Virus record (IMG/VR): IMGVR_UViG_3300024259_000040
Coordinates: 1 to 56,711 of that record
Length of the DNA stretch: 56,711 bases
Reading direction: 5' to 3' (one strand)
Origin: a virus
A program made the position numbers and the translations under genes. Shown in pieces: positions 1-56,711 of the stretch (positions are counted from its first letter, which is position 1; each line of letters begins with the position of its first letter). The notes under the pieces are model-generated. The model was given only the letters and a program-made list of their open reading frames with translations, made no database searches and was not told where the DNA came from.

Positions 1-1
1 A

Positions 2-51
2 TTGCAGCGTCGGGGCGCCGCACAAGCGCGAGCGAATATGGTTCGTGGCCG
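2..51. repeat. Terminal direct repeat, left copy
   Basis: These 50 bases are identical to 56662-56711 at the right end; the next base outward differs (a at 1, c at 56661). The methyltransferase reading frame is continuous if the two copies are merged. This is what an overlap-closed circular or circularly permuted assembly looks like, so I infer the ends are artificial and not a biological attachment site. Confidence 0.9.
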
Positions 52-674
52 ACACCCGATGCACAGTTGATGAACGACGGAGCCGATCCCGAGAAACATC
101 GAGCTCGACTGGAGCGCCTGAAGGAGAAGCACAACAACGGCAATGGTGCGGGGCTTCCGCTGGCCCAGGCCGCGCACCTATCAACTTGGCCGACGCCGAC
201 GCAACCAAGTGGGGGCCAGACGGTTCCAGAGGGAACGACGGCAACGGGGAAGCGACCGGACGGGAAGAAAGCGCAAGTGACGCTGAAAGATGTGGCGAGC
301 CTGGCGGGATGGCGGACGCCATCCCTGGAGATGGAGACGGGCGGCAGTTATTGCGACCCGGTGAAGGTTCAGGCGCGAATAGCGGCGGGACATCAGGTAT
401 ATCTGAAGGATCAAGCCATGCTGGTCCAGTCAACGGCTTCTGGGCCGACGCCGAATGGCTCCCCTGCCGAGATAACAAATATCGGGCAGTTGAACCCGGC
501 CTTAAGCCGCTTTCTCCAAGCATACCCCGAAGCCTGGGACATAGCAAGTCCGAACTACGACGCCTGGCTCGCCGTGCAAGAAGCAATCGCGTCGGACGAC
601 TCAAGGGCTACGGGAACGCCATTGTGCCAGAAGTAGCGGCGGAGTTTATCCGCGCTTACGAGGAGGTCGCATGA
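3..674 (+). CDS. DNA cytosine-C5 methyltransferase, C-terminal part
   Basis: This is the continuation of the gene that starts at 56216; joined across the terminal repeat the protein is about 372 residues, normal for a phage C5 methyltransferase. It would transfer a methyl group from SAM to cytosine in DNA, protecting phage DNA or evading restriction. This part holds motif VIII (HKRERIWFVAD, from base 21), a low-complexity Gly/Ser/Glu-rich target-recognition region, the phage-typical GFWADAEWLPCRD stretch, and a motif X-like end (YGNAIVPEVAAEFI). Its stop overlaps the start of the next gene (ATGA). The middle of the gene is also open in the +1 frame with recognisable content, described separately. 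Target sequence cannot be read from this. Confidence 0.88.
   Translation, partial: CSVGAPHKRERIWFVADTRCTVDERRSRSRETSSSTGAPEGEAQQRQWCGASAGPGRAPINLADADATKWGPDGSRGNDGNGEATGREESASDAERCGEPGGMADAIPGDGDGRQLLRPGEGSGANSGGTSGISEGSSHAGPVNGFWADAEWLPCRDNKYRAVEPGLKPLSPSIPRSLGHSKSELRRLARRARSNRVGRLKGYGNAIVPEVAAEFIRAYEEVA
70..636 (+). CDS. Overprinted +1-frame reading of the methyltransferase 3' half (WPTP type)
   Basis: Lies wholly inside the methyltransferase gene, one frame over, and stays open for 188 codons. Its content is not random: WPTPDAQ just upstream of the ATG, then KEKHNNGNGAGLPLA, WPTPT, TASGPTPNGSPAE and GQLNPALSRFLQAYPEAW. I recognise these as recurring phrases of phage and prophage methyltransferase C-termini (WPTP repeats followed by LNPxxSRxLMGxPxxWD). 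The host frame also reads as a valid C5 methyltransferase end. It could be a second gene, an alternative C-terminus reached by a +1 shift near base 64-70, or a conserved shadow. No clear Shine-Dalgarno sequence precedes the ATG. Function unknown. Confidence 0.35.
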   Translation: MNDGADPEKHRARLERLKEKHNNGNGAGLPLAQAAHLSTWPTPTQPSGGQTVPEGTTATGKRPDGKKAQVTLKDVASLAGWRTPSLEMETGGSYCDPVKVQARIAAGHQVYLKDQAMLVQSTASGPTPNGSPAEITNIGQLNPALSRFLQAYPEAWDIASPNYDAWLAVQEAIASDDSRATGTPLCQK

Positions 675-916
675 TCGAGCGCCGCCACTCCGTCGCCAAC
701 CTGCGGTTCCGTTCTATCGGCTGGTGCCAGCGTATCGACTACGCCGTCGGCCCCTGCCAGCAGTGCGGCCAGGTCGGACGGCTCGGCGGCAAGCTCTATC
801 CGCTACGTCGCCAGCTCGTCTGCAGCGGCTGTTACAACGTCGCCGAGACGACGATGGCCGCCCAGGTCGAGAAGATGCCGCCGGCCGATTGGGGCGAGAA
901 AGGAGGGCGACGGTGA
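671..916 (+). CDS. Small zinc-ribbon-like protein
   Basis: An 81-residue protein starting in the ATGA overlap with the methyltransferase stop. It has two CxxC pairs about 30 residues apart (CQQC and CSGC), the pattern of a zinc ribbon, and basic residues on both sides. The next gene begins in its stop codon (GTGA), so the three genes are translationally coupled. I do not recognise the family; a nucleic-acid-binding accessory role in the replication module is only a guess from position. Confidence 0.65.
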   Translation: MIERRHSVANLRFRSIGWCQRIDYAVGPCQQCGQVGRLGGKLYPLRRQLVCSGCYNVAETTMAAQVEKMPPADWGEKGGRR

Positions 917-1707
917 GGTTCACGCCGATCTGCGAAGAGGCTGTCGAGGCGATGGTTGAACAGATCCCCGGGCCAGACGAGATGCGGCTGAAAGCCTGGT
1001 CAGCAGTCCATCGAATACTGCACCGCTGCCAGCGCGAGGAGGGGTATTTCAAGGGCGTCAAATTGGCGCGCGGCGAGTTCCCTTTTGGCTTGGAAGAACT
1101 TGGGAAAAGTTGCTACCTCTCAATCCAAGAAATACGGACAATTCTAAAGCATCTTGAAAAAGCCCGATTTCTAACAAGCAAACGAACAAACAAAGGCAGT
1201 ATCGGAACTGTAATAGAATTTGATACTTACGTGATCGACCTTAACGGAGCTAACAAGCAAGCTAACAAGCAGCTAACAAGCAGCCAACAAGCAGCTAACA
1301 ACACACTAAAGGGGGAAAGGGGGAAAGGGGAAAGAAAAGATACTAGTAGTGACCTGAGTGAGGACGAGAGAAAACCGGGTGACGATTACGAGATCGACAT
1401 GGTGGAGTATTGGGATATGATCGCCCCTACCTTCCCGATACCGTGGAAGCAGTTCGACCTGTGGCGCAAGAATTCCGGCGAAGCTATCGCCGTCACTGCC
1501 GCCCTGCATTGTGCCACGATCGGCAAGGAACCCGACGACCCTGTCACCTACCTGCCCTCTCTTTTCCGCGCCGCCGCCGCAGGTGAGCTGTCCACACAAC
1601 GGAACCACCACCCCGCCCTACCCGCCGGCTCCCCCCACAAGGAAAGCACCGAAGAACGCCTCGCACGCCGTCGTCGCGAGAGAGAGGAGAGAGATCGTGC
1701 AGCTTAA
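913..1707 (+). CDS. Replication initiator-like winged-helix protein
   Basis: A 264-residue protein. The GTG at 913 is chosen because AGGAGG lies about 8 bases upstream and it overlaps the previous stop as GTGA; longer in-frame extensions only read the shadow of the preceding gene. Residues about 50-105 form a winged helix with the wording of phage replication proteins (LSIQEIRTILKHLEKARFLT, then NKGSIGTVIEFDTY), as in O/DnaD-like replisome organisers. A Gln/Asn/Ala repeat (ANKQ type) follows, encoded by an iteron-like DNA array, then a charged linker and a C-terminal domain with EYWDMIAPTFPIPWKQFDLW. The region from 1090 to 1350 is visibly more AT-rich than its neighbours. By analogy with lambda O, it probably binds its own gene to start replication. 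Confidence 0.7.
   Translation: MRFTPICEEAVEAMVEQIPGPDEMRLKAWSAVHRILHRCQREEGYFKGVKLARGEFPFGLEELGKSCYLSIQEIRTILKHLEKARFLTSKRTNKGSIGTVIEFDTYVIDLNGANKQANKQLTSSQQAANNTLKGERGKGERKDTSSDLSEDERKPGDDYEIDMVEYWDMIAPTFPIPWKQFDLWRKNSGEAIAVTAALHCATIGKEPDDPVTYLPSLFRAAAAGELSTQRNHHPALPAGSPHKESTEERLARRRREREERDRAA
1249..1304. repeat. Tandem 11-bp iterons, candidate replication origin
   Basis: Five head-to-tail copies of GCTAACAAGCA begin at 1249, 1261, 1272, 1283 and 1294; the fourth has C for T at position 3 and the last diverges at its end. Upstream (1170-1195) is a looser AACAAGCAAACGAACAAAC stretch, and downstream is a purine-only GGGGAAAG run. Direct repeats next to AT-rich DNA inside an initiator gene match the organisation of the lambda origin inside gene O. 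The origin assignment is inference. Confidence 0.6.
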
Positions 1708-2281
1708 TCAAGACCGCCAAGCCTTTGAGCGCATCGAGGCGCTCCTGCTGGCCCACTATCGGACCATGGTGCCGGATTCCCTGCTGGACGAGATCGAGCG
1801 CATCATGGGGCGCCTCGACAGCCAGATGGTCGAGGAGGCCGTCGCGCGCCACGTCGAGGACACCACCCTGGACGGACGCAATATGCCCGTCGGCAAGTTC
1901 CCTCCGTCCATCGCCGACCTGACCCGCCACTACGAGCAGCAGATGATGGAGCGGCGCCGGGAGGAGCAGCAGCGAAAGAATATCGAGCGCCAAAAAGAGC
2001 CGAGAAACCCTTCCGTCGCGAAGAGGGTGTTGGTCAAGGTCAATTGGGATGAGCTGGTCAGAGGCTACGCCGAGAAGCGGCGAGCGATCACCGCAGCCCT
2101 CCGCCAGCAATTACACCTCACCTGGAAGGATTTCTTTGAGACGATGGTCCTGGCACATACGATCAAGGCATGGATGGATAGCGGTGCCAAGATGACACCG
2201 GCCGAGGCCGTCGAAGTCGCCCGCAGATACATCGAGCAGCATACCAACCCCAAGGAGGAGCAACATGCCATCGCCCAATAA
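1697..2281 (+). CDS. Possible replicative helicase loader/inhibitor-like protein
   Basis: A 194-residue protein starting at GTG 1697, 7 bases after GAGGAGA, overlapping the initiator gene by 11 bases. The N-terminal 80 residues are helical and end in GKFPPSIADLTRHYE, a phrase reminiscent of SPP1 gp39P-like helicase loaders (FxPTIADI). A highly charged Arg/Glu linker follows, then a second helical domain ending in EVARRYIEQH. Position directly after the initiator supports a replisome-loading role. No phage DnaB helicase gene is seen in the window, so the partner would be the host helicase. The family assignment is weak. Confidence 0.5.
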   Translation: MQLNQDRQAFERIEALLLAHYRTMVPDSLLDEIERIMGRLDSQMVEEAVARHVEDTTLDGRNMPVGKFPPSIADLTRHYEQQMMERRREEQQRKNIERQKEPRNPSVAKRVLVKVNWDELVRGYAEKRRAITAALRQQLHLTWKDFFETMVLAHTIKAWMDSGAKMTPAEAVEVARRYIEQHTNPKEEQHAIAQ

Positions 2282-2462
2282 ATTCCCCAAGGAGCGCGTC
2301 GCCAGGGCGGCCCGCATCTACTCGTCTAACGACGCCGCTGGCAGGGCGCTCGGCATTGCCCCGGGCAGTTTTGGGAGGCTTTGCAGGAAGTACGAAATCG
2401 ACACGCCCCTGCAGCAGAAGGAGCGACGGCGCGCCGAATTCCGCGAAGGACTGCCCGAATGA
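2265..2462 (+). CDS. Small helix-turn-helix protein
   Basis: A 65-residue protein with a near-perfect ribosome site (AAGGAGG, 6 bases before the ATG), overlapping the previous gene by 17 bases. Residues about 10-40 read as a homeodomain-like helix-turn-helix (RVARAARIYSSNDAAGRALG, then GSFGRLCRKYEI). Such proteins are common in phage early regions as small DNA-binding regulators. Its DNA target is unknown. Confidence 0.7.
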   Translation: MPSPNKFPKERVARAARIYSSNDAAGRALGIAPGSFGRLCRKYEIDTPLQQKERRRAEFREGLPE

Positions 2463-2938
2463 GCGCCCTTATCGCTATCACCGCCGTCCTCATCCTGCAG
2501 GCCGCCGCCGTCCTGTCGCACGCCTGGGGACAGCGGGATCGGTCGGAGCAGGCACTGATCGCCGTCCTGGTCGGTATGTGGCTGCCGTGCTTTGCGCTGG
2601 TATGGCTCGGCACCTTCCCAGCCTATTGCATCATCCACCCGCCGGCCTGGGTCTTTGTGTGGATCTGGCTGGGCGAGGATCACACCCATTGGGCGCACCG
2701 GCTCTGGATTAAAAACCTGTCCACGTCCAATCTGTTCCACTTGGCCTCGGCCCTCTCGAACTACCCGGCGTCGATCGCCCTGCTCTACTACGCCGGTATC
2801 TGGTGGCCCTGGTGGATCGTCGTGGCGCTGGTCTGCAAGGTCGAATGGAAGCTCCTCAAGCACGTCACTGGGGTCGCTCACTGGCCCCTCCTCGAAACGC
2901 AGGTTATCCGCTTTTTGCGAGAAAGGTTCGCCCGATGA
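2459..2938 (+). CDS. Multi-pass membrane protein
   Basis: A 159-residue protein starting in the ATGA overlap with the previous stop, after GAAGGA. It contains about four hydrophobic stretches: residues 2-20, 36-55, 58-75 (Trp-rich, VFVWIWLGED), and 105-125 (LYYAGIWWPWWIVVALVC). The tail is basic. The family is not recognised. A holin role is possible because an endolysin gene lies about 1.2 kb downstream, but four segments and the early position make this uncertain. Confidence 0.65.
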   Translation: MSALIAITAVLILQAAAVLSHAWGQRDRSEQALIAVLVGMWLPCFALVWLGTFPAYCIIHPPAWVFVWIWLGEDHTHWAHRLWIKNLSTSNLFHLASALSNYPASIALLYYAGIWWPWWIVVALVCKVEWKLLKHVTGVAHWPLLETQVIRFLRERFAR

Positions 2939-3600
2939 AACCGCAAGTAACGCGCGCCGCCGACGGCGGCAAGGTGCTGTCGTTCGCCGGCAGTAAGCTG
3001 GCGCTGTCGATCGTCGGCCCGCCCGATAACCCTATCCCACAACCCTATATGCGGCTCATGCTACTGGCCGTGGCCATGCACCCCGCCCCCAAGCGTATCC
3101 TCCTCCTGGGCCTGGGTGGAGGCGTGCAAGCGCGCTGGCTCCTACAGCACACAACCGCCGACATAGAGGCCGTCGAGATGTCCGAGGGAGTCTACGAGCT
3201 GGCGCGGACCGAGATGGGCCTGGAGCGTCACGGGCGCCTGGCCGTGGTCATCGACGACGCGCTCAACTGGCTGGATGAGCGCCCCGACCATAATGCCGAC
3301 CTGGTCCTGGTCGATCTGTTCGATGAACGTGGCATGGCGTCGGTCGTCCGCTCGATGTATTTCTGGCAGTCGCTGGAAAAGCATCTGGCCCCGGACGCGA
3401 TCGTCGTAGCCAATCTGATGGGCGACACCCACCTCGTCACCAAGACGATGGCCGAGACGCTGGGCGCACCCGTCACCAACGTCGCCTCCCCCGACGGCAA
3501 CGTCGTCGCCTTCAGCGGCGAGAATCGTGCCGATATAGGAGCATGGAGGGAGCGCCGCGACGAGATAGAGGCACGAACGGGCCTCTCTTTCGCCGTGTAG
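2935..3600 (+). CDS. Spermidine-synthase-like SAM-fold protein
   Basis: A 221-residue Rossmann-fold protein starting in an ATGA overlap. Glycine-rich motif I is RILLLGLGGGVQARWLL (near residue 55), followed by the acidic end of strand 2 (IEAVEMSEGVYELA), a DALNWL motif and LVLVDLFDERG, the order seen in spermidine/polyamine aminopropyltransferase-like proteins. These use decarboxylated SAM or SAM; the substrate here cannot be read. The protein is shorter than typical SpeE (about 280) and lacks an obvious N-terminal tetramerisation domain. It could alter host polyamines, or be a methyltransferase with another substrate. Confidence 0.7.
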   Translation: MKPQVTRAADGGKVLSFAGSKLALSIVGPPDNPIPQPYMRLMLLAVAMHPAPKRILLLGLGGGVQARWLLQHTTADIEAVEMSEGVYELARTEMGLERHGRLAVVIDDALNWLDERPDHNADLVLVDLFDERGMASVVRSMYFWQSLEKHLAPDAIVVANLMGDTHLVTKTMAETLGAPVTNVASPDGNVVAFSGENRADIGAWRERRDEIEARTGLSFAV

Positions 3601-3612
3601 ATCGAATAATTC

Positions 3613-3641
3613 TTGACAGGGTATTATCAATCTGCGATCAT
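3613..3641 (+). promoter_or_regulatory. Sigma70-type promoter
   Basis: A perfect -35 TTGACA (3613-3618) and, after 17 bases, a -10-like GATCAT (4 of 6 to TATAAT). It lies in the gap after the spermidine-synthase-like gene and would drive the small gene at 3663 and perhaps the endolysin beyond. Confidence 0.55.
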
Positions 3642-3662
3642 GGAGAAGGGCATGGGTCTTGC

Positions 3663-3920
3663 ATGGATCAGTCAGGGGTTTTACGGGTGATAGCCACAAT
3701 CAAAGAGGCGCACACACGACCTTCTGCAGGTGAAATAACGATCCACTTTTGCCCCGAGGGGGAATGTAAATACTCCCTCACCCTCACACGCGGACATCCC
3801 AAGTCGGTAACGTTCGCCACCGAGGACGAGCTGTTGAAGTTTATCGCCGCGTTCAATGCTCCCCTACCTGCCCCCGGGCAGGAGCAGGAGATACACCACC
3901 GCACGGCGGCCAGTAACTGA
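3663..3920 (+). CDS. Hypothetical 85-aa protein
   Basis: Starts at the ATG at 3663, the only in-frame ATG after the promoter; GGAGAAGGG lies upstream at a long spacing. Mixed alpha/beta composition with a central ITIHFCPEGECKYSLTLTRG segment and a Pro-rich end. I do not recognise it. It is the first gene after a strong-looking promoter, so it may be expressed in the lysogen or very early. Confidence 0.55.
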   Translation: MDQSGVLRVIATIKEAHTRPSAGEITIHFCPEGECKYSLTLTRGHPKSVTFATEDELLKFIAAFNAPLPAPGQEQEIHHRTAASN

Positions 3921-4145
3921 CGACGATTTAAACCGGAGCGCGTTCCGGCGCGCACGGTGACATAACCGAGTAGATCATAAGACGGGTTCAGGCTCGTTCG
4001 ATCTGGAAGACAAATCCAGACCGGGCGGGCCTTTTTTTTTGTTTTGCATCCCCTCGGGGATGTGGCCCTTCGCGGGAGAGGGGGGAGCAAGGGGCCGCCC
4101 CAACAACGCGACCTCTTCCGCACACCTTACTCAGGAGGACAGCGC
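3921..4145 (+). promoter_or_regulatory. Structured leader before the endolysin gene
   Basis: A 225-base gap with several hairpins: GCGCG/CGCGC near 3934, TCTGGA (4002-4007) with TCCAGA (4015-4020), and CATCCC-CTCG-GGGATG at 4045-4061. A run of nine T lies at 4032-4040. The hairpin plus T-run may be an intrinsic terminator between the promoter at 3613 and the endolysin. This would allow readthrough control, but pairing next to the T-run is imperfect. Confidence 0.4.
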
Positions 4146-4712
4146 GTGGCCTCTCGCTCACTCAACGACCTGACCCCCGACACAAAGATCAAAGCGCTGG
4201 AGTTCCTGCGTCTCACCTCCGACGCGGATCTGCAGGTGCTGATCTACTGCACCCACCGCGATGCCTGGGAGCAGGCGCGCCTCTACCGCCAGAGCAGGAC
4301 ACGCAAAGAGATCGACCAGAAACGCGACTTCCTCATCAAGAACGGCTATCGCGTCCTGGCCGACATCCTCGAAGCGGTCGGCCCACAGGCTGGCGCGCTG
4401 CCCCACGTCACCTGGGCCGGTCCCGGCGAGTCGTTCCATCAGTTCAGGCAAGCGTTCGACGCCGTGCCAGTGATCGACGGCAAGTGTATCTGGATAGACG
4501 ACCATCCCTCATGGCTCACGTTCGCCGCTGGCGCTAACCAGGCGGGCCTGGACTGGTCCGGCTACTGGCCCAAGGCCAAGCGCGAATACTTTCATTGCCA
4601 GATCCCCACCGCCGCACGCGAAAATCCCCTCTTCCACTACAACCCCGTCGAGATAGGCAAGGCGCTGGCCGCCGACATCGACCGCCTCAACGACGACAAG
4701 GAGGCCGCATGA
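4146..4712 (+). CDS. Endolysin, M15-type L-alanyl-D-glutamate peptidase
   Basis: A 188-residue protein; GTG 4146 is chosen for AGGAGG 7 bases upstream. It should be a zinc peptidase that cuts the peptide stems of peptidoglycan at lysis. Metal motifs of the VanY/M15 fold are present: SFHQFRQAFD near residue 96 (SxHxxxxAxD, with R where G is usual) and GLDWSGYWPKAKREYFHCQ near residue 134 (usually GLEWGGxWxxxxDxPHFQ). The N-terminus (SRSLNDLTPDTKIKALEFL) is typical of phage members. It has no signal peptide, so it needs a holin. It sits in the early region, far from the spanin/holin candidates at 42.5-43.5 kb. Confidence 0.88.
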   Translation: MASRSLNDLTPDTKIKALEFLRLTSDADLQVLIYCTHRDAWEQARLYRQSRTRKEIDQKRDFLIKNGYRVLADILEAVGPQAGALPHVTWAGPGESFHQFRQAFDAVPVIDGKCIWIDDHPSWLTFAAGANQAGLDWSGYWPKAKREYFHCQIPTAARENPLFHYNPVEIGKALAADIDRLNDDKEAA

Positions 4713-5527
4713 CCGCCCGCAAAAGAGCTGTTCCTATCGACGCCTCGCGCTTGCCCGAGTGGGTCCAGCCGCATGTCCCCGCCGGACTGGACGGCGTCGA
4801 TCTGATGGACTGGTATCTCACCCTCGACCAGGGACGACGGATAGGGCTGGCCGAGATGGCAGAAAAAAGCGACGACGAGGAGACGATCGGCGCGCTCTCC
4901 GTCCAGCTCGATCGTTTTTTCATGGCCCTGGCCGAGCGGTTCGATGGGCAGGATACCATGCTCTCGACCCTGTCCGAGGCGGCGAGCGTCGTCATGGCGC
5001 AGACCCGGCCGTCGGATCTCGCCCAAGAGGTCGCCCGCCGAGCCAACGGCGCGAAAAGGCTGCGCACGCCGGCACCCATCAACCCACCCCCACCCGTCGC
5101 CGATCCGTTCGACCCCGACAAGCCTATCGAGGAGTTTATCGCCGACGAGGAAGGCTACACCGACGACGGCCCCGCCAGCCCCGCCAGCCCCGCCGACGAT
5201 GCTCACACGCAGATAATCGAGAAGATCACCACCGACGACGACCCGGCCATGCGCGTGGGGATGCCACCCGACGACATACGCGCCGTGCTGGACTACGCCG
5301 TCGAGGCGGTCGAAAAGTTCCACCCCGGCGACCAGGAGGCCTTCGAGAAAGCGCGCCGTGCCGTCGTCCGGCAGATGCAGGGATGGACAGCCAACAAGGA
5401 GGCACCCAAGCAAGTGCCGTGGAAGAGTGTCCCGTCGCGCGGTTTTCACGGGGTCGTCCTGGCCAACCTGGGACGGCTCGGTATCATCCCCGCCGCCCCC
5501 AAGGAACATGACCCCGAGGTAGACTGA
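4709..5527 (+). CDS. Hypothetical 272-aa protein
   Basis: Starts in an ATGA overlap with the endolysin stop. The N-terminal half is helical and acidic, the middle is Pro/Asp-rich and probably unfolded (near residues 110-180), and the C-terminal domain (from about 190) has AVLDYAVEAVEKFHPGDQEAFEKAR and a Trp-rich GWTANKEAPKQVPWK stretch. I do not recognise the family. It lies in one operon with the following two genes, ending 3 bases before the next start. Confidence 0.65.
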   Translation: MTARKRAVPIDASRLPEWVQPHVPAGLDGVDLMDWYLTLDQGRRIGLAEMAEKSDDEETIGALSVQLDRFFMALAERFDGQDTMLSTLSEAASVVMAQTRPSDLAQEVARRANGAKRLRTPAPINPPPPVADPFDPDKPIEEFIADEEGYTDDGPASPASPADDAHTQIIEKITTDDDPAMRVGMPPDDIRAVLDYAVEAVEKFHPGDQEAFEKARRAVVRQMQGWTANKEAPKQVPWKSVPSRGFHGVVLANLGRLGIIPAAPKEHDPEVD

Positions 5528-5530
5528 GCT

Positions 5531-6052
5531 ATGAACTTCGACAAGATCAAGATCAAGCCGTCCGACCGCTCTGTCACGCTGCAGTGGTCCGAGCCGTCCG
5601 TCGTCTCCGAGGATGCCGACAAGCACAAGCTGGAGTGTCACGACGCACCCGAGCAGTCGATGATCGACGCGTTCTACGCCCTGACGCCCTACTTCCTCGA
5701 CCTACTGGAGCTGCCCGACGATTACGCAACGAGCCTGGTCGTCTGCGGTGTCACTATCAAGACGGGCGCCGGTGGCGATACCTCCTATATCCTCACTGCG
5801 CAGAAGGCGCTGGAAGACTTCGATAGCCCCGTCGTCCTCAACACGCCGCTGATCGCTTACCCAGCGCGCGACCTGCACGACGCCCTCGATGCCCTGGAGC
5901 TGGAAGCGGAGAAGTATGTCAACGGCGAGCGCGGCCAGATGTCGCTGTTCAAGGGCGTCGGTCCCGGTGGCGAGGAGGAGGACGACGATGTGGGCGAGAA
6001 GATAGACGAGCTACTGGACGAGATCGACGCCCTCGATGACGTGACCGTCTGA
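5531..6052 (+). CDS. Hypothetical 173-aa acidic protein
   Basis: An ATG start shortly after the previous stop. The first 110 residues look like a folded alpha/beta domain (SVTLQWSEPSVV, DYATSLVVCGVTIKTG), and the last 45 are a strongly acidic tail rich in Glu/Asp (EEEDDDVGEKIDELLDEIDAL). Such tails are common in DNA-mimic or DNA-metabolism accessory proteins, but that is not evidence for either. Its stop overlaps the next start. Confidence 0.65.
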   Translation: MNFDKIKIKPSDRSVTLQWSEPSVVSEDADKHKLECHDAPEQSMIDAFYALTPYFLDLLELPDDYATSLVVCGVTIKTGAGGDTSYILTAQKALEDFDSPVVLNTPLIAYPARDLHDALDALELEAEKYVNGERGQMSLFKGVGPGGEEEDDDVGEKIDELLDEIDALDDVTV

Positions 6053-6558
6053 TGAGCGCTATCACCCTGACCCCCTCCGAGCAACGTATCTGCCGCTACC
6101 TGGCCGGCGCACGTCACGCCGCCGCCCGGGAAGCTGGCAAGGTCAACGCGCGGAAAGGGCCGCAGGACGACGCCGCGACCGACCTCGAAGGGATCGGCGG
6201 CGAGATAGCGTTCTGCAAGCTGTTCGGCGTCTATCCCGACCTGTCGATAGCCGCCCGCTCGCCGGAAGAGGATAAGGGTGACTGTGTTCTACCGTCCGGC
6301 GCCGTGATCGACGTGAAGACGACGAAGTATGACAACGGTCGTCTCCTGGTCGCCCTGTGGAAGCACGCGAGGAATATCGACCTCTACGCCCTCATGGTCG
6401 GCCAGATGCCCACCTATGAGCTTCGCGGCTGGATCACACCTTTTCAGGTGCGCCAGAAGGATAATATCATCGACCTGGGGCGTGGTCCTGTCTACGCGGT
6501 CGAACAGGCGCGTCTACTCATATCCGAATCCGCTCAGAAGAGGAGCGTGCAGCTATGA
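6052..6558 (+). CDS. PD-(D/E)XK nuclease-fold protein
   Basis: A 168-residue protein whose ATG shares a base with the previous stop. It carries the core of the restriction-endonuclease fold: a helix with Glu (LEGIGGEIAFCKLFG), then Asp in GDCVLPSGAVIDVKTTKYD, where the D-V-K triad matches the (D/E)xK half of the active site, followed by strands LVALWKH and LYALMVG. It may be a phage nuclease for DNA processing or host DNA breakdown. Specificity cannot be told. It overlaps the next small gene by 4 bases. Confidence 0.7.
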   Translation: MSAITLTPSEQRICRYLAGARHAAAREAGKVNARKGPQDDAATDLEGIGGEIAFCKLFGVYPDLSIAARSPEEDKGDCVLPSGAVIDVKTTKYDNGRLLVALWKHARNIDLYALMVGQMPTYELRGWITPFQVRQKDNIIDLGRGPVYAVEQARLLISESAQKRSVQL

Positions 6559-6716
6559 TCTGGAAGACCTGCGGACACTGCGGCGGTGCCGGCGTGATCG
6601 AAGAGGGACAGGCCAGCGCGCACATGCTCGGCCTGGTCCTGATGATGGCCGTCGTCGGCTCCTGCTGGTTCGCTATCGGCATCGCCGTCGGTAAATACGT
6701 CACGTTCGGAGGGTAG
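6555..6716 (+). CDS. 53-aa CxxC membrane protein
   Basis: Starts in the ATGA overlap of the nuclease gene. The N-terminus has CGHCGGAG, a DnaJ-type zinc-knuckle half, and residues 24-46 are one hydrophobic segment (LGLVLMMAVVGSCWFAIGIA). The family is unknown. Together with the next gene it forms a pair of small single-pass membrane proteins directly ahead of the terminase genes. Confidence 0.6.
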   Translation: MIWKTCGHCGGAGVIEEGQASAHMLGLVLMMAVVGSCWFAIGIAVGKYVTFGG

Positions 6717-6718
6717 TC

Positions 6719-6898
6719 GTGTCGTGCGAAGATCCTGACCTCATCGCCGAGCTACTGAGCCGCGAGCGCCAACGCAATACACGCCGCAGCCGGCTCTTTT
6801 GGGACGGCCTGGTCGCCCTCGTCGTCGCCGTCGCCCTCATCGCCTTCATCGTCGCCGGTCGAGCGATCGCCCAGCTCGTCGCCTGGTGGCGGCATTAA
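6719..6898 (+). CDS. 59-aa single-pass membrane protein
   Basis: Starts at GTG 6719, two bases after the previous stop, with GGAGGG upstream. A charged, Arg-rich N-terminal third (SRERQRNTRRSR) is followed by one long hydrophobic segment (LVALVVAVALIAFIVAG) and a short Trp-rich tail. It ends 19 bases before the small terminase gene. No function recognised; it could be a holin or anchor-type protein. Confidence 0.55.
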   Translation: MSCEDPDLIAELLSRERQRNTRRSRLFWDGLVALVVAVALIAFIVAGRAIAQLVAWWRH

Positions 6899-6917
6899 AA
6901 AACAACGACTTGAGACA

Positions 6918-7499
6918 ATGAGCAAACTAACGCCGAGACAAGCGCGCTTCTGCGACGAGTATCTGATCGACCTCAACGCGACGCAGGCGGCGATACGCGC
7001 CGGCTACTCGCCGAGGACGGCGAATCAACAGGGCGCGCGTCTGTTGGCGAATGTTAAGATCCAGGCCGCGCTCGGCGAACGCATGGAGAAGCGCGCCGAA
7101 CGGACGGGCATCGACGCCGATAGCGTCGTGCGGCGCCTGGCTGAGATTGCGTTCGGCGACCTGGGCGAATTCCTCGACATCCTACCCGACGGGACGGCGC
7201 GCGTAGACCTGGCCAAGGCGAAGGGCAAGACGCGCCTCCTGAAGAAATACGATTGTAAGCAGATCTTGGCCGGCGATCCGAACGACGCGCTGCCGATCGG
7301 CGACATGAAGATCGAACTGCACGACGGCCTGCGCGCCCTCGATATGCTCATGCGTCACCTGGGCGCCTACGCGCCGGACAAGGTCGCACAGACCGACAGC
7401 GCCGGCAACGACGTGGAGCAGAGCGACCAGGCTATCCTCTCCCTACTCATTGGACGACTACAGCGGCGTAAGGCGGCGCGTGACAATGACGGCGATTGA
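6918..7499 (+). CDS. terS: Terminase small subunit
   Basis: A 193-residue protein of the Terminase_2 family. The N-terminal helix-turn-helix is classic (LTPRQARFCDEYL, NATQAAIRAGYS, ANQQGARLL), followed by a GDLGEFLDI phrase also typical of the family and a C-terminal oligomerisation/tail region. It recognises the packaging site and recruits the large subunit. The gene overlaps the large subunit start by 14 bases, the normal coupled arrangement. Confidence 0.93.
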   Translation: MSKLTPRQARFCDEYLIDLNATQAAIRAGYSPRTANQQGARLLANVKIQAALGERMEKRAERTGIDADSVVRRLAEIAFGDLGEFLDILPDGTARVDLAKAKGKTRLLKKYDCKQILAGDPNDALPIGDMKIELHDGLRALDMLMRHLGAYAPDKVAQTDSAGNDVEQSDQAILSLLIGRLQRRKAARDNDGD

Positions 7500-9855
7500 C
7501 GAGCTGGTAGACGCCCTGGACGACCCCGCCGACCTGCTCCTGCTGGCCGACGACCCCGTGGCCGTCGATCTGCTCAAGCGTCGCTACTATGCCTGGTCGA
7601 AGTGGGCCAGGGCCGATCAGCTACCACCCCCGGGCGACTGGACGATCTGGCTCATCCTCGCAGGGCGTGGATGGGGTAAGACGCGCACCGGCGCCGAGTG
7701 GGTCCGTCGCCGCGTCGAGCAGGAAGGGGCGCGCCATGTCGCCCTGATCGGCGAGACGGCGGCCGACGTGCGCGACGTGATGGTCGAAGGGGAGTCCGGT
7801 ATCCTGGCTATCTCCCCGCCGTGGAATATGCCCGACTATGAGCCGTCGAAGCGGCGCATCACCTGGCCCAACGGCGCGACGGCGACGACGTTCAGCGGCG
7901 ATGCCCCCGATCAGTTGAGAGGACCGCAATCGGATACCGCCTGGTGCGATGAGACATGTTTTGTTGCCGGGACGCAGATCGAGACGCACAGGGGGCTTAT
8001 TCCCATTGAGAAGATAGAGCCAGGAGTGCAGGTATGGACTCGCCGGGGTTGGCGATCTGTCAAGGCAGCCGGCCTGACGCGACGCAATGCGCCAGTATAT
8101 GAATTGCGAACCAGTGACGGCCGCCGTCTTGTGGGAACCGGAGAGCATCCGGTTTGGGTAGAAGGTGAAGGTTTTTTGCCCTTGCGTCGGTTGCACTATG
8201 GGAATACCCTTGAGGTATGGGACAATCAAACATTAAACAGAGCATCAAGTGGGGCGGCCGTCGATGGTGGCTCAATGGCGGCTACTACTGTAATCGCCGA
8301 GGGCAACTTTTGCATCGAGCGATTTACGCTGCAGCGCATGGCCCTATCCCCGAGGGCGTCGAGATTCACCACAAAGACGGCAATAAGACTAATAACGATC
8401 TGTCCAACCTCGAAGCCCTCTCCGGCACTGACCATAGGCGGAGACACTGCACTGGCTTTAAGCGTTGGGGTTTTGAGGATCGGAGTCAAGCTAAATTGCG
8501 GCAATGGGCGAATAGGGAGCCATATTTGGCCATCTGCGCTCAATGTGGCAAGGAGTTTTCCACTACGGGGACCAGGTCGAAGTATTGCTCGGGAAATTGC
8601 CGGTCGGCTCATTATAGGGAGACGGCCAGATTCTCGAACTCTGCAGTTTGCGAGTTCTGTGGAAAGGACTTCAAGACCTCCAAATACCAAGACCATCGCT
8701 TCTGTTCACGATCCTGCGCAACATCATCTGCGAATAACAAACGCGCCTATCAGCGCCGAAGAGGCAGTAAGGTCTGTCCGATATGCGGCGCGACCTTCCG
8801 AAAAGAAGATCCGCGCACGCAAACCTGCAGTCGAAAATGCGGCTACATCCTCGCCTCACGTAGTAAGCGTACGTCTTCTTAGTACCCCCCGAGCAGTTTA
8901 CAATCTCGAAGTTGAGGACCAGCCTGAGTATTACGCCAATGGCATACTAGTCCACAATTGTAAGTGGAAGTATGCATATGATGCCTGGTCAAATATGGAG
9001 ATGGGCCTGCGTCTCGGCGCACATCCCCGCTGCGTGGCCACCACCACCCCCCGCCCTATACCTCTTATACGTGAGCTAGTCGCCGACCCTGACTGCGTCG
9101 TCACCAAGGGCAACACCTACGACAACGAGCAAAACCTGGCGCAGCCGTTCATTCAGCGCGTGCTGCGTCGCTATGAGGGGACGCGCCTGGGTCGCCAGGA
9201 GCTGCACGCTGAGATACTGGACGATGTGGTTGGCGCGCTGTGGAGCCGTCAGCTCCTCGACAAGACGCGCCGCCGTGCGGCCGGCTACCTGCTGCGCGTC
9301 GCCGTTGGCGTCGATCCGCAAGGGACGAAGTCGCTCGATGAGGACGGCGGCGACAAGCATGAGACGGGTATCGTCGTCGCCGGCAAGGGGGTAGATGAGC
9401 AGGGCTACGTCCTGGGCGACTACTCGGGTAACTACTCGCCGAACGAGTGGGCCAGCGCCGCCATCAAGGCGTATCACGACCACGAAGCTAACTGTATCGT
9501 CGCCGAGGTCAACTATGGCGGTGATATGGTCGCTCATACGATCCGCACCGTCGATCCCACCGTCAATGTCGTCGTCGTGCGCGCCAGCCGGGGCGCTGGC
9601 AAAGCGCGCCGAGCCGAGCCGATCGTCTCCCTCTACGAGCAGGGCCGCGTCCACCATGTCGGCCTGCTGCCCGAGCTAGAGGATGAGATGTGTACGTGGA
9701 CCGAGGACGGCGGCCAGCCGTCGCCCAACCGCCTCGACGGCGCTGTGTGGGCGCTGTGGAAGCTGTTCATCGACGCCGACGAGGACTATCCGCACTACGA
9801 CCCCGGTCGGCACACCTACGCCGTGCCGGCGCCACAGACGAGGAGAGTCGCATGA
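7486..9855 (+). CDS. terL: Terminase large subunit precursor with intein
   Basis: The packaging ATPase/nuclease that translocates DNA into the prohead. ATG 7486 is preferred over a TTG 12 codons earlier. The 789-residue precursor has Walker A (LAGRGWGKTRTG, near 58-69) and a Walker B ending in WCDET; an intein (residues 158-491) follows immediately, and the extein resumes with CKWKYAYDAW and the TTTPRP coupling motif. The nuclease domain begins at VGVDPQGTKS and includes EVNYGGDM. After splicing the protein would be about 455 residues, the usual size. Unspliced protein would have a broken ATPase site. The frame stays open through a nested HNH gene in another frame. Confidence 0.92.
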   Translation: MTAIDELVDALDDPADLLLLADDPVAVDLLKRRYYAWSKWARADQLPPPGDWTIWLILAGRGWGKTRTGAEWVRRRVEQEGARHVALIGETAADVRDVMVEGESGILAISPPWNMPDYEPSKRRITWPNGATATTFSGDAPDQLRGPQSDTAWCDETCFVAGTQIETHRGLIPIEKIEPGVQVWTRRGWRSVKAAGLTRRNAPVYELRTSDGRRLVGTGEHPVWVEGEGFLPLRRLHYGNTLEVWDNQTLNRASSGAAVDGGSMAATTVIAEGNFCIERFTLQRMALSPRASRFTTKTAIRLITICPTSKPSPALTIGGDTALALSVGVLRIGVKLNCGNGRIGSHIWPSALNVARSFPLRGPGRSIAREIAGRLIIGRRPDSRTLQFASSVERTSRPPNTKTIASVHDPAQHHLRITNAPISAEEAVRSVRYAARPSEKKIRARKPAVENAATSSPHVVSVRLLSTPRAVYNLEVEDQPEYYANGILVHNCKWKYAYDAWSNMEMGLRLGAHPRCVATTTPRPIPLIRELVADPDCVVTKGNTYDNEQNLAQPFIQRVLRRYEGTRLGRQELHAEILDDVVGALWSRQLLDKTRRRAAGYLLRVAVGVDPQGTKSLDEDGGDKHETGIVVAGKGVDEQGYVLGDYSGNYSPNEWASAAIKAYHDHEANCIVAEVNYGGDMVAHTIRTVDPTVNVVVVRASRGAGKARRAEPIVSLYEQGRVHHVGLLPELEDEMCTWTEDGGQPSPNRLDGAVWALWKLFIDADEDYPHYDPGRHTYAVPAPQTRRVA
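8172..8178 (+). promoter_or_regulatory. In-phase slippery heptamer T TTT TTG
   Basis: In the terL frame the codons read GGT TTT TTG, so the heptamer fits the X XXY YYZ rule for -1 slippage exactly. A -1 shift would run 11 codons to TGA at 8211-8213, four bases before the HNH ATG at 8217. The product would be a truncated terL N-extein plus intein N-half, with possible reinitiation on the HNH gene. Use of the site is inference. Confidence 0.4.
8217..8882 (+). CDS. HNH homing endonuclease nested out of frame in the intein
   Basis: A 221-residue protein in the -1 frame relative to terL, with its own ATG and TAG. The N-terminal HNH domain reads LLHRAIYAAAHGPIPEG, IHHKDGNKTNNDLSNLEAL, HRRRH, as in phage HNH_3-type endonucleases. 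Three zinc knuckles follow (CAQCGKEF...CSGNC, CEFCGKDF...CSRSC, CPICGATF...CSRKC) and probably help DNA binding. It would cut intein-less terL alleles and drive homing. The ribosome site is weak (GAGGT abutting the ATG), so coupling to the upstream TGA is a likely start mechanism. Separate endonuclease genes between split-intein halves are known; one overlapping a continuous intein frame is unusual. Confidence 0.88.
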   Translation: MGQSNIKQSIKWGGRRWWLNGGYYCNRRGQLLHRAIYAAAHGPIPEGVEIHHKDGNKTNNDLSNLEALSGTDHRRRHCTGFKRWGFEDRSQAKLRQWANREPYLAICAQCGKEFSTTGTRSKYCSGNCRSAHYRETARFSNSAVCEFCGKDFKTSKYQDHRFCSRSCATSSANNKRAYQRRRGSKVCPICGATFRKEDPRTQTCSRKCGYILASRSKRTSS

Positions 9856-10043
9856 ATCCGATAATGAAGTATTTCGACTATGAGCATTTACCCGCGCACC
9901 TGCAGGCCATCAGTCGGCCGATCTTCGCGATGGCCCACCAGATGAACGACGACCTGCCCGATTGCGCCGAGAAGTCTGCCGGCCTGCGGAAGCTACTCGA
10001 AGCGAAGGACTGCTTCGTTCGAGCGCGTCTGGACGATAGATAG
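9852..10043 (+). CDS. Acb2/Tad1-hairpin-like small protein
   Basis: A 63-residue all-helical protein starting in the terL stop (ATGA). KYFDYEHLPAHLQAISRP leads into a helix, then EKSAGLRKLLEAKDCFVRAR. This helical hairpin wording is widespread in phages and resembles the Acb2/Tad1 hairpin family, whose studied members sequester cyclic nucleotides to block CBASS or Thoeris defence. The family link is from memory of sequence pattern. An anti-defence role is inference. Confidence 0.6.
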   Translation: MNPIMKYFDYEHLPAHLQAISRPIFAMAHQMNDDLPDCAEKSAGLRKLLEAKDCFVRARLDDR

Positions 10044-10060
10044 CCGAGGAGGGCTGCATA

Positions 10061-10432
10061 ATGCAAAGACGGAGCGTGCTAAAAGGACTCGGCCTGGCGC
10101 TGTTGGCGCCGATCCCGGCGATACGGACGGTCGCCGAGGGGAGCGAGCTGGACGCCAAGGTCGAGGAATATGCCGGGCGATTTTTCCTGAGCGAGCGCGG
10201 CGGTCGCATGAACGACCACGTCCGTATCGTCGTTCGCGCCGAGGACGCCTGGGGCGACGTTTACGGACTGGCCCTTCGCATCGTGGACAAGAGCCGGGGC
10301 GTTCTTTGGAAACAGCCATTGAGTCTCCATAGGCCAGAATTCCGCGATATCGACCATCACCGCCAGATAACGCGCCAGATGATCCGCATGTTGGTCGAGT
10401 CCGTCCCGCAGGAGCTAGTGAGGTATCTATGA
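10061..10432 (+). CDS. Possible Tat-exported protein, 123 aa
   Basis: ATG preceded by GAGGAGGG. The N-terminus MQRRSVLKGLGLALLAPIPA resembles a twin-arginine signal (RR-x-x-L-K then a hydrophobic run), with no ideal AxA cleavage site. The rest is a small mixed domain (VRIVVRAEDAWGDVYGLALR). The family is not recognised. If the signal works, the protein would be exported folded to the periplasm, rare for a phage product; it could also be a simple membrane anchor. Confidence 0.55.
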   Translation: MQRRSVLKGLGLALLAPIPAIRTVAEGSELDAKVEEYAGRFFLSERGGRMNDHVRIVVRAEDAWGDVYGLALRIVDKSRGVLWKQPLSLHRPEFRDIDHHRQITRQMIRMLVESVPQELVRYL

Positions 10433-10692
10433 GCGACGAAAATCGAGAGGCACTGTGCGCGACTTGCGCCCATACTATCCGACTCGAATTCGACGGCGGC
10501 GAGAAGCAGACGCGTTGTGTGCTGCAGACCCATATCGAGTCCACGACGTTTCCCGACGGCGGCCGTTACACGCCAGGCTACAGTGGTAGTCATATTGGAG
10601 TAGTCGCGTGCAGTCGCTATGAGCGAGCGCCGGATATTGGGGAAATGCTCACTACGCTCAAATCCCTTGAGCCAAAGGAATCGCGCGCATGA
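10429..10692 (+). CDS. Cysteine-containing hypothetical protein, 87 aa
   Basis: Starts in the ATGA overlap with the previous gene. CATC near the N-terminus, a Cys near residue 31 and another near 62 could form a zinc site. The C-terminal quarter is helical. No recognised family. Part of a run of coupled small genes leading to the sigma factor. Confidence 0.6.
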   Translation: MSDENREALCATCAHTIRLEFDGGEKQTRCVLQTHIESTTFPDGGRYTPGYSGSHIGVVACSRYERAPDIGEMLTTLKSLEPKESRA

Positions 10693-10892
10693 GCAAGCGC
10701 GGCTATCTGCGCGACATGCAGCTCGCCTTTGGCCGTCCAGATCGGCGCCATGGGTGGAACCCTCACGTCGAGCTATTGCCCGGGGAGCAGTTCTTCCACC
10801 TCGATCCGTTCGTTGAAGCGTCCACTTTCCGCGCCGATGAGTTGATCCGTGTCTACGACCCCGAGAAGGAGCGTATCCTGCGATGGGAATAG
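10689..10892 (+). CDS. Hypothetical 67-aa protein
   Basis: Starts in the ATGA overlap with the previous gene and overlaps the sigma-factor start by 10 bases. Basic N-terminus (SKRGYLRDMQLAFGRPDRR), acidic C-terminus ending ILRWE. Nothing recognisable. Tight coupling to the sigma gene suggests co-translation. Confidence 0.55.
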   Translation: MSKRGYLRDMQLAFGRPDRRHGWNPHVELLPGEQFFHLDPFVEASTFRADELIRVYDPEKERILRWE

Positions 10893-11533
10893 CACCCGAC
10901 CCCGATGATTATATCGACCTGGCGCGCTGCCTGACGGCGCAGGCGTGGAAGCGCCTCTCCGGCGTCTCGACGCTGATCGAGTTCGATGACCTCCTCGGCT
11001 ATGCCACCGTCGGCCTGTGTGAGGCGTGCGCCAGCTACGACGACGAGCGCGGTGTTCTCTTCGAGACGTTCGCCGGAGCGCGCATACGCGGGGCCATACT
11101 GGACGGTCTGCGCGAGTGGGACCACTTACGGCGCGTCGATCGGCGGCGCGTCAAGGCTGGTTTGCAGGAGGCGCCGTCGTTTACGTCGCTCGATGCGCCG
11201 ATACGCGATCGCCACGAGGATACCTGGACGACGCTGGCTGACCAACTCGCCGGCGATCCGTCCGACCACCCCGACCAGCAGGCCGCCCAGCGCGAGCGCG
11301 CCGCGACGGTCGCCCACGCCGTCGAGCGCCTACCAGAGACGCTGGCCGACCTGGTGGACCTCCATTATTTCCACGAATATTCGCTCGCCGAGATAGCTCG
11401 GACGCACCGCGATGTGCGGACGCCGACGGGCGCGGCGCTCCTGCACCGCCAGGCCGCCCGCGAGCTGCGGCGTATCCTGCGGGAGCGGGAGAGCGAGACA
11501 ATCGCCGAAGAAGGCGAGAGGAAGTGCGCGTGA
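10883..11533 (+). CDS. FliA-like RNA polymerase sigma factor
   Basis: A 216-residue sigma70-family protein. Region 2 is clear: LIEFDDLLGYATVGLCEA (core binding), then FETFAGARIRGAILDGLREW, close to the FliA/WhiG pattern FETYAxxRIRGAMLDELR used for -10 recognition. A short linker with SLDAPI (region 3-like) follows, and region 4 is a helix-turn-helix from LPETLADLVDLHYF through YSLAEIARTH to a basic C-terminal helix. It should redirect host RNA polymerase to phage promoters, most simply the late ones. Three CCGATAAAGG sites ahead of late blocks resemble the FliA -10 GCCGATAA. The gene lies in a run of small coupled genes after terL. Confidence 0.82.
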   Translation: MGIAPDPDDYIDLARCLTAQAWKRLSGVSTLIEFDDLLGYATVGLCEACASYDDERGVLFETFAGARIRGAILDGLREWDHLRRVDRRRVKAGLQEAPSFTSLDAPIRDRHEDTWTTLADQLAGDPSDHPDQQAAQRERAATVAHAVERLPETLADLVDLHYFHEYSLAEIARTHRDVRTPTGAALLHRQAARELRRILRERESETIAEEGERKCA

Positions 11534-11715
11534 ACACCACGACTGACCCCTACCCGTCGCGCTATGGCGACCTGAAGCGCCTCGGCATCGCCCCGTCAAC
11601 GTCGCGCGTGTTCGCCTCGGCCTGCGACGATTGCCGGCGATACCACGGCTGCCAGCTCAAGCGCGAATACGTCGTCGTCCAGTGCGGGCGGCGCGAGACG
11701 ACAAAGGAGGAGTGA
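11530..11715 (+). CDS. Small Cys-rich protein, 61 aa
   Basis: GTG 11530 is chosen because GAGAGGAAG lies just upstream and it overlaps the sigma-factor stop as GTGA. CDDC, a later HGC and VVQCGRR give four Cys in a zinc-knuckle spacing. Basic and small; no family recognised. Confidence 0.55.
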   Translation: MNTTTDPYPSRYGDLKRLGIAPSTSRVFASACDDCRRYHGCQLKREYVVVQCGRRETTKEE

Positions 11716-11716
11716 G

Positions 11717-12067
11717 ATGAGCGAGGAAGAGACGAGGAAGAATAGCGCGATAAAGTGCTGTGGGACTTGTCTCTCTCGGTTGGGTAAGGCCGACCGGGAG
11801 AACATGGCCTTTTGTAATGTTTTACAACATAAAACGCACTTCTCGGCCGCTTGTTTGGACTGGCAGCCGAAAACGTCGACCTGCCTCTGCGACGGCTGCG
11901 CCAAGGGCCAGAAGATGAAGTATAGCGACGGCGAGGTGGCGCGCCTGTGTCACTACTCGTCCAGTCGCATCGAGCCGTCCAGGTGTAACGGCAACTATCC
12001 CGACGATGGCGTGCCGGTGGTCGAGTGCGACCGCTTCGAGCCGCGCGACGGTCGATCGAGTGTATAA
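11717..12067 (+). CDS. Cys-rich protein, 116 aa
   Basis: ATG preceded by AAAGGAGG. Contains at least eleven cysteines: CCGTC near residue 14, FCN, AAC, TCLCDGC near 56-61, LC, RC and EC. Two treble-clef-like zinc sites are plausible. The end (VVECDRFEPRDG) resembles a phrase at the end of many phage zinc proteins. Function unknown. Confidence 0.6.
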   Translation: MSEEETRKNSAIKCCGTCLSRLGKADRENMAFCNVLQHKTHFSAACLDWQPKTSTCLCDGCAKGQKMKYSDGEVARLCHYSSSRIEPSRCNGNYPDDGVPVVECDRFEPRDGRSSV

Positions 12068-12080
12068 CATCGTGCAGTTT

Positions 12081-12296
12081 ATGCGCGATTGCGGCGCTTA
12101 TGCGCGGCCTGAAGACCCCCCGCGCCGTTGTGACTCCAAGCCGGAGACGACCGACGCCGGCGATGAGGCGCCTCTCTTTCGCGTGCGCGCCCTACGGCGC
12201 GAGGATGTGAAGAAGGCGAAGGTCTTGGAAGATCTGCTTAAATGGACAATCGAGCAGGAGGAGAGCGGCGACTTTAGAATCGACAAGGAGACATAA
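12081..12296 (+). CDS. Hypothetical 71-aa protein
   Basis: The start is uncertain: ATG 12081 is used, but GTG 12060 or 12072 are equally possible and none has a good ribosome site. The C-terminal half is a charged helix (RREDVKKAKVLEDLLKWTIE). No recognised family. Confidence 0.45.
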   Translation: MRDCGAYARPEDPPRRCDSKPETTDAGDEAPLFRVRALRREDVKKAKVLEDLLKWTIEQEESGDFRIDKET

Positions 12297-12301
12297 GCCC
12301 C

Positions 12302-12565
12302 ATGAACATGACGACCCTCAAGCAGGACATCGCCCGCAAGATAGCCACTTACGGCGAGGCGCCCGTGACGCTATCGACGCTCAAGGCGGCCGGCGCGTCC
12401 GACGACCCTGACGCTGCCGGCAAGCGGTTGTGTGCCGGGACGGCCTGGACCTACGTCCACGACGGCTATAACGAGATGCTGGTAATTCGCCCGACGCCGC
12501 CAAAGAAGCCGATAAAGGAAAAGATTATCGACGCCATCACCCCGAACGGGAGTACCCAGCCATGA
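12302..12565 (+). CDS. Hypothetical 87-aa protein
   Basis: ATG 12302 (a second ATG is two codons on) after AAGGAGA. The N-terminal 55 residues read as a small winged-helix-like unit (LKQDIARKIATYGEAPVTLS). The 3' end of the gene contains the GCCGATAAAGG motif and overlaps the next start as ATGA. Function unknown. Confidence 0.55.
   Translation: MNMTTLKQDIARKIATYGEAPVTLSTLKAAGASDDPDAAGKRLCAGTAWTYVHDGYNEMLVIRPTPPKKPIKEKIIDAITPNGSTQP
12508..12518 (+). promoter_or_regulatory. Candidate phage-sigma -10 motif GCCGATAAAGG
   Basis: Matches the FliA -10 core GCCGATAA exactly and lies about 45 bases before the secreted protein gene at 12562. It is inside a coding gene, and no clear TAAA -35 is seen 15 bases upstream. 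Two more copies lie at 17899 and 42413. Confidence 0.3.
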
Positions 12566-14052
12566 AACGTCGCCTCTTCGCTCTTATCGCCCTCTTCGCC
12601 CTGGTCGCCGCGCCTGCGTTTGCCGCTGACCAGTATAACCCCTACGTCGGGCCGACCAACAACGACTGGACGATCACCGTCCTCGATACGGATATAGGCA
12701 CGTCCTGGGAGGTTGTCTCTGCCGATACGGGCTTCACGCCGATGGCGACCGATACGACCGTCCTGGTGGCGTGGGCCGCTCAGAGCAAGCTCGACTCGCT
12801 CCGCACGGGCAACGACGGCGTCGGCGATGTGACCGGCGTGTTTACTATGGGCAGCACAGCCGACCAGTCGATCAACGCTAACTTCTTCCAAGATCGCGGC
12901 ACCGGCACGACCAGCTATGTCACGGCTGTCTTCGGCACGGCAGCGTCGCCGCGCTATAACGCTTACCTGACGCGCCAGCAAGATACCGACCTTGCCATGG
13001 GCGCGTCGTGGACGATCGCCGCGTTCGCGGGCGGGTGGAGCGCCGGCAACCCCGGCGTCGGCACGGTCCAGACGGTTTTCTCGGCGTTCGGATCGGCGGG
13101 TAGCAAGCAGGAGGTGCGCGTCGATTTTATGCCCGGGGGTTATATCACCGGCTACGTGACCGACGACGGTGGCTCGACAGCCGACTCCCTCGTCTATCCT
13201 TACGATGTCTACAACTCAGCCTATCATTTTATCACTTTCTCGTGCGCGTCCAGCACGTTACGGCTCCGCGTCGATAACGCTACGGCGCAGACCAAGGCGC
13301 TCGATAAGGCGCTCAACCCCCTCAATCAGCTCGATACGCTCACGGTCCTGGCCGCCAGCGCCGGCACTAATGACTTCCGGGGGCGCGTCGATGAGCTGTG
13401 GATCTTCGATGACCGCACCGCCGTCAATGCGGAGATGGAGGGTTACCTGTGGGACCGCTTCCTCTCAGCCAGCGGCTCGACGCCGGATAGTGCCGCCGTG
13501 CGCCTGTCCGGCCTGCTGGATGCCGACACGACCTACATAGAGAACCACAAGGTGATCGTCCCCCTGGCATCAGCAGGAGCATCCTCGGCTGACTGGACAG
13601 CGTTCGAGGCGGCCTGGCTCGATACGGAGGAGGTCAAGCCGCTCCTGGTCTTTACCGGCGGCGCCTCCCCTCGATCAGCGCTGCTCGACTCGATCCCCGG
13701 CGGCGAGCTGCACTACCCCGTCGCCCAGCGCTATTTCGGTAAGTATGACCGCCCGTTCCTCGGCGGCGTCTCGGCGGCGCTGACCGGCGACACGGACACG
13801 CTTCATGTCGAGCTGCGCGTCTACCCCGATTGGGCCGATGGGCGCGACAACACGGACGGTTTCTATGTCGTGTGGCGTGATCGCCTGACCAACGCCGCCC
13901 CACGCGCCGAGGCGCGCCTCAACGTCGATCTGCCGAAAAGCTCACTCCTGCAGGCATGGTCGAAGGGTAACACCGGCGCGCCCAACATCAACGGCGCTAT
14001 GCGTATCACGATCGACGGCAAGCGACACGAAAAGAAGGGGTGGTTCAGGTAA
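12562..14052 (+). CDS. Secreted protein with LamG-like domain
   Basis: A 496-residue protein with a textbook Sec signal peptide: basic start (KRR), a hydrophobic core and AFA cleavage after residue 21. The middle (about 110-300) has the wording of a concanavalin/LamG-like beta sandwich (SWTIAAFAGGW, RLRVDNATAQ, GRVDELWIFDDRTAVNAEME). A second beta-rich domain follows (to 496), Asp/Thr-rich, ending in a basic tail. It could bind surface glycans on the host envelope or be an exported lysogenic or late factor. A virion role is possible but unproven. It follows a candidate phage-sigma promoter. Confidence 0.7.
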   Translation: MKRRLFALIALFALVAAPAFAADQYNPYVGPTNNDWTITVLDTDIGTSWEVVSADTGFTPMATDTTVLVAWAAQSKLDSLRTGNDGVGDVTGVFTMGSTADQSINANFFQDRGTGTTSYVTAVFGTAASPRYNAYLTRQQDTDLAMGASWTIAAFAGGWSAGNPGVGTVQTVFSAFGSAGSKQEVRVDFMPGGYITGYVTDDGGSTADSLVYPYDVYNSAYHFITFSCASSTLRLRVDNATAQTKALDKALNPLNQLDTLTVLAASAGTNDFRGRVDELWIFDDRTAVNAEMEGYLWDRFLSASGSTPDSAAVRLSGLLDADTTYIENHKVIVPLASAGASSADWTAFEAAWLDTEEVKPLLVFTGGASPRSALLDSIPGGELHYPVAQRYFGKYDRPFLGGVSAALTGDTDTLHVELRVYPDWADGRDNTDGFYVVWRDRLTNAAPRAEARLNVDLPKSSLLQAWSKGNTGAPNINGAMRITIDGKRHEKKGWFR

Positions 14053-14104
14053 GGTAGGATAACGCTCTCCCGTTCATTGTAATACCAGCCCGAAAGCCCG
14101 AGCC

Positions 14105-14371
14105 ATGAAGACTTTTAATGTCCCAGCGGCAGTTGCTGCGTCCACGCGCCGAGCGCGCATGAATAACGCGACTGTCGCTTTGGTATTGTATCCCGAGATG
14201 GCCGAGACGATCGACGGCGAGCTGGGCTGGTCCGACAACGACGGTTACGAGTTCGACCTGAAAGGTCTGTCGGCTCTGCACGACCGCGCCTTCATAGTAG
14301 GCTTCCTGCGCTATGTCGCCGATCAGTTCGAGCAGGCCGACGAGGACGACCTACGCACGGAGGACGACTGA
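14105..14371 (+). CDS. Hypothetical 88-aa protein
   Basis: First gene after a 52-base gap in which I see no clear signal. Basic N-terminal 20 residues (STRRARMNN), then an acidic domain ending in EQADEDDLRTEDD. Not recognised. It ends 1 base before the next start. Confidence 0.55.
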   Translation: MKTFNVPAAVAASTRRARMNNATVALVLYPEMAETIDGELGWSDNDGYEFDLKGLSALHDRAFIVGFLRYVADQFEQADEDDLRTEDD

Positions 14372-14372
14372 T

Positions 14373-14696
14373 ATGAAGATCCCAAAGCTACCGCGCCTTT
14401 GGATGCGCCCGCCGGCCCCCGACATCTACCGCAGCGCCCGGGACTTGAAGATCCCCCGCTATATGGGCCTGGCCTACGACGACGCCTATGGCGACCGAAC
14501 GCTATGGGTCGTGATGCCGTTCAACCTCGTCGTCCTCGCTGCGTCCTGGTGCTACTGGTCCATGCACTATCGGCGTCACCGCTGGCGCAGTTTGGCTCAG
14601 GCGGCCTACCATCGCGGGCGCGCGTCCGAGCTGCGTCGCCAGAGGAAGGCGCGAGACATGGAGTGGTCGGTTTTTAAGAAGGAACATCAGCTATGA
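14373..14696 (+). CDS. Membrane protein, 107 aa
   Basis: ATG 14373 with GGAGGA 9 bases upstream. Basic and Pro-rich N-terminus, one hydrophobic segment near residues 47-65 (VMPFNLVVLAASWCYWSM), then a strongly basic helical C-terminus (RRHRWRS, RRQRKARD). Probably an inner-membrane protein with its basic tail in the cytoplasm. Family unknown. Confidence 0.6.
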   Translation: MKIPKLPRLWMRPPAPDIYRSARDLKIPRYMGLAYDDAYGDRTLWVVMPFNLVVLAASWCYWSMHYRRHRWRSLAQAAYHRGRASELRRQRKARDMEWSVFKKEHQL

Positions 14697-15007
14697 GCAA
14701 ATCCCGCGATACTGACACGACCAAGGCCGCGCTGGCGCTCCTGCGGCGCTACGACCGCTGGATCATCGTCGGCGAGGACGACGAGGGCCATACCGAGGTG
14801 CAGGACTGCGGCTACGAGACGCCGCGCGACGTGGCGCTGACGCTGGCCGCCTGCATCATGGAGCTGGAGCCGAAGATGGTCGACCTGCCGGCACCCAACG
14901 GCGCCACCACAGCGCCGAGCTGCGTCGTCTGCGGTACAATCGGTGGTTGCGACTGTGGGAAGAAGATCCTGGGCGACGTGGACCCGGTCACACTGGAGCC
15001 GCGATAG
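14693..15007 (+). CDS. Hypothetical protein with C-terminal CxxC cluster, 104 aa
   Basis: Starts in an ATGA overlap. The N-terminal part looks like a small helical domain (LALLRRYDRWIIVGEDDEG); the C-terminal third has CVVCGTIGGCDCGKK, four Cys suited to a zinc site. Shares its last base with the next start. Not recognised. Confidence 0.55.
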   Translation: MSKSRDTDTTKAALALLRRYDRWIIVGEDDEGHTEVQDCGYETPRDVALTLAACIMELEPKMVDLPAPNGATTAPSCVVCGTIGGCDCGKKILGDVDPVTLEPR

Positions 15008-15438
15008 TGTTCATCACCGCCGACCAGCTCCTCTGCCATCTCATAGGCGACTACCTGCTGCAGTCCGACTGGATGGCGCAGAAGAAAACGTCGTCCTGGT
15101 GGCCGGCGGCCTGTCACGGCATCGCCTACACCGTGCCGTTCCTCGCCTGGATGGTCCTCTTCTGGCCACCTCACCCGCCGTCCTGGGCGTCGCTGGCCGC
15201 TATCGCCGCGACGCATGCGCTCATCGACCGCTACCGTCTGGCGCGCTACGTCGTATGGCTGAAGGAGCGTCTGTCGCCGCGTCGCTGGTGGGTCCGCTGG
15301 GTCTACTGTCGCAAGACCGGCTACGACGAGCCGGGTCGGCCAGAGTATCTGACGACCTGGCTGGCTATCATCGCTGACAACACGCTCCACGCCGTCGTTA
15401 ACGGAATCGTCCTATGGGCGGCGTTTAACTACGGATAG
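15007..15438 (+). CDS. DUF3307-like membrane protein
   Basis: A 143-residue protein starting at GTG 15007 on the previous stop (TAGTG). The N-terminus DQLLCHLIGDYLLQSDWMA matches the signature of DUF3307 (LLAHxIGDFxLQxDxMA). Three to four hydrophobic segments follow, including a WMVLFWPPHPPSW stretch, and a closing TLHAVVNGIVLW. The family's job is unknown; members occur in phages and bacteria as small integral membrane proteins. Confidence 0.75.
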   Translation: MFITADQLLCHLIGDYLLQSDWMAQKKTSSWWPAACHGIAYTVPFLAWMVLFWPPHPPSWASLAAIAATHALIDRYRLARYVVWLKERLSPRRWWVRWVYCRKTGYDEPGRPEYLTTWLAIIADNTLHAVVNGIVLWAAFNYG

Positions 15439-15448
15439 GAAGGATATT

Positions 15449-15754
15449 ATGGCCAAGTATCGCAAGAAGCCCGTCGTGATCGAGGCGACGCAGTGGTGCG
15501 AGAATGGCGATCATCCCGAGGATGGCGACGACCCGAACGTCGAGGGGAAGGTCGTGCGCTACTTCAGGCACCCGACGAAAATGGGTTGGCATAAGTGCGA
15601 ACACTGTGGCGCGTTGATGAACGACCACGGTTGGATCGACACGCTCGAAGGGGGGCATACCGTCTGCCCGGGCGATTGGATCTTGACCGGCGTCCAGGGC
15701 GAGCGGTATCCCTGTAAACCGGAGATATTCCAGGCGACCTATGATGCGGTTTGA
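15449..15754 (+). CDS. Conserved phage hypothetical protein, 101 aa
   Basis: ATG after GGAAGGA. Begins MAKYRKKPVVIEATQW and ends GDWILTGVQGERYPCKPEIF; this pair of phrases marks a very widespread phage protein of unknown function. A CEHC in the middle plus CENG and CPG give a possible zinc site. The next gene starts within its last five codons. Confidence 0.7.
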   Translation: MAKYRKKPVVIEATQWCENGDHPEDGDDPNVEGKVVRYFRHPTKMGWHKCEHCGALMNDHGWIDTLEGGHTVCPGDWILTGVQGERYPCKPEIFQATYDAV

Positions 15755-16055
15755 CCCCAAGCGCCTGCAGTCGCTCGGCTGGGTCTTCCTCGTCGTCGCT
15801 CTCGGCCTGGCGCTCCACCTGACACAGGTCCAGCCGATACAGCCGCCGAATCAGGGGACACAATACGCCTTCTTCGACCTGTCGAGCGCCGACATGACGA
15901 TGGCCGACGGCTTCCTCGACACGCTGGCGGCCCAACGGGCGCGCGGCGAGCTGGTGACGATCGAGTATGGCGACCGCTACGTCCACGGCCCTATCGTGAC
16001 GCTCAACGCCGACTCGCTGGTGATCGGCATCGTCGCTGCGGGGTATCGGCGATGA
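15741..16055 (+). CDS. Hypothetical protein with N-terminal membrane anchor, 104 aa
   Basis: Two adjacent ATGs (15741, 15744). One hydrophobic segment at residues 13-28 (GWVFLVVALGLALHL), then a soluble beta-containing domain (GELVTIEYGDRYVHGPIVTL). Could be a signal anchor with the domain in the periplasm. Not recognised. Confidence 0.55.
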   Translation: MMRFDPKRLQSLGWVFLVVALGLALHLTQVQPIQPPNQGTQYAFFDLSSADMTMADGFLDTLAAQRARGELVTIEYGDRYVHGPIVTLNADSLVIGIVAAGYRR

Positions 16056-16267
16056 ACCACCTGCAACGCCGCGAGATGCCGACGGCGCGCGATAACCTGC
16101 GCCGCCACCTGGGCGCCGACCGCTACGACGAGATCGCCGCCATGATGGCCGAACACCCGGGCGGCCTACGTTTGGTGACGCCGGCCAGCGGAACGCCGCT
16201 GTCGATGGACGAGGCGCATTTCTGCCTGGAGTATCGGGAGGTGTTTCTGTCGAAGGAGGAAGGATGA
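16052..16267 (+). CDS. Hypothetical 71-aa protein
   Basis: Starts in an ATGA overlap. Arg-rich helical N-terminus (RREMPTARDNLRRHLG), acidic C-terminus. Overlaps the next start by 4 bases. Not recognised; it is the last GC-rich gene before an AT-rich stretch. Confidence 0.5.
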   Translation: MNHLQRREMPTARDNLRRHLGADRYDEIAAMMAEHPGGLRLVTPASGTPLSMDEAHFCLEYREVFLSKEEG

Positions 16268-16458
16268 TACAACTACAATTAATAGACGATGAGCTTGAGC
16301 GCTGTGGATGCCTCTATATAGATCCCAATGAGGTTGAAAGCATTGAAACCAACAGCGTTTACGCGGTAATATATTCGAAAGCCGGTCACACTCACCAAAT
16401 CACGAAGGATAGCGAGATGTTTATCCTGCCGATCTGCATGGGGTTAGGTAGGCAATGA
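16264..16458 (+). CDS. AT-rich cassette gene 1, 64 aa
   Basis: Excellent ribosome site (AAGGAGGAAGG directly before the ATG). Small beta-rich protein (VYAVIYSKAGHTHQI) with the YIDPxEVxSIE wording of small phage domains. Codon use is clearly more AT-rich than genes before and after, suggesting recent acquisition. Function unknown. Confidence 0.6.
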   Translation: MIQLQLIDDELERCGCLYIDPNEVESIETNSVYAVIYSKAGHTHQITKDSEMFILPICMGLGRQ

Positions 16459-16649
16459 TGAAGATGTGTGACGAACCAACGTATGAAGAGGCCGTTTGCG
16501 CCGCAGTCGCAATTATCGAGGAAGGCAATAAAGACCCGCTTGGGCCATACTGGTCGGCGAAGGCGTTCTTGGCAATGGAGAGGCACAAAGCACATAAACC
16601 CCTACTGTTTACCAAAGACGGAGTAAATCTGAAAGGGCTGAGTAAATGA
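16455..16649 (+). CDS. AT-rich cassette gene 2, 64 aa
   Basis: Overlaps the previous and following genes by 4 bases each. Mostly helical (YEEAVCAAVAIIEEGNKD), weakly basic end. Shares the AT-rich composition of its neighbours. Not recognised. Confidence 0.5.
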   Translation: MMKMCDEPTYEEAVCAAVAIIEEGNKDPLGPYWSAKAFLAMERHKAHKPLLFTKDGVNLKGLSK

Positions 16650-16870
16650 ACGCGTCAAGGGACGATTCCATGGAGTCTCTGCGGAAAATTCTATGGGCAA
16701 AGCAAGTCGCCGAGATTTCAATCATGGAAGGTATTCGTTTGAAAATGCTTATCAAGGCACTGATCGTCCACAACCGAATTGGCTCCAGGCCCGGTTATGA
16801 GCGGTGGGCGCTGAACCAATACAATTCTTGGTGCTTCCTCAATAATTACTGGGGTAGATCCAAAGCATGA
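16646..16870 (+). CDS. AT-rich cassette gene 3, 74 aa
   Basis: Third member of the 4-base-overlap chain. Helical, with LRKILWAKQVAEISIMEG and a Trp/Asn-rich end. AT-rich like the other two; composition returns to GC-rich exactly at the next gene. Not recognised. Confidence 0.5.
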   Translation: MNASRDDSMESLRKILWAKQVAEISIMEGIRLKMLIKALIVHNRIGSRPGYERWALNQYNSWCFLNNYWGRSKA

Positions 16871-17823
16871 ACCGCCTCGTCCGTGTCTGGCAGCACGCTG
16901 ACCCGCCCATCATCGACCTGTTCCTGTCGCCGGACGCCGATAAGCCGCTGCGCGAGCAGACGGCCGACCTACGGGCGACACGCCTGTGGATGGCCGCTGC
17001 GCCACCCGACGAGACAGGGCCGTCCTATGCGTGCGTTGTTGGGGAGATCTACGACGGCGACCTGGCGCAAAAAGACCGTCCGAAGCTACTGCTGGATGAG
17101 ACGGTCGGCCTCGATCCGGCTGACTTCACGGACGATGAGTGCGAGAAATACGCCATCTACCCGCCCCATATCATCGAGAAGATACGCGCCGGCGACCTGC
17201 AGCACGAAGAGACGACGACGCTGGGCAACTACCGGCGCGGCGTCGTGGCGCTCAAGGATCTCTATCGCCCCAATATGCTGTTCGTTCCCGGGCAAGGGCT
17301 GGACTGGTCGCAAGAGACGTACGCGCGCGAGATACAGACCAACAAGTTCTTCCGTCAGATCGTTTACACCGAGGGGCTGCAGATCTACGACACGCGCTTT
17401 GAGGACGATTTCGAGAAGTGGTTCCCGTTCGGCGGCGCACGTCATCGCATCGGCATACAGACCGTCCGCGAGGATGCTGACTTCGACCAGCGCATTGTCG
17501 ATAACCTATTCGCCATCGACGCCCTGCAGGTCGCCTCGACCTGTCGCCTGTTCCATGCACGCTCGACCTGGGCGCCGATACGGCGGGCGCTGGCTATCGT
17601 CCTGGCGCAGATGCAGGACCAGGATCTGACCTATCAGATGCGCGAGTGGGACGAGGGCGAGAAGGGCTACACCGAGGCGGCGAAGATGGAGCGCGACGAG
17701 AAAGAGGCGCTGGAGCGCGCCATGGACGAGGCGATCGCCGACGCGGCGTTCCAGGCCGGTATCGACATAGGTGTCGCACCCGAGGCGATGGACGAGGACG
17801 ACCCCGGCGGCGTGGCGCTGTAA
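16867..17823 (+). CDS. Hypothetical 318-aa protein before the virion block
   Basis: Starts in an ATGA overlap. A single large alpha/beta protein with an acidic helical tail (KMERDEKEALERAMDEAIAD). Phrases such as WFPFGGARHRIG and VASTCRLFHARSTW do not match a family I know. It is the last gene of the small-gene run and is followed by a 260-base non-coding gap, so it closes this operon. Not obviously structural. Confidence 0.6.
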   Translation: MNRLVRVWQHADPPIIDLFLSPDADKPLREQTADLRATRLWMAAAPPDETGPSYACVVGEIYDGDLAQKDRPKLLLDETVGLDPADFTDDECEKYAIYPPHIIEKIRAGDLQHEETTTLGNYRRGVVALKDLYRPNMLFVPGQGLDWSQETYAREIQTNKFFRQIVYTEGLQIYDTRFEDDFEKWFPFGGARHRIGIQTVREDADFDQRIVDNLFAIDALQVASTCRLFHARSTWAPIRRALAIVLAQMQDQDLTYQMREWDEGEKGYTEAAKMERDEKEALERAMDEAIADAAFQAGIDIGVAPEAMDEDDPGGVAL

Positions 17824-17898
17824 AAGGAAGGAGAGGAGACGATGAGCGCAATAGGCGCAACCCACTCCTCTGAGAATTCCCCCACCCCCTGAAAAACG

Positions 17899-17909
17899 AC
17901 CGATAAAGG
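17899..17909 (+). promoter_or_regulatory. Candidate phage-sigma -10 motif ACCGATAAAGG
   Basis: Second copy of the CCGATAAAGG motif, 7 of 8 to the FliA -10, about 180 bases before the portal gene. It overlaps the left arm of the 17896/17921 inverted repeat, so it could instead be part of that structure. No TAAA -35 seen. Confidence 0.3.
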
Positions 17910-18045
17910 AAATACTTGGGTCGGTCGTCGTCCTCGGGCGCACGGCGACCTTCTCTGCGGGCCGGCGTGGCGGCTTCACCTCCTGCCGCTACGTCGGCCA
18001 TCCCAAGCGCGCCCGACTAAACAGCTTACCCATATCTTACCTGTG

Positions 18046-18084
18046 GCCTGCCCGACCACTCCAGTCGAGCAGGCTCTTTCTATT
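18046..18084 (+). promoter_or_regulatory. Hairpin with U-rich tail at the portal start
   Basis: GCCTGCCCGAC (18046-18056) pairs with GTCGAGCAGGC (18064-18074) with one C/A mismatch and a 7-base loop, followed by TCTTTCTATT and then the portal ATG. It has the form of an attenuator. The only Shine-Dalgarno-like sequence (GAGCAGG) is in its 3' arm, so it may also control translation. Confidence 0.45.
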
Positions 18085-20124
18085 ATGGCGCCGAAGATAA
18101 GACACTTCCACGACGACGACCCTGACGACCTGGACGGGATCGCCCAAGAGGTCAACGAGGAGACGCAACGCGGTATCGGCGCGTGTGGTAGCTGGCGTGC
18201 AGAGGCGCGCACGGCGCTGCGCTACTATCGCTCCGATCAGTACCGCCTCCGCAAGGGCGCTGACCTGCACCGTATACGCATGGTGGCCAACTTCGTGCGG
18301 CGCGATGCCGACAAGAAGGTCAACAGTATCCTCGACAGCGAGCCTATCATCACGCCGCGCGGGCGCCGTCCGAAGTTTCAGGACATGGCGCAGATGCTCA
18401 TACAGATACTCGACTGGACGCGCGACGAAGAGGAGAACTACGAGGCGGACCTGGAGGATGGGACGACCGACTGTGTCCACATGGGCGAGGGCGTCCTTTA
18501 CGAGGGCTGGAACCAGGACGCCGATGAGGGGCGGGGGATGCCCGAGACGAAGTGGTTCGATAGTCGGTATGTCGTGTGGGATGATGGGGGACGCGACTGG
18601 CAGCGCGACGATGTCGAGTTCGTCGTCGTCCTCGAACACCTACCGACCAAGCGTATCCAGAAGATGTGGGATCTGGAGGACGAGCCAGAGGCCGAGGGGC
18701 TGGAGCTGTTCCTTACCTCTGCACAGATGGACCGCCTGGCCGCCCGCACGGGCGGGGCATCCAATGACGTAACGACCAACGGCGTAAAGAAGGCGTGGGT
18801 CAAGCGGCGCTGGAAGAAGCGTAAGAAATATGAGCTGAAATTCTTTCAGAGTGGCGAGCCGGCGCAGTTCGAGGAGGGCGGCGATCAGTTCGACATGACG
18901 CCCCAGCAATATGACGAGCTATCACCCGACCAGCAGGTAGGTATCCTGCAGATAAGCATCCCCGAGGAGGAGCTGTGGGAGACGGTCGTCTGTGGCGACG
19001 AGGTGCTGGAGCATCATATCAGTCCCTTCTGCGCGACGCAGGGCGGCCATGGCCTCTACCCGTTCGGCTTCTTCCAGGGCATACGCCTACGCGACGAGAG
19101 CCGCGCGCGCGGTGAGATAGGCTTTCTTATCGGCGTCTCGGACGTGCGCAACGAGGTCATCTCGATGATGCTCGACCAGGCGTTCCTGGCCAATAGCGGT
19201 TACATGGGCGTCGTCGCCGGGTCGATGGACCCCAACGAGCGCAAGAAGGTCAACCAGATCGGCCGGCGGTTCCCGCTGGTGATCGAGACACTTCAGGGTA
19301 TGCCGGGGCCGAGCTGGCAGGGCATCAACCCCTCCGGCACCAACGTCTTTCAGCAGATCCTACCCATCATCGACAGCATACAGGACCGCGAATCGGGTCA
19401 TGGACCGTTCGATCGTGGCGAGCTGGTTTCACAGGAATACTCCGGTCGCGCGATACGCGCCATCCAAGCGGCCGCTGACCAGCTCGGCGTCGCCCTACGC
19501 AAGCATATCGAGTCTGGAATGAAGCGTATCACGCTCCTGCGGCTCCACAACATCAGTCAGTTCATGCGCGGCAACCGCGTGGCCGACATCGTCAACAAGG
19601 ATACCGGCAAGGAAGAGTCGATCTACATCGGCGACAATGCAATGGAGATCATGGTCACGCATGGCCTGGAGGAGTCGCAAGACCCCCTGACGGGCGAGCC
19701 GATCCTTCTCGACCCACAGACGGGCGAGCCGGCGCGTATCCTGGCGCTCAACGACGACGTGACACGCGAGAATATTTTCAACAAGATACGGCTCAAGCTG
19801 GACACCGACAGGGAGAAGAACAAGGTCGAGCGCGAGGAGGACGCCCGCGAGGTGCTGGCACAAGCTGGTCCCGGGGCGCTCAACTGGTTCCTCCAGCAGA
19901 AGGGACTCGATAACGAAGATACGCTCATGGGCGACCTGGAGAAGTATAACAAGGGGCTGCAGTATGAGCAGCGCCTGACCGCCCTGCAGGAGCAGTATGG
20001 CGCCGATCCCGAGGCGGCCCTGGAGATGCTCGAACAGGCGTTCGCTGGCGGTGGACAACAGATAACCCAACAACCGGCCATGGGCGGCACGCCTATCGTC
20101 GGACAGCCCGAAGGGGGGATGTAA
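18085..20124 (+). CDS. Portal protein
   Basis: A 679-residue protein of the P22-type portal family, the ring at the packaging vertex. ATG 18085 is preferred; a GTG 14 codons earlier lies in the leader hairpin. Typical phrases: ALRYYRSDQYRLRKG, NFVRRDADKKVNSIL, YEGWNQDADEGRGMPETKW and a long helical, Gln-rich C-terminus. Length is close to P22 gp1 (725). It opens the head-gene block: portal, unknown, scaffold, capsid. Virion location and partners (terminase, adaptor) follow from the family. Confidence 0.87.
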   Translation: MAPKIRHFHDDDPDDLDGIAQEVNEETQRGIGACGSWRAEARTALRYYRSDQYRLRKGADLHRIRMVANFVRRDADKKVNSILDSEPIITPRGRRPKFQDMAQMLIQILDWTRDEEENYEADLEDGTTDCVHMGEGVLYEGWNQDADEGRGMPETKWFDSRYVVWDDGGRDWQRDDVEFVVVLEHLPTKRIQKMWDLEDEPEAEGLELFLTSAQMDRLAARTGGASNDVTTNGVKKAWVKRRWKKRKKYELKFFQSGEPAQFEEGGDQFDMTPQQYDELSPDQQVGILQISIPEEELWETVVCGDEVLEHHISPFCATQGGHGLYPFGFFQGIRLRDESRARGEIGFLIGVSDVRNEVISMMLDQAFLANSGYMGVVAGSMDPNERKKVNQIGRRFPLVIETLQGMPGPSWQGINPSGTNVFQQILPIIDSIQDRESGHGPFDRGELVSQEYSGRAIRAIQAAADQLGVALRKHIESGMKRITLLRLHNISQFMRGNRVADIVNKDTGKEESIYIGDNAMEIMVTHGLEESQDPLTGEPILLDPQTGEPARILALNDDVTRENIFNKIRLKLDTDREKNKVEREEDAREVLAQAGPGALNWFLQQKGLDNEDTLMGDLEKYNKGLQYEQRLTALQEQYGADPEAALEMLEQAFAGGGQQITQQPAMGGTPIVGQPEGGM

Positions 20125-20127
20125 ATC

Positions 20128-20811
20128 ATGCCCGCGATCATAGTGAAGGACAGCGACAAGGCGCCGTCAGGCTTCGACGCGGCGGCGCTCAACATGAAGG
20201 AGCGGACGGTCCTGGTCGATACGGAGATGGACGACGGTGGCTGGCGCATGGGACCGCCCTTTTCTGAGGTCCACCGCGCCGTCCTGTTCGCTGTTATCCA
20301 TAGTAACCCCGAGCTGCGGCGCTTGCACGCCTATTACGAGCCGCACATGACCGAGGCGCAGCAGAAGAAGAATTTCGACGTGGGCTTTTTTACGGCTCGG
20401 TTCGATCGCTTCGATGCGGCGCTCAACTGGTCGGCAGCGGCGCGCGACGGTATACCCGGCCGTCATATCGCCATAGCCTACAGAAGCGAGCCAGTGGGCG
20501 TGATCGGTCCCTACAAGACGATACGAACCTGCTGGAAGTGCAACCTGGAGGGCTACCGCGACGCCGAGAAGACGCTGCCGTGGGTCGTCCCGGGGCAACC
20601 CTGCCCGCGTTGTCGGTCGCTCGACTGGTGGGCGACAGGCATAACCGTCAATCCAAGGACCGGACGGCCTTTTATTGTGCCGATACAGGAACTACAGGAT
20701 GCAGCGGCGCAGGTCGTAGCCAAAGAGACGGGCGCCGACTATTACTGGAACGCTTTTAATGGCGATAAGGCGCAGATGGAGTTGCGCCAGATGAAAGAGA
20801 AGGAGGACTAA
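20128..20811 (+). CDS. Hypothetical 227-aa protein with zinc ribbon
   Basis: ATG after GGGGGATG, directly downstream of portal. Residues about 130-170 hold CWKCNLEG and CPRCRSLDWW, a zinc ribbon. The N-terminal part is mixed alpha/beta (VHRAVLFAVIHSNPELRRL). Position between portal and scaffold suggests a head-assembly or minor virion protein, but I do not recognise it. Confidence 0.6.
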   Translation: MPAIIVKDSDKAPSGFDAAALNMKERTVLVDTEMDDGGWRMGPPFSEVHRAVLFAVIHSNPELRRLHAYYEPHMTEAQQKKNFDVGFFTARFDRFDAALNWSAAARDGIPGRHIAIAYRSEPVGVIGPYKTIRTCWKCNLEGYRDAEKTLPWVVPGQPCPRCRSLDWWATGITVNPRTGRPFIVPIQELQDAAAQVVAKETGADYYWNAFNGDKAQMELRQMKEKED

Positions 20812-21079
20812 CGGCGCGATCAGCGCGACGCCATACAACTGAATAGATACAGTAACACCTGAAGTTAATCCTTCGTAGCCCGCCCGAGACTACGGGGCGC
20901 ATGTCGCTTATCCGGCGACCACTGCAGCTCCTTCTCCAGCGGGTTTTTTTGCTTCCATCCATGGCCACGACCACTGGCCGCCATGTCAACCCGGCACGTC
21001 GCTAACCTCTTCGCAGAAGGGGCCGACCACTACCGACGACCACTGGCGCGTGCAAGTCACGGCGAAAGGACGAGAAACA
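20812..21079 (+). other. Intergenic leader with CGACCACT cluster and terminator-like T-run
   Basis: The gap before the scaffold gene. CGACCACT occurs four times (20916, 20968, 21024, 21037) within 130 bases. Hairpin GTCGC/GCGAC lies at about 20904-20920, and GCGGG followed by seven T ends at 20950, which could end a transcript. No gene is seen; the ATG-less extension from 21050 is treated as leader. Confidence 0.45.
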
Positions 21080-22069
21080 ATGGTTTTCGATGAACTGCTG
21101 CACAAAGGATTTCACTTCGCACAGGATGAGGGGGGCGGTGGGGGCGTAGCCGACGACGCGGGTGGCACCGACAGCGGCGAAGGCGGAGAGGCCGGCGGTG
21201 AGACGCAGGATGAGGTCTTCGAGGTCGGCGGCGAGCAACTGAGCCGCGACGAAGTCATCAAGCGCGCCGAGAACCACGGCAAGCTCCAGGGCGAGTATAC
21301 GCAGACGCGACAGGAGATGGCCGAGTTGAAGGGCCGCCTGGATGAGGTCTCCCGCCGACAGACGACCCCACAGGAGACGCAGGCCAAGGAGGAGGAACCC
21401 GACTTCGAGGGGCGCCTGGATGATCTGATGGCCGACCCCTACGCGGATGACTTCAAAAAAAACATGGCCGCCCTACGGCGCGAGGAGAGAGAGTGGCAGC
21501 AGCAGCAGTCAGAGCGCGGCATCGCCGACATAGAGAATCGCGTGACGCAGCGCCTGACAGCCACCGAGCGGGCCACCGAGATCGACCGGCATAACCGCGA
21601 TGTGTTCGACGCGGTCCTGGCCGACAAGGAGCGTGTCCCGATCAACATCACGAAGGAAGAGAAGGACGCCCTGTGGGCGGACTTTGAGAAGCACATCGGC
21701 GAGGGTTACGGCGAGTATGATGCCGGCGCCCGACGCTTCCGGCGCAACGAGGAGGCGGTCGAGACGGCCCTGTTCGCGGTTAAGAGCGTCAAGGAAAAAC
21801 TACTGGCTCACCGCGATGCACAGACGCGCGACGAGGGGCTGCGCGGACGCGCCAAGGGCGAGGGGGCCACACGGTCGGCCCCCACCACCACCGCGCGCCC
21901 ATCAGGTCGGCCCCACGAGGAAGCGTTCGATGAGACGGTCGATTGGCTACGCGAGCAGACGCCCGCCGCACGGAGCCGCTTCTACCGGGAGAACCCGCAG
22001 TTCGTGGACCGCTACGAGAAAGAAGAATCCCGTCGGAGACGGGAGTATTTAGACGATAATCCCAGCTAA
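21080..22069 (+). CDS. Scaffolding protein
   Basis: A 329-residue protein; ATG 21080 is chosen for GAAAGGA 9 bases upstream. Its Gly/Glu-rich start, long charged coiled-coil middle (DDFKKNMAALRREEREWQQQQ region), low-complexity Ala/Pro/Thr linker and basic C-terminal helix (RYEKEESRRRREY) are what a phage scaffold looks like. It is placed immediately before the capsid gene, as in P22 and N4-like phages. It would guide prohead assembly inside the shell and leave before packaging. Assignment is by composition and position. Confidence 0.72.
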   Translation: MVFDELLHKGFHFAQDEGGGGGVADDAGGTDSGEGGEAGGETQDEVFEVGGEQLSRDEVIKRAENHGKLQGEYTQTRQEMAELKGRLDEVSRRQTTPQETQAKEEEPDFEGRLDDLMADPYADDFKKNMAALRREEREWQQQQSERGIADIENRVTQRLTATERATEIDRHNRDVFDAVLADKERVPINITKEEKDALWADFEKHIGEGYGEYDAGARRFRRNEEAVETALFAVKSVKEKLLAHRDAQTRDEGLRGRAKGEGATRSAPTTTARPSGRPHEEAFDETVDWLREQTPAARSRFYRENPQFVDRYEKEESRRRREYLDDNPS

Positions 22070-22079
22070 ATACACCCCC

Positions 22080-22112
22080 TGTCTCCGGCCTTAACGATCA
22101 ATACAGGAGACA
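22080..22112 (+). promoter_or_regulatory. Hairpin enclosing the capsid gene ribosome site
   Basis: TGTCTCC (22080-22086) pairs exactly with GGAGACA (22106-22112) around a 19-base loop. The 3' arm is the Shine-Dalgarno sequence of the capsid gene (AGGAGA, ATG at 22119), so initiation could be limited until the hairpin opens. Confidence 0.5.
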
Positions 22113-22118
22113 AGGGAA

Positions 22119-23249
22119 ATGTCAAACGATGCCTCTACCTCCAAAAGTTATCCCATCGGGTCGGCTGATCCGCTGACGGAGGAAATTTGGAGCCAAAAAA
22201 CGCACATCGAAGCGGAGAAGCTCAACTTCTTCAACCGCAAAGGGCTTACCGCAGAGGACAAGGGCGAGGAAGATCCGTTCAAGCGCCCGGGCGGCCCGCC
22301 CATCGTGACCAAGTCGGAGTTCGGGAAGAAAGCCGGGCAGAAGCTCAACCTGCGTATGCGCCAGCAGCTCAACCGGGGTATGCGCCTGGACGAGGATGGC
22401 GCCACCACCCTCACCACCTACACGCGCGGCACCAACTACGCGGTCGGCTACGAGGAGGCGCTGGTCTACCGCGATTGTCAGGTGTGGCTCGACAAGCTCA
22501 AGCACTTCGTCGCGATGGACTCGCCGGACATCAATCAACACCGCACCTCCATCGAGATGGAGCCGGAGATGAAGGCGGCCCTGTCGCAGTGGATCACCCA
22601 CAACGAGGAGGAGATTTACGTCGATGGTATGCTCGACGGGTCGGCTTACATTGCTCAGCAGGACAGCCTCACCTCGGCGGTGACGCACCCGCACACCTAC
22701 CGTATCAGCGGCGCCAATGCCGTCGGCGAGATCGGCGAGACGCACATCATGTCGGCGGTCGAGCTGCGGCGTATCATGCGCTTCTGCATCGTCAAGAAGC
22801 TCAGTCCCATCGACGTGGATGGCGAGGAAGCGTTCGTCGTCCTACTGTCGTCGGCGCTCGTCTCGCAGCTCCTCAACGACGAGGAGTTCCAGCGGGTCGT
22901 TTCTCAAGCCGGCGCACGCGGGGCGGACAACCCCCTCATCAGTGGGTCCATCGGCAAGTTCTACAACCTCTACCTGTTCCAGTACGAGCGCAACAGGACC
23001 GTCACCTCGTACGACAATGTCGAGCAGGTGATGATCCTGGGATCGAACGCGGTGGCTGTGGGCTACGGCTCCGAGCCGCGCTTCCTCGTGCGCAACGAGG
23101 ACGGTTATGGGGATCGGTTCGGGCGGGGTATCGCTCGCATCATCGGCGTCGGACGGATGGATTTCGCTGACAAGGATGATACCGATCTGGTCAACCAGTC
23201 CTCGGGCCTGTGGCAGGTCTACAAGGACCAGGACGAATTCGACGGATAA
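22119..23249 (+). CDS. Major capsid protein, N4-gp56-like
   Basis: A 376-residue protein with the layout of the N4-gp56/DUF4043 capsid family: an N-terminal region with IWSQKTHIEAEKLNFFNRKG, a QKLNLRMRQQLNRGMRLDEDG segment, TRGTNYAVGYEEALVYRDC, a long central helix, and a C-terminal VMILGSNAVAVGYGSEPRF near strand-rich end. It is the shell protein. Follows the scaffold gene by 49 bases with a hairpin-enclosed ribosome site. Family match is by pattern, not search. Confidence 0.8.
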   Translation: MSNDASTSKSYPIGSADPLTEEIWSQKTHIEAEKLNFFNRKGLTAEDKGEEDPFKRPGGPPIVTKSEFGKKAGQKLNLRMRQQLNRGMRLDEDGATTLTTYTRGTNYAVGYEEALVYRDCQVWLDKLKHFVAMDSPDINQHRTSIEMEPEMKAALSQWITHNEEEIYVDGMLDGSAYIAQQDSLTSAVTHPHTYRISGANAVGEIGETHIMSAVELRRIMRFCIVKKLSPIDVDGEEAFVVLLSSALVSQLLNDEEFQRVVSQAGARGADNPLISGSIGKFYNLYLFQYERNRTVTSYDNVEQVMILGSNAVAVGYGSEPRFLVRNEDGYGDRFGRGIARIIGVGRMDFADKDDTDLVNQSSGLWQVYKDQDEFDG

Positions 23250-23338
23250 GATAGGCTGGCAGCAGCCTTAACCCGGGTGACGCCGTCCTGATCGACGGTA
23301 TCACTCACCCTCTCAACACCTTCACAAGGAGAGCAACA

Positions 23339-23914
23339 ATGTTTCGGAAACTGACCGCGCTTCTCATTGTGGCGCTGCTGGCCGTCCCGCTCCTGGTCGG
23401 CCCGGCCGACGCCGGAAAAGAGAACCGCCTGTGGGAAAACCGGTATCAGAACCGCGCCGGATGGGCGCGCGCTGATACCATCGGGATCGGCTGGGGGGCT
23501 GGCACGATGGACACCAATCTCGACACGCTGGCCGCTGCGACCTCTGACACGACCCTCGCCTTCGATATTGAGGGCTGTTCGGCCATTGTCGTGACGGTGG
23601 TCCAGAAAGAGGTGATCGCCGGGTCGAACGTGACCTATACGGTTCAGGTGAGCGACGATCGCACCAACTGGACCTCTATCACGCCGACCTTCTCGAAGGC
23701 GTCCTCGTCCGCCACCTTCATCCGCCAGGTCGTCTATGCCGAGGCGGTCCCCGACTCGATTGTGGGGAGCATGTTCGGTAATAGCGAAAACCGGGGGATC
23801 ATCAGCACGGCGAGCTATATGCGTGTGATCGGCAACCTGGGGTATATGACCGGCACGGACTCGACGATGCACAACTACATCGTCAAGAAGAAGTGGCCCC
23901 TCGATCCTAAGTAG
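23339..23914 (+). CDS. Signal-peptide protein next to capsid gene
   Basis: A 191-residue protein after AAGGAGAG. The N-terminus is a Sec signal peptide: MFRK, hydrophobic core, cleavage after ADA at residue 25. The rest is a beta-rich domain (ALTFDIEG-like strand at LAFDIEGCSAIVVTVVQ, then YTVQVSDDRTNWTSI), similar in style to small decoration or Ig-like proteins. Its position right after the capsid gene suggests a head decoration protein, but an exported one would not reach the capsid in the cytoplasm. A terminator follows at 23945. Confidence 0.65.
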   Translation: MFRKLTALLIVALLAVPLLVGPADAGKENRLWENRYQNRAGWARADTIGIGWGAGTMDTNLDTLAAATSDTTLAFDIEGCSAIVVTVVQKEVIAGSNVTYTVQVSDDRTNWTSITPTFSKASSSATFIRQVVYAEAVPDSIVGSMFGNSENRGIISTASYMRVIGNLGYMTGTDSTMHNYIVKKKWPLDPK

Positions 23915-23944
23915 CGCGCCGGCGCACACGGCAGATGTCTTCAA

Positions 23945-23980
23945 CCCGGGGGGCATGGTTAGCCCCCCGGGCTTTCCTTA
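23945..23980 (+). terminator. Intrinsic terminator after capsid block
   Basis: CCCGGGGGGC (23945-23954), loop ATGGTTA, GCCCCCCGGG (23962-23971): a perfect 10-bp GC stem followed by CTTTCCTT. It would end or reduce transcription after the very highly expressed capsid genes. Confidence 0.8.
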
Positions 23981-24007
23981 AAAACAGCTCATCACGGAGG
24001 TTGATCC

Positions 24008-24379
24008 ATGCTTTCTAAAGGCCCGGTCCTGGTCGAATACCTCGGCAAAGCCAATAACATCAAGCAACAGCATCGCGGCGCACGCGGCGTCCTGACGTTC
24101 GCGCCCGACCCGCAGTATAACGGCCGTCGCGTCGTCCGGTTCGACTCGGAAGAGAACGCTATCACGTTCATTAACCGCATGAACTATCCCAACAAAGGTA
24201 TTTTCGCCCTCGCCGAAGATCTCATCCTCGCCGAGGACCAGGCGGCCGTCAAGAAGGTCGTCGAAGAGGTCGTCGCCCCGCTATTCGAGGCGATCGAGCG
24301 TATCGAGGCGCAACTGGCCGACAGGCCCGCCGCCCGTAGTCGTAAGAAGAAACCGCTCGAACCGCCCAGCGAAGGGTAA
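24008..24379 (+). CDS. Hypothetical virion-region protein, 123 aa
   Basis: ATG after CACGGAGG. An N-terminal beta-containing domain (GPVLVEYLGKANNIKQQ, RVVRFDSEENAITFINRM) and a helical C-terminus with a basic end (SRKKKP). Unrecognised; it lies between capsid and adaptor genes, where small head-completion proteins usually sit. Confidence 0.6.
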   Translation: MLSKGPVLVEYLGKANNIKQQHRGARGVLTFAPDPQYNGRRVVRFDSEENAITFINRMNYPNKGIFALAEDLILAEDQAAVKKVVEEVVAPLFEAIERIEAQLADRPAARSRKKKPLEPPSEG

Positions 24380-24382
24380 GAC

Positions 24383-25096
24383 ATGGGAACCAAGACGTTC
24401 GCCAACCTACGCACGTCCATCGCACGGCTAGGACATTGGACCATCACGGACACGGACTCGGCCTCCTATGCGGCGGCGACCGCAGCGGCCGAGGCGGGCC
24501 TGGCCGCTGTCGATAACGTCGCCGGCTGGCCGTATGCCGAGGTGCAGGCTACTTACACGCTGGCCGACGACCTGACCAGCTCCTATAAGCTGGCGCTCCC
24601 TGCGCGTCTCCTGCATCTACAGACCAAGTCGTTCCACTACGGCACGACACGCAGCTCTTACCTGGGGTGGCGCGACCTGGGTTGGATCGACGCGCAGCTC
24701 GGTCCCAACTGGCGCCAGTCGAGCGGCGCGGACGGCACGCCGCGATATATCTGTCGTGTCGGCAATAGCTTCTGGATCGCCCCCAAGCCGTCCTCCACGT
24801 TCCAGTCAGACTACCCCTACCTCTACTATGGTTACTTCCGGATGGAGGACGCCGACGACGCGACGCTCCTCATGCCCAACACCTGGTTCAATTACGCCGT
24901 GCATGGGGGGTTGGCCGAGGGGCTGAAGGGGAAAGATGACAGCGATCAGCAGTATTACGAGAACCTGTTCGAGAACGTCGATAAGCCCAAGATGCTCGGT
25001 GCTAATTTGCACCTAGACGAGAACGACCAAATGGAGGGCAGTGCGTTGGCCGAAGAACTCAACGGCGATTTTTCCGATGAGCAGGGGTATTACTGA
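24383..25096 (+). CDS. Head-tail adaptor, P22 gp4-like
   Basis: A 237-residue protein. The layout follows tail accessory factor/adaptor proteins: N-terminal FANLRTSIARLGHWTI, an RLLHLQTKSFHY segment, GNSFWIAPKPSSTFQSDYPY, then NTWFNYAVHGGLAEGLKGK and an acidic tail. Such proteins form the ring joining portal to the tail hub. It overlaps the next start by one base. Assignment rests on these phrases and gene order. Confidence 0.68.
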   Translation: MGTKTFANLRTSIARLGHWTITDTDSASYAAATAAAEAGLAAVDNVAGWPYAEVQATYTLADDLTSSYKLALPARLLHLQTKSFHYGTTRSSYLGWRDLGWIDAQLGPNWRQSSGADGTPRYICRVGNSFWIAPKPSSTFQSDYPYLYYGYFRMEDADDATLLMPNTWFNYAVHGGLAEGLKGKDDSDQQYYENLFENVDKPKMLGANLHLDENDQMEGSALAEELNGDFSDEQGYY

Positions 25097-26718
25097 TGCC
25101 TCCGCGCCGTAAAGCCCTCCCTGTCCCGCCGCATGGCGTCCCTTTCCTGGGCGAGCATGACCGCGCTGCGCTGACCTCTAATGTGTATGTGCGCGGCTTC
25201 ATGCGTCGCATGCGCAACTACCACCTGGGTATCGACGGGGCGACCAAGCGATATGGCACGCAGCCCTACCAGGCTATCGGCGAGTCTTACATGAAGGGGA
25301 CCGGCACGACCCCTATACAGTCGCTGGCTATGTATGATTTCTCTGGCACGCGCCATATTGTCGGCGTCTGCGGCGGCGATCTGTATGCCTATAACGGCAC
25401 GACGCTCGTCAAAAGCGCGATCACCGGCGCGCTGACGATCGCCTCGGGGGCCGACAGCCACCTACGCTGGGCGCCTTATGACAACAGCACCAACGCCCTC
25501 CTCATAGGGTCGGACGGCACAAACCCGCTGTTCAAGTGGACGGGGACCGGCAATGCGACCGTCCTGGGGGGGACACCGCCGACCAAGGCGCGCGGCATCG
25601 CTGCCTTCCAGGGACGGCTGTTCGTCATCAACACTGATGCGGGCGCCACAGCGACCGAATATTCTAACGACGCGACAGTCGATACGTGGGGCGCCGGGCA
25701 GATCTTCCATTGCAGTCGTAGCAGCGAGGGGATGGCGCTGGTCAATCATGGCGAGAACTACCTGATAGCGTTCCATCGTAAGTCGTGGCATAAGATCTCC
25801 TTCTTTTATGTCGATACCGGGTTGTCGGATAGTTACTTCCGGCAAGACCCTGGCGGCGAGACGGGCCTTATCTCACCCGATGCGGCGATCCACTACCAGG
25901 GCGTGACCTATTTTGCGTCCTCCGATGGCATCTACGCTATCACCGACCCCGAGAAGAAAGAGAAGAAGATCTCCGGCGCTATCGACGCTTTTTGGGAGCA
26001 GTTGGTCGATAAGCGGATAGACAATATCACGGTCTGCGAGCGCGGTCGTGGGTTCAATGAGATCGTCTTTTTCGTCTCGACGGTCGATACCGACGAAAAC
26101 GACGCGGCGATCATCTACAACCCCGAGGTGGCTAAGTATTATCGCGGGAAAGATGAGACGGCCGGCTGGACCATATTTGAGAGCGCCAGTGGCTATCTCA
26201 AGTATAACTGTGGCCTCACCTGGACCGACTCGTCGGATCGTGAGATCCTACTGCTGGGCGGGTATGACGGTATGATCCATGAGGGATGGGGCAACGACCA
26301 GTATGCGACCGGCTATCTGGATGGCGGCACGACGGGCGTGGCTGTCACGACTGAGCTATGGACCGGCTACGTCGCCCCAGCGGGACCGGCCTGGGTGACG
26401 GGCCTCCGCGCCCTACAGGCCGATCTGATCGTCAACGGCGCGCGCGACTTCTCCTTTGTCATCTATGGCAATGACCAGACACCGGCCTACGTAGACAGCC
26501 AGGCGTCCGCCGGCGGCAGCGGCGATGAGCTGGATGTAGGCTTCATATTCGATCAGTCCTACTTCACTGATGAGGGCGTCGCTGGTATAGAGCTGGACGA
26601 GATCAACGGGTCGGCGCGCTACTTCCAAGCACAGGTATCCGAGAATTCACAATTAGTCCCACACTCCGTCTCCGGTTTGCGCTACATGCACGTGCCAGAG
26701 CGAAAGGCTATCGCGTAA
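25096..26718 (+). CDS. Tail hub / packaged-DNA stabilisation protein, P22 gp10-like
   Basis: A 540-residue protein with repeated beta-propeller phrases (GVCGGDLYAYNGTTLV, AFQGRLFVINTDAG, YQGVTYFASSDGIYAI, LLLGGYDGMIHEGWG). This is the pattern of P22 gp10-type hub proteins that plug the portal-adaptor channel. The C-terminal 120 residues are another beta domain (DFSFVIYGNDQTP). Placed directly after the adaptor, as in P22. Overlaps the next gene by one base. Confidence 0.78.
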   Translation: MPPRRKALPVPPHGVPFLGEHDRAALTSNVYVRGFMRRMRNYHLGIDGATKRYGTQPYQAIGESYMKGTGTTPIQSLAMYDFSGTRHIVGVCGGDLYAYNGTTLVKSAITGALTIASGADSHLRWAPYDNSTNALLIGSDGTNPLFKWTGTGNATVLGGTPPTKARGIAAFQGRLFVINTDAGATATEYSNDATVDTWGAGQIFHCSRSSEGMALVNHGENYLIAFHRKSWHKISFFYVDTGLSDSYFRQDPGGETGLISPDAAIHYQGVTYFASSDGIYAITDPEKKEKKISGAIDAFWEQLVDKRIDNITVCERGRGFNEIVFFVSTVDTDENDAAIIYNPEVAKYYRGKDETAGWTIFESASGYLKYNCGLTWTDSSDREILLLGGYDGMIHEGWGNDQYATGYLDGGTTGVAVTTELWTGYVAPAGPAWVTGLRALQADLIVNGARDFSFVIYGNDQTPAYVDSQASAGGSGDELDVGFIFDQSYFTDEGVAGIELDEINGSARYFQAQVSENSQLVPHSVSGLRYMHVPERKAIA

Positions 26719-29700
26719 TGACGCAAGTGACCTCCCCTATCCCGCCCAAGAAGAAGAAACGCCCCGAGGATATGTGGGCCGACATGCAAAAACCGTCCTC
26801 GGGCATCTACGGCGAGGCGATCGCTGCGGCGAGCAAGCGCTTGAAGAATCCGACGGATGGGTTCACGACCGACCAGGCGGGCCAGGTGGAGCGGTTCTAC
26901 ACCCAGCAGTATGAGGAGGGTGCCGGCAAGCGCATGAAGGGCGTGCAGGCGCAGCTCCGCTCGATCGGTATGTATGACTCGGGCCGTCACTCGGAGGCGC
27001 TCATCAATAATGAGAAGCGCCTGTCGGCCGACATCGCCCAAAACGTCACGGTCCCGCTCATCATGGACGACCGCGACCGTCGCATGGCGCTCCAGCAACA
27101 GACGATCGAGCAAGCGCAGTCGCTGGGGCGGGGCGAGCATGATATGACGATGCAGCGGGGCGACCTGGGGCTGCGTGAGCGGGGTATGTCGTTGGAGGAG
27201 AAAGAGCAGGGGCAGGCGGCGGGTATCCGCGACAGGATGCAAGCCCTGGAGGAGAAGATAAAGTCGGGTAATCTGAGCATCGCCGAGCGTCAACAGGCTG
27301 TGGACGAGCTGGAGCAGTTGCAGGCATCGAGCGTGCGTGAGCGGGGTATGTCATTGGAGGAGAAAGAGCAGGGGTCCGTCGCGACCGCTCGGGAGGCACA
27401 GACCAAGCTGGCGCAGGATCAACTGGCTCTGGAGAAGCGCCTGGAGGAAGCGCGGCTCTCTGGCGATCTGGATGGCCATCGGACGATTGAGAAGCAGTTG
27501 GCGGATCTGGATCATATAATCCGAAGAGAGCAAGTGGAACAGGATCAGCAACGGATCGACTTAGAGAAGCGCCTGGAGGAAGCGCGCCTGTCGGGCGACA
27601 TCGGCGAACAGCGGACCATTCAGGGGCAACTGGCCGACCTACAGGGTGAGATCGAGCGCGGCCAGTTGGACGAGAATCAACGTCAGTTCAACACCTCACA
27701 GACGGGTATCCTGCAGTCTGGTCCGATCACCCTCGAATCAATCATCGACCCTGCGCGCCTGCGTGACTTCCAGACGCGCGAGCAGATGCGTCGCCTGGGG
27801 GAGGGCGAGCTGGAAGCGTTCCAAGCTGAGATCAAACAGCGTTTCTCTGAGCTGGCCGGTCGGCCGCCAACCGACGAGGAGTTCCAAGCGCTCTGGTATA
27901 ACCAGCCGGTGCAGGTGCAAGGCCAACAAACCCTCTCCGCGCAGGATCTGGCCCAACAACGGCAGTTACAACAACAGCAGATCGACATACAACAGCAACT
28001 GGCCGACCTGTCCGATAAGATCCAGACCGCCCAGCAGTCGGGCAAGCTCGGGGAGGACGAGCTGCCCACCCTGGAAGCACAGCGCGTCCAACTGGCAAAG
28101 GATCAGCAGGATATTGACGAGCGTCTGTCCTATTTCGGGCAGGCCGAGCAGTCGCGCCAGTTCAACGTCACACAGACGGGTCGCATCGGCACAGAGGGTA
28201 CAGTCAATGCAGAGACGCTCAAAATCGACCTGTCCGGCCTGGTTAATAGAGAGAAGGGTGGGTTTGATAGGGATGTTTTTGATCGCGTGGCGCCACGCGC
28301 AAAGGCAGCCCTGGAAGCGGCGGGCATACAGGCAACACCCGCTCTGATCGGCGCTATCCTATCGGGCCGCGATGTGGATAGTAATGGCCAGTTGACGTTG
28401 GCGGCGACCGAGCAGGCGACACAGGCGGGGATGCAGGCGGGTGGTCTTAACCTGGAGCAGCAGCGTGTCGAATTGGAAGCGGAGATACAACGTGACGGGG
28501 TAGCCCTGGAGAAGGCGCGCGTCATGGGCGTCGATGTGGATGAGGTCAAGACCCTGGAGGCGAAGCTGGCCGAGGGACAGCAGAAGCTGGGGGAGACCGA
28601 GCTGGCGTTGCGTGCCGAGGAGTTCTTCGCCGCGCAGACGGGTCAGGTGGGGCGCCAAGGCAGTGTGACCGCCGACCAGTTGGGCGTAGTGATACGGGGG
28701 GATGAGACGCCCGAGGAGCGGGCGACATTGACCGACCGCCTCAACCGAGCGATGACGGCGGCGGGCCTCGACCCCTCTCCGGCCAACCTGAAAAGCCTCA
28801 TGGCTGGTGAGAGCATCGACACGACAGGGACACTGACGCTGGGCGCGCGCGACCAGGCCGGGTCGCAGGCACTGGAGCAGCAGCGCATCGAGCTAGAGGA
28901 GCAACTGCGGACGGCTGAATTATCCGGCGATATTAACGGGGCCAGCACGATCAAGCAACAGATGGCCACTCTGGACGCAGAGAGGCAGCGCGCCCAGCTA
29001 TCCTTCGATGAGGCGGGGCTGACGGGGAGGTATGCGCGCCCTGTGACGGCCGCCGACTTCGGTATCGACGTGAGCGAATACCTCAACGCCGATGGCACGT
29101 TGAAGGACATGGACAAGTTCATAGCGGCGGGCGACCGCTTTGAGGCCAACTTCGAGGCTATGTATGGGCGCCCACTGACAGAGCCAGAGGCGCACGCATT
29201 AGCGATGGGCAAGGAGGTCGTCATCTCGGAGGATACACAGGCGGGCCTCTCCGAGACACAGCGGCGCACTCTGGAAGCGGAGATACAGCGTGACGGGATG
29301 GCCCTGGAGAAGGCGCGCGTCATGGGCGTCGATGAGGGGGAGATCAAGACCCTGGAGGCCAAGATAGCCGACAAGGAGGCCGAGCTGGACGCCGCCCGCC
29401 TCAAGCTGGAGGAGCGCGGCGTGGCCGTCGAGGAGGAGAAGGTCGATCTGGCTGAGAAGGAACTGAACATCAACGAAGCACTACAAGGGCGCTCCCTCGA
29501 CATCGAAGAGGCGCGCGTATCGCTACAGGAGGCGGCCGAGACGAACAGGCAGGCGCTCGAACGGTTACAGGCGCTGGGTCAGGAGGTCGATCCTGAGACG
29601 GGCGAGACGATAGAGACACTGCAGGCCCGTCAGTTTGCTCTCAATAAACAGCTTGAGGTGGCCGACAGGACGGGTAAGTTCGCCACCACAGCCAGCGCCG

Positions 29701-31544
29701 CCGATTTCGGTATCGACGTTAATACCTACCTCAATGCCGATGGCACGTTGAAGGACTTCGACAAGTCTTTAGAGATGGCCGATCTCCTTGAAAACAACTT
29801 CAAAGAGATTTACGGGCGCGAGCTGTTACCGATTGAGGCGCACGATCTGGCGATGGGTGGAGACATTGGTGTCGTGTTGGAGACGATGGAAGGAAAGAGC
29901 CTCGATAATGAGGAGGCGCGGGCGACGTGGGTCAAGTCTATGGAGGAGGCCGATCGGACGGGTAAGATCATTGATCCTATGACGGGGAACCCTCAACTGA
30001 CCCTATCGGCGCAGGCCGAGAAGAACGACAAGGAGCTGCGCGAGGCGGGGCTGGACAACGAGGCCGATTCGATCGCCAATAGTTTTAAGTCGTTCAACGC
30101 CGAGCTTAGGCAGCGGGCGAACGAGTCCATTCGGGAACACAACCTCAACGACAAACAGGCGACCGCCGCTATTGCTAATATCTATGCCGAGATTGAGAAC
30201 CGGAAGAAGGCGTTGGAGCAGTCGGCCGTCGAATTTATCTCACAGAACGAGCAGGCGTGGGCGCAGATCATGGGCAGCTCTTTCATGGGTGGCTCTATCA
30301 GCGCCGAGACGTTGGGCGTTAACCTCTCCTCGACCATGTCGGACGCCGAGAAGCGGTCTACCATCGAGCGGGCGTTCAAGACGGCGACGGGGCGCGCACC
30401 GACGAAGACGGAGTCGTACAACCTGTCCAAAGGGTACGATATTGATGTCGAGTCGTCCCCGACGCAAGCGGCGAAACAATTCGCCGCGACCATGGCGTCG
30501 CAGGACATGGACCGGGCGGTCGATGTGAGTCGCGTATCGAATGAATACACCATCGACCACGGGAAGTTGGAGCAGTATATCAAGGAATCGGATAGGAACT
30601 ACACCACCACGACGCAACAGGTGGCCGACAAGTATAGCCTGGACCGTATGCAGTTCGGCATGGCAAAGATGGAGCTGGACGCCAGGCTGACGGGTAAGGT
30701 CAATATCTCGGGTAGTTACTCGGCCAAAGACCTGGGGATAGAGGAGCCGCCTTCTCAGTGGGACCGGCTGACTACCGACCAAAAAAAGGCTTTTACGGAG
30801 TCCACGCGCGATGTCTTCGAGACGCTGCAGGGGCGCGCACTGAGCGATGATGAGATCATTAACCTCGCAGGCGGCGGTAAGGTGGCCGTGCAGACGCTCG
30901 ACACGCAGGCGTCGAAGGAATGGGCCACGGCCGCGCGCGAGTCGGCGTCGCGCTTTGGGCTGGACGAGGATAAGTTCCTCGAAGCGGCTGGACAGTTCGA
31001 CGCCGAATATGCGCTTTCTGATCGCAATACATGGGCGCAACTGACCGGCGCAGCGTATGGCGTGGAGGGGGGCGCGACGGAGGGCAAGCGGACCTCGACG
31101 GTCGGATGGAAACAGTACAGCAATGCCAAGAAGGCGTTCGATGAGAGCGAGATAGAGCGGGACGAGGTGTGGCGTGGTATGATGACGCAGGATCAAATCC
31201 CGGTGAATGCCGATTTGCTGATTAGGGAATTGAATTTTGATAACTTTGAGATAAGGGATGCTTCAAAGGTTAGCGATCAAGAGATCCAAGACGCTTTTTA
31301 TGATTCGCGCGGATATGAGTTAAAGTCTTATGAGGTTCAGATGATTCGCGATGGCGCTGGTCAAGGAAAGAAAGCAAAAATCAACATTGGCACGGGCGTC
31401 GCTTTGGGCGACCCTGACGCCGTCGCGGCGATCGCCAATTTCGTCAATGGCCATAGCGTCGCCCTGGCACCGGCTCAGTCGTCCACTTGGGAGAATATCG
31501 GCGGGTTAGTAGGCACGATCGCCACGCTGGCAATAGCCGCATAG
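26718..31544 (+). CDS. 1608-aa repeat and coiled-coil virion protein
   Basis: A very long, Gln/Glu-rich protein. Two elements alternate: heptad-like helices (LEKRLEEARLSGD, QLADLQGEIERGQLDE) and a module of about 65-70 residues with the consensus (V/S)xAxxLGI...GRxPTxxEx..L..GxxV. I count eight modules, beginning near bases 27718, 28190, 28660, 29036, 29690, 30290, 30708 and 31198. AADFGIDV in two adjacent modules and the repeated EIQRDG..LEKARVMGVD block show recent duplication. Likely an internal or ejected virion protein or a rod-like tail component; no enzyme motif seen. The last module is more AT-rich than the rest. Confidence 0.7.
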   Translation: MTQVTSPIPPKKKKRPEDMWADMQKPSSGIYGEAIAAASKRLKNPTDGFTTDQAGQVERFYTQQYEEGAGKRMKGVQAQLRSIGMYDSGRHSEALINNEKRLSADIAQNVTVPLIMDDRDRRMALQQQTIEQAQSLGRGEHDMTMQRGDLGLRERGMSLEEKEQGQAAGIRDRMQALEEKIKSGNLSIAERQQAVDELEQLQASSVRERGMSLEEKEQGSVATAREAQTKLAQDQLALEKRLEEARLSGDLDGHRTIEKQLADLDHIIRREQVEQDQQRIDLEKRLEEARLSGDIGEQRTIQGQLADLQGEIERGQLDENQRQFNTSQTGILQSGPITLESIIDPARLRDFQTREQMRRLGEGELEAFQAEIKQRFSELAGRPPTDEEFQALWYNQPVQVQGQQTLSAQDLAQQRQLQQQQIDIQQQLADLSDKIQTAQQSGKLGEDELPTLEAQRVQLAKDQQDIDERLSYFGQAEQSRQFNVTQTGRIGTEGTVNAETLKIDLSGLVNREKGGFDRDVFDRVAPRAKAALEAAGIQATPALIGAILSGRDVDSNGQLTLAATEQATQAGMQAGGLNLEQQRVELEAEIQRDGVALEKARVMGVDVDEVKTLEAKLAEGQQKLGETELALRAEEFFAAQTGQVGRQGSVTADQLGVVIRGDETPEERATLTDRLNRAMTAAGLDPSPANLKSLMAGESIDTTGTLTLGARDQAGSQALEQQRIELEEQLRTAELSGDINGASTIKQQMATLDAERQRAQLSFDEAGLTGRYARPVTAADFGIDVSEYLNADGTLKDMDKFIAAGDRFEANFEAMYGRPLTEPEAHALAMGKEVVISEDTQAGLSETQRRTLEAEIQRDGMALEKARVMGVDEGEIKTLEAKIADKEAELDAARLKLEERGVAVEEEKVDLAEKELNINEALQGRSLDIEEARVSLQEAAETNRQALERLQALGQEVDPETGETIETLQARQFALNKQLEVADRTGKFATTASAADFGIDVNTYLNADGTLKDFDKSLEMADLLENNFKEIYGRELLPIEAHDLAMGGDIGVVLETMEGKSLDNEEARATWVKSMEEADRTGKIIDPMTGNPQLTLSAQAEKNDKELREAGLDNEADSIANSFKSFNAELRQRANESIREHNLNDKQATAAIANIYAEIENRKKALEQSAVEFISQNEQAWAQIMGSSFMGGSISAETLGVNLSSTMSDAEKRSTIERAFKTATGRAPTKTESYNLSKGYDIDVESSPTQAAKQFAATMASQDMDRAVDVSRVSNEYTIDHGKLEQYIKESDRNYTTTTQQVADKYSLDRMQFGMAKMELDARLTGKVNISGSYSAKDLGIEEPPSQWDRLTTDQKKAFTESTRDVFETLQGRALSDDEIINLAGGGKVAVQTLDTQASKEWATAARESASRFGLDEDKFLEAAGQFDAEYALSDRNTWAQLTGAAYGVEGGATEGKRTSTVGWKQYSNAKKAFDESEIERDEVWRGMMTQDQIPVNADLLIRELNFDNFEIRDASKVSDQEIQDAFYDSRGYELKSYEVQMIRDGAGQGKKAKINIGTGVALGDPDAVAAIANFVNGHSVALAPAQSSTWENIGGLVGTIATLAIAA

Positions 31545-31560
31545 CACAGGAGAAAATGCA

Positions 31561-32589
31561 ATGGGTTTTCTGAGTAAGTTCGGCTCTTTCGCTGGTGGCC
31601 TCAACAAAAGCCTGCAGCCCCTGGCACAGGACAAGCTGCGGGAGAATTCGCAGATACGCGCCGACCAACGCCAATACATCCACGAAACGAAAAATCAATT
31701 TATCCGCAACCAGGACGACCTGGCGCGCGACGAGAAAAACCTTGAGGACAGTTTCCAGGCTCAGAAGCGTACGCGCGAATACCAGGCGGCCCACCCGACA
31801 CCGCAGGAGCAGGCCGACCTAGAGGCGACACGGGCGCGCACGGCGTCGTCGGACGCATCGGCGGCTTACTACGGCAAGGCGTCGGCAGCCGTCCGGTCGC
31901 CCGAGGACATCCTTGCGGCGCAGATAGAGGACAAACGCCAGAAGATTATCGCGCGCACCGCGTCGATGGAGCCGGACGCGTCCATCACCTTCCTGAAGAC
32001 GCAGGAGAAAGAGACGAAATTCTCTTTCGGTGACGCTATCGCCGAGAAGCAGCAACTGGCCAAGATCAACAAGGGCAAGACCACGGCCAAGACGGGCCGC
32101 GACATCCTGCGCGCCTGGGTGAAGGACACAGAGAGCGTCTACACTATCGACCAGGTCGAGGATGTGCGTAAGAGCTACGGCCTGGCCGCTGACGATGCTG
32201 ATTACGAGATGGCCCTGTCGCGGGCAACAGGCGGCAACCCCTACGACCAGCCGCCGCCCGTGCAGGGCAGCTACTTCCAACCGGGCGCCGATACGACCAT
32301 CGTCCCCTCGACGGGCGGCATGAGCGACGAGGAGCGCATGATAGCGGCGGGTGGTGCGGTGGCGCCGTCGTTCAGCGGCGCTGGCACGGTCGGCCCTGGT
32401 GCGCCGACCGCTCCGACGACGACTACCCCGACCGCTCCTATCGAGGTGGAAAATACGACGGGCCTCACACCGGACGACATAACCTACATACGACAGCAGG
32501 CCGAGGCGGCTGGCATGTCCTTCAACGAAGCACGGCAGGAACTCGAACGACAACTCGAAGAACAGGCGCGCACGCAAGGGAGATTCTAA
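31561..32589 (+). CDS. Probable internal virion protein, 342 aa
   Basis: ATG after AGGAGAAA. A short Gly/Phe start (MGFLSKFGSFAGG), then about 130 residues of charged coiled coil (RADQRQYIHETKNQFIRN), a middle helical domain, and an Ala/Pro/Thr-rich linker before a C-terminal acidic helix ending in EEQARTQGRF. It lies between two giant virion proteins and ends one base before the next start. Ejection-protein role inferred from context only. Confidence 0.6.
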   Translation: MGFLSKFGSFAGGLNKSLQPLAQDKLRENSQIRADQRQYIHETKNQFIRNQDDLARDEKNLEDSFQAQKRTREYQAAHPTPQEQADLEATRARTASSDASAAYYGKASAAVRSPEDILAAQIEDKRQKIIARTASMEPDASITFLKTQEKETKFSFGDAIAEKQQLAKINKGKTTAKTGRDILRAWVKDTESVYTIDQVEDVRKSYGLAADDADYEMALSRATGGNPYDQPPPVQGSYFQPGADTTIVPSTGGMSDEERMIAAGGAVAPSFSGAGTVGPGAPTAPTTTTPTAPIEVENTTGLTPDDITYIRQQAEAAGMSFNEARQELERQLEEQARTQGRF

Positions 32590-35500
32590 ATGGCCAGTCG
32601 ATTCGCCGGTTTGACGCTCACTTCGCCAAGGGAAGAAGAAGAGGAGCGGCCGTCGCGTAGTCGTTTCGCCGGCCTGACGCTCGCTCCCGCGCCGTCTATC
32701 CCCGAACCGCCTACCCCCGCGCTCCCACCGTCCGACCTACGCCCCGAGCAGGAGGCTTTCCTATCCGGCGATATGACGATGTCACCGCCGTCGATGCCGC
32801 GTGTAGTGCAGGCGGGTGGCGGCACGTCGGTCGTGCCGACCGCACCGGCGCAGCCCGGGCCGTCCTATACCGATCAGATGCGCACCGAGGGACGACCGCT
32901 CACGATGGGCGGCTCCTCTTATGGCGAGAAGCCTAACGCGCTGACGCGCGGCTTCGTCTCTGGCTTTGCCCAACAGAACCCCAATGCATTGGGTGCAGTC
33001 GCCGAGGCGTTCGGTCATCTGGTGCAGTCACCGACGGGCGCGGTCGTCCTGGGGACACTGGCGGGCGGCTCGCCGACGGGTGGGATCGGCCAGGGTATCC
33101 AGATGAGCGCCGGCGTGGGTGAGCGCCTGAAGAAGGCGTCGAAGAAGCTGCGCAGTTATCGGGCGGGGCAGACCTACCAGACGACCGGCCTCTCTCTCAA
33201 AGACATCGAAGACCTCGACACGGCACTGACCTATGCTGGCGAGACGGTCGGCCAGGGGGTCGCCTCAACACTCGCCCCGCTGGCGGGTGGCGCTGTCGGC
33301 GCGCTGGTGGCCGGCCCGGGGGGCGCGATCGCGGGCGCAGCAGGTCCGTCCTATGTCCTCAACATGGGCGACCTCTACGATAGCCTCATTGACGAGAAGA
33401 TCCCCGCCGCACGCGCGGCGGAGATCGCCGCTTATGGCGCTATCCCCCTGGCGGCGCTCGATGCGGCTGGCTCGCTGGGTATCCTCAAGACGATCACCGG
33501 CAACGTCAAGCGCACGCTCATTAAAAACATGGCCAAGCGTATCGCCGCGAAAGCGGCGAAGGGAGCGGCCAGTGAGGGTGGCACGGAGGCGACACAGCAG
33601 ATCGTCCAAGAGGTGATCCGCGACTTTGCATCCGATAGAGACATCCCCCTCGATGAGCAGGCCATGAACGTCCTCGATGCGGCTATCGGCGGCGTCCTGA
33701 CGGGCGGCGCGATGGCGGGGGCGGGTGGCGTGCGACCGGACAAGGCGACCGATCACACGCGGGCCGTCGAGCAGGTCAACCAACGCCTGCAGGAGAAGAT
33801 CACGCCGACGATACCGTTCAGAGAAGCCAACGAGCAGGACGGCAACCTCGGCACGGCGCCCGATGTGCTGGGCTACGAGGAGCGGGCGTTCCCCCAGGAG
33901 ATGCGCGAGCGGTTCCAGCAGGACGAAGCGAAGGCGCGCGAGAAAGCGCAAGGAGACACGGCGCGCGATGCGCTCAACCAGGCCGCCGCTAATATCGGCT
34001 TGACGGAGGAGCAGATCACAGGGCTGGACCGCGCCAGTCTCGCCGAGGCTGTCCACGTCCACGAACAATGGCAGGCACGCGATATTTCCAACAACGAGGC
34101 GACCGAGCAGATGCAGGCGCTGTTTGCTGCCGCCGGCGTTACTCAGGAAGAGGAGGCGGCGCCGATCCAGCGCGTTCAATCGGTCTTCCAAGAGGGCCAG
34201 TTCGCGGCTCCGGCAGTGCAGGCCGAACCTGAACCGGCGCCGCCAGCGGTCGAAGAGACGACCGACGAGCAGGCGACGGAGATCGTCCCACCGAAGGAGC
34301 GACCGACGCTCGACGTGCGCGGTAAGAGACTGGAGCTGCGCTATCCCAAAGGAAACGAGGCGGCGACTCAGGGTAGTATAGACGACGTTCTACTGGCCAA
34401 CATGGGCTTCCGCTATGACAAGGCGACAAAGACGTGGTTTGGCGCGCTCGATGAGGAACGGCAGCAATTCGCTGAACGGCTGGCGGCTGGCGAGGTGATG
34501 GAATTCGGCGGTCCAGAGCTTTTAAGGTCGATGGAACAAAAGGACGCAGCGCGCGCGTCGGTCAGGAAGAATTTCCTCGACAGTCACGGCCAGGTGACGT
34601 TTCAGGCGCCAGTACGGCGGGGAATCGGCGACCGCAAAGGCTTCGCTATCTTCTCACCGTCTACATCGGAGCCAGGTAAATGGCAGGCGACCCTCTTTGA
34701 TGAGGAAGGGCCAGTATCGCACGCCGTTGAAGCCGATTACGACGCACTGCTGAAGGAATACCAGGACGACTACGATATCGACCTGGGCGGCGCGAAGGTC
34801 GCCGAGGCGCCGCAGCAGCGCGCGGAAGAGACGCCAGCAGAGCCGGATTTCGAGGGTATGACCTCCTTACCCGAGCCGCGCACCGGCGGGCCTGCGGAGA
34901 AGCTATATCAGGGCATTGAGGAAGGAACAGACGAAGAGAAGGCGGGCGCCGTCAGAGGGGTCCATGAGCAGGTTATTCAGGATCTCACCATGCGCGGTCG
35001 AATTCTCGCCCATGTCACCGCTCGCCTAAAAGATCCTGACCTTAAAGAGAAAGAGCGGGAAAACCTCGAAGCAGAGAAGAATACCCTCGAACGCGACGTT
35101 GCAGACGAATACGGCGAATATGGCAACGACTTCGGCCTGGATGCCGAGGAGAAGTTGCGCGCTCATGTAGACCAGAGCGTCAACCAGGCGCCGACGAAGG
35201 AGCGAGTGGTCGCCGATATGTCGCTGGAGGAATTCAAGGCCACACGGAAGCCGCCGAATTTCAGCAGCGGTACGGGCGAGGCGACAACCTACGCCGAGAA
35301 AATCGCCAAGTATCGAGCGATGGGCGACGAGAAGGTCCAGGGGGCGGCCACCGGCAATATGCTGGCCGACAAGGTAGAGGCGCAGGCCAAGAAGCTGTTT
35401 GAGGTAGAGCAAAACGCCGATTCTGCGCCGACCGTTACGCAGGATGCGGAACCGAGTACGCCGATTGCGGCAGAGGTCGCGGCGACGGAGGTGGACGAGG

Positions 35501-38500
35501 CACCTGCGCGCCAGCCGAAGGCTTTGATGGTTCGGGACGACGGGGAAGGAGGCACAGAAGTCATCGGTGAGCTGGTAATGCCGGATTACGCACCGGGCGT
35601 TCCGCAGGATGCGGAACCGACGACGGAGGGCGAGGAAGCGCCCACGACGACGGCGACAGAGCCGTGGCAGCCTACCCCCGAAGCCACCCCCGAACCCGCT
35701 CCGGCCCCTGAACCCGCCGAGGCGACGCCTGTCGCTACCGATACCGGCGTCACGCTCAACGAGAATACCGAGCGCGGGACGATCGAGTTGTCGTTCGCAG
35801 GGAAACCGTCGTGGAAGGTGCGCAAGCGCCTGCGGGAATCGACGCCGAAATGGCACTGGTCGAAGACGAAAAGACTGTGGTATAACAAGGCGACCGACGA
35901 GACGCGCGCGCTGGCGCAGGAGATCGCTGGCGGCATGGCGGCGACGCCGGAAACTCCCGCAGCTGTTGGAGAAACGACCGACAGATTAGGGGATATAGTT
36001 CGCCGAATGTCTTTGGTTACGCGCGGGGAAAACGAGCGACGCCCCTCGCAAGGTGAGATGCGCGAATTGCGGGATGCTGGCTTGGCTGAAGAGACTCCAG
36101 ATCATTCGTTTTTTCTGACGGATAAAGGTCAAGAAGTCTTAGAGCCGTTTAAAGCTGCTCGCCCTGCAGAAACGACCGGGGAAGCGCCGACTGAAGCCCC
36201 GCAGGGGCCGACGCCAGAGGAAGCGCGCGCGACACGCGACACGGCGCAGCGGACGAAGGCAGCCGGCCAGCTCCGCAAGGTCGCCGAGAGCGTGCGGACG
36301 AAGGCCGAGGTGAAGATGGGCCAGGACCGACAGACCAACACGGCCCGGCGCGCCAATATGGCAGCCAACGCCGAAGCAGATGCTGCGCGCGAGCTACAGG
36401 TAGCTGAGACGATGGTCAATGTCGCTGACGCTATCGAGAGTGGTCAGGCGCCCCATCTGGCCGGCGTGCGCGCCAAGACGCACATACAGCTCCTCGATCA
36501 ATACCTGGGCAATGCCAAGTGGGACAGCGGACAGGATAAGGGCGAACGCTGGGAGGACAACAAGCAGCGACCTGTCACCGAGGAAGACCTGGAATTCGTC
36601 CGCGATCCCCGTCCGCGCGTCTGGTCGTCCACCCTGCGCGAGCTGGCTGATGCAGTCAAGGGCCAGCGCGGGACCAAAGAGGCAGCGCGAAAGGTGCGCG
36701 ACCGGGCAGGTAGCCAGGGCGATAGAGAGAAGATCACCCTCAATACCGACTCAGATCGCGACGCCGTCGAAACGCTACTGGCTATTGCCCGTAAGATGAA
36801 GAAGAACGGCAAAGAGCCGCGCGGGATGCACTCCATCGAAAACGACATTGGCGACGAATTTAAGAATTGGAGCCGTTTTAAGTCGATCGGCATAAACGAC
36901 GCGCGCGATATGCGCGACGCCCTGCGCGAGTTGATGGAGTTGCGGGGCGAGCTGAAGAAGGAAGACCCCGTCAAGGCCGCCGAGCGCGCTCTGGTGGGCC
37001 GTAAGATACCGGGATACTTCCCGACGCCGTCCGACCTATCTGACCGGCTGGTCGAGGAAGCGGGCATCCAGCCGGGCGACAAGGTGCTGGAGCCGTCGGC
37101 GGGCAAGGGCAACATCGCCGATGCCATCAAAGAGCGGCATCCCGACGCCGACCTGGACGCCATCGAGCCGGTCGAGGATTTGAGGAAGATACTGGAGAGC
37201 AAGGGCCACCGCCTTGCTGGTCGTGACTTCACCGAGCATGAGGGCGATTACGACAAGATCGTTATGAACCCGCCGTTTGAGGACGGCCAGGACATCGACC
37301 ATGTCCGGCGCGCCTACGACCAGCTCAAGCCCGGGGGCCGCCTGGTGTCCATCATGTCAGAGGGACCGTTCTTCCGCAATGACCGCAAGGCGACGACGTT
37401 CCGCGACTGGCTGGAGGGCGTCGGCGGTTTCTCCGAGTCGTTGCCGGAGGGGTCGTTCAAGAGCGCGGAAAGGCCGACCGGCGTGGCGACGCGCATGGTG
37501 GTGATCGAGAAGGCCGAGGAGACGACGACGGAAGCGCCGCAGGAGACGGTCGCAGCGGAGCCGATAGCGGCCGAAGATGGCGACACCAACACCGCCGAGA
37601 ATTATCGCACGCAGATCGACGGCGCCGAGACGGCGTTTGCAGTGGAGCGCATACAAGAGGAGATCGAGGAAGCTGGTAAGGGCGAGACGGCCCGTTGGGG
37701 CGATGCAGAGATGCAACATCTCTGGCAGGTGGCCGAGAGTAAACGTCTCGACCTGGAGCAGCAGGAGGCGCGCGAGTCTGAGGATTTTGCCCAACAGAGA
37801 CTTGTCGAGCGCGAGAAGCGATATAACGCCATCCTCGACGCTTTTCAGCGCGGAGAAGAGGTGACAGTAGCGACTCACACACGCGCGACTATACTATCTT
37901 CCCCCGATCAACTGCGCCTTACGAAGAATGGCGAGGTGCAGATGCCAGAGGGCAAGAATTGGGTAACGCTGACCGACGAACAGGTTGAGAATCTGGCGCG
38001 GCAGGTGGGCTATGATCCCGACGAGGGCGCAGCCGGCACGACAGAGCCACCGACACCACCGGGGCCGACCACTCCCGCCGCCGCCCTGGCCGAGCTGGCG
38101 ACGCTCAAGAGCCTGGACGACGACGCGCGCGCATGGTTCGAGCAGGCCATCGAGCGCCAGCCAGACGACTATAACGAACTCCTCCAGTCGGCGCGCGAAC
38201 TGAACGAAACGGCTTTTGCCGAGAAGGGCAAGGCGTTGTTCGGCGAGGATACGATGGACCTACCGGGGATGCCTCAGCGCCAGATGCCAGAGACGCCCCT
38301 ATCGACGGAGGGCGGCAAAGGACTCGAAGGGACAGCGTTGGCCGGCGCTGTCGAGGACGTGAAGGTCGAGGAGGCACAGAAGAAGCAGGGCAGTCTCTTT
38401 ACGACGACGTTCCCCGACGAGATGACCGTCAACCAGGCGATTACTTATGGCGGTGGGCTGGCGGCGAGTGAGATTGACCGGATCAAGGGCGCGGTCGGTA

Positions 38501-41500
38501 CGCCCGATGACAAGAATCTGCGCATGAATTGGGGTAAGCTGGTGTCGGGTACGAACACGATAGAAGTCTTTCTTGAAGATAATTGGGATTCGCCTATCGG
38601 CACGGTCTTACGTCAGGCAGGCGTCAGAGATGCCGAGGATGTGCAAGGATTCATTGATGCCGTTGCTGATCGCAACAGTCTTTTTGGTAAATACCCGACC
38701 AGTCTGGAAGCAGAAGCCGACAAGGCTTATCGCGAGCGCACCCTATCTTTCCCATCGCCAACGCAGCGACCGGGCGAGACGGGCGACGAGCAGGCGTTGA
38801 GCCGGTTGATGCCCATGCGCCTGGAAGCGCCGACCGGAGAGAGCGCCACAGCCGCCGCGCGCGTCTCTGCGACGGGCATCAATCCCGTCTCTATCATCGA
38901 CCAGATGGGAAAGGCTTTGGAGGTATTGGGGGCGAAAGTGCCGTTTCGTGTGGGGCGCATAGCGCAGAAAGCCAAGGGCATTTTTAAGGTTGCTCCCGAG
39001 GTGATACGCCTGCGCACCGCTAACGATATCACGACCGCCTCGCATGAGCTGGGGCATGGTGTCGAGAAGGCCGTCTTCAGTGGAATCGGCGAGGAGACAT
39101 GGGGGATTCTACCCCAACAGCATCAGATTGAGCTGGAACGCCTGGGGCGCGCGCTCTATGGTGACAAAGAGCCGGTGGCCGGCTATAAGTCCGAGGGGTG
39201 GGCCACCTTCATGCAGCTCTGGCTGGTGCGCGACAAGGAGACACAGCGCCTGGCGCCGACGCTGACGGACTTCTTCGAGAACGCCTTCCTTCCTGCCTTA
39301 CCGGAATTCCAGCGCGAGGTTAATAAGACGCGCGAACTCATCACCAATTGGCGCGAGGCGGGAGCTGTCGGTCGCGCGAAGGCGATGGTGACGGACCCAG
39401 CCTCAATTAAAGAGCGCACGCGCAGGGTAGCAAAGAAGGCGAAAGGGGCTGTCGATGAGATTAAGATGGCCATGGTCGATATGGGCCACCCACTCGATCA
39501 GTTGGCGCAGGCGGCTGGGGAGAAGATGGGCCGACCACTGCGGAATAGTGAGAACCCCTATACGATCCTGACGGCCCGCCGTATGACGGGGGCGCGCCTG
39601 GTGCGTTACATGGTTGAGGACGGGATGCTCGATGTGGCGGGCAATAAGGTGGGCGCTCCTCTGGCTGACATACAGTCGCTCGTCAAGGGCAAGGGCGATA
39701 ACTTCACGCTCTACCTGTGGGCGCGCCGCGCCCTGGCTATGTGGAACGATCCGCAGGGCGAACGTAATCCCGGCTTAGATAAAGAGGACGCCGAGCAGAT
39801 CGTCCGCGAATTAGAGACGCCAAAGTTCCAGCTCGCCGCCCAAAAGGTCTACGATTGGAATGATGGTATACTGAACTATGCAGCCCAAGCATCGCCGTCA
39901 CTGGCCGAGATGGTCGAAGCGATACGAAAGCGCGACCCAGGGGCATATATCCCCCTACGTCGAGAGTTTGAGCAGTTGACCTCCATGTACGATAAGAGCC
40001 GGGGGCAGGGGGGGAGTCCTATCGCGCGCCTGAAGGGATCAGGACGGCGTATCATCGACCCGTTCCCGACGATGATCTCTAATGCTGATCGCATAGTGTC
40101 GGCGGCGCACAAGCGCGAGGTGCTGGATGCCGCTATCCGACTGAGTCAGGTCGAGGGATTGGGCCATCTTATCGAGGAGGTGCCGCGCAACCAGGTGCCG
40201 GCCGCGCAGGTCAAGGTGGGCGACATCGTCAAGCGCCTGTGGAATGAGCAGGGGCTGGTTGTGGGCGTTCCCGAGACGGGCGACGAGGGGCCAGCGGCCC
40301 TATCGGAGGATGCGGCCGATCAGATACCCGACGAGATATTGGACGAAGCTATAACCTTTTTTATGCCGGCGTCGTTCCCCAAGGGCGAAGATCCAATTAT
40401 TCCACATCGCCAGGACGGTACGACGAAATGGTTCCAGGTGGACCGCAACCTCTGGCGGTCGCTTTCGGGTGTCGATATCTACCGCTTGCCGAAGATGGCC
40501 GATCTCTTCCTGGGCGGCCCCGCGCGCGTCTTCCGTGCCGGCACGACCGGCCTGCGAGCTTCCTTTAACCTGCTGTTCAACCCCGAGCGCGATTTACCGA
40601 CGTTTATCGCCAACACGCAATCGGGCGCGCGCATGGACCAGGTCACGATGGCCTATATGTCCGCCATGCGCGACGCGACGATGGGCAAGGTGGGGATGGA
40701 GAATGAGTGGTTTGACCTTTTCGTGCGGCAGGGGGTCGAGATGGCACAACCCCTTGGGCAAGACACGACGCCCACTAAGCGCGCCGCGCGCGAGCTGTTT
40801 GAGGGGAAAGCTGTCCGCGTGATTGATCCGCGTAACTGGCTCGACTTCTACCGCGATCTAATCTCTACTCCCGAGTCGGTGCCACGCATCGCTGAGATGC
40901 GCCTGGTCGCTAAAAAGATCGGATGGACACCCGGGCAACCCTTATCCCTCGACCAAGCACTTGAGCTGACGGTCGCTGGTAAGCAGGTGACGACAGACTT
41001 TACGGCCGCCGGATGGCTCGCGCGCACGATCAACGCCATGACGCCGTTCCATAATGCCGCCATCCAGGGGCCGCGCGTGACCCTACGCCGCATGAAAGAA
41101 GACCCGCTGACGGTGATCCCGCGCATGCTCGGCTTATTGACTATCCCAACGCTCCTGGCCTGGTGGGATAATAAGGATGAGGAGTGGTTCACCCAGCTCC
41201 CCTGGCGCGAAAGACTTTTAAACTGGCACATACCTATAGAGATGCCGGACGGTAGTAAGGAGATCGTTCGTATCCCCCGACCGTTCGAGGTGGGGCAGAT
41301 ATTCGCGGCTCTCCCCGAGCAGCTCTGTGATAGTTGGTATCGGCAAGATCCCAAGGGAATGGAGGAGTGGTTCTCGACGGTAGTGGAGACAACCGTTCCC
41401 CCGGGGCCATGGGAGAGTCCCGTTCCCAAGCTGGCGGCCGAGCAGTTGGCTAACTGGCAATTCTTTTGGGAGCGCCCCGTCGTCCCCGAGGGAGAGAAAG

Positions 41501-42420
41501 ACCACCCACCACCCGAACAGTTCAACGAGTACACGTCTCGCGCGGCGATCGTGTTAGGGGATATGTTCGGCCAGTCGCCGCGCCGCATCGACCATGCCAT
41601 ACGGGCGCTGATGGGTGGCGTCGGTGGTGATGTATCGCGCGGCCTGTTCGGGCGCGGCGAGGAGGGCGAAGGTAATATCGTCCAGCAGGTTGAGGAGTTC
41701 CTTTCCGGCGAGGAGGGCGAAGGTAATATCGTCCAGCAGGTTGAGGAGTTCCTTTCCGGCGAGGAGGGCGGGACCAGCGAGTTATCTGATTTGCCGATCT
41801 TCGGTCGCCAGTTCGTGCGCGGTGGGCAGTCGCCGGCGCGCAGTCAATCAACGGACGATCTGTATACAGCCTACGAGAAGGCGGTCCAGAAGTCGCAGTC
41901 TATTCGCCATCCCGAGACAAAAGCAGAGCGCCAGCGACGACTCCTCTTGATGGACGCGACGCGCGCCCTCGGCGCCCTGTTTGCCGTCCGCAGGGGGAGC
42001 GATAGTAAGGAGGCCCAGCGCCGCCTGAACTCCACCATAGACGAGATAGCGCAGGCAGCCCTCAACGAGTCGGAGATGGATGTGAGCGAGGATGATCGGG
42101 AGAAGTTCGCCGAGCGCCGCAAAGATGCCGAACTGGAAGAGGCGGTCGCCCAGGCGCGCGCCGGACGACTGGACGAGCATGACCGTCGTCGCGCGGTCGC
42201 CCGCGCGCACGCACAGGTGCAGGTGCTGGACAAGGGCGACGCCCGCTGGAAGCAGGCGCACGACGTGGTCAAGACGTTGACGGCCGACTATGGCGGGTTC
42301 GATAAGTACCGCCAGGTGCTGCAAAAGCAACGCACGGAGTCGGGCAAAAGCTCGGCGCTGACGGCGTTCAACAGCTCACTGAAGACATACCGCAAGCAAC
42401 TGCGCAAAACGAGCCGATAA
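32590..42420 (+). CDS. Giant polyvalent (ejection) protein, 3276 aa
   Basis: The largest gene. The N-terminus duplicates SRFAGLTL (residues 3 and 20); residues about 130-390 are Gly/Ala-rich and membrane-active-looking. Two similar LELRYPKG/IELSFAGK domains (near 580 and 1065) and a winged-helix-like unit (near 1130-1190) follow. A SAM methyltransferase core has VLEPSAGKGNIAD at 1499 and NPPF at 1560. A zincin has HELGH at 2152-2156 with a likely third ligand Glu2202 (SEGWA). An LPD38-like segment (DFTAAGW, ITPFFNAAIQG-type PFHNAAIQG at 2818) precedes a coiled-coil end. This domain mix is that of phage polyvalent proteins, thought to be injected with DNA to protect it and disarm the host. Confidence 0.85.
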   Translation: MASRFAGLTLTSPREEEEERPSRSRFAGLTLAPAPSIPEPPTPALPPSDLRPEQEAFLSGDMTMSPPSMPRVVQAGGGTSVVPTAPAQPGPSYTDQMRTEGRPLTMGGSSYGEKPNALTRGFVSGFAQQNPNALGAVAEAFGHLVQSPTGAVVLGTLAGGSPTGGIGQGIQMSAGVGERLKKASKKLRSYRAGQTYQTTGLSLKDIEDLDTALTYAGETVGQGVASTLAPLAGGAVGALVAGPGGAIAGAAGPSYVLNMGDLYDSLIDEKIPAARAAEIAAYGAIPLAALDAAGSLGILKTITGNVKRTLIKNMAKRIAAKAAKGAASEGGTEATQQIVQEVIRDFASDRDIPLDEQAMNVLDAAIGGVLTGGAMAGAGGVRPDKATDHTRAVEQVNQRLQEKITPTIPFREANEQDGNLGTAPDVLGYEERAFPQEMRERFQQDEAKAREKAQGDTARDALNQAAANIGLTEEQITGLDRASLAEAVHVHEQWQARDISNNEATEQMQALFAAAGVTQEEEAAPIQRVQSVFQEGQFAAPAVQAEPEPAPPAVEETTDEQATEIVPPKERPTLDVRGKRLELRYPKGNEAATQGSIDDVLLANMGFRYDKATKTWFGALDEERQQFAERLAAGEVMEFGGPELLRSMEQKDAARASVRKNFLDSHGQVTFQAPVRRGIGDRKGFAIFSPSTSEPGKWQATLFDEEGPVSHAVEADYDALLKEYQDDYDIDLGGAKVAEAPQQRAEETPAEPDFEGMTSLPEPRTGGPAEKLYQGIEEGTDEEKAGAVRGVHEQVIQDLTMRGRILAHVTARLKDPDLKEKERENLEAEKNTLERDVADEYGEYGNDFGLDAEEKLRAHVDQSVNQAPTKERVVADMSLEEFKATRKPPNFSSGTGEATTYAEKIAKYRAMGDEKVQGAATGNMLADKVEAQAKKLFEVEQNADSAPTVTQDAEPSTPIAAEVAATEVDEAPARQPKALMVRDDGEGGTEVIGELVMPDYAPGVPQDAEPTTEGEEAPTTTATEPWQPTPEATPEPAPAPEPAEATPVATDTGVTLNENTERGTIELSFAGKPSWKVRKRLRESTPKWHWSKTKRLWYNKATDETRALAQEIAGGMAATPETPAAVGETTDRLGDIVRRMSLVTRGENERRPSQGEMRELRDAGLAEETPDHSFFLTDKGQEVLEPFKAARPAETTGEAPTEAPQGPTPEEARATRDTAQRTKAAGQLRKVAESVRTKAEVKMGQDRQTNTARRANMAANAEADAARELQVAETMVNVADAIESGQAPHLAGVRAKTHIQLLDQYLGNAKWDSGQDKGERWEDNKQRPVTEEDLEFVRDPRPRVWSSTLRELADAVKGQRGTKEAARKVRDRAGSQGDREKITLNTDSDRDAVETLLAIARKMKKNGKEPRGMHSIENDIGDEFKNWSRFKSIGINDARDMRDALRELMELRGELKKEDPVKAAERALVGRKIPGYFPTPSDLSDRLVEEAGIQPGDKVLEPSAGKGNIADAIKERHPDADLDAIEPVEDLRKILESKGHRLAGRDFTEHEGDYDKIVMNPPFEDGQDIDHVRRAYDQLKPGGRLVSIMSEGPFFRNDRKATTFRDWLEGVGGFSESLPEGSFKSAERPTGVATRMVVIEKAEETTTEAPQETVAAEPIAAEDGDTNTAENYRTQIDGAETAFAVERIQEEIEEAGKGETARWGDAEMQHLWQVAESKRLDLEQQEARESEDFAQQRLVEREKRYNAILDAFQRGEEVTVATHTRATILSSPDQLRLTKNGEVQMPEGKNWVTLTDEQVENLARQVGYDPDEGAAGTTEPPTPPGPTTPAAALAELATLKSLDDDARAWFEQAIERQPDDYNELLQSARELNETAFAEKGKALFGEDTMDLPGMPQRQMPETPLSTEGGKGLEGTALAGAVEDVKVEEAQKKQGSLFTTTFPDEMTVNQAITYGGGLAASEIDRIKGAVGTPDDKNLRMNWGKLVSGTNTIEVFLEDNWDSPIGTVLRQAGVRDAEDVQGFIDAVADRNSLFGKYPTSLEAEADKAYRERTLSFPSPTQRPGETGDEQALSRLMPMRLEAPTGESATAAARVSATGINPVSIIDQMGKALEVLGAKVPFRVGRIAQKAKGIFKVAPEVIRLRTANDITTASHELGHGVEKAVFSGIGEETWGILPQQHQIELERLGRALYGDKEPVAGYKSEGWATFMQLWLVRDKETQRLAPTLTDFFENAFLPALPEFQREVNKTRELITNWREAGAVGRAKAMVTDPASIKERTRRVAKKAKGAVDEIKMAMVDMGHPLDQLAQAAGEKMGRPLRNSENPYTILTARRMTGARLVRYMVEDGMLDVAGNKVGAPLADIQSLVKGKGDNFTLYLWARRALAMWNDPQGERNPGLDKEDAEQIVRELETPKFQLAAQKVYDWNDGILNYAAQASPSLAEMVEAIRKRDPGAYIPLRREFEQLTSMYDKSRGQGGSPIARLKGSGRRIIDPFPTMISNADRIVSAAHKREVLDAAIRLSQVEGLGHLIEEVPRNQVPAAQVKVGDIVKRLWNEQGLVVGVPETGDEGPAALSEDAADQIPDEILDEAITFFMPASFPKGEDPIIPHRQDGTTKWFQVDRNLWRSLSGVDIYRLPKMADLFLGGPARVFRAGTTGLRASFNLLFNPERDLPTFIANTQSGARMDQVTMAYMSAMRDATMGKVGMENEWFDLFVRQGVEMAQPLGQDTTPTKRAARELFEGKAVRVIDPRNWLDFYRDLISTPESVPRIAEMRLVAKKIGWTPGQPLSLDQALELTVAGKQVTTDFTAAGWLARTINAMTPFHNAAIQGPRVTLRRMKEDPLTVIPRMLGLLTIPTLLAWWDNKDEEWFTQLPWRERLLNWHIPIEMPDGSKEIVRIPRPFEVGQIFAALPEQLCDSWYRQDPKGMEEWFSTVVETTVPPGPWESPVPKLAAEQLANWQFFWERPVVPEGEKDHPPPEQFNEYTSRAAIVLGDMFGQSPRRIDHAIRALMGGVGGDVSRGLFGRGEEGEGNIVQQVEEFLSGEEGEGNIVQQVEEFLSGEEGGTSELSDLPIFGRQFVRGGQSPARSQSTDDLYTAYEKAVQKSQSIRHPETKAERQRRLLLMDATRALGALFAVRRGSDSKEAQRRLNSTIDEIAQAALNESEMDVSEDDREKFAERRKDAELEEAVAQARAGRLDEHDRRRAVARAHAQVQVLDKGDARWKQAHDVVKTLTADYGGFDKYRQVLQKQRTESGKSSALTAFNSSLKTYRKQLRKTSR
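41656..41771 (+). repeat. 51-bp perfect tandem duplication
   Basis: A 51-base unit (41656-41706) is repeated exactly at 41707-41757, and a third copy starts and breaks off after 14 bases. In frame it encodes two copies of a 17-residue acidic/helical unit containing EGNIVQQVEEFLSG. Length variation between isolates is expected. Confidence 0.9.
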
Positions 42421-42423
42421 AGG
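42413..42423 (+). promoter_or_regulatory. Candidate phage-sigma -10 motif GCCGATAAAGG
   Basis: Third copy of the motif, exact to GCCGATAA, overlapping the stop codon of the 3276-aa gene and about 105 bases before the spanin-like gene. A strong terminator lies between it and that gene, so use as a promoter would need readthrough. Confidence 0.25.
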
Positions 42424-42468
42424 TATAGAGGTCGATTAGCGACCTTCACTCATCACTCCTACCCAAAA

Positions 42469-42510
42469 AGAGCGGGCCGCCCGAACCGTGGCGGCCCGCT
42501 CTCTCTTTTT
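42469..42510 (+). terminator. Strong intrinsic terminator
   Basis: AGAGCGGGCCGCC (42469-42481) and GGCGGCCCGCTCT (42490-42502) form a perfect 13-bp stem with an 8-base loop, followed by a T-rich tail and preceded by five A, so it could work in both directions. A smaller hairpin AGGTCG-ATTAG-CGACCT precedes it at 42429-42445. It closes the head/ejection operon. Confidence 0.88.
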
Positions 42511-42525
42511 CTGGAGCTGCAGACC

Positions 42526-43131
42526 ATGAGATACCCGCAGACACTTACACTCGCCGCCCTGGTCGCCCTCGTCGGCTGTGGCCCTAACCTCCAATCGTTC
42601 CAGCAGGGTTTCGATAGCCTGGCGGCTACGTCGGAGGCGTTGACGACCGCCACGGCCACCGCCATTGATGTCGCTGCCGCTACCGAGGAGGCGGTCGCCC
42701 TACAGACGGCCCAGGCGCACGCCAGCGCCAACCGTATCCTCTCACAGGTCGAGCGCACGGACCGGGCGACCCGCCGGGCGCTGCGCGCCGCCGCACAGAA
42801 AGCGCCGACCAAGATCGTCAAGGCATTGCCGACCGATCTGGCGCCGGTGACGACGGAGATACGGCGTGTGCTGACCCATCAGAAGGACGCGCTGGGGCAA
42901 CTGGACAAGCAGCTCAAGGTATATCGCTCGGAGACGACCCGCCGCCTGGCCGATGTGACGGAAAAGCTCCGGCTGGCCAACGAGTTGATACAAACGGTCA
43001 ACGCTGGCCTACAGGGACGGTCGCCGCTGGAGGAGGGCGCGCCGGCCGGTATCGCTGGTATCGTCAGTCTCATCCTCGGTTTCGTTCTGCGCGGCTTCTA
43101 TTCTAAAAAGATGGAGGAATTATCCGCATGA
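42526..43131 (+). CDS. Unimolecular spanin-like lipoprotein
   Basis: A 201-residue protein with a lipobox (ALVGC, Cys18) for outer-membrane lipidation, a long helical, coiled-coil-like middle (residues 30-165) and a C-terminal membrane segment (GIAGIVSLILGFVLRGFY, about 174-191) with a charged tail. This is the u-spanin layout of T1 gp11: one protein tied to both membranes that fuses them at the last step of lysis. It implies a Gram-negative host. The next gene, a multi-pass membrane protein, overlaps by 4 bases. Confidence 0.72.
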   Translation: MRYPQTLTLAALVALVGCGPNLQSFQQGFDSLAATSEALTTATATAIDVAAATEEAVALQTAQAHASANRILSQVERTDRATRRALRAAAQKAPTKIVKALPTDLAPVTTEIRRVLTHQKDALGQLDKQLKVYRSETTRRLADVTEKLRLANELIQTVNAGLQGRSPLEEGAPAGIAGIVSLILGFVLRGFYSKKMEELSA

Positions 43132-43538
43132 TCGACATGGCTAACCTACTCATCGTCCTGACCAAGCTGGCGTTCGTCGCGACGGTCCTGACCGTCGCTC
43201 TGGAGCAGATCTTCGACACGCGCTTTTACCAGAAGTGGCTCGGCAAGGGTATTGACGGCACGCCGTCGCGCTTCTTTCAGGTGTTCGAGCTGCGTCCCTG
43301 GATCTCCAGCGCTGTCGGTGTCTTTCTGGCCTGGAAGCTGCAACTGGCCGCTATCGCCGAAGGCACGTCGGCCGCGTACATACCGATCCCCGACGGCCTG
43401 GAGTCTGTCCCTGATGTGCTGGCGATCGACTTCATCCTGACGGGTCTGATCATCGGCGGTGGCACCAAGGCGGTCAAGAAGGTCGCCAAGCAGTTCGCCG
43501 CCACCAAGAAAGACCTGACCGGCACGCTCACTCAATAA
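43128..43538 (+). CDS. Membrane protein, holin candidate
   Basis: A 136-residue protein coupled to the spanin-like gene. Hydrophobic segments at about 7-25 (IVLTKLAFVATVLTVALEQ), 60-80 (PWISSAVGVFLAWKLQLAAI) and 100-116 (IDFILTGLIIGGGT), and a basic, Lys-rich C-terminus (KKVAKQFAATKKD). Three segments plus a charged tail fit a class I-like holin, and the neighbour is a lysis gene. Not a clear match to a named holin family. Confidence 0.55.
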   Translation: MIDMANLLIVLTKLAFVATVLTVALEQIFDTRFYQKWLGKGIDGTPSRFFQVFELRPWISSAVGVFLAWKLQLAAIAEGTSAAYIPIPDGLESVPDVLAIDFILTGLIIGGGTKAVKKVAKQFAATKKDLTGTLTQ

Positions 43539-43590
43539 ACAACCCCTGCGGACGCCCGACCGCTCTCTCGTCTGTGAGGATTCTTTAGCT

Positions 43591-46356
43591 ATGCTGCGCT
43601 TACTCCTTCCTATCGTCGCTCTCTTGGCGCTCACGTCGGACGCCCTGGCCCTGTCGCAGCTCTCTGCGCGTAAGGTCTATGGCCGTGAGATCTTCACCTC
43701 GGCCGACAAGAACGCCGATGAGACGTACACCTTCGACGCTATCAACGAGGTGCGCGCCTTCTTTCCCGGCACCGACTCGCTGAAGATCACCCGCGTCGTA
43801 ACGGATACGCTGCACGCGCGCACGGCCAGCAATCTGACGGTCATATCGCGGGACACTCTACGCGCGACGAACACGCATTTCACGGCGATACGGGGCGACT
43901 CGCTCAAGGGCGACATAGGGTCGAACACCTCACCGACGCTCGACACACTGCGCGTAACCAACCTCCACACGATCTTCTCCTCGGGCAGTAGCTGGTCCAC
44001 GCGCCTCGACTCGCTCGACTACCTGCACGCCGACTCGATAGCCGTCGATAGCCTGACGGTCGCCAACAAAGCGGAATTCCTCGGGGCGATGGATGTGGCG
44101 GGGGCGCTGACGGCGACGGGCCTCATCACGGCGAACGGTGGCTTTACCTCTGCTATCGGCGCCACCTTCTCGGGAGGCCTAACGGCGCAAACGCTCTCTT
44201 CGGACGCTACGACCGAGACGACCAGCGGCACTACCGGTGCTATCCATACAGACGGTGGCCTGGGCGTCGCCAAGGATATTTATTTGGGTGACGATCTGCT
44301 GATAGCGACAGGGGGGGTGCTTAATTGGAACGCCGATAATGTGACCCTTACGCATTCTGATAAGAAATTGACGATGCTGACGGCAGGGGAGACAAATTTC
44401 GTCATCCAGAGTGCTGAATCGGAAGATGCGCTAGTCGAGTTTCGGGGCGATGGAACAGGCACCGAGTACTCCATTGGGCGCGTGGATGGCGGTGACGAGG
44501 ATAAGTTTTGCATCGGTGTTGCGGGTGGGACCAACTACATCTGGATGGACTCGTCGGGGAACCTTGGGGTGAAGAACTCGTCCCCTGGTGCAGCATTGGA
44601 CGTTACGGGAGCAGCGTTGATCTCTTCGACGCTCGGCGTCACGGGCGTTGCTACCTTCACGACGACCATCTCTGCGGCAACCGGATCGACCATTGGGGAT
44701 CTGACACTGGCGAACGGATCTATAACGTCGTCCGGTGCGGCGATTGATTTCGGGGCGGAGAACCTCTCGACGACCGGCACCCTGGGCGCAGGGGCGACCA
44801 CCGTTACCGACCTAACGTCCACCGGCAACACGACCATCGGCAACGCGACGGGAGACGCGCTGACGTTCCATCCGAGCGCATGGACGCTGACGAATGCGGT
44901 GACGATCACAGGGACATGGACAGACCTTGGTATAGTCACGACAGCGGATATCAATGGCGGGACGCTGGATGGCGTGACGATTGGTGGCGCGACTCCCGCA
45001 GCGGCGACGGTGACGACGCTGAACACCACGGGTGCAGTCGTCCACAACGAAGCGGGTGCGGATCTGGATTTTCGCGTAGCGGCAACGGGCGCAACCAATG
45101 CGCTGTTTGTGCAAGGTAGCGACGGCGCCGTCGGCATCGGCACGGCGAGTCCCTCTGCGCGGCTGCACGTTATAGGCGTTGATGCGGTTACTGCCATTTT
45201 TGGAACGGCTGTTTCTGAAGCACTGGAGGTATGGCCGGGGTCCAGTAATGCGGGACCAGCGTTGATGTATGATGATGCCTCCGCCATACGCTTCGGGACG
45301 CACTCAGCTTTTGGATCGGCTGGCTGGAGCGAGAAGATGCGCCTCGACGCAAGCGGCAATCTAGGCCTGGGGGTTACGCCGGAAGCGGCACCTTACGCAC
45401 CGTTTACAGGGTTACACGTTGGCGGCACCTCTTATATCGCCAGTGAGACAACGGCTGCTGCTGGGGCGCAGTTATGGTTAGGGCAGAATGTCACCAGCGA
45501 TACCGACGGTAATAGCGAGTACGTTGTCAATGACGAAGCAAGTCTTATCCAGATGAAAGATGGTCAAATCTTAGCTTTTACTGCTGCTGCATCCACGGGC
45601 GACATCGCCTGGGGAACGGCGAAGCTGACGATTGACAATGCTGGACAATTAGACTCACGGGGCGATGTTGCAGCGGGTTATCAGGCGTTCTTTTTTAACG
45701 ATGGCAATAACGCTAATCGTTATGGGATTGAAGTTCAAGCTGGTGCGGATGACGCATCTGGTGATACTTATTACTTGAATTGTAAAGATGGTGACGGCGG
45801 TTCTGTAGGTTACATCTGGAACACCAGCACCACTTTCCAACTCGTAGATGCGTCGGATAGGCGTATCAAAGATTCCATCGTAGACACTGAGCTTGAGGGA
45901 ATCGAAACGATCAAGAAGCTCAAGGTGCGAGACTTCAACAAGTTCGGCCATCCGGTCAAAGCTGGTTTTGTTGCACAGGAAGTAGCACAGGTTTTCCCGA
46001 AAGCGGCGGCAGGCGATTCGACCGCGACGCGCATGGTCATCACGCCAGATACCACCGACATGCGGCCTATCATCACGCAGCGTCTGAAGGAAGAGATTAC
46101 CGAATACATCCTTGGCGACTCCACTGTCGTAAGTGATACCATGGTCGTCGCCATCCCTGATACGACCTACGAGGCGCGGCAGGATACGACCATTGAACCG
46201 GTGATGATGGGCGTCGCCTACTCGGCGTTCGTGCCGCTGAATGTCAAGGCGATTCAGGAACAACAAGAGATCATCGAATATCAGAATCAGCGCATCGCCA
46301 ACTTAGAGGCGACGGTGGCCGACCTGGTCAAGCGCGTAACTAAATTGGAGAAATGA
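43591..46356 (+). CDS. Tail fibre/spike with S74 chaperone and signal peptide
   Basis: A 921-residue receptor-binding protein. The long middle is a Gly/Thr-rich beta-repeat (including TTSGTTGAIHTDGGLGVAKD, a common tail phrase). The end is an intramolecular chaperone of the peptidase S74 family: SDRRIK at 755-760 with catalytic Ser755 and Lys760, and VRDFNKFGHPVKAGFVAQEV after it; self-cleavage would release about 167 residues. A C-terminal coiled coil closes the protein. Unusually, residues 1-20 form a Sec signal peptide (cleavage after ALA). The 44280-44600 and 45440-45860 stretches are AT-richer, suggesting mosaic exchange. Confidence 0.85.
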   Translation: MLRLLLPIVALLALTSDALALSQLSARKVYGREIFTSADKNADETYTFDAINEVRAFFPGTDSLKITRVVTDTLHARTASNLTVISRDTLRATNTHFTAIRGDSLKGDIGSNTSPTLDTLRVTNLHTIFSSGSSWSTRLDSLDYLHADSIAVDSLTVANKAEFLGAMDVAGALTATGLITANGGFTSAIGATFSGGLTAQTLSSDATTETTSGTTGAIHTDGGLGVAKDIYLGDDLLIATGGVLNWNADNVTLTHSDKKLTMLTAGETNFVIQSAESEDALVEFRGDGTGTEYSIGRVDGGDEDKFCIGVAGGTNYIWMDSSGNLGVKNSSPGAALDVTGAALISSTLGVTGVATFTTTISAATGSTIGDLTLANGSITSSGAAIDFGAENLSTTGTLGAGATTVTDLTSTGNTTIGNATGDALTFHPSAWTLTNAVTITGTWTDLGIVTTADINGGTLDGVTIGGATPAAATVTTLNTTGAVVHNEAGADLDFRVAATGATNALFVQGSDGAVGIGTASPSARLHVIGVDAVTAIFGTAVSEALEVWPGSSNAGPALMYDDASAIRFGTHSAFGSAGWSEKMRLDASGNLGLGVTPEAAPYAPFTGLHVGGTSYIASETTAAAGAQLWLGQNVTSDTDGNSEYVVNDEASLIQMKDGQILAFTAAASTGDIAWGTAKLTIDNAGQLDSRGDVAAGYQAFFFNDGNNANRYGIEVQAGADDASGDTYYLNCKDGDGGSVGYIWNTSTTFQLVDASDRRIKDSIVDTELEGIETIKKLKVRDFNKFGHPVKAGFVAQEVAQVFPKAAAGDSTATRMVITPDTTDMRPIITQRLKEEITEYILGDSTVVSDTMVVAIPDTTYEARQDTTIEPVMMGVAYSAFVPLNVKAIQEQQEIIEYQNQRIANLEATVADLVKRVTKLEK

Positions 46357-46359
46357 CCT

Positions 46360-46587
46360 ATGCCCGACACAGTATTCAACGACCATCTCGTCAAGCCCCT
46401 CGTCCGTTTCGTCTACGCCCTGGCCGCTGTAGCGGTCGTCTACGGCTGTTGCCTCGCTCACACGCAATATATCGTCCACCAGAACAACCTGGGCGAGGCG
46501 GCGCAGTTACGGGCGCAGAACCAGCAGATGGCGGCGTGGATACAGAACGCCCAAGCGCAGGCCAAGCAGCGAGCAACTGCGCCATGA
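46360..46587 (+). CDS. 75-aa membrane-anchored helical protein
   Basis: ATG shortly after the fibre stop. One hydrophobic segment (FVYALAAVAVVYGCCLA, residues 18-34) and a Gln/Ala-rich helix (RAQNQQMAAWIQNAQAQAK). Layout resembles small Rz- or holin-accessory proteins, but nothing firm. Overlaps the next start as ATGA. Confidence 0.5.
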   Translation: MPDTVFNDHLVKPLVRFVYALAAVAVVYGCCLAHTQYIVHQNNLGEAAQLRAQNQQMAAWIQNAQAQAKQRATAP

Positions 46588-46925
46588 CACAGGAAACGAC
46601 GGATCGCGATCTACTCATCCGCATAGATGAGCGCGTCAACATGATGCAGCCGCAAGTCAGTCTGATTGCCGGTATGCAAGGCGTTGTATCCGCCAACGCC
46701 CAGGCCATCGAGCGCATTGACGGTACTTTGAAGCGCCATAATATGAACGGTGCGACCCCCAAGCGTGCCGCTCTCCTGCTGGCATGGATGCCCATCGTCA
46801 AGCAGATCGTCCATTTTGTCATGTTCTTCATTGTGGCCACCGCCGTCACGGCCGGCTACCTCAACCTCGATGTTCTTGGCAGATTATGGAGCATGGCTAC
46901 CACGGGGCAGCTGGGCGCGCAATGA
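46584..46925 (+). CDS. Membrane protein, XhlA/holin-accessory-like
   Basis: A 113-residue protein starting in an ATGA overlap. TDRDLLIRIDERVNMM is the common start of phage proteins of the hemolysin XhlA/holin-accessory type, followed by a coiled-coil and one membrane segment (IVHFVMFFIVATAVTAGYL) near the C-terminus. It may help lysis or anchor a virion component. Overlaps the next small gene. Confidence 0.6.
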   Translation: MTQETTDRDLLIRIDERVNMMQPQVSLIAGMQGVVSANAQAIERIDGTLKRHNMNGATPKRAALLLAWMPIVKQIVHFVMFFIVATAVTAGYLNLDVLGRLWSMATTGQLGAQ

Positions 46926-46984
46926 AACCAATCAGTATAATACTCGCCTGTTTCGCCTTTGTCGCCTGTTACGAAGAGCAATGA
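46922..46984 (+). CDS. Tiny 20-aa lipoprotein
   Basis: Full product: MKPISIILACFAFVACYEEQ. A basic start, hydrophobic core and lipobox-like FVAC at the end, leaving a mature lipopeptide of only five residues. It starts in the ATGA of the previous gene and overlaps the next by 4 bases, so translation is coupled on both sides. Its form recalls bacteriocin-release or entericidin-like lipopeptides. Confidence 0.5.
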   Translation: MKPISIILACFAFVACYEEQ

Positions 46985-47193
46985 TACGCGACATGGACAC
47001 GGCCCCGCGCGACGGGACGCCCCTTCTCGGGTGGATTCCCGACCATCGCGGCGCGTGCATCGGCTGGGTGACGATCTCCTGGCAACGCTTTAGCTGCACA
47101 GGCGATAAGTGGTGCGCCTATCCTGATGGACTCCCCGTTAAACCGACCGCATGGATGCCCCTTCCTGATGTACACCCAATACAGGAGGACTGA
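46981..47193 (+). CDS. DUF551-like protein, 70 aa
   Basis: Starts in an ATGA overlap. DTAPRDGTPLLGW at the N-terminus and AWMPLP at the C-terminus are the signature phrases of DUF551-type phage proteins; function unknown. Ends 2 bases before the next start. Confidence 0.7.
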   Translation: MIRDMDTAPRDGTPLLGWIPDHRGACIGWVTISWQRFSCTGDKWCAYPDGLPVKPTAWMPLPDVHPIQED

Positions 47194-47195
47194 TT

Positions 47196-48587
47196 TTGAC
47201 GCTATCCGATCTATCACCGCGACGCCGGCAGGTCCACGATCTTTGGTGGCAGCTATTGTGGACACAGGGCAACCCCTCGACGCAACGCATCGCCGACGAC
47301 CTGGAGATCTCTGTTCCCTCCGTCTCTGCCGCACTGCGCGATCTGCGGCACATGGGGGTCGTCCCCGAGCGACCAACGGGCAGTTACCTTGTGCCAGCGA
47401 GCTGGCTGCTGGAAAAGTTCTGCGACGATTATCCGATGGCGGTCGAGCTACGCGAGGGAGGGATGGAACCGTCGCAGGGCAGCAAAAGTAAGGGGGAGGG
47501 GGAGGCGAAGACCGAGAATGAAGAGGATGACTTCTTTCCGGTAAGGCTATCAGCCAAAGATGTGGGATACCCTGGCGCAGCGGACGAGGACAAGGACGCT
47601 CTGATCGCGGATCTACGCGAGGAGATAGACAGCCTGAAGAGGCTGCTCGAATGGACGACCCACACGCCATCTACCGACCTCCAGGGCGGAACATTCTCGT
47701 TGGCTTGCTCCGATCTGCACTACACCAACCAGGGGCATTTGCTCCATACGGCCATCAACCTGGAGGAGAAGCTGCTGGAGATGCTGGACCGCTTCCAGCC
47801 GAGGCGCTTCCAGGGGATCGTCAACGGTGATGTGATTCAAGGACGCGGCATCTTCCGCAACCAGCACCTGGATAACCTGCTGGCGAAGACCGAGGACCAG
47901 ATCAAAGCGGCCGTCTATCGTTTTTGGGAATTGGATCAGCGGATTGCCGAGAAATTCCCGAAAATGGATCGCGAATGGTGCCTGACGCAAGGTAATCACG
48001 ACTACTCAAAGGGGGAGAGTACGTGCCTACCATTCACATGGGGCTGCAAGCAGTTCGGTGTCCCCATGTCGTTCGTCGGCTACGAGCATATCATCAACCT
48101 GGCCGATGAGGGTACGCACAACGCTTTGGCGCTTCACGGTTATGGAAACAGCGCATTCTCATCCAGCTCGAACAAGCTCATCTTCGAGACGCTGAAGCGC
48201 ATCGTCGGCTATACCAACAAAGGGTATGCGGGGGAGAAGGCGATACGGCGCGTGATTCACAGCCATACGCACTGGCTTAACGTCAACGTGCAGCACGCCG
48301 AGGGGTTATCTATTGATGTGACGGGGGGACTGCATCGCAACGATAGGGCCAACCTGGGATTGAACAACCGCCCCTGTGGATGGATAGGATACGTCTCGCC
48401 GCCCAAGAGCGACGAGATCATCGAGCCGATCGAGATCACGCCGTCGCGGCGTATCCATCGGGCCGAGATAGACGATCCCGACCTGACGGAGAAGAACCGG
48501 GAGGACGCCGTCCGTTGTATCCGCGCGTTCCGCGAGAGGGCGTTGGAGTTGGGCCTCATCAAGGAGACGACCGGGGAGGCCGCATGA
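47196..48587 (+). CDS. Winged-helix/calcineurin-like phosphoesterase fusion
   Basis: A 463-residue protein starting at TTG with AGGAGGAC upstream. Residues 1-70 form a winged helix (STQRIADDLEISVPSVSAAL). After an acidic linker and short coiled coil comes a complete two-metal phosphoesterase: SDLHY (Asp173, His175), VNGDVIQGRG, QGNHDY (Asn267, His268), ALHGYG and HSHTHW (His357, His359). All five metal motifs are intact. Related phage proteins include Mre11/SbcD-like nucleases, so a DNA-binding nuclease is one option, a phosphatase another. It is the last large gene before the lysogeny region. Confidence 0.8.
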   Translation: MTLSDLSPRRRQVHDLWWQLLWTQGNPSTQRIADDLEISVPSVSAALRDLRHMGVVPERPTGSYLVPASWLLEKFCDDYPMAVELREGGMEPSQGSKSKGEGEAKTENEEDDFFPVRLSAKDVGYPGAADEDKDALIADLREEIDSLKRLLEWTTHTPSTDLQGGTFSLACSDLHYTNQGHLLHTAINLEEKLLEMLDRFQPRRFQGIVNGDVIQGRGIFRNQHLDNLLAKTEDQIKAAVYRFWELDQRIAEKFPKMDREWCLTQGNHDYSKGESTCLPFTWGCKQFGVPMSFVGYEHIINLADEGTHNALALHGYGNSAFSSSSNKLIFETLKRIVGYTNKGYAGEKAIRRVIHSHTHWLNVNVQHAEGLSIDVTGGLHRNDRANLGLNNRPCGWIGYVSPPKSDEIIEPIEITPSRRIHRAEIDDPDLTEKNREDAVRCIRAFRERALELGLIKETTGEAA

Positions 48588-48823
48588 AAGACCCGATACT
48601 CTACGTCGAATGGGAGGATGCCCGGGGCGTTCATCAGGAATGGACTGACCTGGAGGAGTTGAAGGCGCAGGACACCTGTCGATGTCATTCTGTTGGGAGG
48701 CTCCTCCGCGAGAACAAGAAGGAGATCGTCCTGGTGCCTCACTGGTATGACGACCCGGCCAGCGGCTGCGGCGAGATGGCCATCCCCAAGGGTGCCATCA
48801 AGAAGCGCAAGAAATTGCGCTGA
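48584..48823 (+). CDS. Hypothetical 79-aa protein
   Basis: Starts in an ATGA overlap with the phosphoesterase. Small beta-rich protein with LYVEWEDARGVHQEW and the phrase RCHSVGRLLRENKKEIVLVP, reminiscent of conserved phage proteins of unknown role. Basic Lys-rich end. Confidence 0.6.
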   Translation: MKDPILYVEWEDARGVHQEWTDLEELKAQDTCRCHSVGRLLRENKKEIVLVPHWYDDPASGCGEMAIPKGAIKKRKKLR

Positions 48824-48851
48824 GTATGTCCACGTTTTTGGGACGTACTGT

Positions 48852-48862
48852 GTGATAATCAC
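48852..48862. promoter_or_regulatory. Palindrome GTGATAATCAC
   Basis: An 11-base perfect palindrome that contains a -10-like GATAAT with TGT before it, in the gap ahead of the gene at 48890. Its GTGA/TCAC half-sites resemble those of GTGAATTTGTTCAC at the repressor. Could be an operator or promoter; weak evidence. Confidence 0.3.
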
Positions 48863-48889
48863 CACGGTTCTTAGCTCTAACGGACTATT

Positions 48890-49153
48890 ATGGCCACGCT
48901 CATCACCATAGCTATCAGCGATGTCGCCAACGGCACCAAGGTCGCCCTGCAAGAAGACGGCGGTGAGCGGGTTGAGTATGTCGTCCAGGCGAGCGACGAT
49001 GAGCGGCGCGCCGTCGAAGCGTGGCGGGAGGCTTTGCAGACGATCTACGAGCAGCACGGGCCTGGCAGCGGTCGCTACGCGGCGGCGCGGCTCTGGCTGA
49101 CGGTCGCACCGGGCGACAAGCACGTGGGCTTCGAGGACACGCTGTATCAGTAG
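48890..49153 (+). CDS. Hypothetical 87-aa protein
   Basis: ATG 48890 without a clear ribosome site. The N-terminus has MATLITIAISDVANGTKVAL, then an acidic helix (ASDDERRAVEAWREAL). No family recognised. Stands alone between the phosphoesterase operon and the integrase region. Confidence 0.5.
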   Translation: MATLITIAISDVANGTKVALQEDGGERVEYVVQASDDERRAVEAWREALQTIYEQHGPGSGRYAAARLWLTVAPGDKHVGFEDTLYQ

Positions 49154-49154
49154 T

Positions 49155-49185
49155 TTGACTTTCCCGCTGTAAACCCCTATATAAT
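49155..49185 (+). promoter_or_regulatory. Strong sigma70-type promoter
   Basis: TTGACT (49155-49160), 17-base spacer, TATATA (49178-49183), with TATAAT overlapping at 49180-49185. It is the best promoter seen in the window. Transcription would start near 49190, just before a set of hairpins and no good coding start. Confidence 0.7.
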
Positions 49186-49191
49186 GGTATA

Positions 49192-49437
49192 GATGCGCGC
49201 CGTTTAAATGGCGCGCCCATCGGCGGTCCTCGTGCGGCGTTTCGTGCGACGGTCGCCGTAAGTCGTTGACGGCGCTGGGCGGTCAGTCGCCTCGACATAC
49301 CGATTGAATCCGCCACCTGGCTGATCACCCCTTTGTAGCGCCGCAGCGCATCGCACAGGAAGCGCCGTTGCTTCTCTCCCAACGACTTACGACGATTACC
49401 GACGTTCGGCGCGACGACGATTCTGCGCGCCGTTTTT
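49192..49437 (+). ncRNA. Candidate structured non-coding RNA
   Basis: Between the promoter at 49155 and a terminator at 49437 lie, in order: hairpin GCGCGCC/GGCGCGC (49195-49201 with 49210-49216); a long-range 12-bp perfect pairing CGTAAGTCGTTG (49257-49268) with CAACGACTTACG (49380-49391), continued inside by ACGGCGCT (49269-49276) with AGCGCCGT (49361-49368); and the terminator stem. The order of elements predicts a transcript of about 245 nt. I see no convincing + strand gene in it. Role unknown; the site beside the integrase gene suggests lysogeny control. Confidence 0.5.
49407..49437 (+). terminator. Intrinsic terminator before the integrase leader
   Basis: CGGCGCG (49407-49413) pairs with CGCGCCG (49426-49432) around a 12-base loop and is followed by TTTTT. 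It would end the candidate ncRNA. Confidence 0.6.
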
Positions 49438-49454
49438 CAGGCGCCAATCGTGCC

Positions 49455-49511
49455 GTAGCACACTCTGTAGCACAGTCGATATAATACAAAGTGTGCTATA
49501 AAGCGTGCTAC
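49455..49511. promoter_or_regulatory. 57-bp dyad of four GTAGCAC sites over integrase promoter
   Basis: GTAGCAC at 49455 and 49467, then inverted copies GTGCTAT at 49493 and GTGCTAC at 49505; spacing is 12 bp on both sides and the symmetry centre (49483) falls on a TATAAT (49480-49485). This suits a regulator or integrase binding as a tetramer or pair of dimers and shutting the integrase promoter. It may also be part of attP. Confidence 0.6.
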
Positions 49512-49529
49512 AAAAAAACGAGGTGGGAG

Positions 49530-50741
49530 ATGGCCCGAGTCTACCCCTACAAGAAGCGATTCCGTGTTGCCTATTCACTGACGCTCCCCGGCCGGACGCT
49601 GCGGCGGTCGAAGTACCCGCGCAACAAGGCCGAGGCCGACGCGCTGCGCCGTGGCGTGGAGGAGCTGGAGTCGGCGACGCGCCAGCGTATGGCACCGCTC
49701 GAAAAGATTGAGGAGTGGATCGCCCGGGGGTGGATCGCTTCTGACGACGCCGTCGCGGCGTTCCCGGCGTTCGCCCATGCGCCGGCGCGGTTCAAGGCCA
49801 TCGACCTGGATACGATGGTGCAGGCGTTCGCGGATCACTCGGAGAAGAATTCAAAGGGCGATGTGGGGCAGCATGCCCACGTCGCGCGCATGTCGGTGGC
49901 GCGTCAGGTGGTCGCCTGGCTGCGTGCCGAGTGGCCAGCGCTCGACTTCGCGGCGGCCGATCTGCGGGGTTGGCTGGATGAACTGGCGAAAAGGTATGCC
50001 GATGCGACGGTGAGCCACCGCCTGCAGACGCTCCGGCTATTGCTCGACCAGGGGCTGCAGTTGGGGATGATCGAGCGCAATATCGCCCGGGACGTGACGC
50101 TACCCGTCCCCAAGGCGCGCGAGCCGCGCCGCATCCTCACGCAGGACGAGATACGCTATGTCCTCAAGGAGACGAAGGCGCGCGGTGGCGGCTGGCTCAA
50201 CGGCGGCCTGGCGACGGTGGCGCGCCTGGGGCTGTATGCGGGCCTGCGGAACGGCGAGATGACGTGGTGTTGTTGGGACTGGCTGGATACGTCGCGGCGC
50301 CTGCTGACGATCCCCTCCAAAGCCGTGGCGGCCCATGGCGAGGTGTGGACGCCCAAGGACGGCGAGAGCCGGCAGCTCGATGTGAAGCAGGAGCTATGTG
50401 ACTGGTTCGATGAGGAGAGGGAGCGGCAGGAGCGAGAGGGGTTGCTGCATGGCCCCTACGTCATACCCAGCGGCGGGACGTGGAGGCCGCAATACCGAGG
50501 GCGGCCCGTCTGTTACATGGCCATCTCGGCGCGGTGGAGAGATTTTGCGACGACGATCGGGCTGGACAAGAAGATCACCGTCTACTCTTTTCGGCACACC
50601 TACGCGACCGAGCTTTTGCGCGCCGGCGTCGATATTATGACGGTGCGCGATCGCCTGGGCCATAGCGACCTGAAGACGACGATGGGATATTTGCATGCGC
50701 TGGATACGTCACGACACCCGACCGACGCGCTGCCCTACTGA
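49530..50741 (+). CDS. int: Tyrosine recombinase (integrase)
   Basis: A 403-residue integrase; ATG 49530 is chosen for GAGGTGGGAG just upstream (an in-frame GTG at 49491 lies in the dyad site). An N-terminal arm-binding region is followed by a core-binding helical domain (about 100-190). The catalytic domain begins at RRILTQDEIRYVL, with the first Arg in LYAGLRNGEM, then YSFRHTYATELLRAG (Tyr replaces the usual first His of HxxR), RDRLGHSDLKTTMGYLH with the LGH and the nucleophile Tyr. It inserts the phage into the host chromosome. Attachment core not identified. Confidence 0.92.
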   Translation: MARVYPYKKRFRVAYSLTLPGRTLRRSKYPRNKAEADALRRGVEELESATRQRMAPLEKIEEWIARGWIASDDAVAAFPAFAHAPARFKAIDLDTMVQAFADHSEKNSKGDVGQHAHVARMSVARQVVAWLRAEWPALDFAAADLRGWLDELAKRYADATVSHRLQTLRLLLDQGLQLGMIERNIARDVTLPVPKAREPRRILTQDEIRYVLKETKARGGGWLNGGLATVARLGLYAGLRNGEMTWCCWDWLDTSRRLLTIPSKAVAAHGEVWTPKDGESRQLDVKQELCDWFDEERERQEREGLLHGPYVIPSGGTWRPQYRGRPVCYMAISARWRDFATTIGLDKKITVYSFRHTYATELLRAGVDIMTVRDRLGHSDLKTTMGYLHALDTSRHPTDALPY

Positions 50742-50830
50742 CGCCGCCCTCTGCGCGCCCGTTCGCCGCGAACGGCGGCGCTTCTGCAACGCCGCGCGCA
50801 GAAAAAAAGCGGCGCGATGCCTACGACTCA
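50742..50830. other. Convergent gap between integrase and repressor
   Basis: Contains a nested hairpin: CTGCGCGC (50751-50758) with GCGCGCAG (50794-50801), and inside it CGTTCGC (50760-50766) with GCGAACG (50768-50774). A run of seven A follows, which is seven T read from the repressor side, before the stem. So it is not a standard terminator for either gene, though the T-run may end the repressor transcript. Confidence 0.45.
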
Positions 50831-51430
50831 TTAGTCGGCTTTCTCCTCTCCTATCCCCCAAAAGCAAAATCCGGGCTGCGTGGCCTGTTCCCTATTCTCA
50901 ACGCTTGCGCCGTTAGCCAACAGTTTCTTTATTAGCGCCGCGTCCTTGTCGTCCTTGTCGTCCTTGTCGTCCTTGTCGTCCTTGTCGTCGGGAAACTCCT
51001 TCGCCAGCAGTCTAATCCCCCCCAACATCATAGCTTGAACCCCTGGCGATAGCGCGCGGAATCGGTCGAGAAGTTCCCTTTCCTCGGGCGTGCGCGCGCT
51101 CTGGTTGTCCTGTTTTGCTATCTCCTCCTCTAACGCTAACCGGCTTTCTTCCAAGAACGCCCCTGGAGCGGGAAGAACTCTTGGCCCTTCACCAGTAAGG
51201 AGCCAGTTAATAGAAACCCCCGCCTGGTCCGATAGGGTGCAAAAAAATTCCAACGGTGGGCGCCGCTGTCCCGTAAGGTAGTATGATAGGGAGTTTTCAG
51301 CTACACCCAGGCGTTCCGCCCACGCCTTTTGGTCCCCCCATTCTTTCCTGATTTCTTTTCGTAGACGAGTCGCAATGTCAAGGAAAAATTCCTTTTCTGT
51401 GATTTTTTTCCTTGACTTCCCTGTAGGCAT
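50831..51430 (-). CDS. CI-like phage repressor
   Basis: The only confident minus-strand gene. ATG at 51430 with AAGGA 9 bases upstream. The 199-residue protein has an XRE helix-turn-helix (DQKAWAERLGVAENSLSYYL, residues about 33-52) followed by FCTLSDQAGVSINWLLTGEG, the usual repressor wording. There is no S24 self-cleavage domain; instead a helical C-terminal part contains a (DDK)5 acidic tract encoded by a perfect 9-bp repeat. It should hold the lytic promoters off in the lysogen, with induction by another route than RecA cleavage. Divergent from the Cro-like gene. Confidence 0.82.
   Translation of the reverse strand: MPTGKSRKKITEKEFFLDIATRLRKEIRKEWGDQKAWAERLGVAENSLSYYLTGQRRPPLEFFCTLSDQAGVSINWLLTGEGPRVLPAPGAFLEESRLALEEEIAKQDNQSARTPEERELLDRFRALSPGVQAMMLGGIRLLAKEFPDDKDDKDDKDDKDDKDAALIKKLLANGASVENREQATQPGFCFWGIGEEKAD
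50941..50985. repeat. Five perfect 9-bp repeats in the repressor gene
   Basis: CGTCCTTGT repeated five times without change (50941-50985), read on the minus strand as Asp-Asp-Lys units. Because the unit is a multiple of three, slippage would add or remove DDK without breaking the frame. Confidence 0.92.
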
Positions 51431-51462
51431 ACTGTAAATTCCTTTTTAGTGAATTTGTTCAC
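51386..51462. promoter_or_regulatory. Repressor/Cro operator region
   Basis: Two direct repeats, AAATTCCTTTTCTGTGA (51386-51402, inside the repressor start) and a 15-of-17 match at 51436-51452, 50 bases apart. The inverted repeat GTGAATTTGTTCAC (51449-51462) overlaps the second. These are the likely binding sites for the repressor and/or the Cro-like protein between their divergent genes. Confidence 0.55.
51412..51440 (+). promoter_or_regulatory. Rightward promoter for the Cro-like gene
   Basis: TTGACT (51412-51417), 17-base spacer, TAAATT (51435-51440; 4 of 6 to consensus). Start would be near 51447, inside the operator inverted repeat, so repressor binding would block it. Confidence 0.55.
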
Positions 51463-51484
51463 ATTTTAATGGAGGTCAGAAACC

Positions 51485-51715
51485 ATGACGCCGACGGAAA
51501 TTAAAGTTCGTATGCTACTGTTCGGCGTAAAGCAGGTGCGAATTGCCGAGCGCCTGGGTGTTTACCCCTCTGCCGTTCACAACGTTATCTCCGGCTTTAG
51601 TCGTGCTGAGAAGGTCGAGCGGGCTATCGCCAATGAGATCGGGATGGACCGCGACGAGATTTTTCCGGTTATCAGGGGGAAATATACACCCGAGCATGTC
51701 GTAGTATCGACGTAA
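51485..51715 (+). CDS. Cro/Ner-like helix-turn-helix regulator
   Basis: A 76-residue protein after ATGGAGG. The helix-turn-helix is at about 8-40 (MLLFGVKQVRIAERLGVYPS, HNVISGF), in the style of Ner/Nlp winged regulators, with a short C-terminal extension. Divergent to the CI-like repressor across a shared operator region, as Cro is to CI. It probably starts the lytic programme by shutting off the repressor gene. Confidence 0.78.
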   Translation: MTPTEIKVRMLLFGVKQVRIAERLGVYPSAVHNVISGFSRAEKVERAIANEIGMDRDEIFPVIRGKYTPEHVVVST

Positions 51716-51861
51716 AAAAGCCGCCGTCGCGTGTTTGCGGCAGCGGCCTAAACCCTTCGTTTTTCTCGCTGATCGGTTGTCGAGGCCAGGACAGTGAGAA
51801 AAACACACACCCCAAACAGCACCGGCTAAGAACGCGATTTTAGCCGCCACAGGAGGCTTTT
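51716..51861 (+). other. Structured gap after the Cro-like gene
   Basis: GTTTTTCTC (51759-51767) pairs perfectly with GAGAAAAAC (51796-51804) around a 28-base loop; an upstream GCCGC/GCGGC hairpin lies at about 51720-51747. No gene seen. Could be a termination or antitermination site for the early operon. Confidence 0.4.
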
Positions 51862-52167
51862 ATGGGATTGCCTTATTATACGAACAAGTCCTCTCTTCGT
51901 CAACCCGAGAATATATCGCCACCCGACGCTATTCTCGACGCTCACGCCGCTCTCGCCGCCCGTCGCATCGCTTCTCGGCGCGCCCTGGCCGCTATCAAGG
52001 CTGAGCTGGCGAACGACCCCCCCGACATCAAGAAGAACCGTTTTACGGCCCGTCTGCGCGCCGAAGTACTGAAGGAGCGCGGGCTGGCCGTTTCTGTGGG
52101 TGCCGCTGGCCGGACGTGGCGCGACGACGAGCTGGTCGCCCGCGCCGCCGAGCGGGGGGAGCTGTGA
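51862..52167 (+). CDS. Hypothetical early protein, 101 aa
   Basis: ATG after ACAGGAGG. A variable Ser/Asn-rich start, then a basic helical region (RRIASRRALAAIKAEL, RFTARLRAEVLKERG). First gene of the early operon after the switch. Not recognised; basic helical character suggests nucleic-acid or protein binding. Confidence 0.6.
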   Translation: MGLPYYTNKSSLRQPENISPPDAILDAHAALAARRIASRRALAAIKAELANDPPDIKKNRFTARLRAEVLKERGLAVSVGAAGRTWRDDELVARAAERGEL

Positions 52168-52169
52168 GT

Positions 52170-52370
52170 ATGGCCACTACGACGAAGCACCTTGACGCGG
52201 CCTCCGACGCGCGAATCCTCCGCACTATCGCCCGCGAAGACCTCATCTACGCACTGCAGCACCCCGAGACGTTCGATCCGGCGCAGCTCCGCGCTGTCTT
52301 GAGTGCCTTGCCCGAGCCGCCCGCCGACGAGATCGCCGGCATCGAGGCGGCCCTGGAGGACTCCCAATGA
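52170..52370 (+). CDS. Hypothetical 66-aa protein
   Basis: ATG 52170 (a GTG two codons upstream, overlapping the previous stop, is equally possible), after GGGGGAG. Helical, acidic C-terminus (PADEIAGIEAALED). Overlaps the next start as ATGA. Not recognised. Confidence 0.55.
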   Translation: MATTTKHLDAASDARILRTIAREDLIYALQHPETFDPAQLRAVLSALPEPPADEIAGIEAALEDSQ

Positions 52371-52492
52371 ACTGCACACGCCCCGACTACTGGCTGCGCG
52401 CCGAACGCGCCGCCGATTACCTCGCCGTGACGGCGTTCGTCGTGCTGGCCCTGCTCTGTGGGGCCGGCCTGGCGGCGCTGACCAACGGCTGA
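52367..52492 (+). CDS. 41-aa single-pass membrane protein
   Basis: Starts in an ATGA overlap. A short charged N-terminus (NCTRPDYWLRAERAADY) and one hydrophobic segment (LAVTAFVVLALLCGAGLAAL). Too small for family assignment. Early position could fit superinfection exclusion or host-membrane modification, both guesses. Confidence 0.5.
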   Translation: MNCTRPDYWLRAERAADYLAVTAFVVLALLCGAGLAALTNG

Positions 52493-52507
52493 AAGGACGC
52501 CCGAGAA

Positions 52508-52660
52508 ATGAAATCCTATCACATCAACGCCGTGCAGGACGACTGGAGATTCCTAAGTGCGCAGATCCGCGCTCGCTCCGAGAAGGAAGCCAAGAAAAAG
52601 TTTCGGCGCCGGTTCAAGGGCGTTCGGGATGTTCAAGTCGAGTTCACCGAGGAAGCATAG
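52508..52660 (+). CDS. 50-aa basic protein
   Basis: ATG after a GAAAGGACG ribosome site about 10 bases upstream. Begins KSYHINAVQDDWRF and has a very basic helix (SEKEAKKKFRRRFKG). Ends 2 bases before the next start. Not recognised. Confidence 0.5.
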   Translation: MKSYHINAVQDDWRFLSAQIRARSEKEAKKKFRRRFKGVRDVQVEFTEEA

Positions 52661-52662
52661 CC

Positions 52663-52827
52663 ATGCACGACGCCAAGGACCATATCGACCACCCCTGCCC
52701 CAACTGCGGCAAGGACGGCCTGCACTGGCTCATGGGCGAGATCCACTGCGACGCCTGTGACTGTTCGTGGACGATAGCCGAATTTCGCAAAGAACCCGAC
52801 ATGGACGATTTACCGGAGATCATCTGA
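52663..52827 (+). CDS. 54-aa zinc-ribbon protein
   Basis: CPNC near residue 12 and CDAC/DC near 29-34 form a zinc ribbon; the ends are acidic. Overlaps the next gene by one base (TGATG). Typical small early phage zinc protein, role unknown. Confidence 0.6.
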   Translation: MHDAKDHIDHPCPNCGKDGLHWLMGEIHCDACDCSWTIAEFRKEPDMDDLPEII

Positions 52828-53006
52828 TGCACACCACCTACGACCTGCACGACATGCGGCGGGACATCGCCGGCGGGATCACGCGCCTGGCTGAGTATCC
52901 GCCCGAAGCGCGGTCGGCCTATTCGAGCTGGCGTCTGCGGGATTACCTGCGGCGCCAGCGCGACGAGGATCGGCAGCAGAAAGAGATGAGCAATGCCACT
53001 CAATAA
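52827..53006 (+). CDS. 59-aa hypothetical protein
   Basis: Coupled to the previous gene. His/Asp-rich start (HTTYDLHDMRRD) and a basic helical C-terminus (SWRLRDYLRRQRDEDRQQK). Overlaps the SSB-like gene by 14 bases. Not recognised. Confidence 0.5.
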   Translation: MHTTYDLHDMRRDIAGGITRLAEYPPEARSAYSSWRLRDYLRRQRDEDRQQKEMSNATQ

Positions 53007-53805
53007 TAAGTCGATTCTCGCAGCTCCCGATAGCACCGTCTTCGTCGAGTACAGCTTCCCCGGCCCCCGTCCACCAAAGCCGGACGAACATGGCGCGCTG
53101 GAATGGTTTTATGGCGTCCAGCAGTGGGATGGACAGGCGTATGGCCAGAAGGAATCGCTCTACGCTTACGCCGCTCTGCACGATACGATACAGGCCGCTG
53201 GCTGCGGTAAGGGCATCCAGGCCGCTATCAAGAAGGTCGGCCAGGGACAGGGAAGCCATTGGGAGGTGACGGTCAACAATCAGACGTTCGACAGTAACGC
53301 GGTCGCTCATCCCGACCACAGTCACGAAGCGCCGGCCAGCACCCCGCCGCCCAACGGCAACCAGCAAGCACCCCCGCAAGGGCCACCGCAGAACGCCGCC
53401 GCGCCGCCGCCTATGGGCGGACCGCCGCAAGGCGCACCACAGGGGCCACCACCGGCCAACGGTCACCAGGGGCCGCCCCAGGCCGCGCCAGCGCAGGCCG
53501 GTAATCCGACGCGCGACCAGGTCGCCGCCGCGATGAGTTGGTGCGTCTGCACGGCCTACCAGATATGGGACGCTTCCGGTGCCACCTATGACAGCGCCAA
53601 CGTCCAGGGCAGCGCCAACACGCTTTTTATCTCCCTGAAGGATCTGCGCCTCCTCGACCAGCCGGTCGCCGCGCCGACAGCGCCGGCGAACAATCCCGCA
53701 CCAGCGCCCACGCCGCCGCCCACGCCGCAGCCGGCCAATGGCCCGCCGCCGCAGCAGGCGCCGCCCGTTGGCAGTTACTCAGACGAGGATCTTCCGTTCA
53801 GTTGA
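52993..53805 (+). CDS. SSB-like protein with Pro-rich linkers
   Basis: A 270-residue protein. The N-terminal 100 residues could be an OB-type or other beta domain (KSILAAPDSTVFVEYSFPG, SHWEVTVNNQTFDS). A Pro/Gln-rich linker (about 110-170) leads to a second small domain (TRDQVAAAMSWCVCTAYQIW), then another Pro-rich linker and the end SDEDLPFS. The tip matches the acidic Asp-Asp-x-Pro-Phe tail of SSB proteins that recruits repair and replication enzymes, with one extra Ser. It would coat single-stranded DNA near the replication genes. The fold itself is not certain. Confidence 0.6.
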   Translation: MPLNNKSILAAPDSTVFVEYSFPGPRPPKPDEHGALEWFYGVQQWDGQAYGQKESLYAYAALHDTIQAAGCGKGIQAAIKKVGQGQGSHWEVTVNNQTFDSNAVAHPDHSHEAPASTPPPNGNQQAPPQGPPQNAAAPPPMGGPPQGAPQGPPPANGHQGPPQAAPAQAGNPTRDQVAAAMSWCVCTAYQIWDASGATYDSANVQGSANTLFISLKDLRLLDQPVAAPTAPANNPAPAPTPPPTPQPANGPPPQQAPPVGSYSDEDLPFS

Positions 53806-53885
53806 GATAGCACCACCCAACGGGGGAGCTACGGCCTTGAGGCGGTCGCTCCCCGAACGAACTAAACGGTTTTAAAGGAATTCGG

Positions 53886-53969
53886 ATGCGCCGCGTCGAA
53901 AACCACATCACGCTTGACAATCGGCACCACGGCCTGAGAGCGTCGCCGGGGGAACGGCGGCAGCCATGA
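53886..53969 (+). CDS. Possible 27-aa peptide
   Basis: A small reading frame with a good ribosome site (AAAGGA, 6 bases before the ATG), overlapping the next small frame as ATGA. Basic and His-rich (RRVENHITLDNRHHG). The region 53806-53885 before it has an inverted GGGGAGC/GCTCCCC hairpin and no gene. Confidence 0.35.
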   Translation: MRRVENHITLDNRHHGLRASPGERRQP

Positions 53970-54079
53970 CCAGGGCAGAGATTGACAGGGAAAGAGCATG
54001 TCCAAAAATGGGGGGAGATGCTTTACTCGCCGACGCGGCGCATCCGAAAAAGGACAAAAACCATGCAGATGAAGAATAA
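53966..54079 (+). CDS. Possible 37-aa peptide
   Basis: Starts in the stop of the previous small frame and ends inside the start of the next gene. Charged, with a single Cys (REIDRERACPKMGGDA-type wording). Coupling on both sides is the main reason to list it. Confidence 0.4.
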   Translation: MTRAEIDRERACPKMGGDALLADAAHPKKDKNHADEE

Positions 54080-55313
54080 GAACCTCCGACTCAAGCGTCA
54101 GATCGCCATGACCACGGAGGAGCAAATCGACCGAGGCGAGGAGCGGAGCGATGACGGGCAACGCCCGGAGGAGGAGAACGATGGACAAGAGACTGAAGTG
54201 GATAGAGCGAGTGCAATTAGTGCAATCGGTAGCTTGGAGGCACTGCCCACTCGCCCTTCGGACGACTCCAACGACACCCATAACTGCTATATATGCTCGG
54301 GTAAAGATGGAGTATGCGCAGTCTGCGGTCAGCATACGGACGACGAGCAGACCGAGGAGACGGCGACGGAGGCGATGGAGATGCTGGACGATGATGTATG
54401 CCCGAATTGTCGTTGCGGAGTGTGCCAATGCTTAGAGGACGCGCCTATCACTTGCCCTGATTGTGGTCATACGGCGTGGTCAATCGAATGGTGGTGTCCA
54501 GAATGTGGCTGCTGGAAAGAACATGGGAGTTTACCCGACGCACCGCCCACTCGCCCATCGGACTCCGCGCAGACCGAGGAGACGGCGACGGAGGCGATGG
54601 AGATGCTGGACGATGCGCCAGCGGCGGCGGAACCGATGCGGATTGGCGAGAAGTCATGGGTGTCGAGCGATTTAATGGCAGCGCTGAACGATCACGCAGA
54701 CCATCTCCAGCGACTCGACAGCGATGTCCGGTTCATCCGCGATCAGATGGCGTTCGGCAGCAAGGTGACGCAAATCCAGCAGCAGAGCGGCAAATTAGAA
54801 ACGCAACTGCGTAATATTGTCGCTGGTCGGACACTCAACCCCGACGATCTGGACCACGACACCCACGCTGAGAAGCACCGCGAGATACAGCGGCAGATCG
54901 ACAAGTTGGATACAGCTATAACAGAGGTTGATAAGCGCCGAGGGAATGTCACGTCAAGTCTCCAAGAGCAGATCGACACTGCAAAGCAAGCGACAATTGA
55001 TGTGCATATTGCTGCTGAGAAGCAGATCGACACTATCTCTGCCGGTATGGATCGCCAGGTCCACACGAATGATCGGGTGGAAGCACGGATCTTCGAGGTG
55101 CAGCAGCAAATCGACACGCTCCAGCAGACCATCAACGTCCACTACCCCGATTGCCTCGCGGAGATATCGGAGCGGATGGATGTTCACCGCCAACGACTGA
55201 ACGAAGCCTACGACGCCATCGAGAAGCTGGAGCAGCGGCTGTCACCGGAGAAGATCGACCACATCAATCAAGCGGGCGATGCTACACCGCCGTCGCCAAC
55301 GGAGGAGGAGTGA
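54063..55313 (+). CDS. Zinc-cluster and coiled-coil protein, 416 aa
   Basis: ATG 54063 is chosen for AAAAAGGA upstream; in-frame extension to 53982 is possible. A basic start, then three zinc pairs: CYIC...CAVC, CPNCRCGVCQC and CPDC...CPEC. The block TEETATEAMEMLDD occurs twice around them, encoded by a 47-bp perfect repeat (54347-54393 and 54569-54615). The C-terminal 230 residues are a long coiled coil with repeated QIDT phrases (QRQIDKLDTAITEVDK, QQQIDTLQQTINV). Domain order suggests an adaptor or scaffold; no family recognised. Confidence 0.65.
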   Translation: MQMKNKNLRLKRQIAMTTEEQIDRGEERSDDGQRPEEENDGQETEVDRASAISAIGSLEALPTRPSDDSNDTHNCYICSGKDGVCAVCGQHTDDEQTEETATEAMEMLDDDVCPNCRCGVCQCLEDAPITCPDCGHTAWSIEWWCPECGCWKEHGSLPDAPPTRPSDSAQTEETATEAMEMLDDAPAAAEPMRIGEKSWVSSDLMAALNDHADHLQRLDSDVRFIRDQMAFGSKVTQIQQQSGKLETQLRNIVAGRTLNPDDLDHDTHAEKHREIQRQIDKLDTAITEVDKRRGNVTSSLQEQIDTAKQATIDVHIAAEKQIDTISAGMDRQVHTNDRVEARIFEVQQQIDTLQQTINVHYPDCLAEISERMDVHRQRLNEAYDAIEKLEQRLSPEKIDHINQAGDATPPSPTEEE

Positions 55314-55489
55314 TGGCAATATCAGTCTTTACCGGCACGGAGGAAGCGGAGGAGGAACGCTGGTGGCATGATGACCTCGACGACCAGCAACGGCTGTATG
55401 TTTTGCGGGTTATGTGCAAAACTCGACCCATACCGCAAGGGATTGAATTTTACCGCGCGGCGAAGCGAATGTTAAAGGAGGAGGAGTAG
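55313..55489 (+). CDS. 58-aa acidic protein
   Basis: ATG in a GGAGGAGTGATG context, overlapping the previous stop. Acidic first half (TEEAEEERWWHDDLDD), helical second half. Ends 1 base before the next start. Not recognised. Confidence 0.55.
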   Translation: MAISVFTGTEEAEEERWWHDDLDDQQRLYVLRVMCKTRPIPQGIEFYRAAKRMLKEEE

Positions 55490-55490
55490 C

Positions 55491-55694
55491 ATGACCATCA
55501 TACTACCAGATCCAAAGAAATGCTCTAAGTGTGGGTCTACTAACTCACGCAAATTTCACGATGAGTTTGTTGAAGGTGTCGAGTGTAAGGATTGTTTACA
55601 CCGAGCGGCATTGCGTGTGCGTAAAACGGGAAAAGACTACACTCAACCTGAAAGCAAATCGTGGATATACTCAGATGCAGACCGGACTTTTTAG
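55491..55694 (+). CDS. 67-aa zinc-ribbon protein
   Basis: ATG after AAAGGAGGAGGAG. CSKC and CKDC 20 residues apart with KFHDEF between them form a zinc ribbon, as in many small phage early proteins. More AT-rich than neighbours. Its end (WIYSDAD) shares DNA similarity with the start of the next frame. Confidence 0.6.
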   Translation: MTIILPDPKKCSKCGSTNSRKFHDEFVEGVECKDCLHRAALRVRKTGKDYTQPESKSWIYSDADRTF

Positions 55695-55827
55695 AGGGGG
55701 AGTAGCATGGATATACTCGATGCTGCAGGACGGCGCGGTCGAGCGCAAGGACGCCGTCGAGAAGATTCGCGAATTCATGCTCAAGGAGGATCTATGGCGC
55801 GCTCCCACGTCGCTCAGAGCGGCATAG
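55675..55827 (+). CDS. Small protein ahead of resolvase, 50 aa
   Basis: Start uncertain (ATG 55675, or ATG 55720 for a 35-residue form). The convincing part is the helix AVERKDAVEKIREFMLKEDLW. Overlaps the resolvase start by 34 bases. Not recognised. Confidence 0.4.
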   Translation: MQTGLFRGGVAWIYSMLQDGAVERKDAVEKIREFMLKEDLWRAPTSLRAA

Positions 55828-56219
55828 GCCGCCGCAGCCAGACGCTCGTTATCGAGGGCGGCCTGCCGACGCTGAACGAGTATATCAACGCCGAGCGGAC
55901 GAACAGGCACAAGGCCGCCAAGCTCAAGAAGGCGACCGAGGTAGTTATTCAGGTATTCATCAAGAAGTCGAAGCTGAAGCCCATCCAGTCCTACCCGGTC
56001 GATATGGCGTATTTCTGGTATTGCCGCGATCGGCGCACCGATAAATCGAATATCAGCTCAATCGGGATCAAGTTCATTGAAGATTCCCTACAGAAGGCCA
56101 AGATACTACGGAATGATGGGTGGAAAGAAATCAACGAGATGACAAATAGCTACCTGGTCGATAAGAAGAAGCCCCGCATCGAGGTGGTGCTGATCGAGCG
56201 GGGGACAGGAGCCGCATGA
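55794..56219 (+). CDS. rusA: RusA-like Holliday-junction resolvase
   Basis: A 141-residue protein; ATG 55794 is chosen for AAGGAGG 5 bases upstream rather than an in-frame ATG at 55707 that only reads the shadow of another frame. Family phrases are LPTLNEYINAERTNRHKAAK at the N-terminus, a DRRTDKSNISSIGIKFIEDS metal-binding stretch (usual form DxxDxDN) and LRNDGWKEI. RusA-type enzymes cut four-way junctions as dimers during recombination and replication. It ends in an ATGA overlap with the methyltransferase. Confidence 0.85.
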   Translation: MARSHVAQSGIGRRSQTLVIEGGLPTLNEYINAERTNRHKAAKLKKATEVVIQVFIKKSKLKPIQSYPVDMAYFWYCRDRRTDKSNISSIGIKFIEDSLQKAKILRNDGWKEINEMTNSYLVDKKKPRIEVVLIERGTGAA

Positions 56220-56711
56220 TCGCCTATTACAACGAGATAGATCCGTTCGCCGCACAGTGGATACGGAATCTGATGGACGCGGGGGAGATAGCCCCAGGAG
56301 AAGTGGATGAACGATCAATTGTCGATGTTCGACCGGACGACCTCAGAGGATACGCCCAATGTCATTTCTTCGCGGGAGTTGCCGGCTGGTCCCGCGCCCT
56401 CCGACTCGCCGGATGGGACGACGAGCGGCCCGTCTGGACCGGCTCCTGTCCCTGCCAGCCCTTCTCGGTCGCAGGGAAGCGAGAAGGCACAGCCGACGAG
56501 CGCCACCTCTGGCCCGCTTTCTTCGATCTCATCCGACAGTGCCGTCCTGTCGCAGTCTTTGGCGAGCAGGTTGGGGGCAAGGATGGTATCGACTGGCTCG
56601 ACGCTGTACACGCTGACTTGGAAGGTGCAGACTACCGCGTCGGGGCGACGGTTTTACCGGCTTGCAGCGTCGGGGCGCCGCACAAGCGCGAGCGAATATG
56701 GTTCGTGGCCG
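56216..56711 (+). CDS. DNA cytosine-C5 methyltransferase, N-terminal part
   Basis: Begins in the stop of the resolvase and runs off the window; it continues in frame at base 3. Motif I is CHFFAGVAGWSRALRLAGW (FxGxG type), motif IV is GSCPCQPFS with the catalytic Cys, and motif VI-like VFGEQV follows, then GATVLPACSVGAPHKRERI. The start MIAYYNEIDPFAAQWIRNLM is a common phage-type extension. Methylation of phage DNA against restriction is the expected role. See the entry at 3-674 for the rest. Confidence 0.9.
   Translation, partial: MIAYYNEIDPFAAQWIRNLMDAGEIAPGEVDERSIVDVRPDDLRGYAQCHFFAGVAGWSRALRLAGWDDERPVWTGSCPCQPFSVAGKREGTADERHLWPAFFDLIRQCRPVAVFGEQVGGKDGIDWLDAVHADLEGADYRVGATVLPACSVGAPHKRERIWFVA
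56662..56711. repeat. Terminal direct repeat, right copy
   Basis: Exact copy of bases 2-51. Merging the copies restores one uninterrupted methyltransferase frame, which supports a closed circle of 56,661 bp. Confidence 0.9.

Follow-up and report, generated by a model that had tools for sequence, protein, structure and literature searches.

Inteins are usually described in one of three forms: with an endonuclease fused in frame, with the endonuclease lost (mini-inteins), or split, with a freestanding endonuclease beside them. Split inteins that flank a freestanding endonuclease gene were reportedly described by Dassa et al. in 2009 as 'fractured genes'. A 2025 preprint by Gosselin, Arsenault and Gogarten is said to deal with actinobacteriophage inteins of 'non-canonical architecture', and its title suggests possible overlap with the present work.

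In the literature on inteins and overlapping frames, the sole direct precedent that we found was the ShiLan work; a terL family of the kind described below, or evidence of selection on it, was not found there. The ShiLan domain and the 'hidden HNH' of Pacc40 are insertions in mycobacteriophage methylases (Arsenault, Gosselin, Gogarten 2025, PMC11855218). The authors found no splicing domains and inferred that the insert stays in the methylase. Its disjunct distribution was taken as homing, and a ribosome-binding site (RBS) for the hidden HNH was not detectable (PMC11855218).

The window analysed here is a stretch of viral DNA of 56,711 nucleotides (IMG/VR record IMGVR_UViG_3300024259_000040). 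Its terL gene resembles the ShiLan element in having an out-of-frame HNH gene, in the -1 relation, within a host frame that is kept open (PMC11855218). In contrast to ShiLan, the host protein is TerL, a full Hint intein surrounds the HNH gene, and the HNH starts of the terL family carry Shine-Dalgarno-like sequences where ShiLan has no detectable RBS (PMC11855218). The ShiLan-type insertion has no splicing element, whereas the Hint domain in the window is one.

Bifunctional inteins, which contain an in-frame HNH or LAGLIDADG endonuclease, share with the terL element the Hint fold, the conserved site and the position of the endonuclease between blocks B and F. They differ in that the endonuclease of the window, and of all nested copies too, lies outside the intein polypeptide in the -1 frame. 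Like the 'fractured genes' of split inteins, the terL element has a separate HNH gene between the Hint halves, and related HNHs occur in both arrangements. However, the terL intein is continuous in one stop-free frame, while split loci have 6-17 stops in that frame. The split-intein loci with an HNH between the halves appear as a separate class, with a stop-rich intein frame.

Given the possible overlap with the preprint on actinophage inteins, the novelty of the principle, an out-of-frame HNH in a continuous Hint intein, is provisional. An earlier note on this DNA had called the layout new. This has to be qualified, as an HNH gene lying out of frame within a host frame that stays open had already been published in 2025 (PMC11855218).

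The terminase locus and its intein frame

Pfam domains in the TerL frame are Terminase_6N, Intein_splicing/Hint_2 and Terminase_6C, and HNH_3 lies in the -1 frame. The features of the locus are:

6918-7499, + strand: small terminase subunit gene, directly upstream of TerL (Terminase_2, E=4e-36)
7486-9855, + strand: TerL, from ATG 7486 to the stop at 9853-9855; 789 aa unspliced, open throughout
7486-7956, + strand: TerL N-extein, 157 codons, ATPase with Walker A and Walker B (ORF, Terminase_6N; aligns to intein-free TerLs)
7957-8958, + strand: intein frame, 334 codons from C1 to HN, without stop (Intein_splicing and Hint_2; family alignment; AlphaFold Hint fold)
7957-8226, + strand: N-terminal Hint part, residues 1-90, blocks A and B (pLDDT 92-98; HintN alignment)
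8211-8216, + strand: TGA in the HNH frame two codons ahead of the HNH ATG, and GAGG at 8212-8215 (sequence)
8217-8882, + strand: nested HNH endonuclease gene, 221 aa, -1 frame relative to the intein, overlapping the start of the C-terminal Hint part (HNH_3, Pfam, E=1e-15; family alignment)
8227-8847, + strand: overprinted linker, about residues 91-297 (~205), predicted disordered (pLDDT about 45; stop-free; residue changes track the HNH frame)
8848-8958, + strand: C-terminal Hint part, residues 298-334, blocks F and G (pLDDT 96-98)
8959-9855, + strand: TerL C-extein, 298 codons from the +1 Cys, then stop (Terminase_6C; empty-site alignment)

When the intein (7957-8958) was excised in silico, a gap-free TerL of 455 aa was obtained that matches intein-free relatives. 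The junction after excision reads AWCDET^CKWKYA (^ marks the splice point), and the corresponding stretch of the intein-free Brevundimonas phage Polewnik reads AWCDELCKWRYA. Since the 455-aa protein aligns without gaps with the intein-free relatives, the insertion site at Walker B is right. Coordinates, frames, Hint matches and the empty-site alignment agree, so that three claims of the earlier note are borne out: a 334-codon intein frame at the TerL Walker B, a full HNH gene inside it in the -1 frame (HNH_3 at 8217-8882), and an intein frame without stops across that gene, the TerL ORF being open from 7486 to 9855. TerL alleles with and without intein, for which that note had proposed a search, were both found (56 nested copies; Polewnik is intein-free).

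The splice residues of the window intein are C1, the block B motif TGEH and the end ...ANGILVHN^C. In the family alignment made for the structure step, from which phage-record loci were left out, C1, H64 and N334 are invariant and T61 is nearly so. Among the 56 nested copies, C1 is found in 55, and the last two intein residues plus the next residue are HNC, SNC, SNS or HNS in 54. All sequence marks of a class 1 intein are thus found in the window (a Cys/Ser nucleophile, TxxH, and Asn followed by Cys/Ser/Thr), as is an in-frame insertion at a conserved site with the host restored on removal.

AlphaFold, given the window intein with 46 family members, predicted a confident Hint domain from residues 1-90 and 298-334 (pLDDT 97-98), with the linker between them at about 45. 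Foldseek matched this predicted fold to the inteins gp41-1 and MchDnaB (closest) and Mtu RecA. By its sequence and predicted fold the element is a true Hint intein, which would be expected to splice. HNH genes are often intron-borne, and a group I intron instead of an intein could be thought to bear this one. Such a reading is scarcely credible here: the Hint fold and splice residues are present, the frame lacks stops as that of an intein would, and Rfam intron families were found neither in window positions 7400-9900 at a permissive threshold nor in six related loci at the gathering threshold.

Elsewhere in the window, a very large ORF (32590-42420, 3276 aa) has matches in phage families that bear the labels DNA methyltransferase and virion structural protein. 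A tyrosine-type integrase gene (49491-50741; PF00589, E=5e-20) makes a temperate phage probable.

Recurrence of the nested layout

Relatives were gathered by HNH protein similarity alone, and the frame was not used as a criterion. One of them, L002, has an HNH 54% identical to that of the window; it lies in the same -1 frame, within a TerL intein that is just as open. Profiles for HintN, HintC and HNH were run over 138 loci. They gave 61 copies with HintN, HNH and HintC, which are viral or phage and of which 56 are non-redundant at 80% identity. All 61 have the HNH in the -1 frame and are stop-free between the Hint halves. They include copies from the cultured phages TJE1 and Highwayman and from the sequenced phage LS06-2018-MD07. 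In another ten loci only HintN was detected; eight of these stay open until the HNH ends.

Scanning GTDB genomes yielded another 18 nested copies, in assemblies of bacteria and archaea (Bacteroidota, Pseudomonadota, Nitrospirota, Patescibacteria-type bins, Thermoplasmatota archaea and others). These are probably proviruses or binned phage contigs, and at least one of them (L157) appears to be the same virus as L138.

The nested copies are divergent, with HNH identity often near 30% and GC from 29 to 65%. Because the layout recurs in divergent phages and is always -1, it appears to be a widespread, old and stable intein architecture and no intermediate. The term 'intermediate' used when the locus was first described has to be dropped, as cultured phages (TJE1, Highwayman) and assemblies of bacteria and archaea have the same layout. 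As to a single or repeated origin of nesting, the HNH tree needs 10 changes of label (nested or not), but its strong branches force only 2. Hint and HNH distances correlate only weakly (rho 0.14), so that the two parts need not have been inherited together over deep time.

The same observations bear on an assembly artefact, in which one contig indel would have shifted the reading frame at an HNH that is really in frame and another would have restored it. This is a general possibility for a metagenome contig, but it requires two compensating indels, and the same frame relation is seen in dozens of independent assemblies as well as in cultured-phage genomes. We regard an artefact as exceedingly improbable.

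Stops in the intein frame

The chance of an open intein frame across the HNH gene had been put at about 2 in 100,000 ((61/64)^222 = 2.4e-5), a figure that assumed equal base use. It did not hold. When the window HNH gene was shuffled by synonymous codons, 0.96 intein-frame stops were expected and 32% of the shuffles had none (p about 0.3). With codons drawn from the phage's own usage, 2.0 stops were expected and P(0) was 0.07. The open intein frame of the window by itself is within chance and not significant, and its non-randomness is established only by comparison across the family.

That comparison was clear. In the 56 non-redundant nested HNHs, whose assignment as nested used the absence of stops in part, no intein-frame stop was found in 11,773 codons, against 133.8 expected from synonymous shuffling. 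The third frame of those genes had 1013 stops versus 1055 expected. The corresponding frame of 33 freestanding HNH relatives had 354 versus 359, and in five split-intein loci whose HNHs belong to this family there were 42 versus 36.7. The 18 GTDB copies had none versus 38.3. No locus with both Hint halves had one or few stops; any with stops had at least six.

Stops in the intein frame are made by HNH codons NTA before A or G, and NTG before A. NTA before A/G was seen at 0 of 181 such codons in nested genes and at 255 of 439 in freestanding ones. The counts for NTG before A were 0/201 and 44/134, and for ATG before A 0/91 and 41/115. Freestanding HNHs near terL have stops in the frame equivalent to the intein frame (BP10 12, CL2 8, EauM-23 11, PAE1 4). 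As the same dual-use layout is kept in many divergent phages, these counts argue that selection, and no accident, holds both reading frames open.

Freestanding copies have stops at 5.2% of codons in the -1 frame and at 11.4% in the other frame. The constant -1 frame is likely due to this halved stop density; common descent is an alternative.

The stop counts also speak to whether the intein is effectively split, with an intein frame that is open by coincidence and a TerL that arises through trans-splicing, if at all. Related phages do have split terL inteins with an HNH between the halves (L072, L084, L161), and the predicted fold is closest to gp41-1, which is known as a split intein. However, against the 6-17 intein-frame stops of the split loci stand the 56 nested copies with 0 in 11,773 codons, in which neither a start nor a stop separates the halves. 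An effectively split intein is therefore very improbable.

Selection on the HNH gene and the linker

The HNH family alignment has an invariant HH, D, NN, H and zinc-binding Cys. HNH homing endonucleases are recognised by the HNH motif with zinc-binding cysteines, and the window gene has both. The motif is intact in 56 of 56 nested copies. Substitutions at HNH codon positions 1, 2 and 3 were.29/.24/.47 in nested copies and.29/.23/.48 in freestanding ones. Because the nested pattern equals the freestanding one, the amino acids of the linker seem to be free, the sole visible demand of the intein frame being the absence of stops. Purifying selection appears to sit on the HNH frame and not on the linker.

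These results weigh against the HNH being a functionless passenger, dead or dying, in a mini-intein. A few copies do look eroded (L006, L105, L151): the N-terminus of the HNH is eroded in L006 and the HNH start is not obvious in L105. Not every nested HNH need be active, since such copies exist. Yet the selection on the HNH frame and not the linker, the intact motif in every nested copy and the retained Shine-Dalgarno signals make a passenger hardly likely.

Translation start of the HNH gene

The HNH usually starts at intein residue 84-92, at the end of the first Hint half. The Shine-Dalgarno energy was -4.55 kcal/mol for nested HNH starts, -4.22 kcal/mol for freestanding HNHs and -1.88 kcal/mol for internal ATG/GTG codons, and nested starts bear Shine-Dalgarno-like sequences as often as freestanding HNHs. 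The GAGG of the window itself is weak, too near the ATG and among the weaker ones in the family. With start signals seen family-wide, the separate manufacture of TerL and HNH from one DNA, as first proposed for this locus, is most likely.

The HNH could also be made without a separate start, if ribosomes slipped by -1 out of the intein frame and so produced a fusion of the intein N-part with the HNH. Indeed, the HNH frame is -1 in every case, and the intein frame has a slippery-type heptamer, T TTT TTG, at window 8172-8178. However, the -1 preference matches the halved stop density (5.2% vs 11.4%), and HNH starts bear Shine-Dalgarno signals like those of freestanding genes. In the window and in L002 a stop in the HNH frame comes 0-1 codons ahead of the HNH ATG, and in most copies this frame is open for no more than a few codons ahead of the start. 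Frameshifting into a fusion is very unlikely on these grounds. A -1 slip at 8172-8178 would terminate at the TGA at 8211, two codons ahead of the HNH start; coupling by reinitiation is therefore conceivable.

Proposed mechanism and its meaning

We consider it highly probable that the terL intein splices in one frame, that a homing HNH is translated separately from the -1 frame, and that this is a long-lived, common architecture. Ribosomes starting at the terL ATG would read through the whole intein, including the linker of ~205 residues. The two Hint halves would then fold together around the disordered linker and splice out, giving the 455-aa TerL. Other ribosomes would initiate at the HNH ATG inside the intein, one base back, and release a free HNH of 221 aa. 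The HNH would most likely cut intein-free terL alleles at the Walker B codons, a site that is known intein-free in relatives, and repair would copy the whole element in (homing).

Frameshifts normally inactivate homing endonucleases. We see about an even chance that overprinting is a widespread selected architecture, in which the shared essential frame shields the HNH from frameshifts and uncouples its dosage and folding from the host protein. If true, this would be a 'genetic entanglement' found in nature, between a selfish gene and an essential one. The nested terL inteins tie the ShiLan puzzle to true inteins. They would offer dozens of long gene overlaps under a clear rule, stops forbidden and residues free, and make it testable how a selfish gene locks into an essential one. 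A large set of phage terL inteins, cultured phages included, seems to hide an endonuclease in the other frame of a continuous intein. Annotation overlooks such endonucleases: in TJE1 and Highwayman, for example, only terL is annotated at the site of the nested HNH.

Insertion sites and relatives of the nested elements

The classifiable host genes of nested elements are terminases. Two sites in terL dominate, one beside the nuclease-domain motif D(D/N)H^CxDALRY and the other at Walker B (window, L002, L092, L135); L151 has a third terL site. Two nested intein-HNH elements lie in one terL, at the Walker B and nuclease sites, in L092 (1639-2514, 3367-4263) and in L135 (109-939, 1801-2709). In L004, the TerL frame upstream of 3618 appears to contain a further intein, unlike the first and located in the Walker A loop (GGNQ^C...HHN^SGKT), in which no HNH was seen.

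In L072, L084, L161, L107 and Vibrio phage 1.238.A (L200), the terL intein is split and a related HNH gene lies between its halves. The C-half in the Vibrio phage is annotated separately as 'hedgehog/hint domain protein'. Two nested loci (L131, L143) have another Hint C-terminal subtype (GGLIVHNC), as in the split loci, and this shared subtype hints that the split and the nested form can pass into one another.

Freestanding relatives of the nested HNH adjoin terL, often in the gap between terL and the portal gene: CL2 (L201), EauM-23 (L202), PAE1 (L058), BP10 (L199) and Ec1-ASingh (L195). This position suggests that freestanding HNHs beside terL are a source or a derivative of nested copies. 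Acinetobacter phage BP10 was considered as the empty-site partner of Highwayman and rejected, its TerL being no close relative. The canonical arrangement was seen in a Nitrososphaerales assembly (L185, 1116-2114), where an intein with an in-frame HNH lies in an apparent ribonucleotide reductase.
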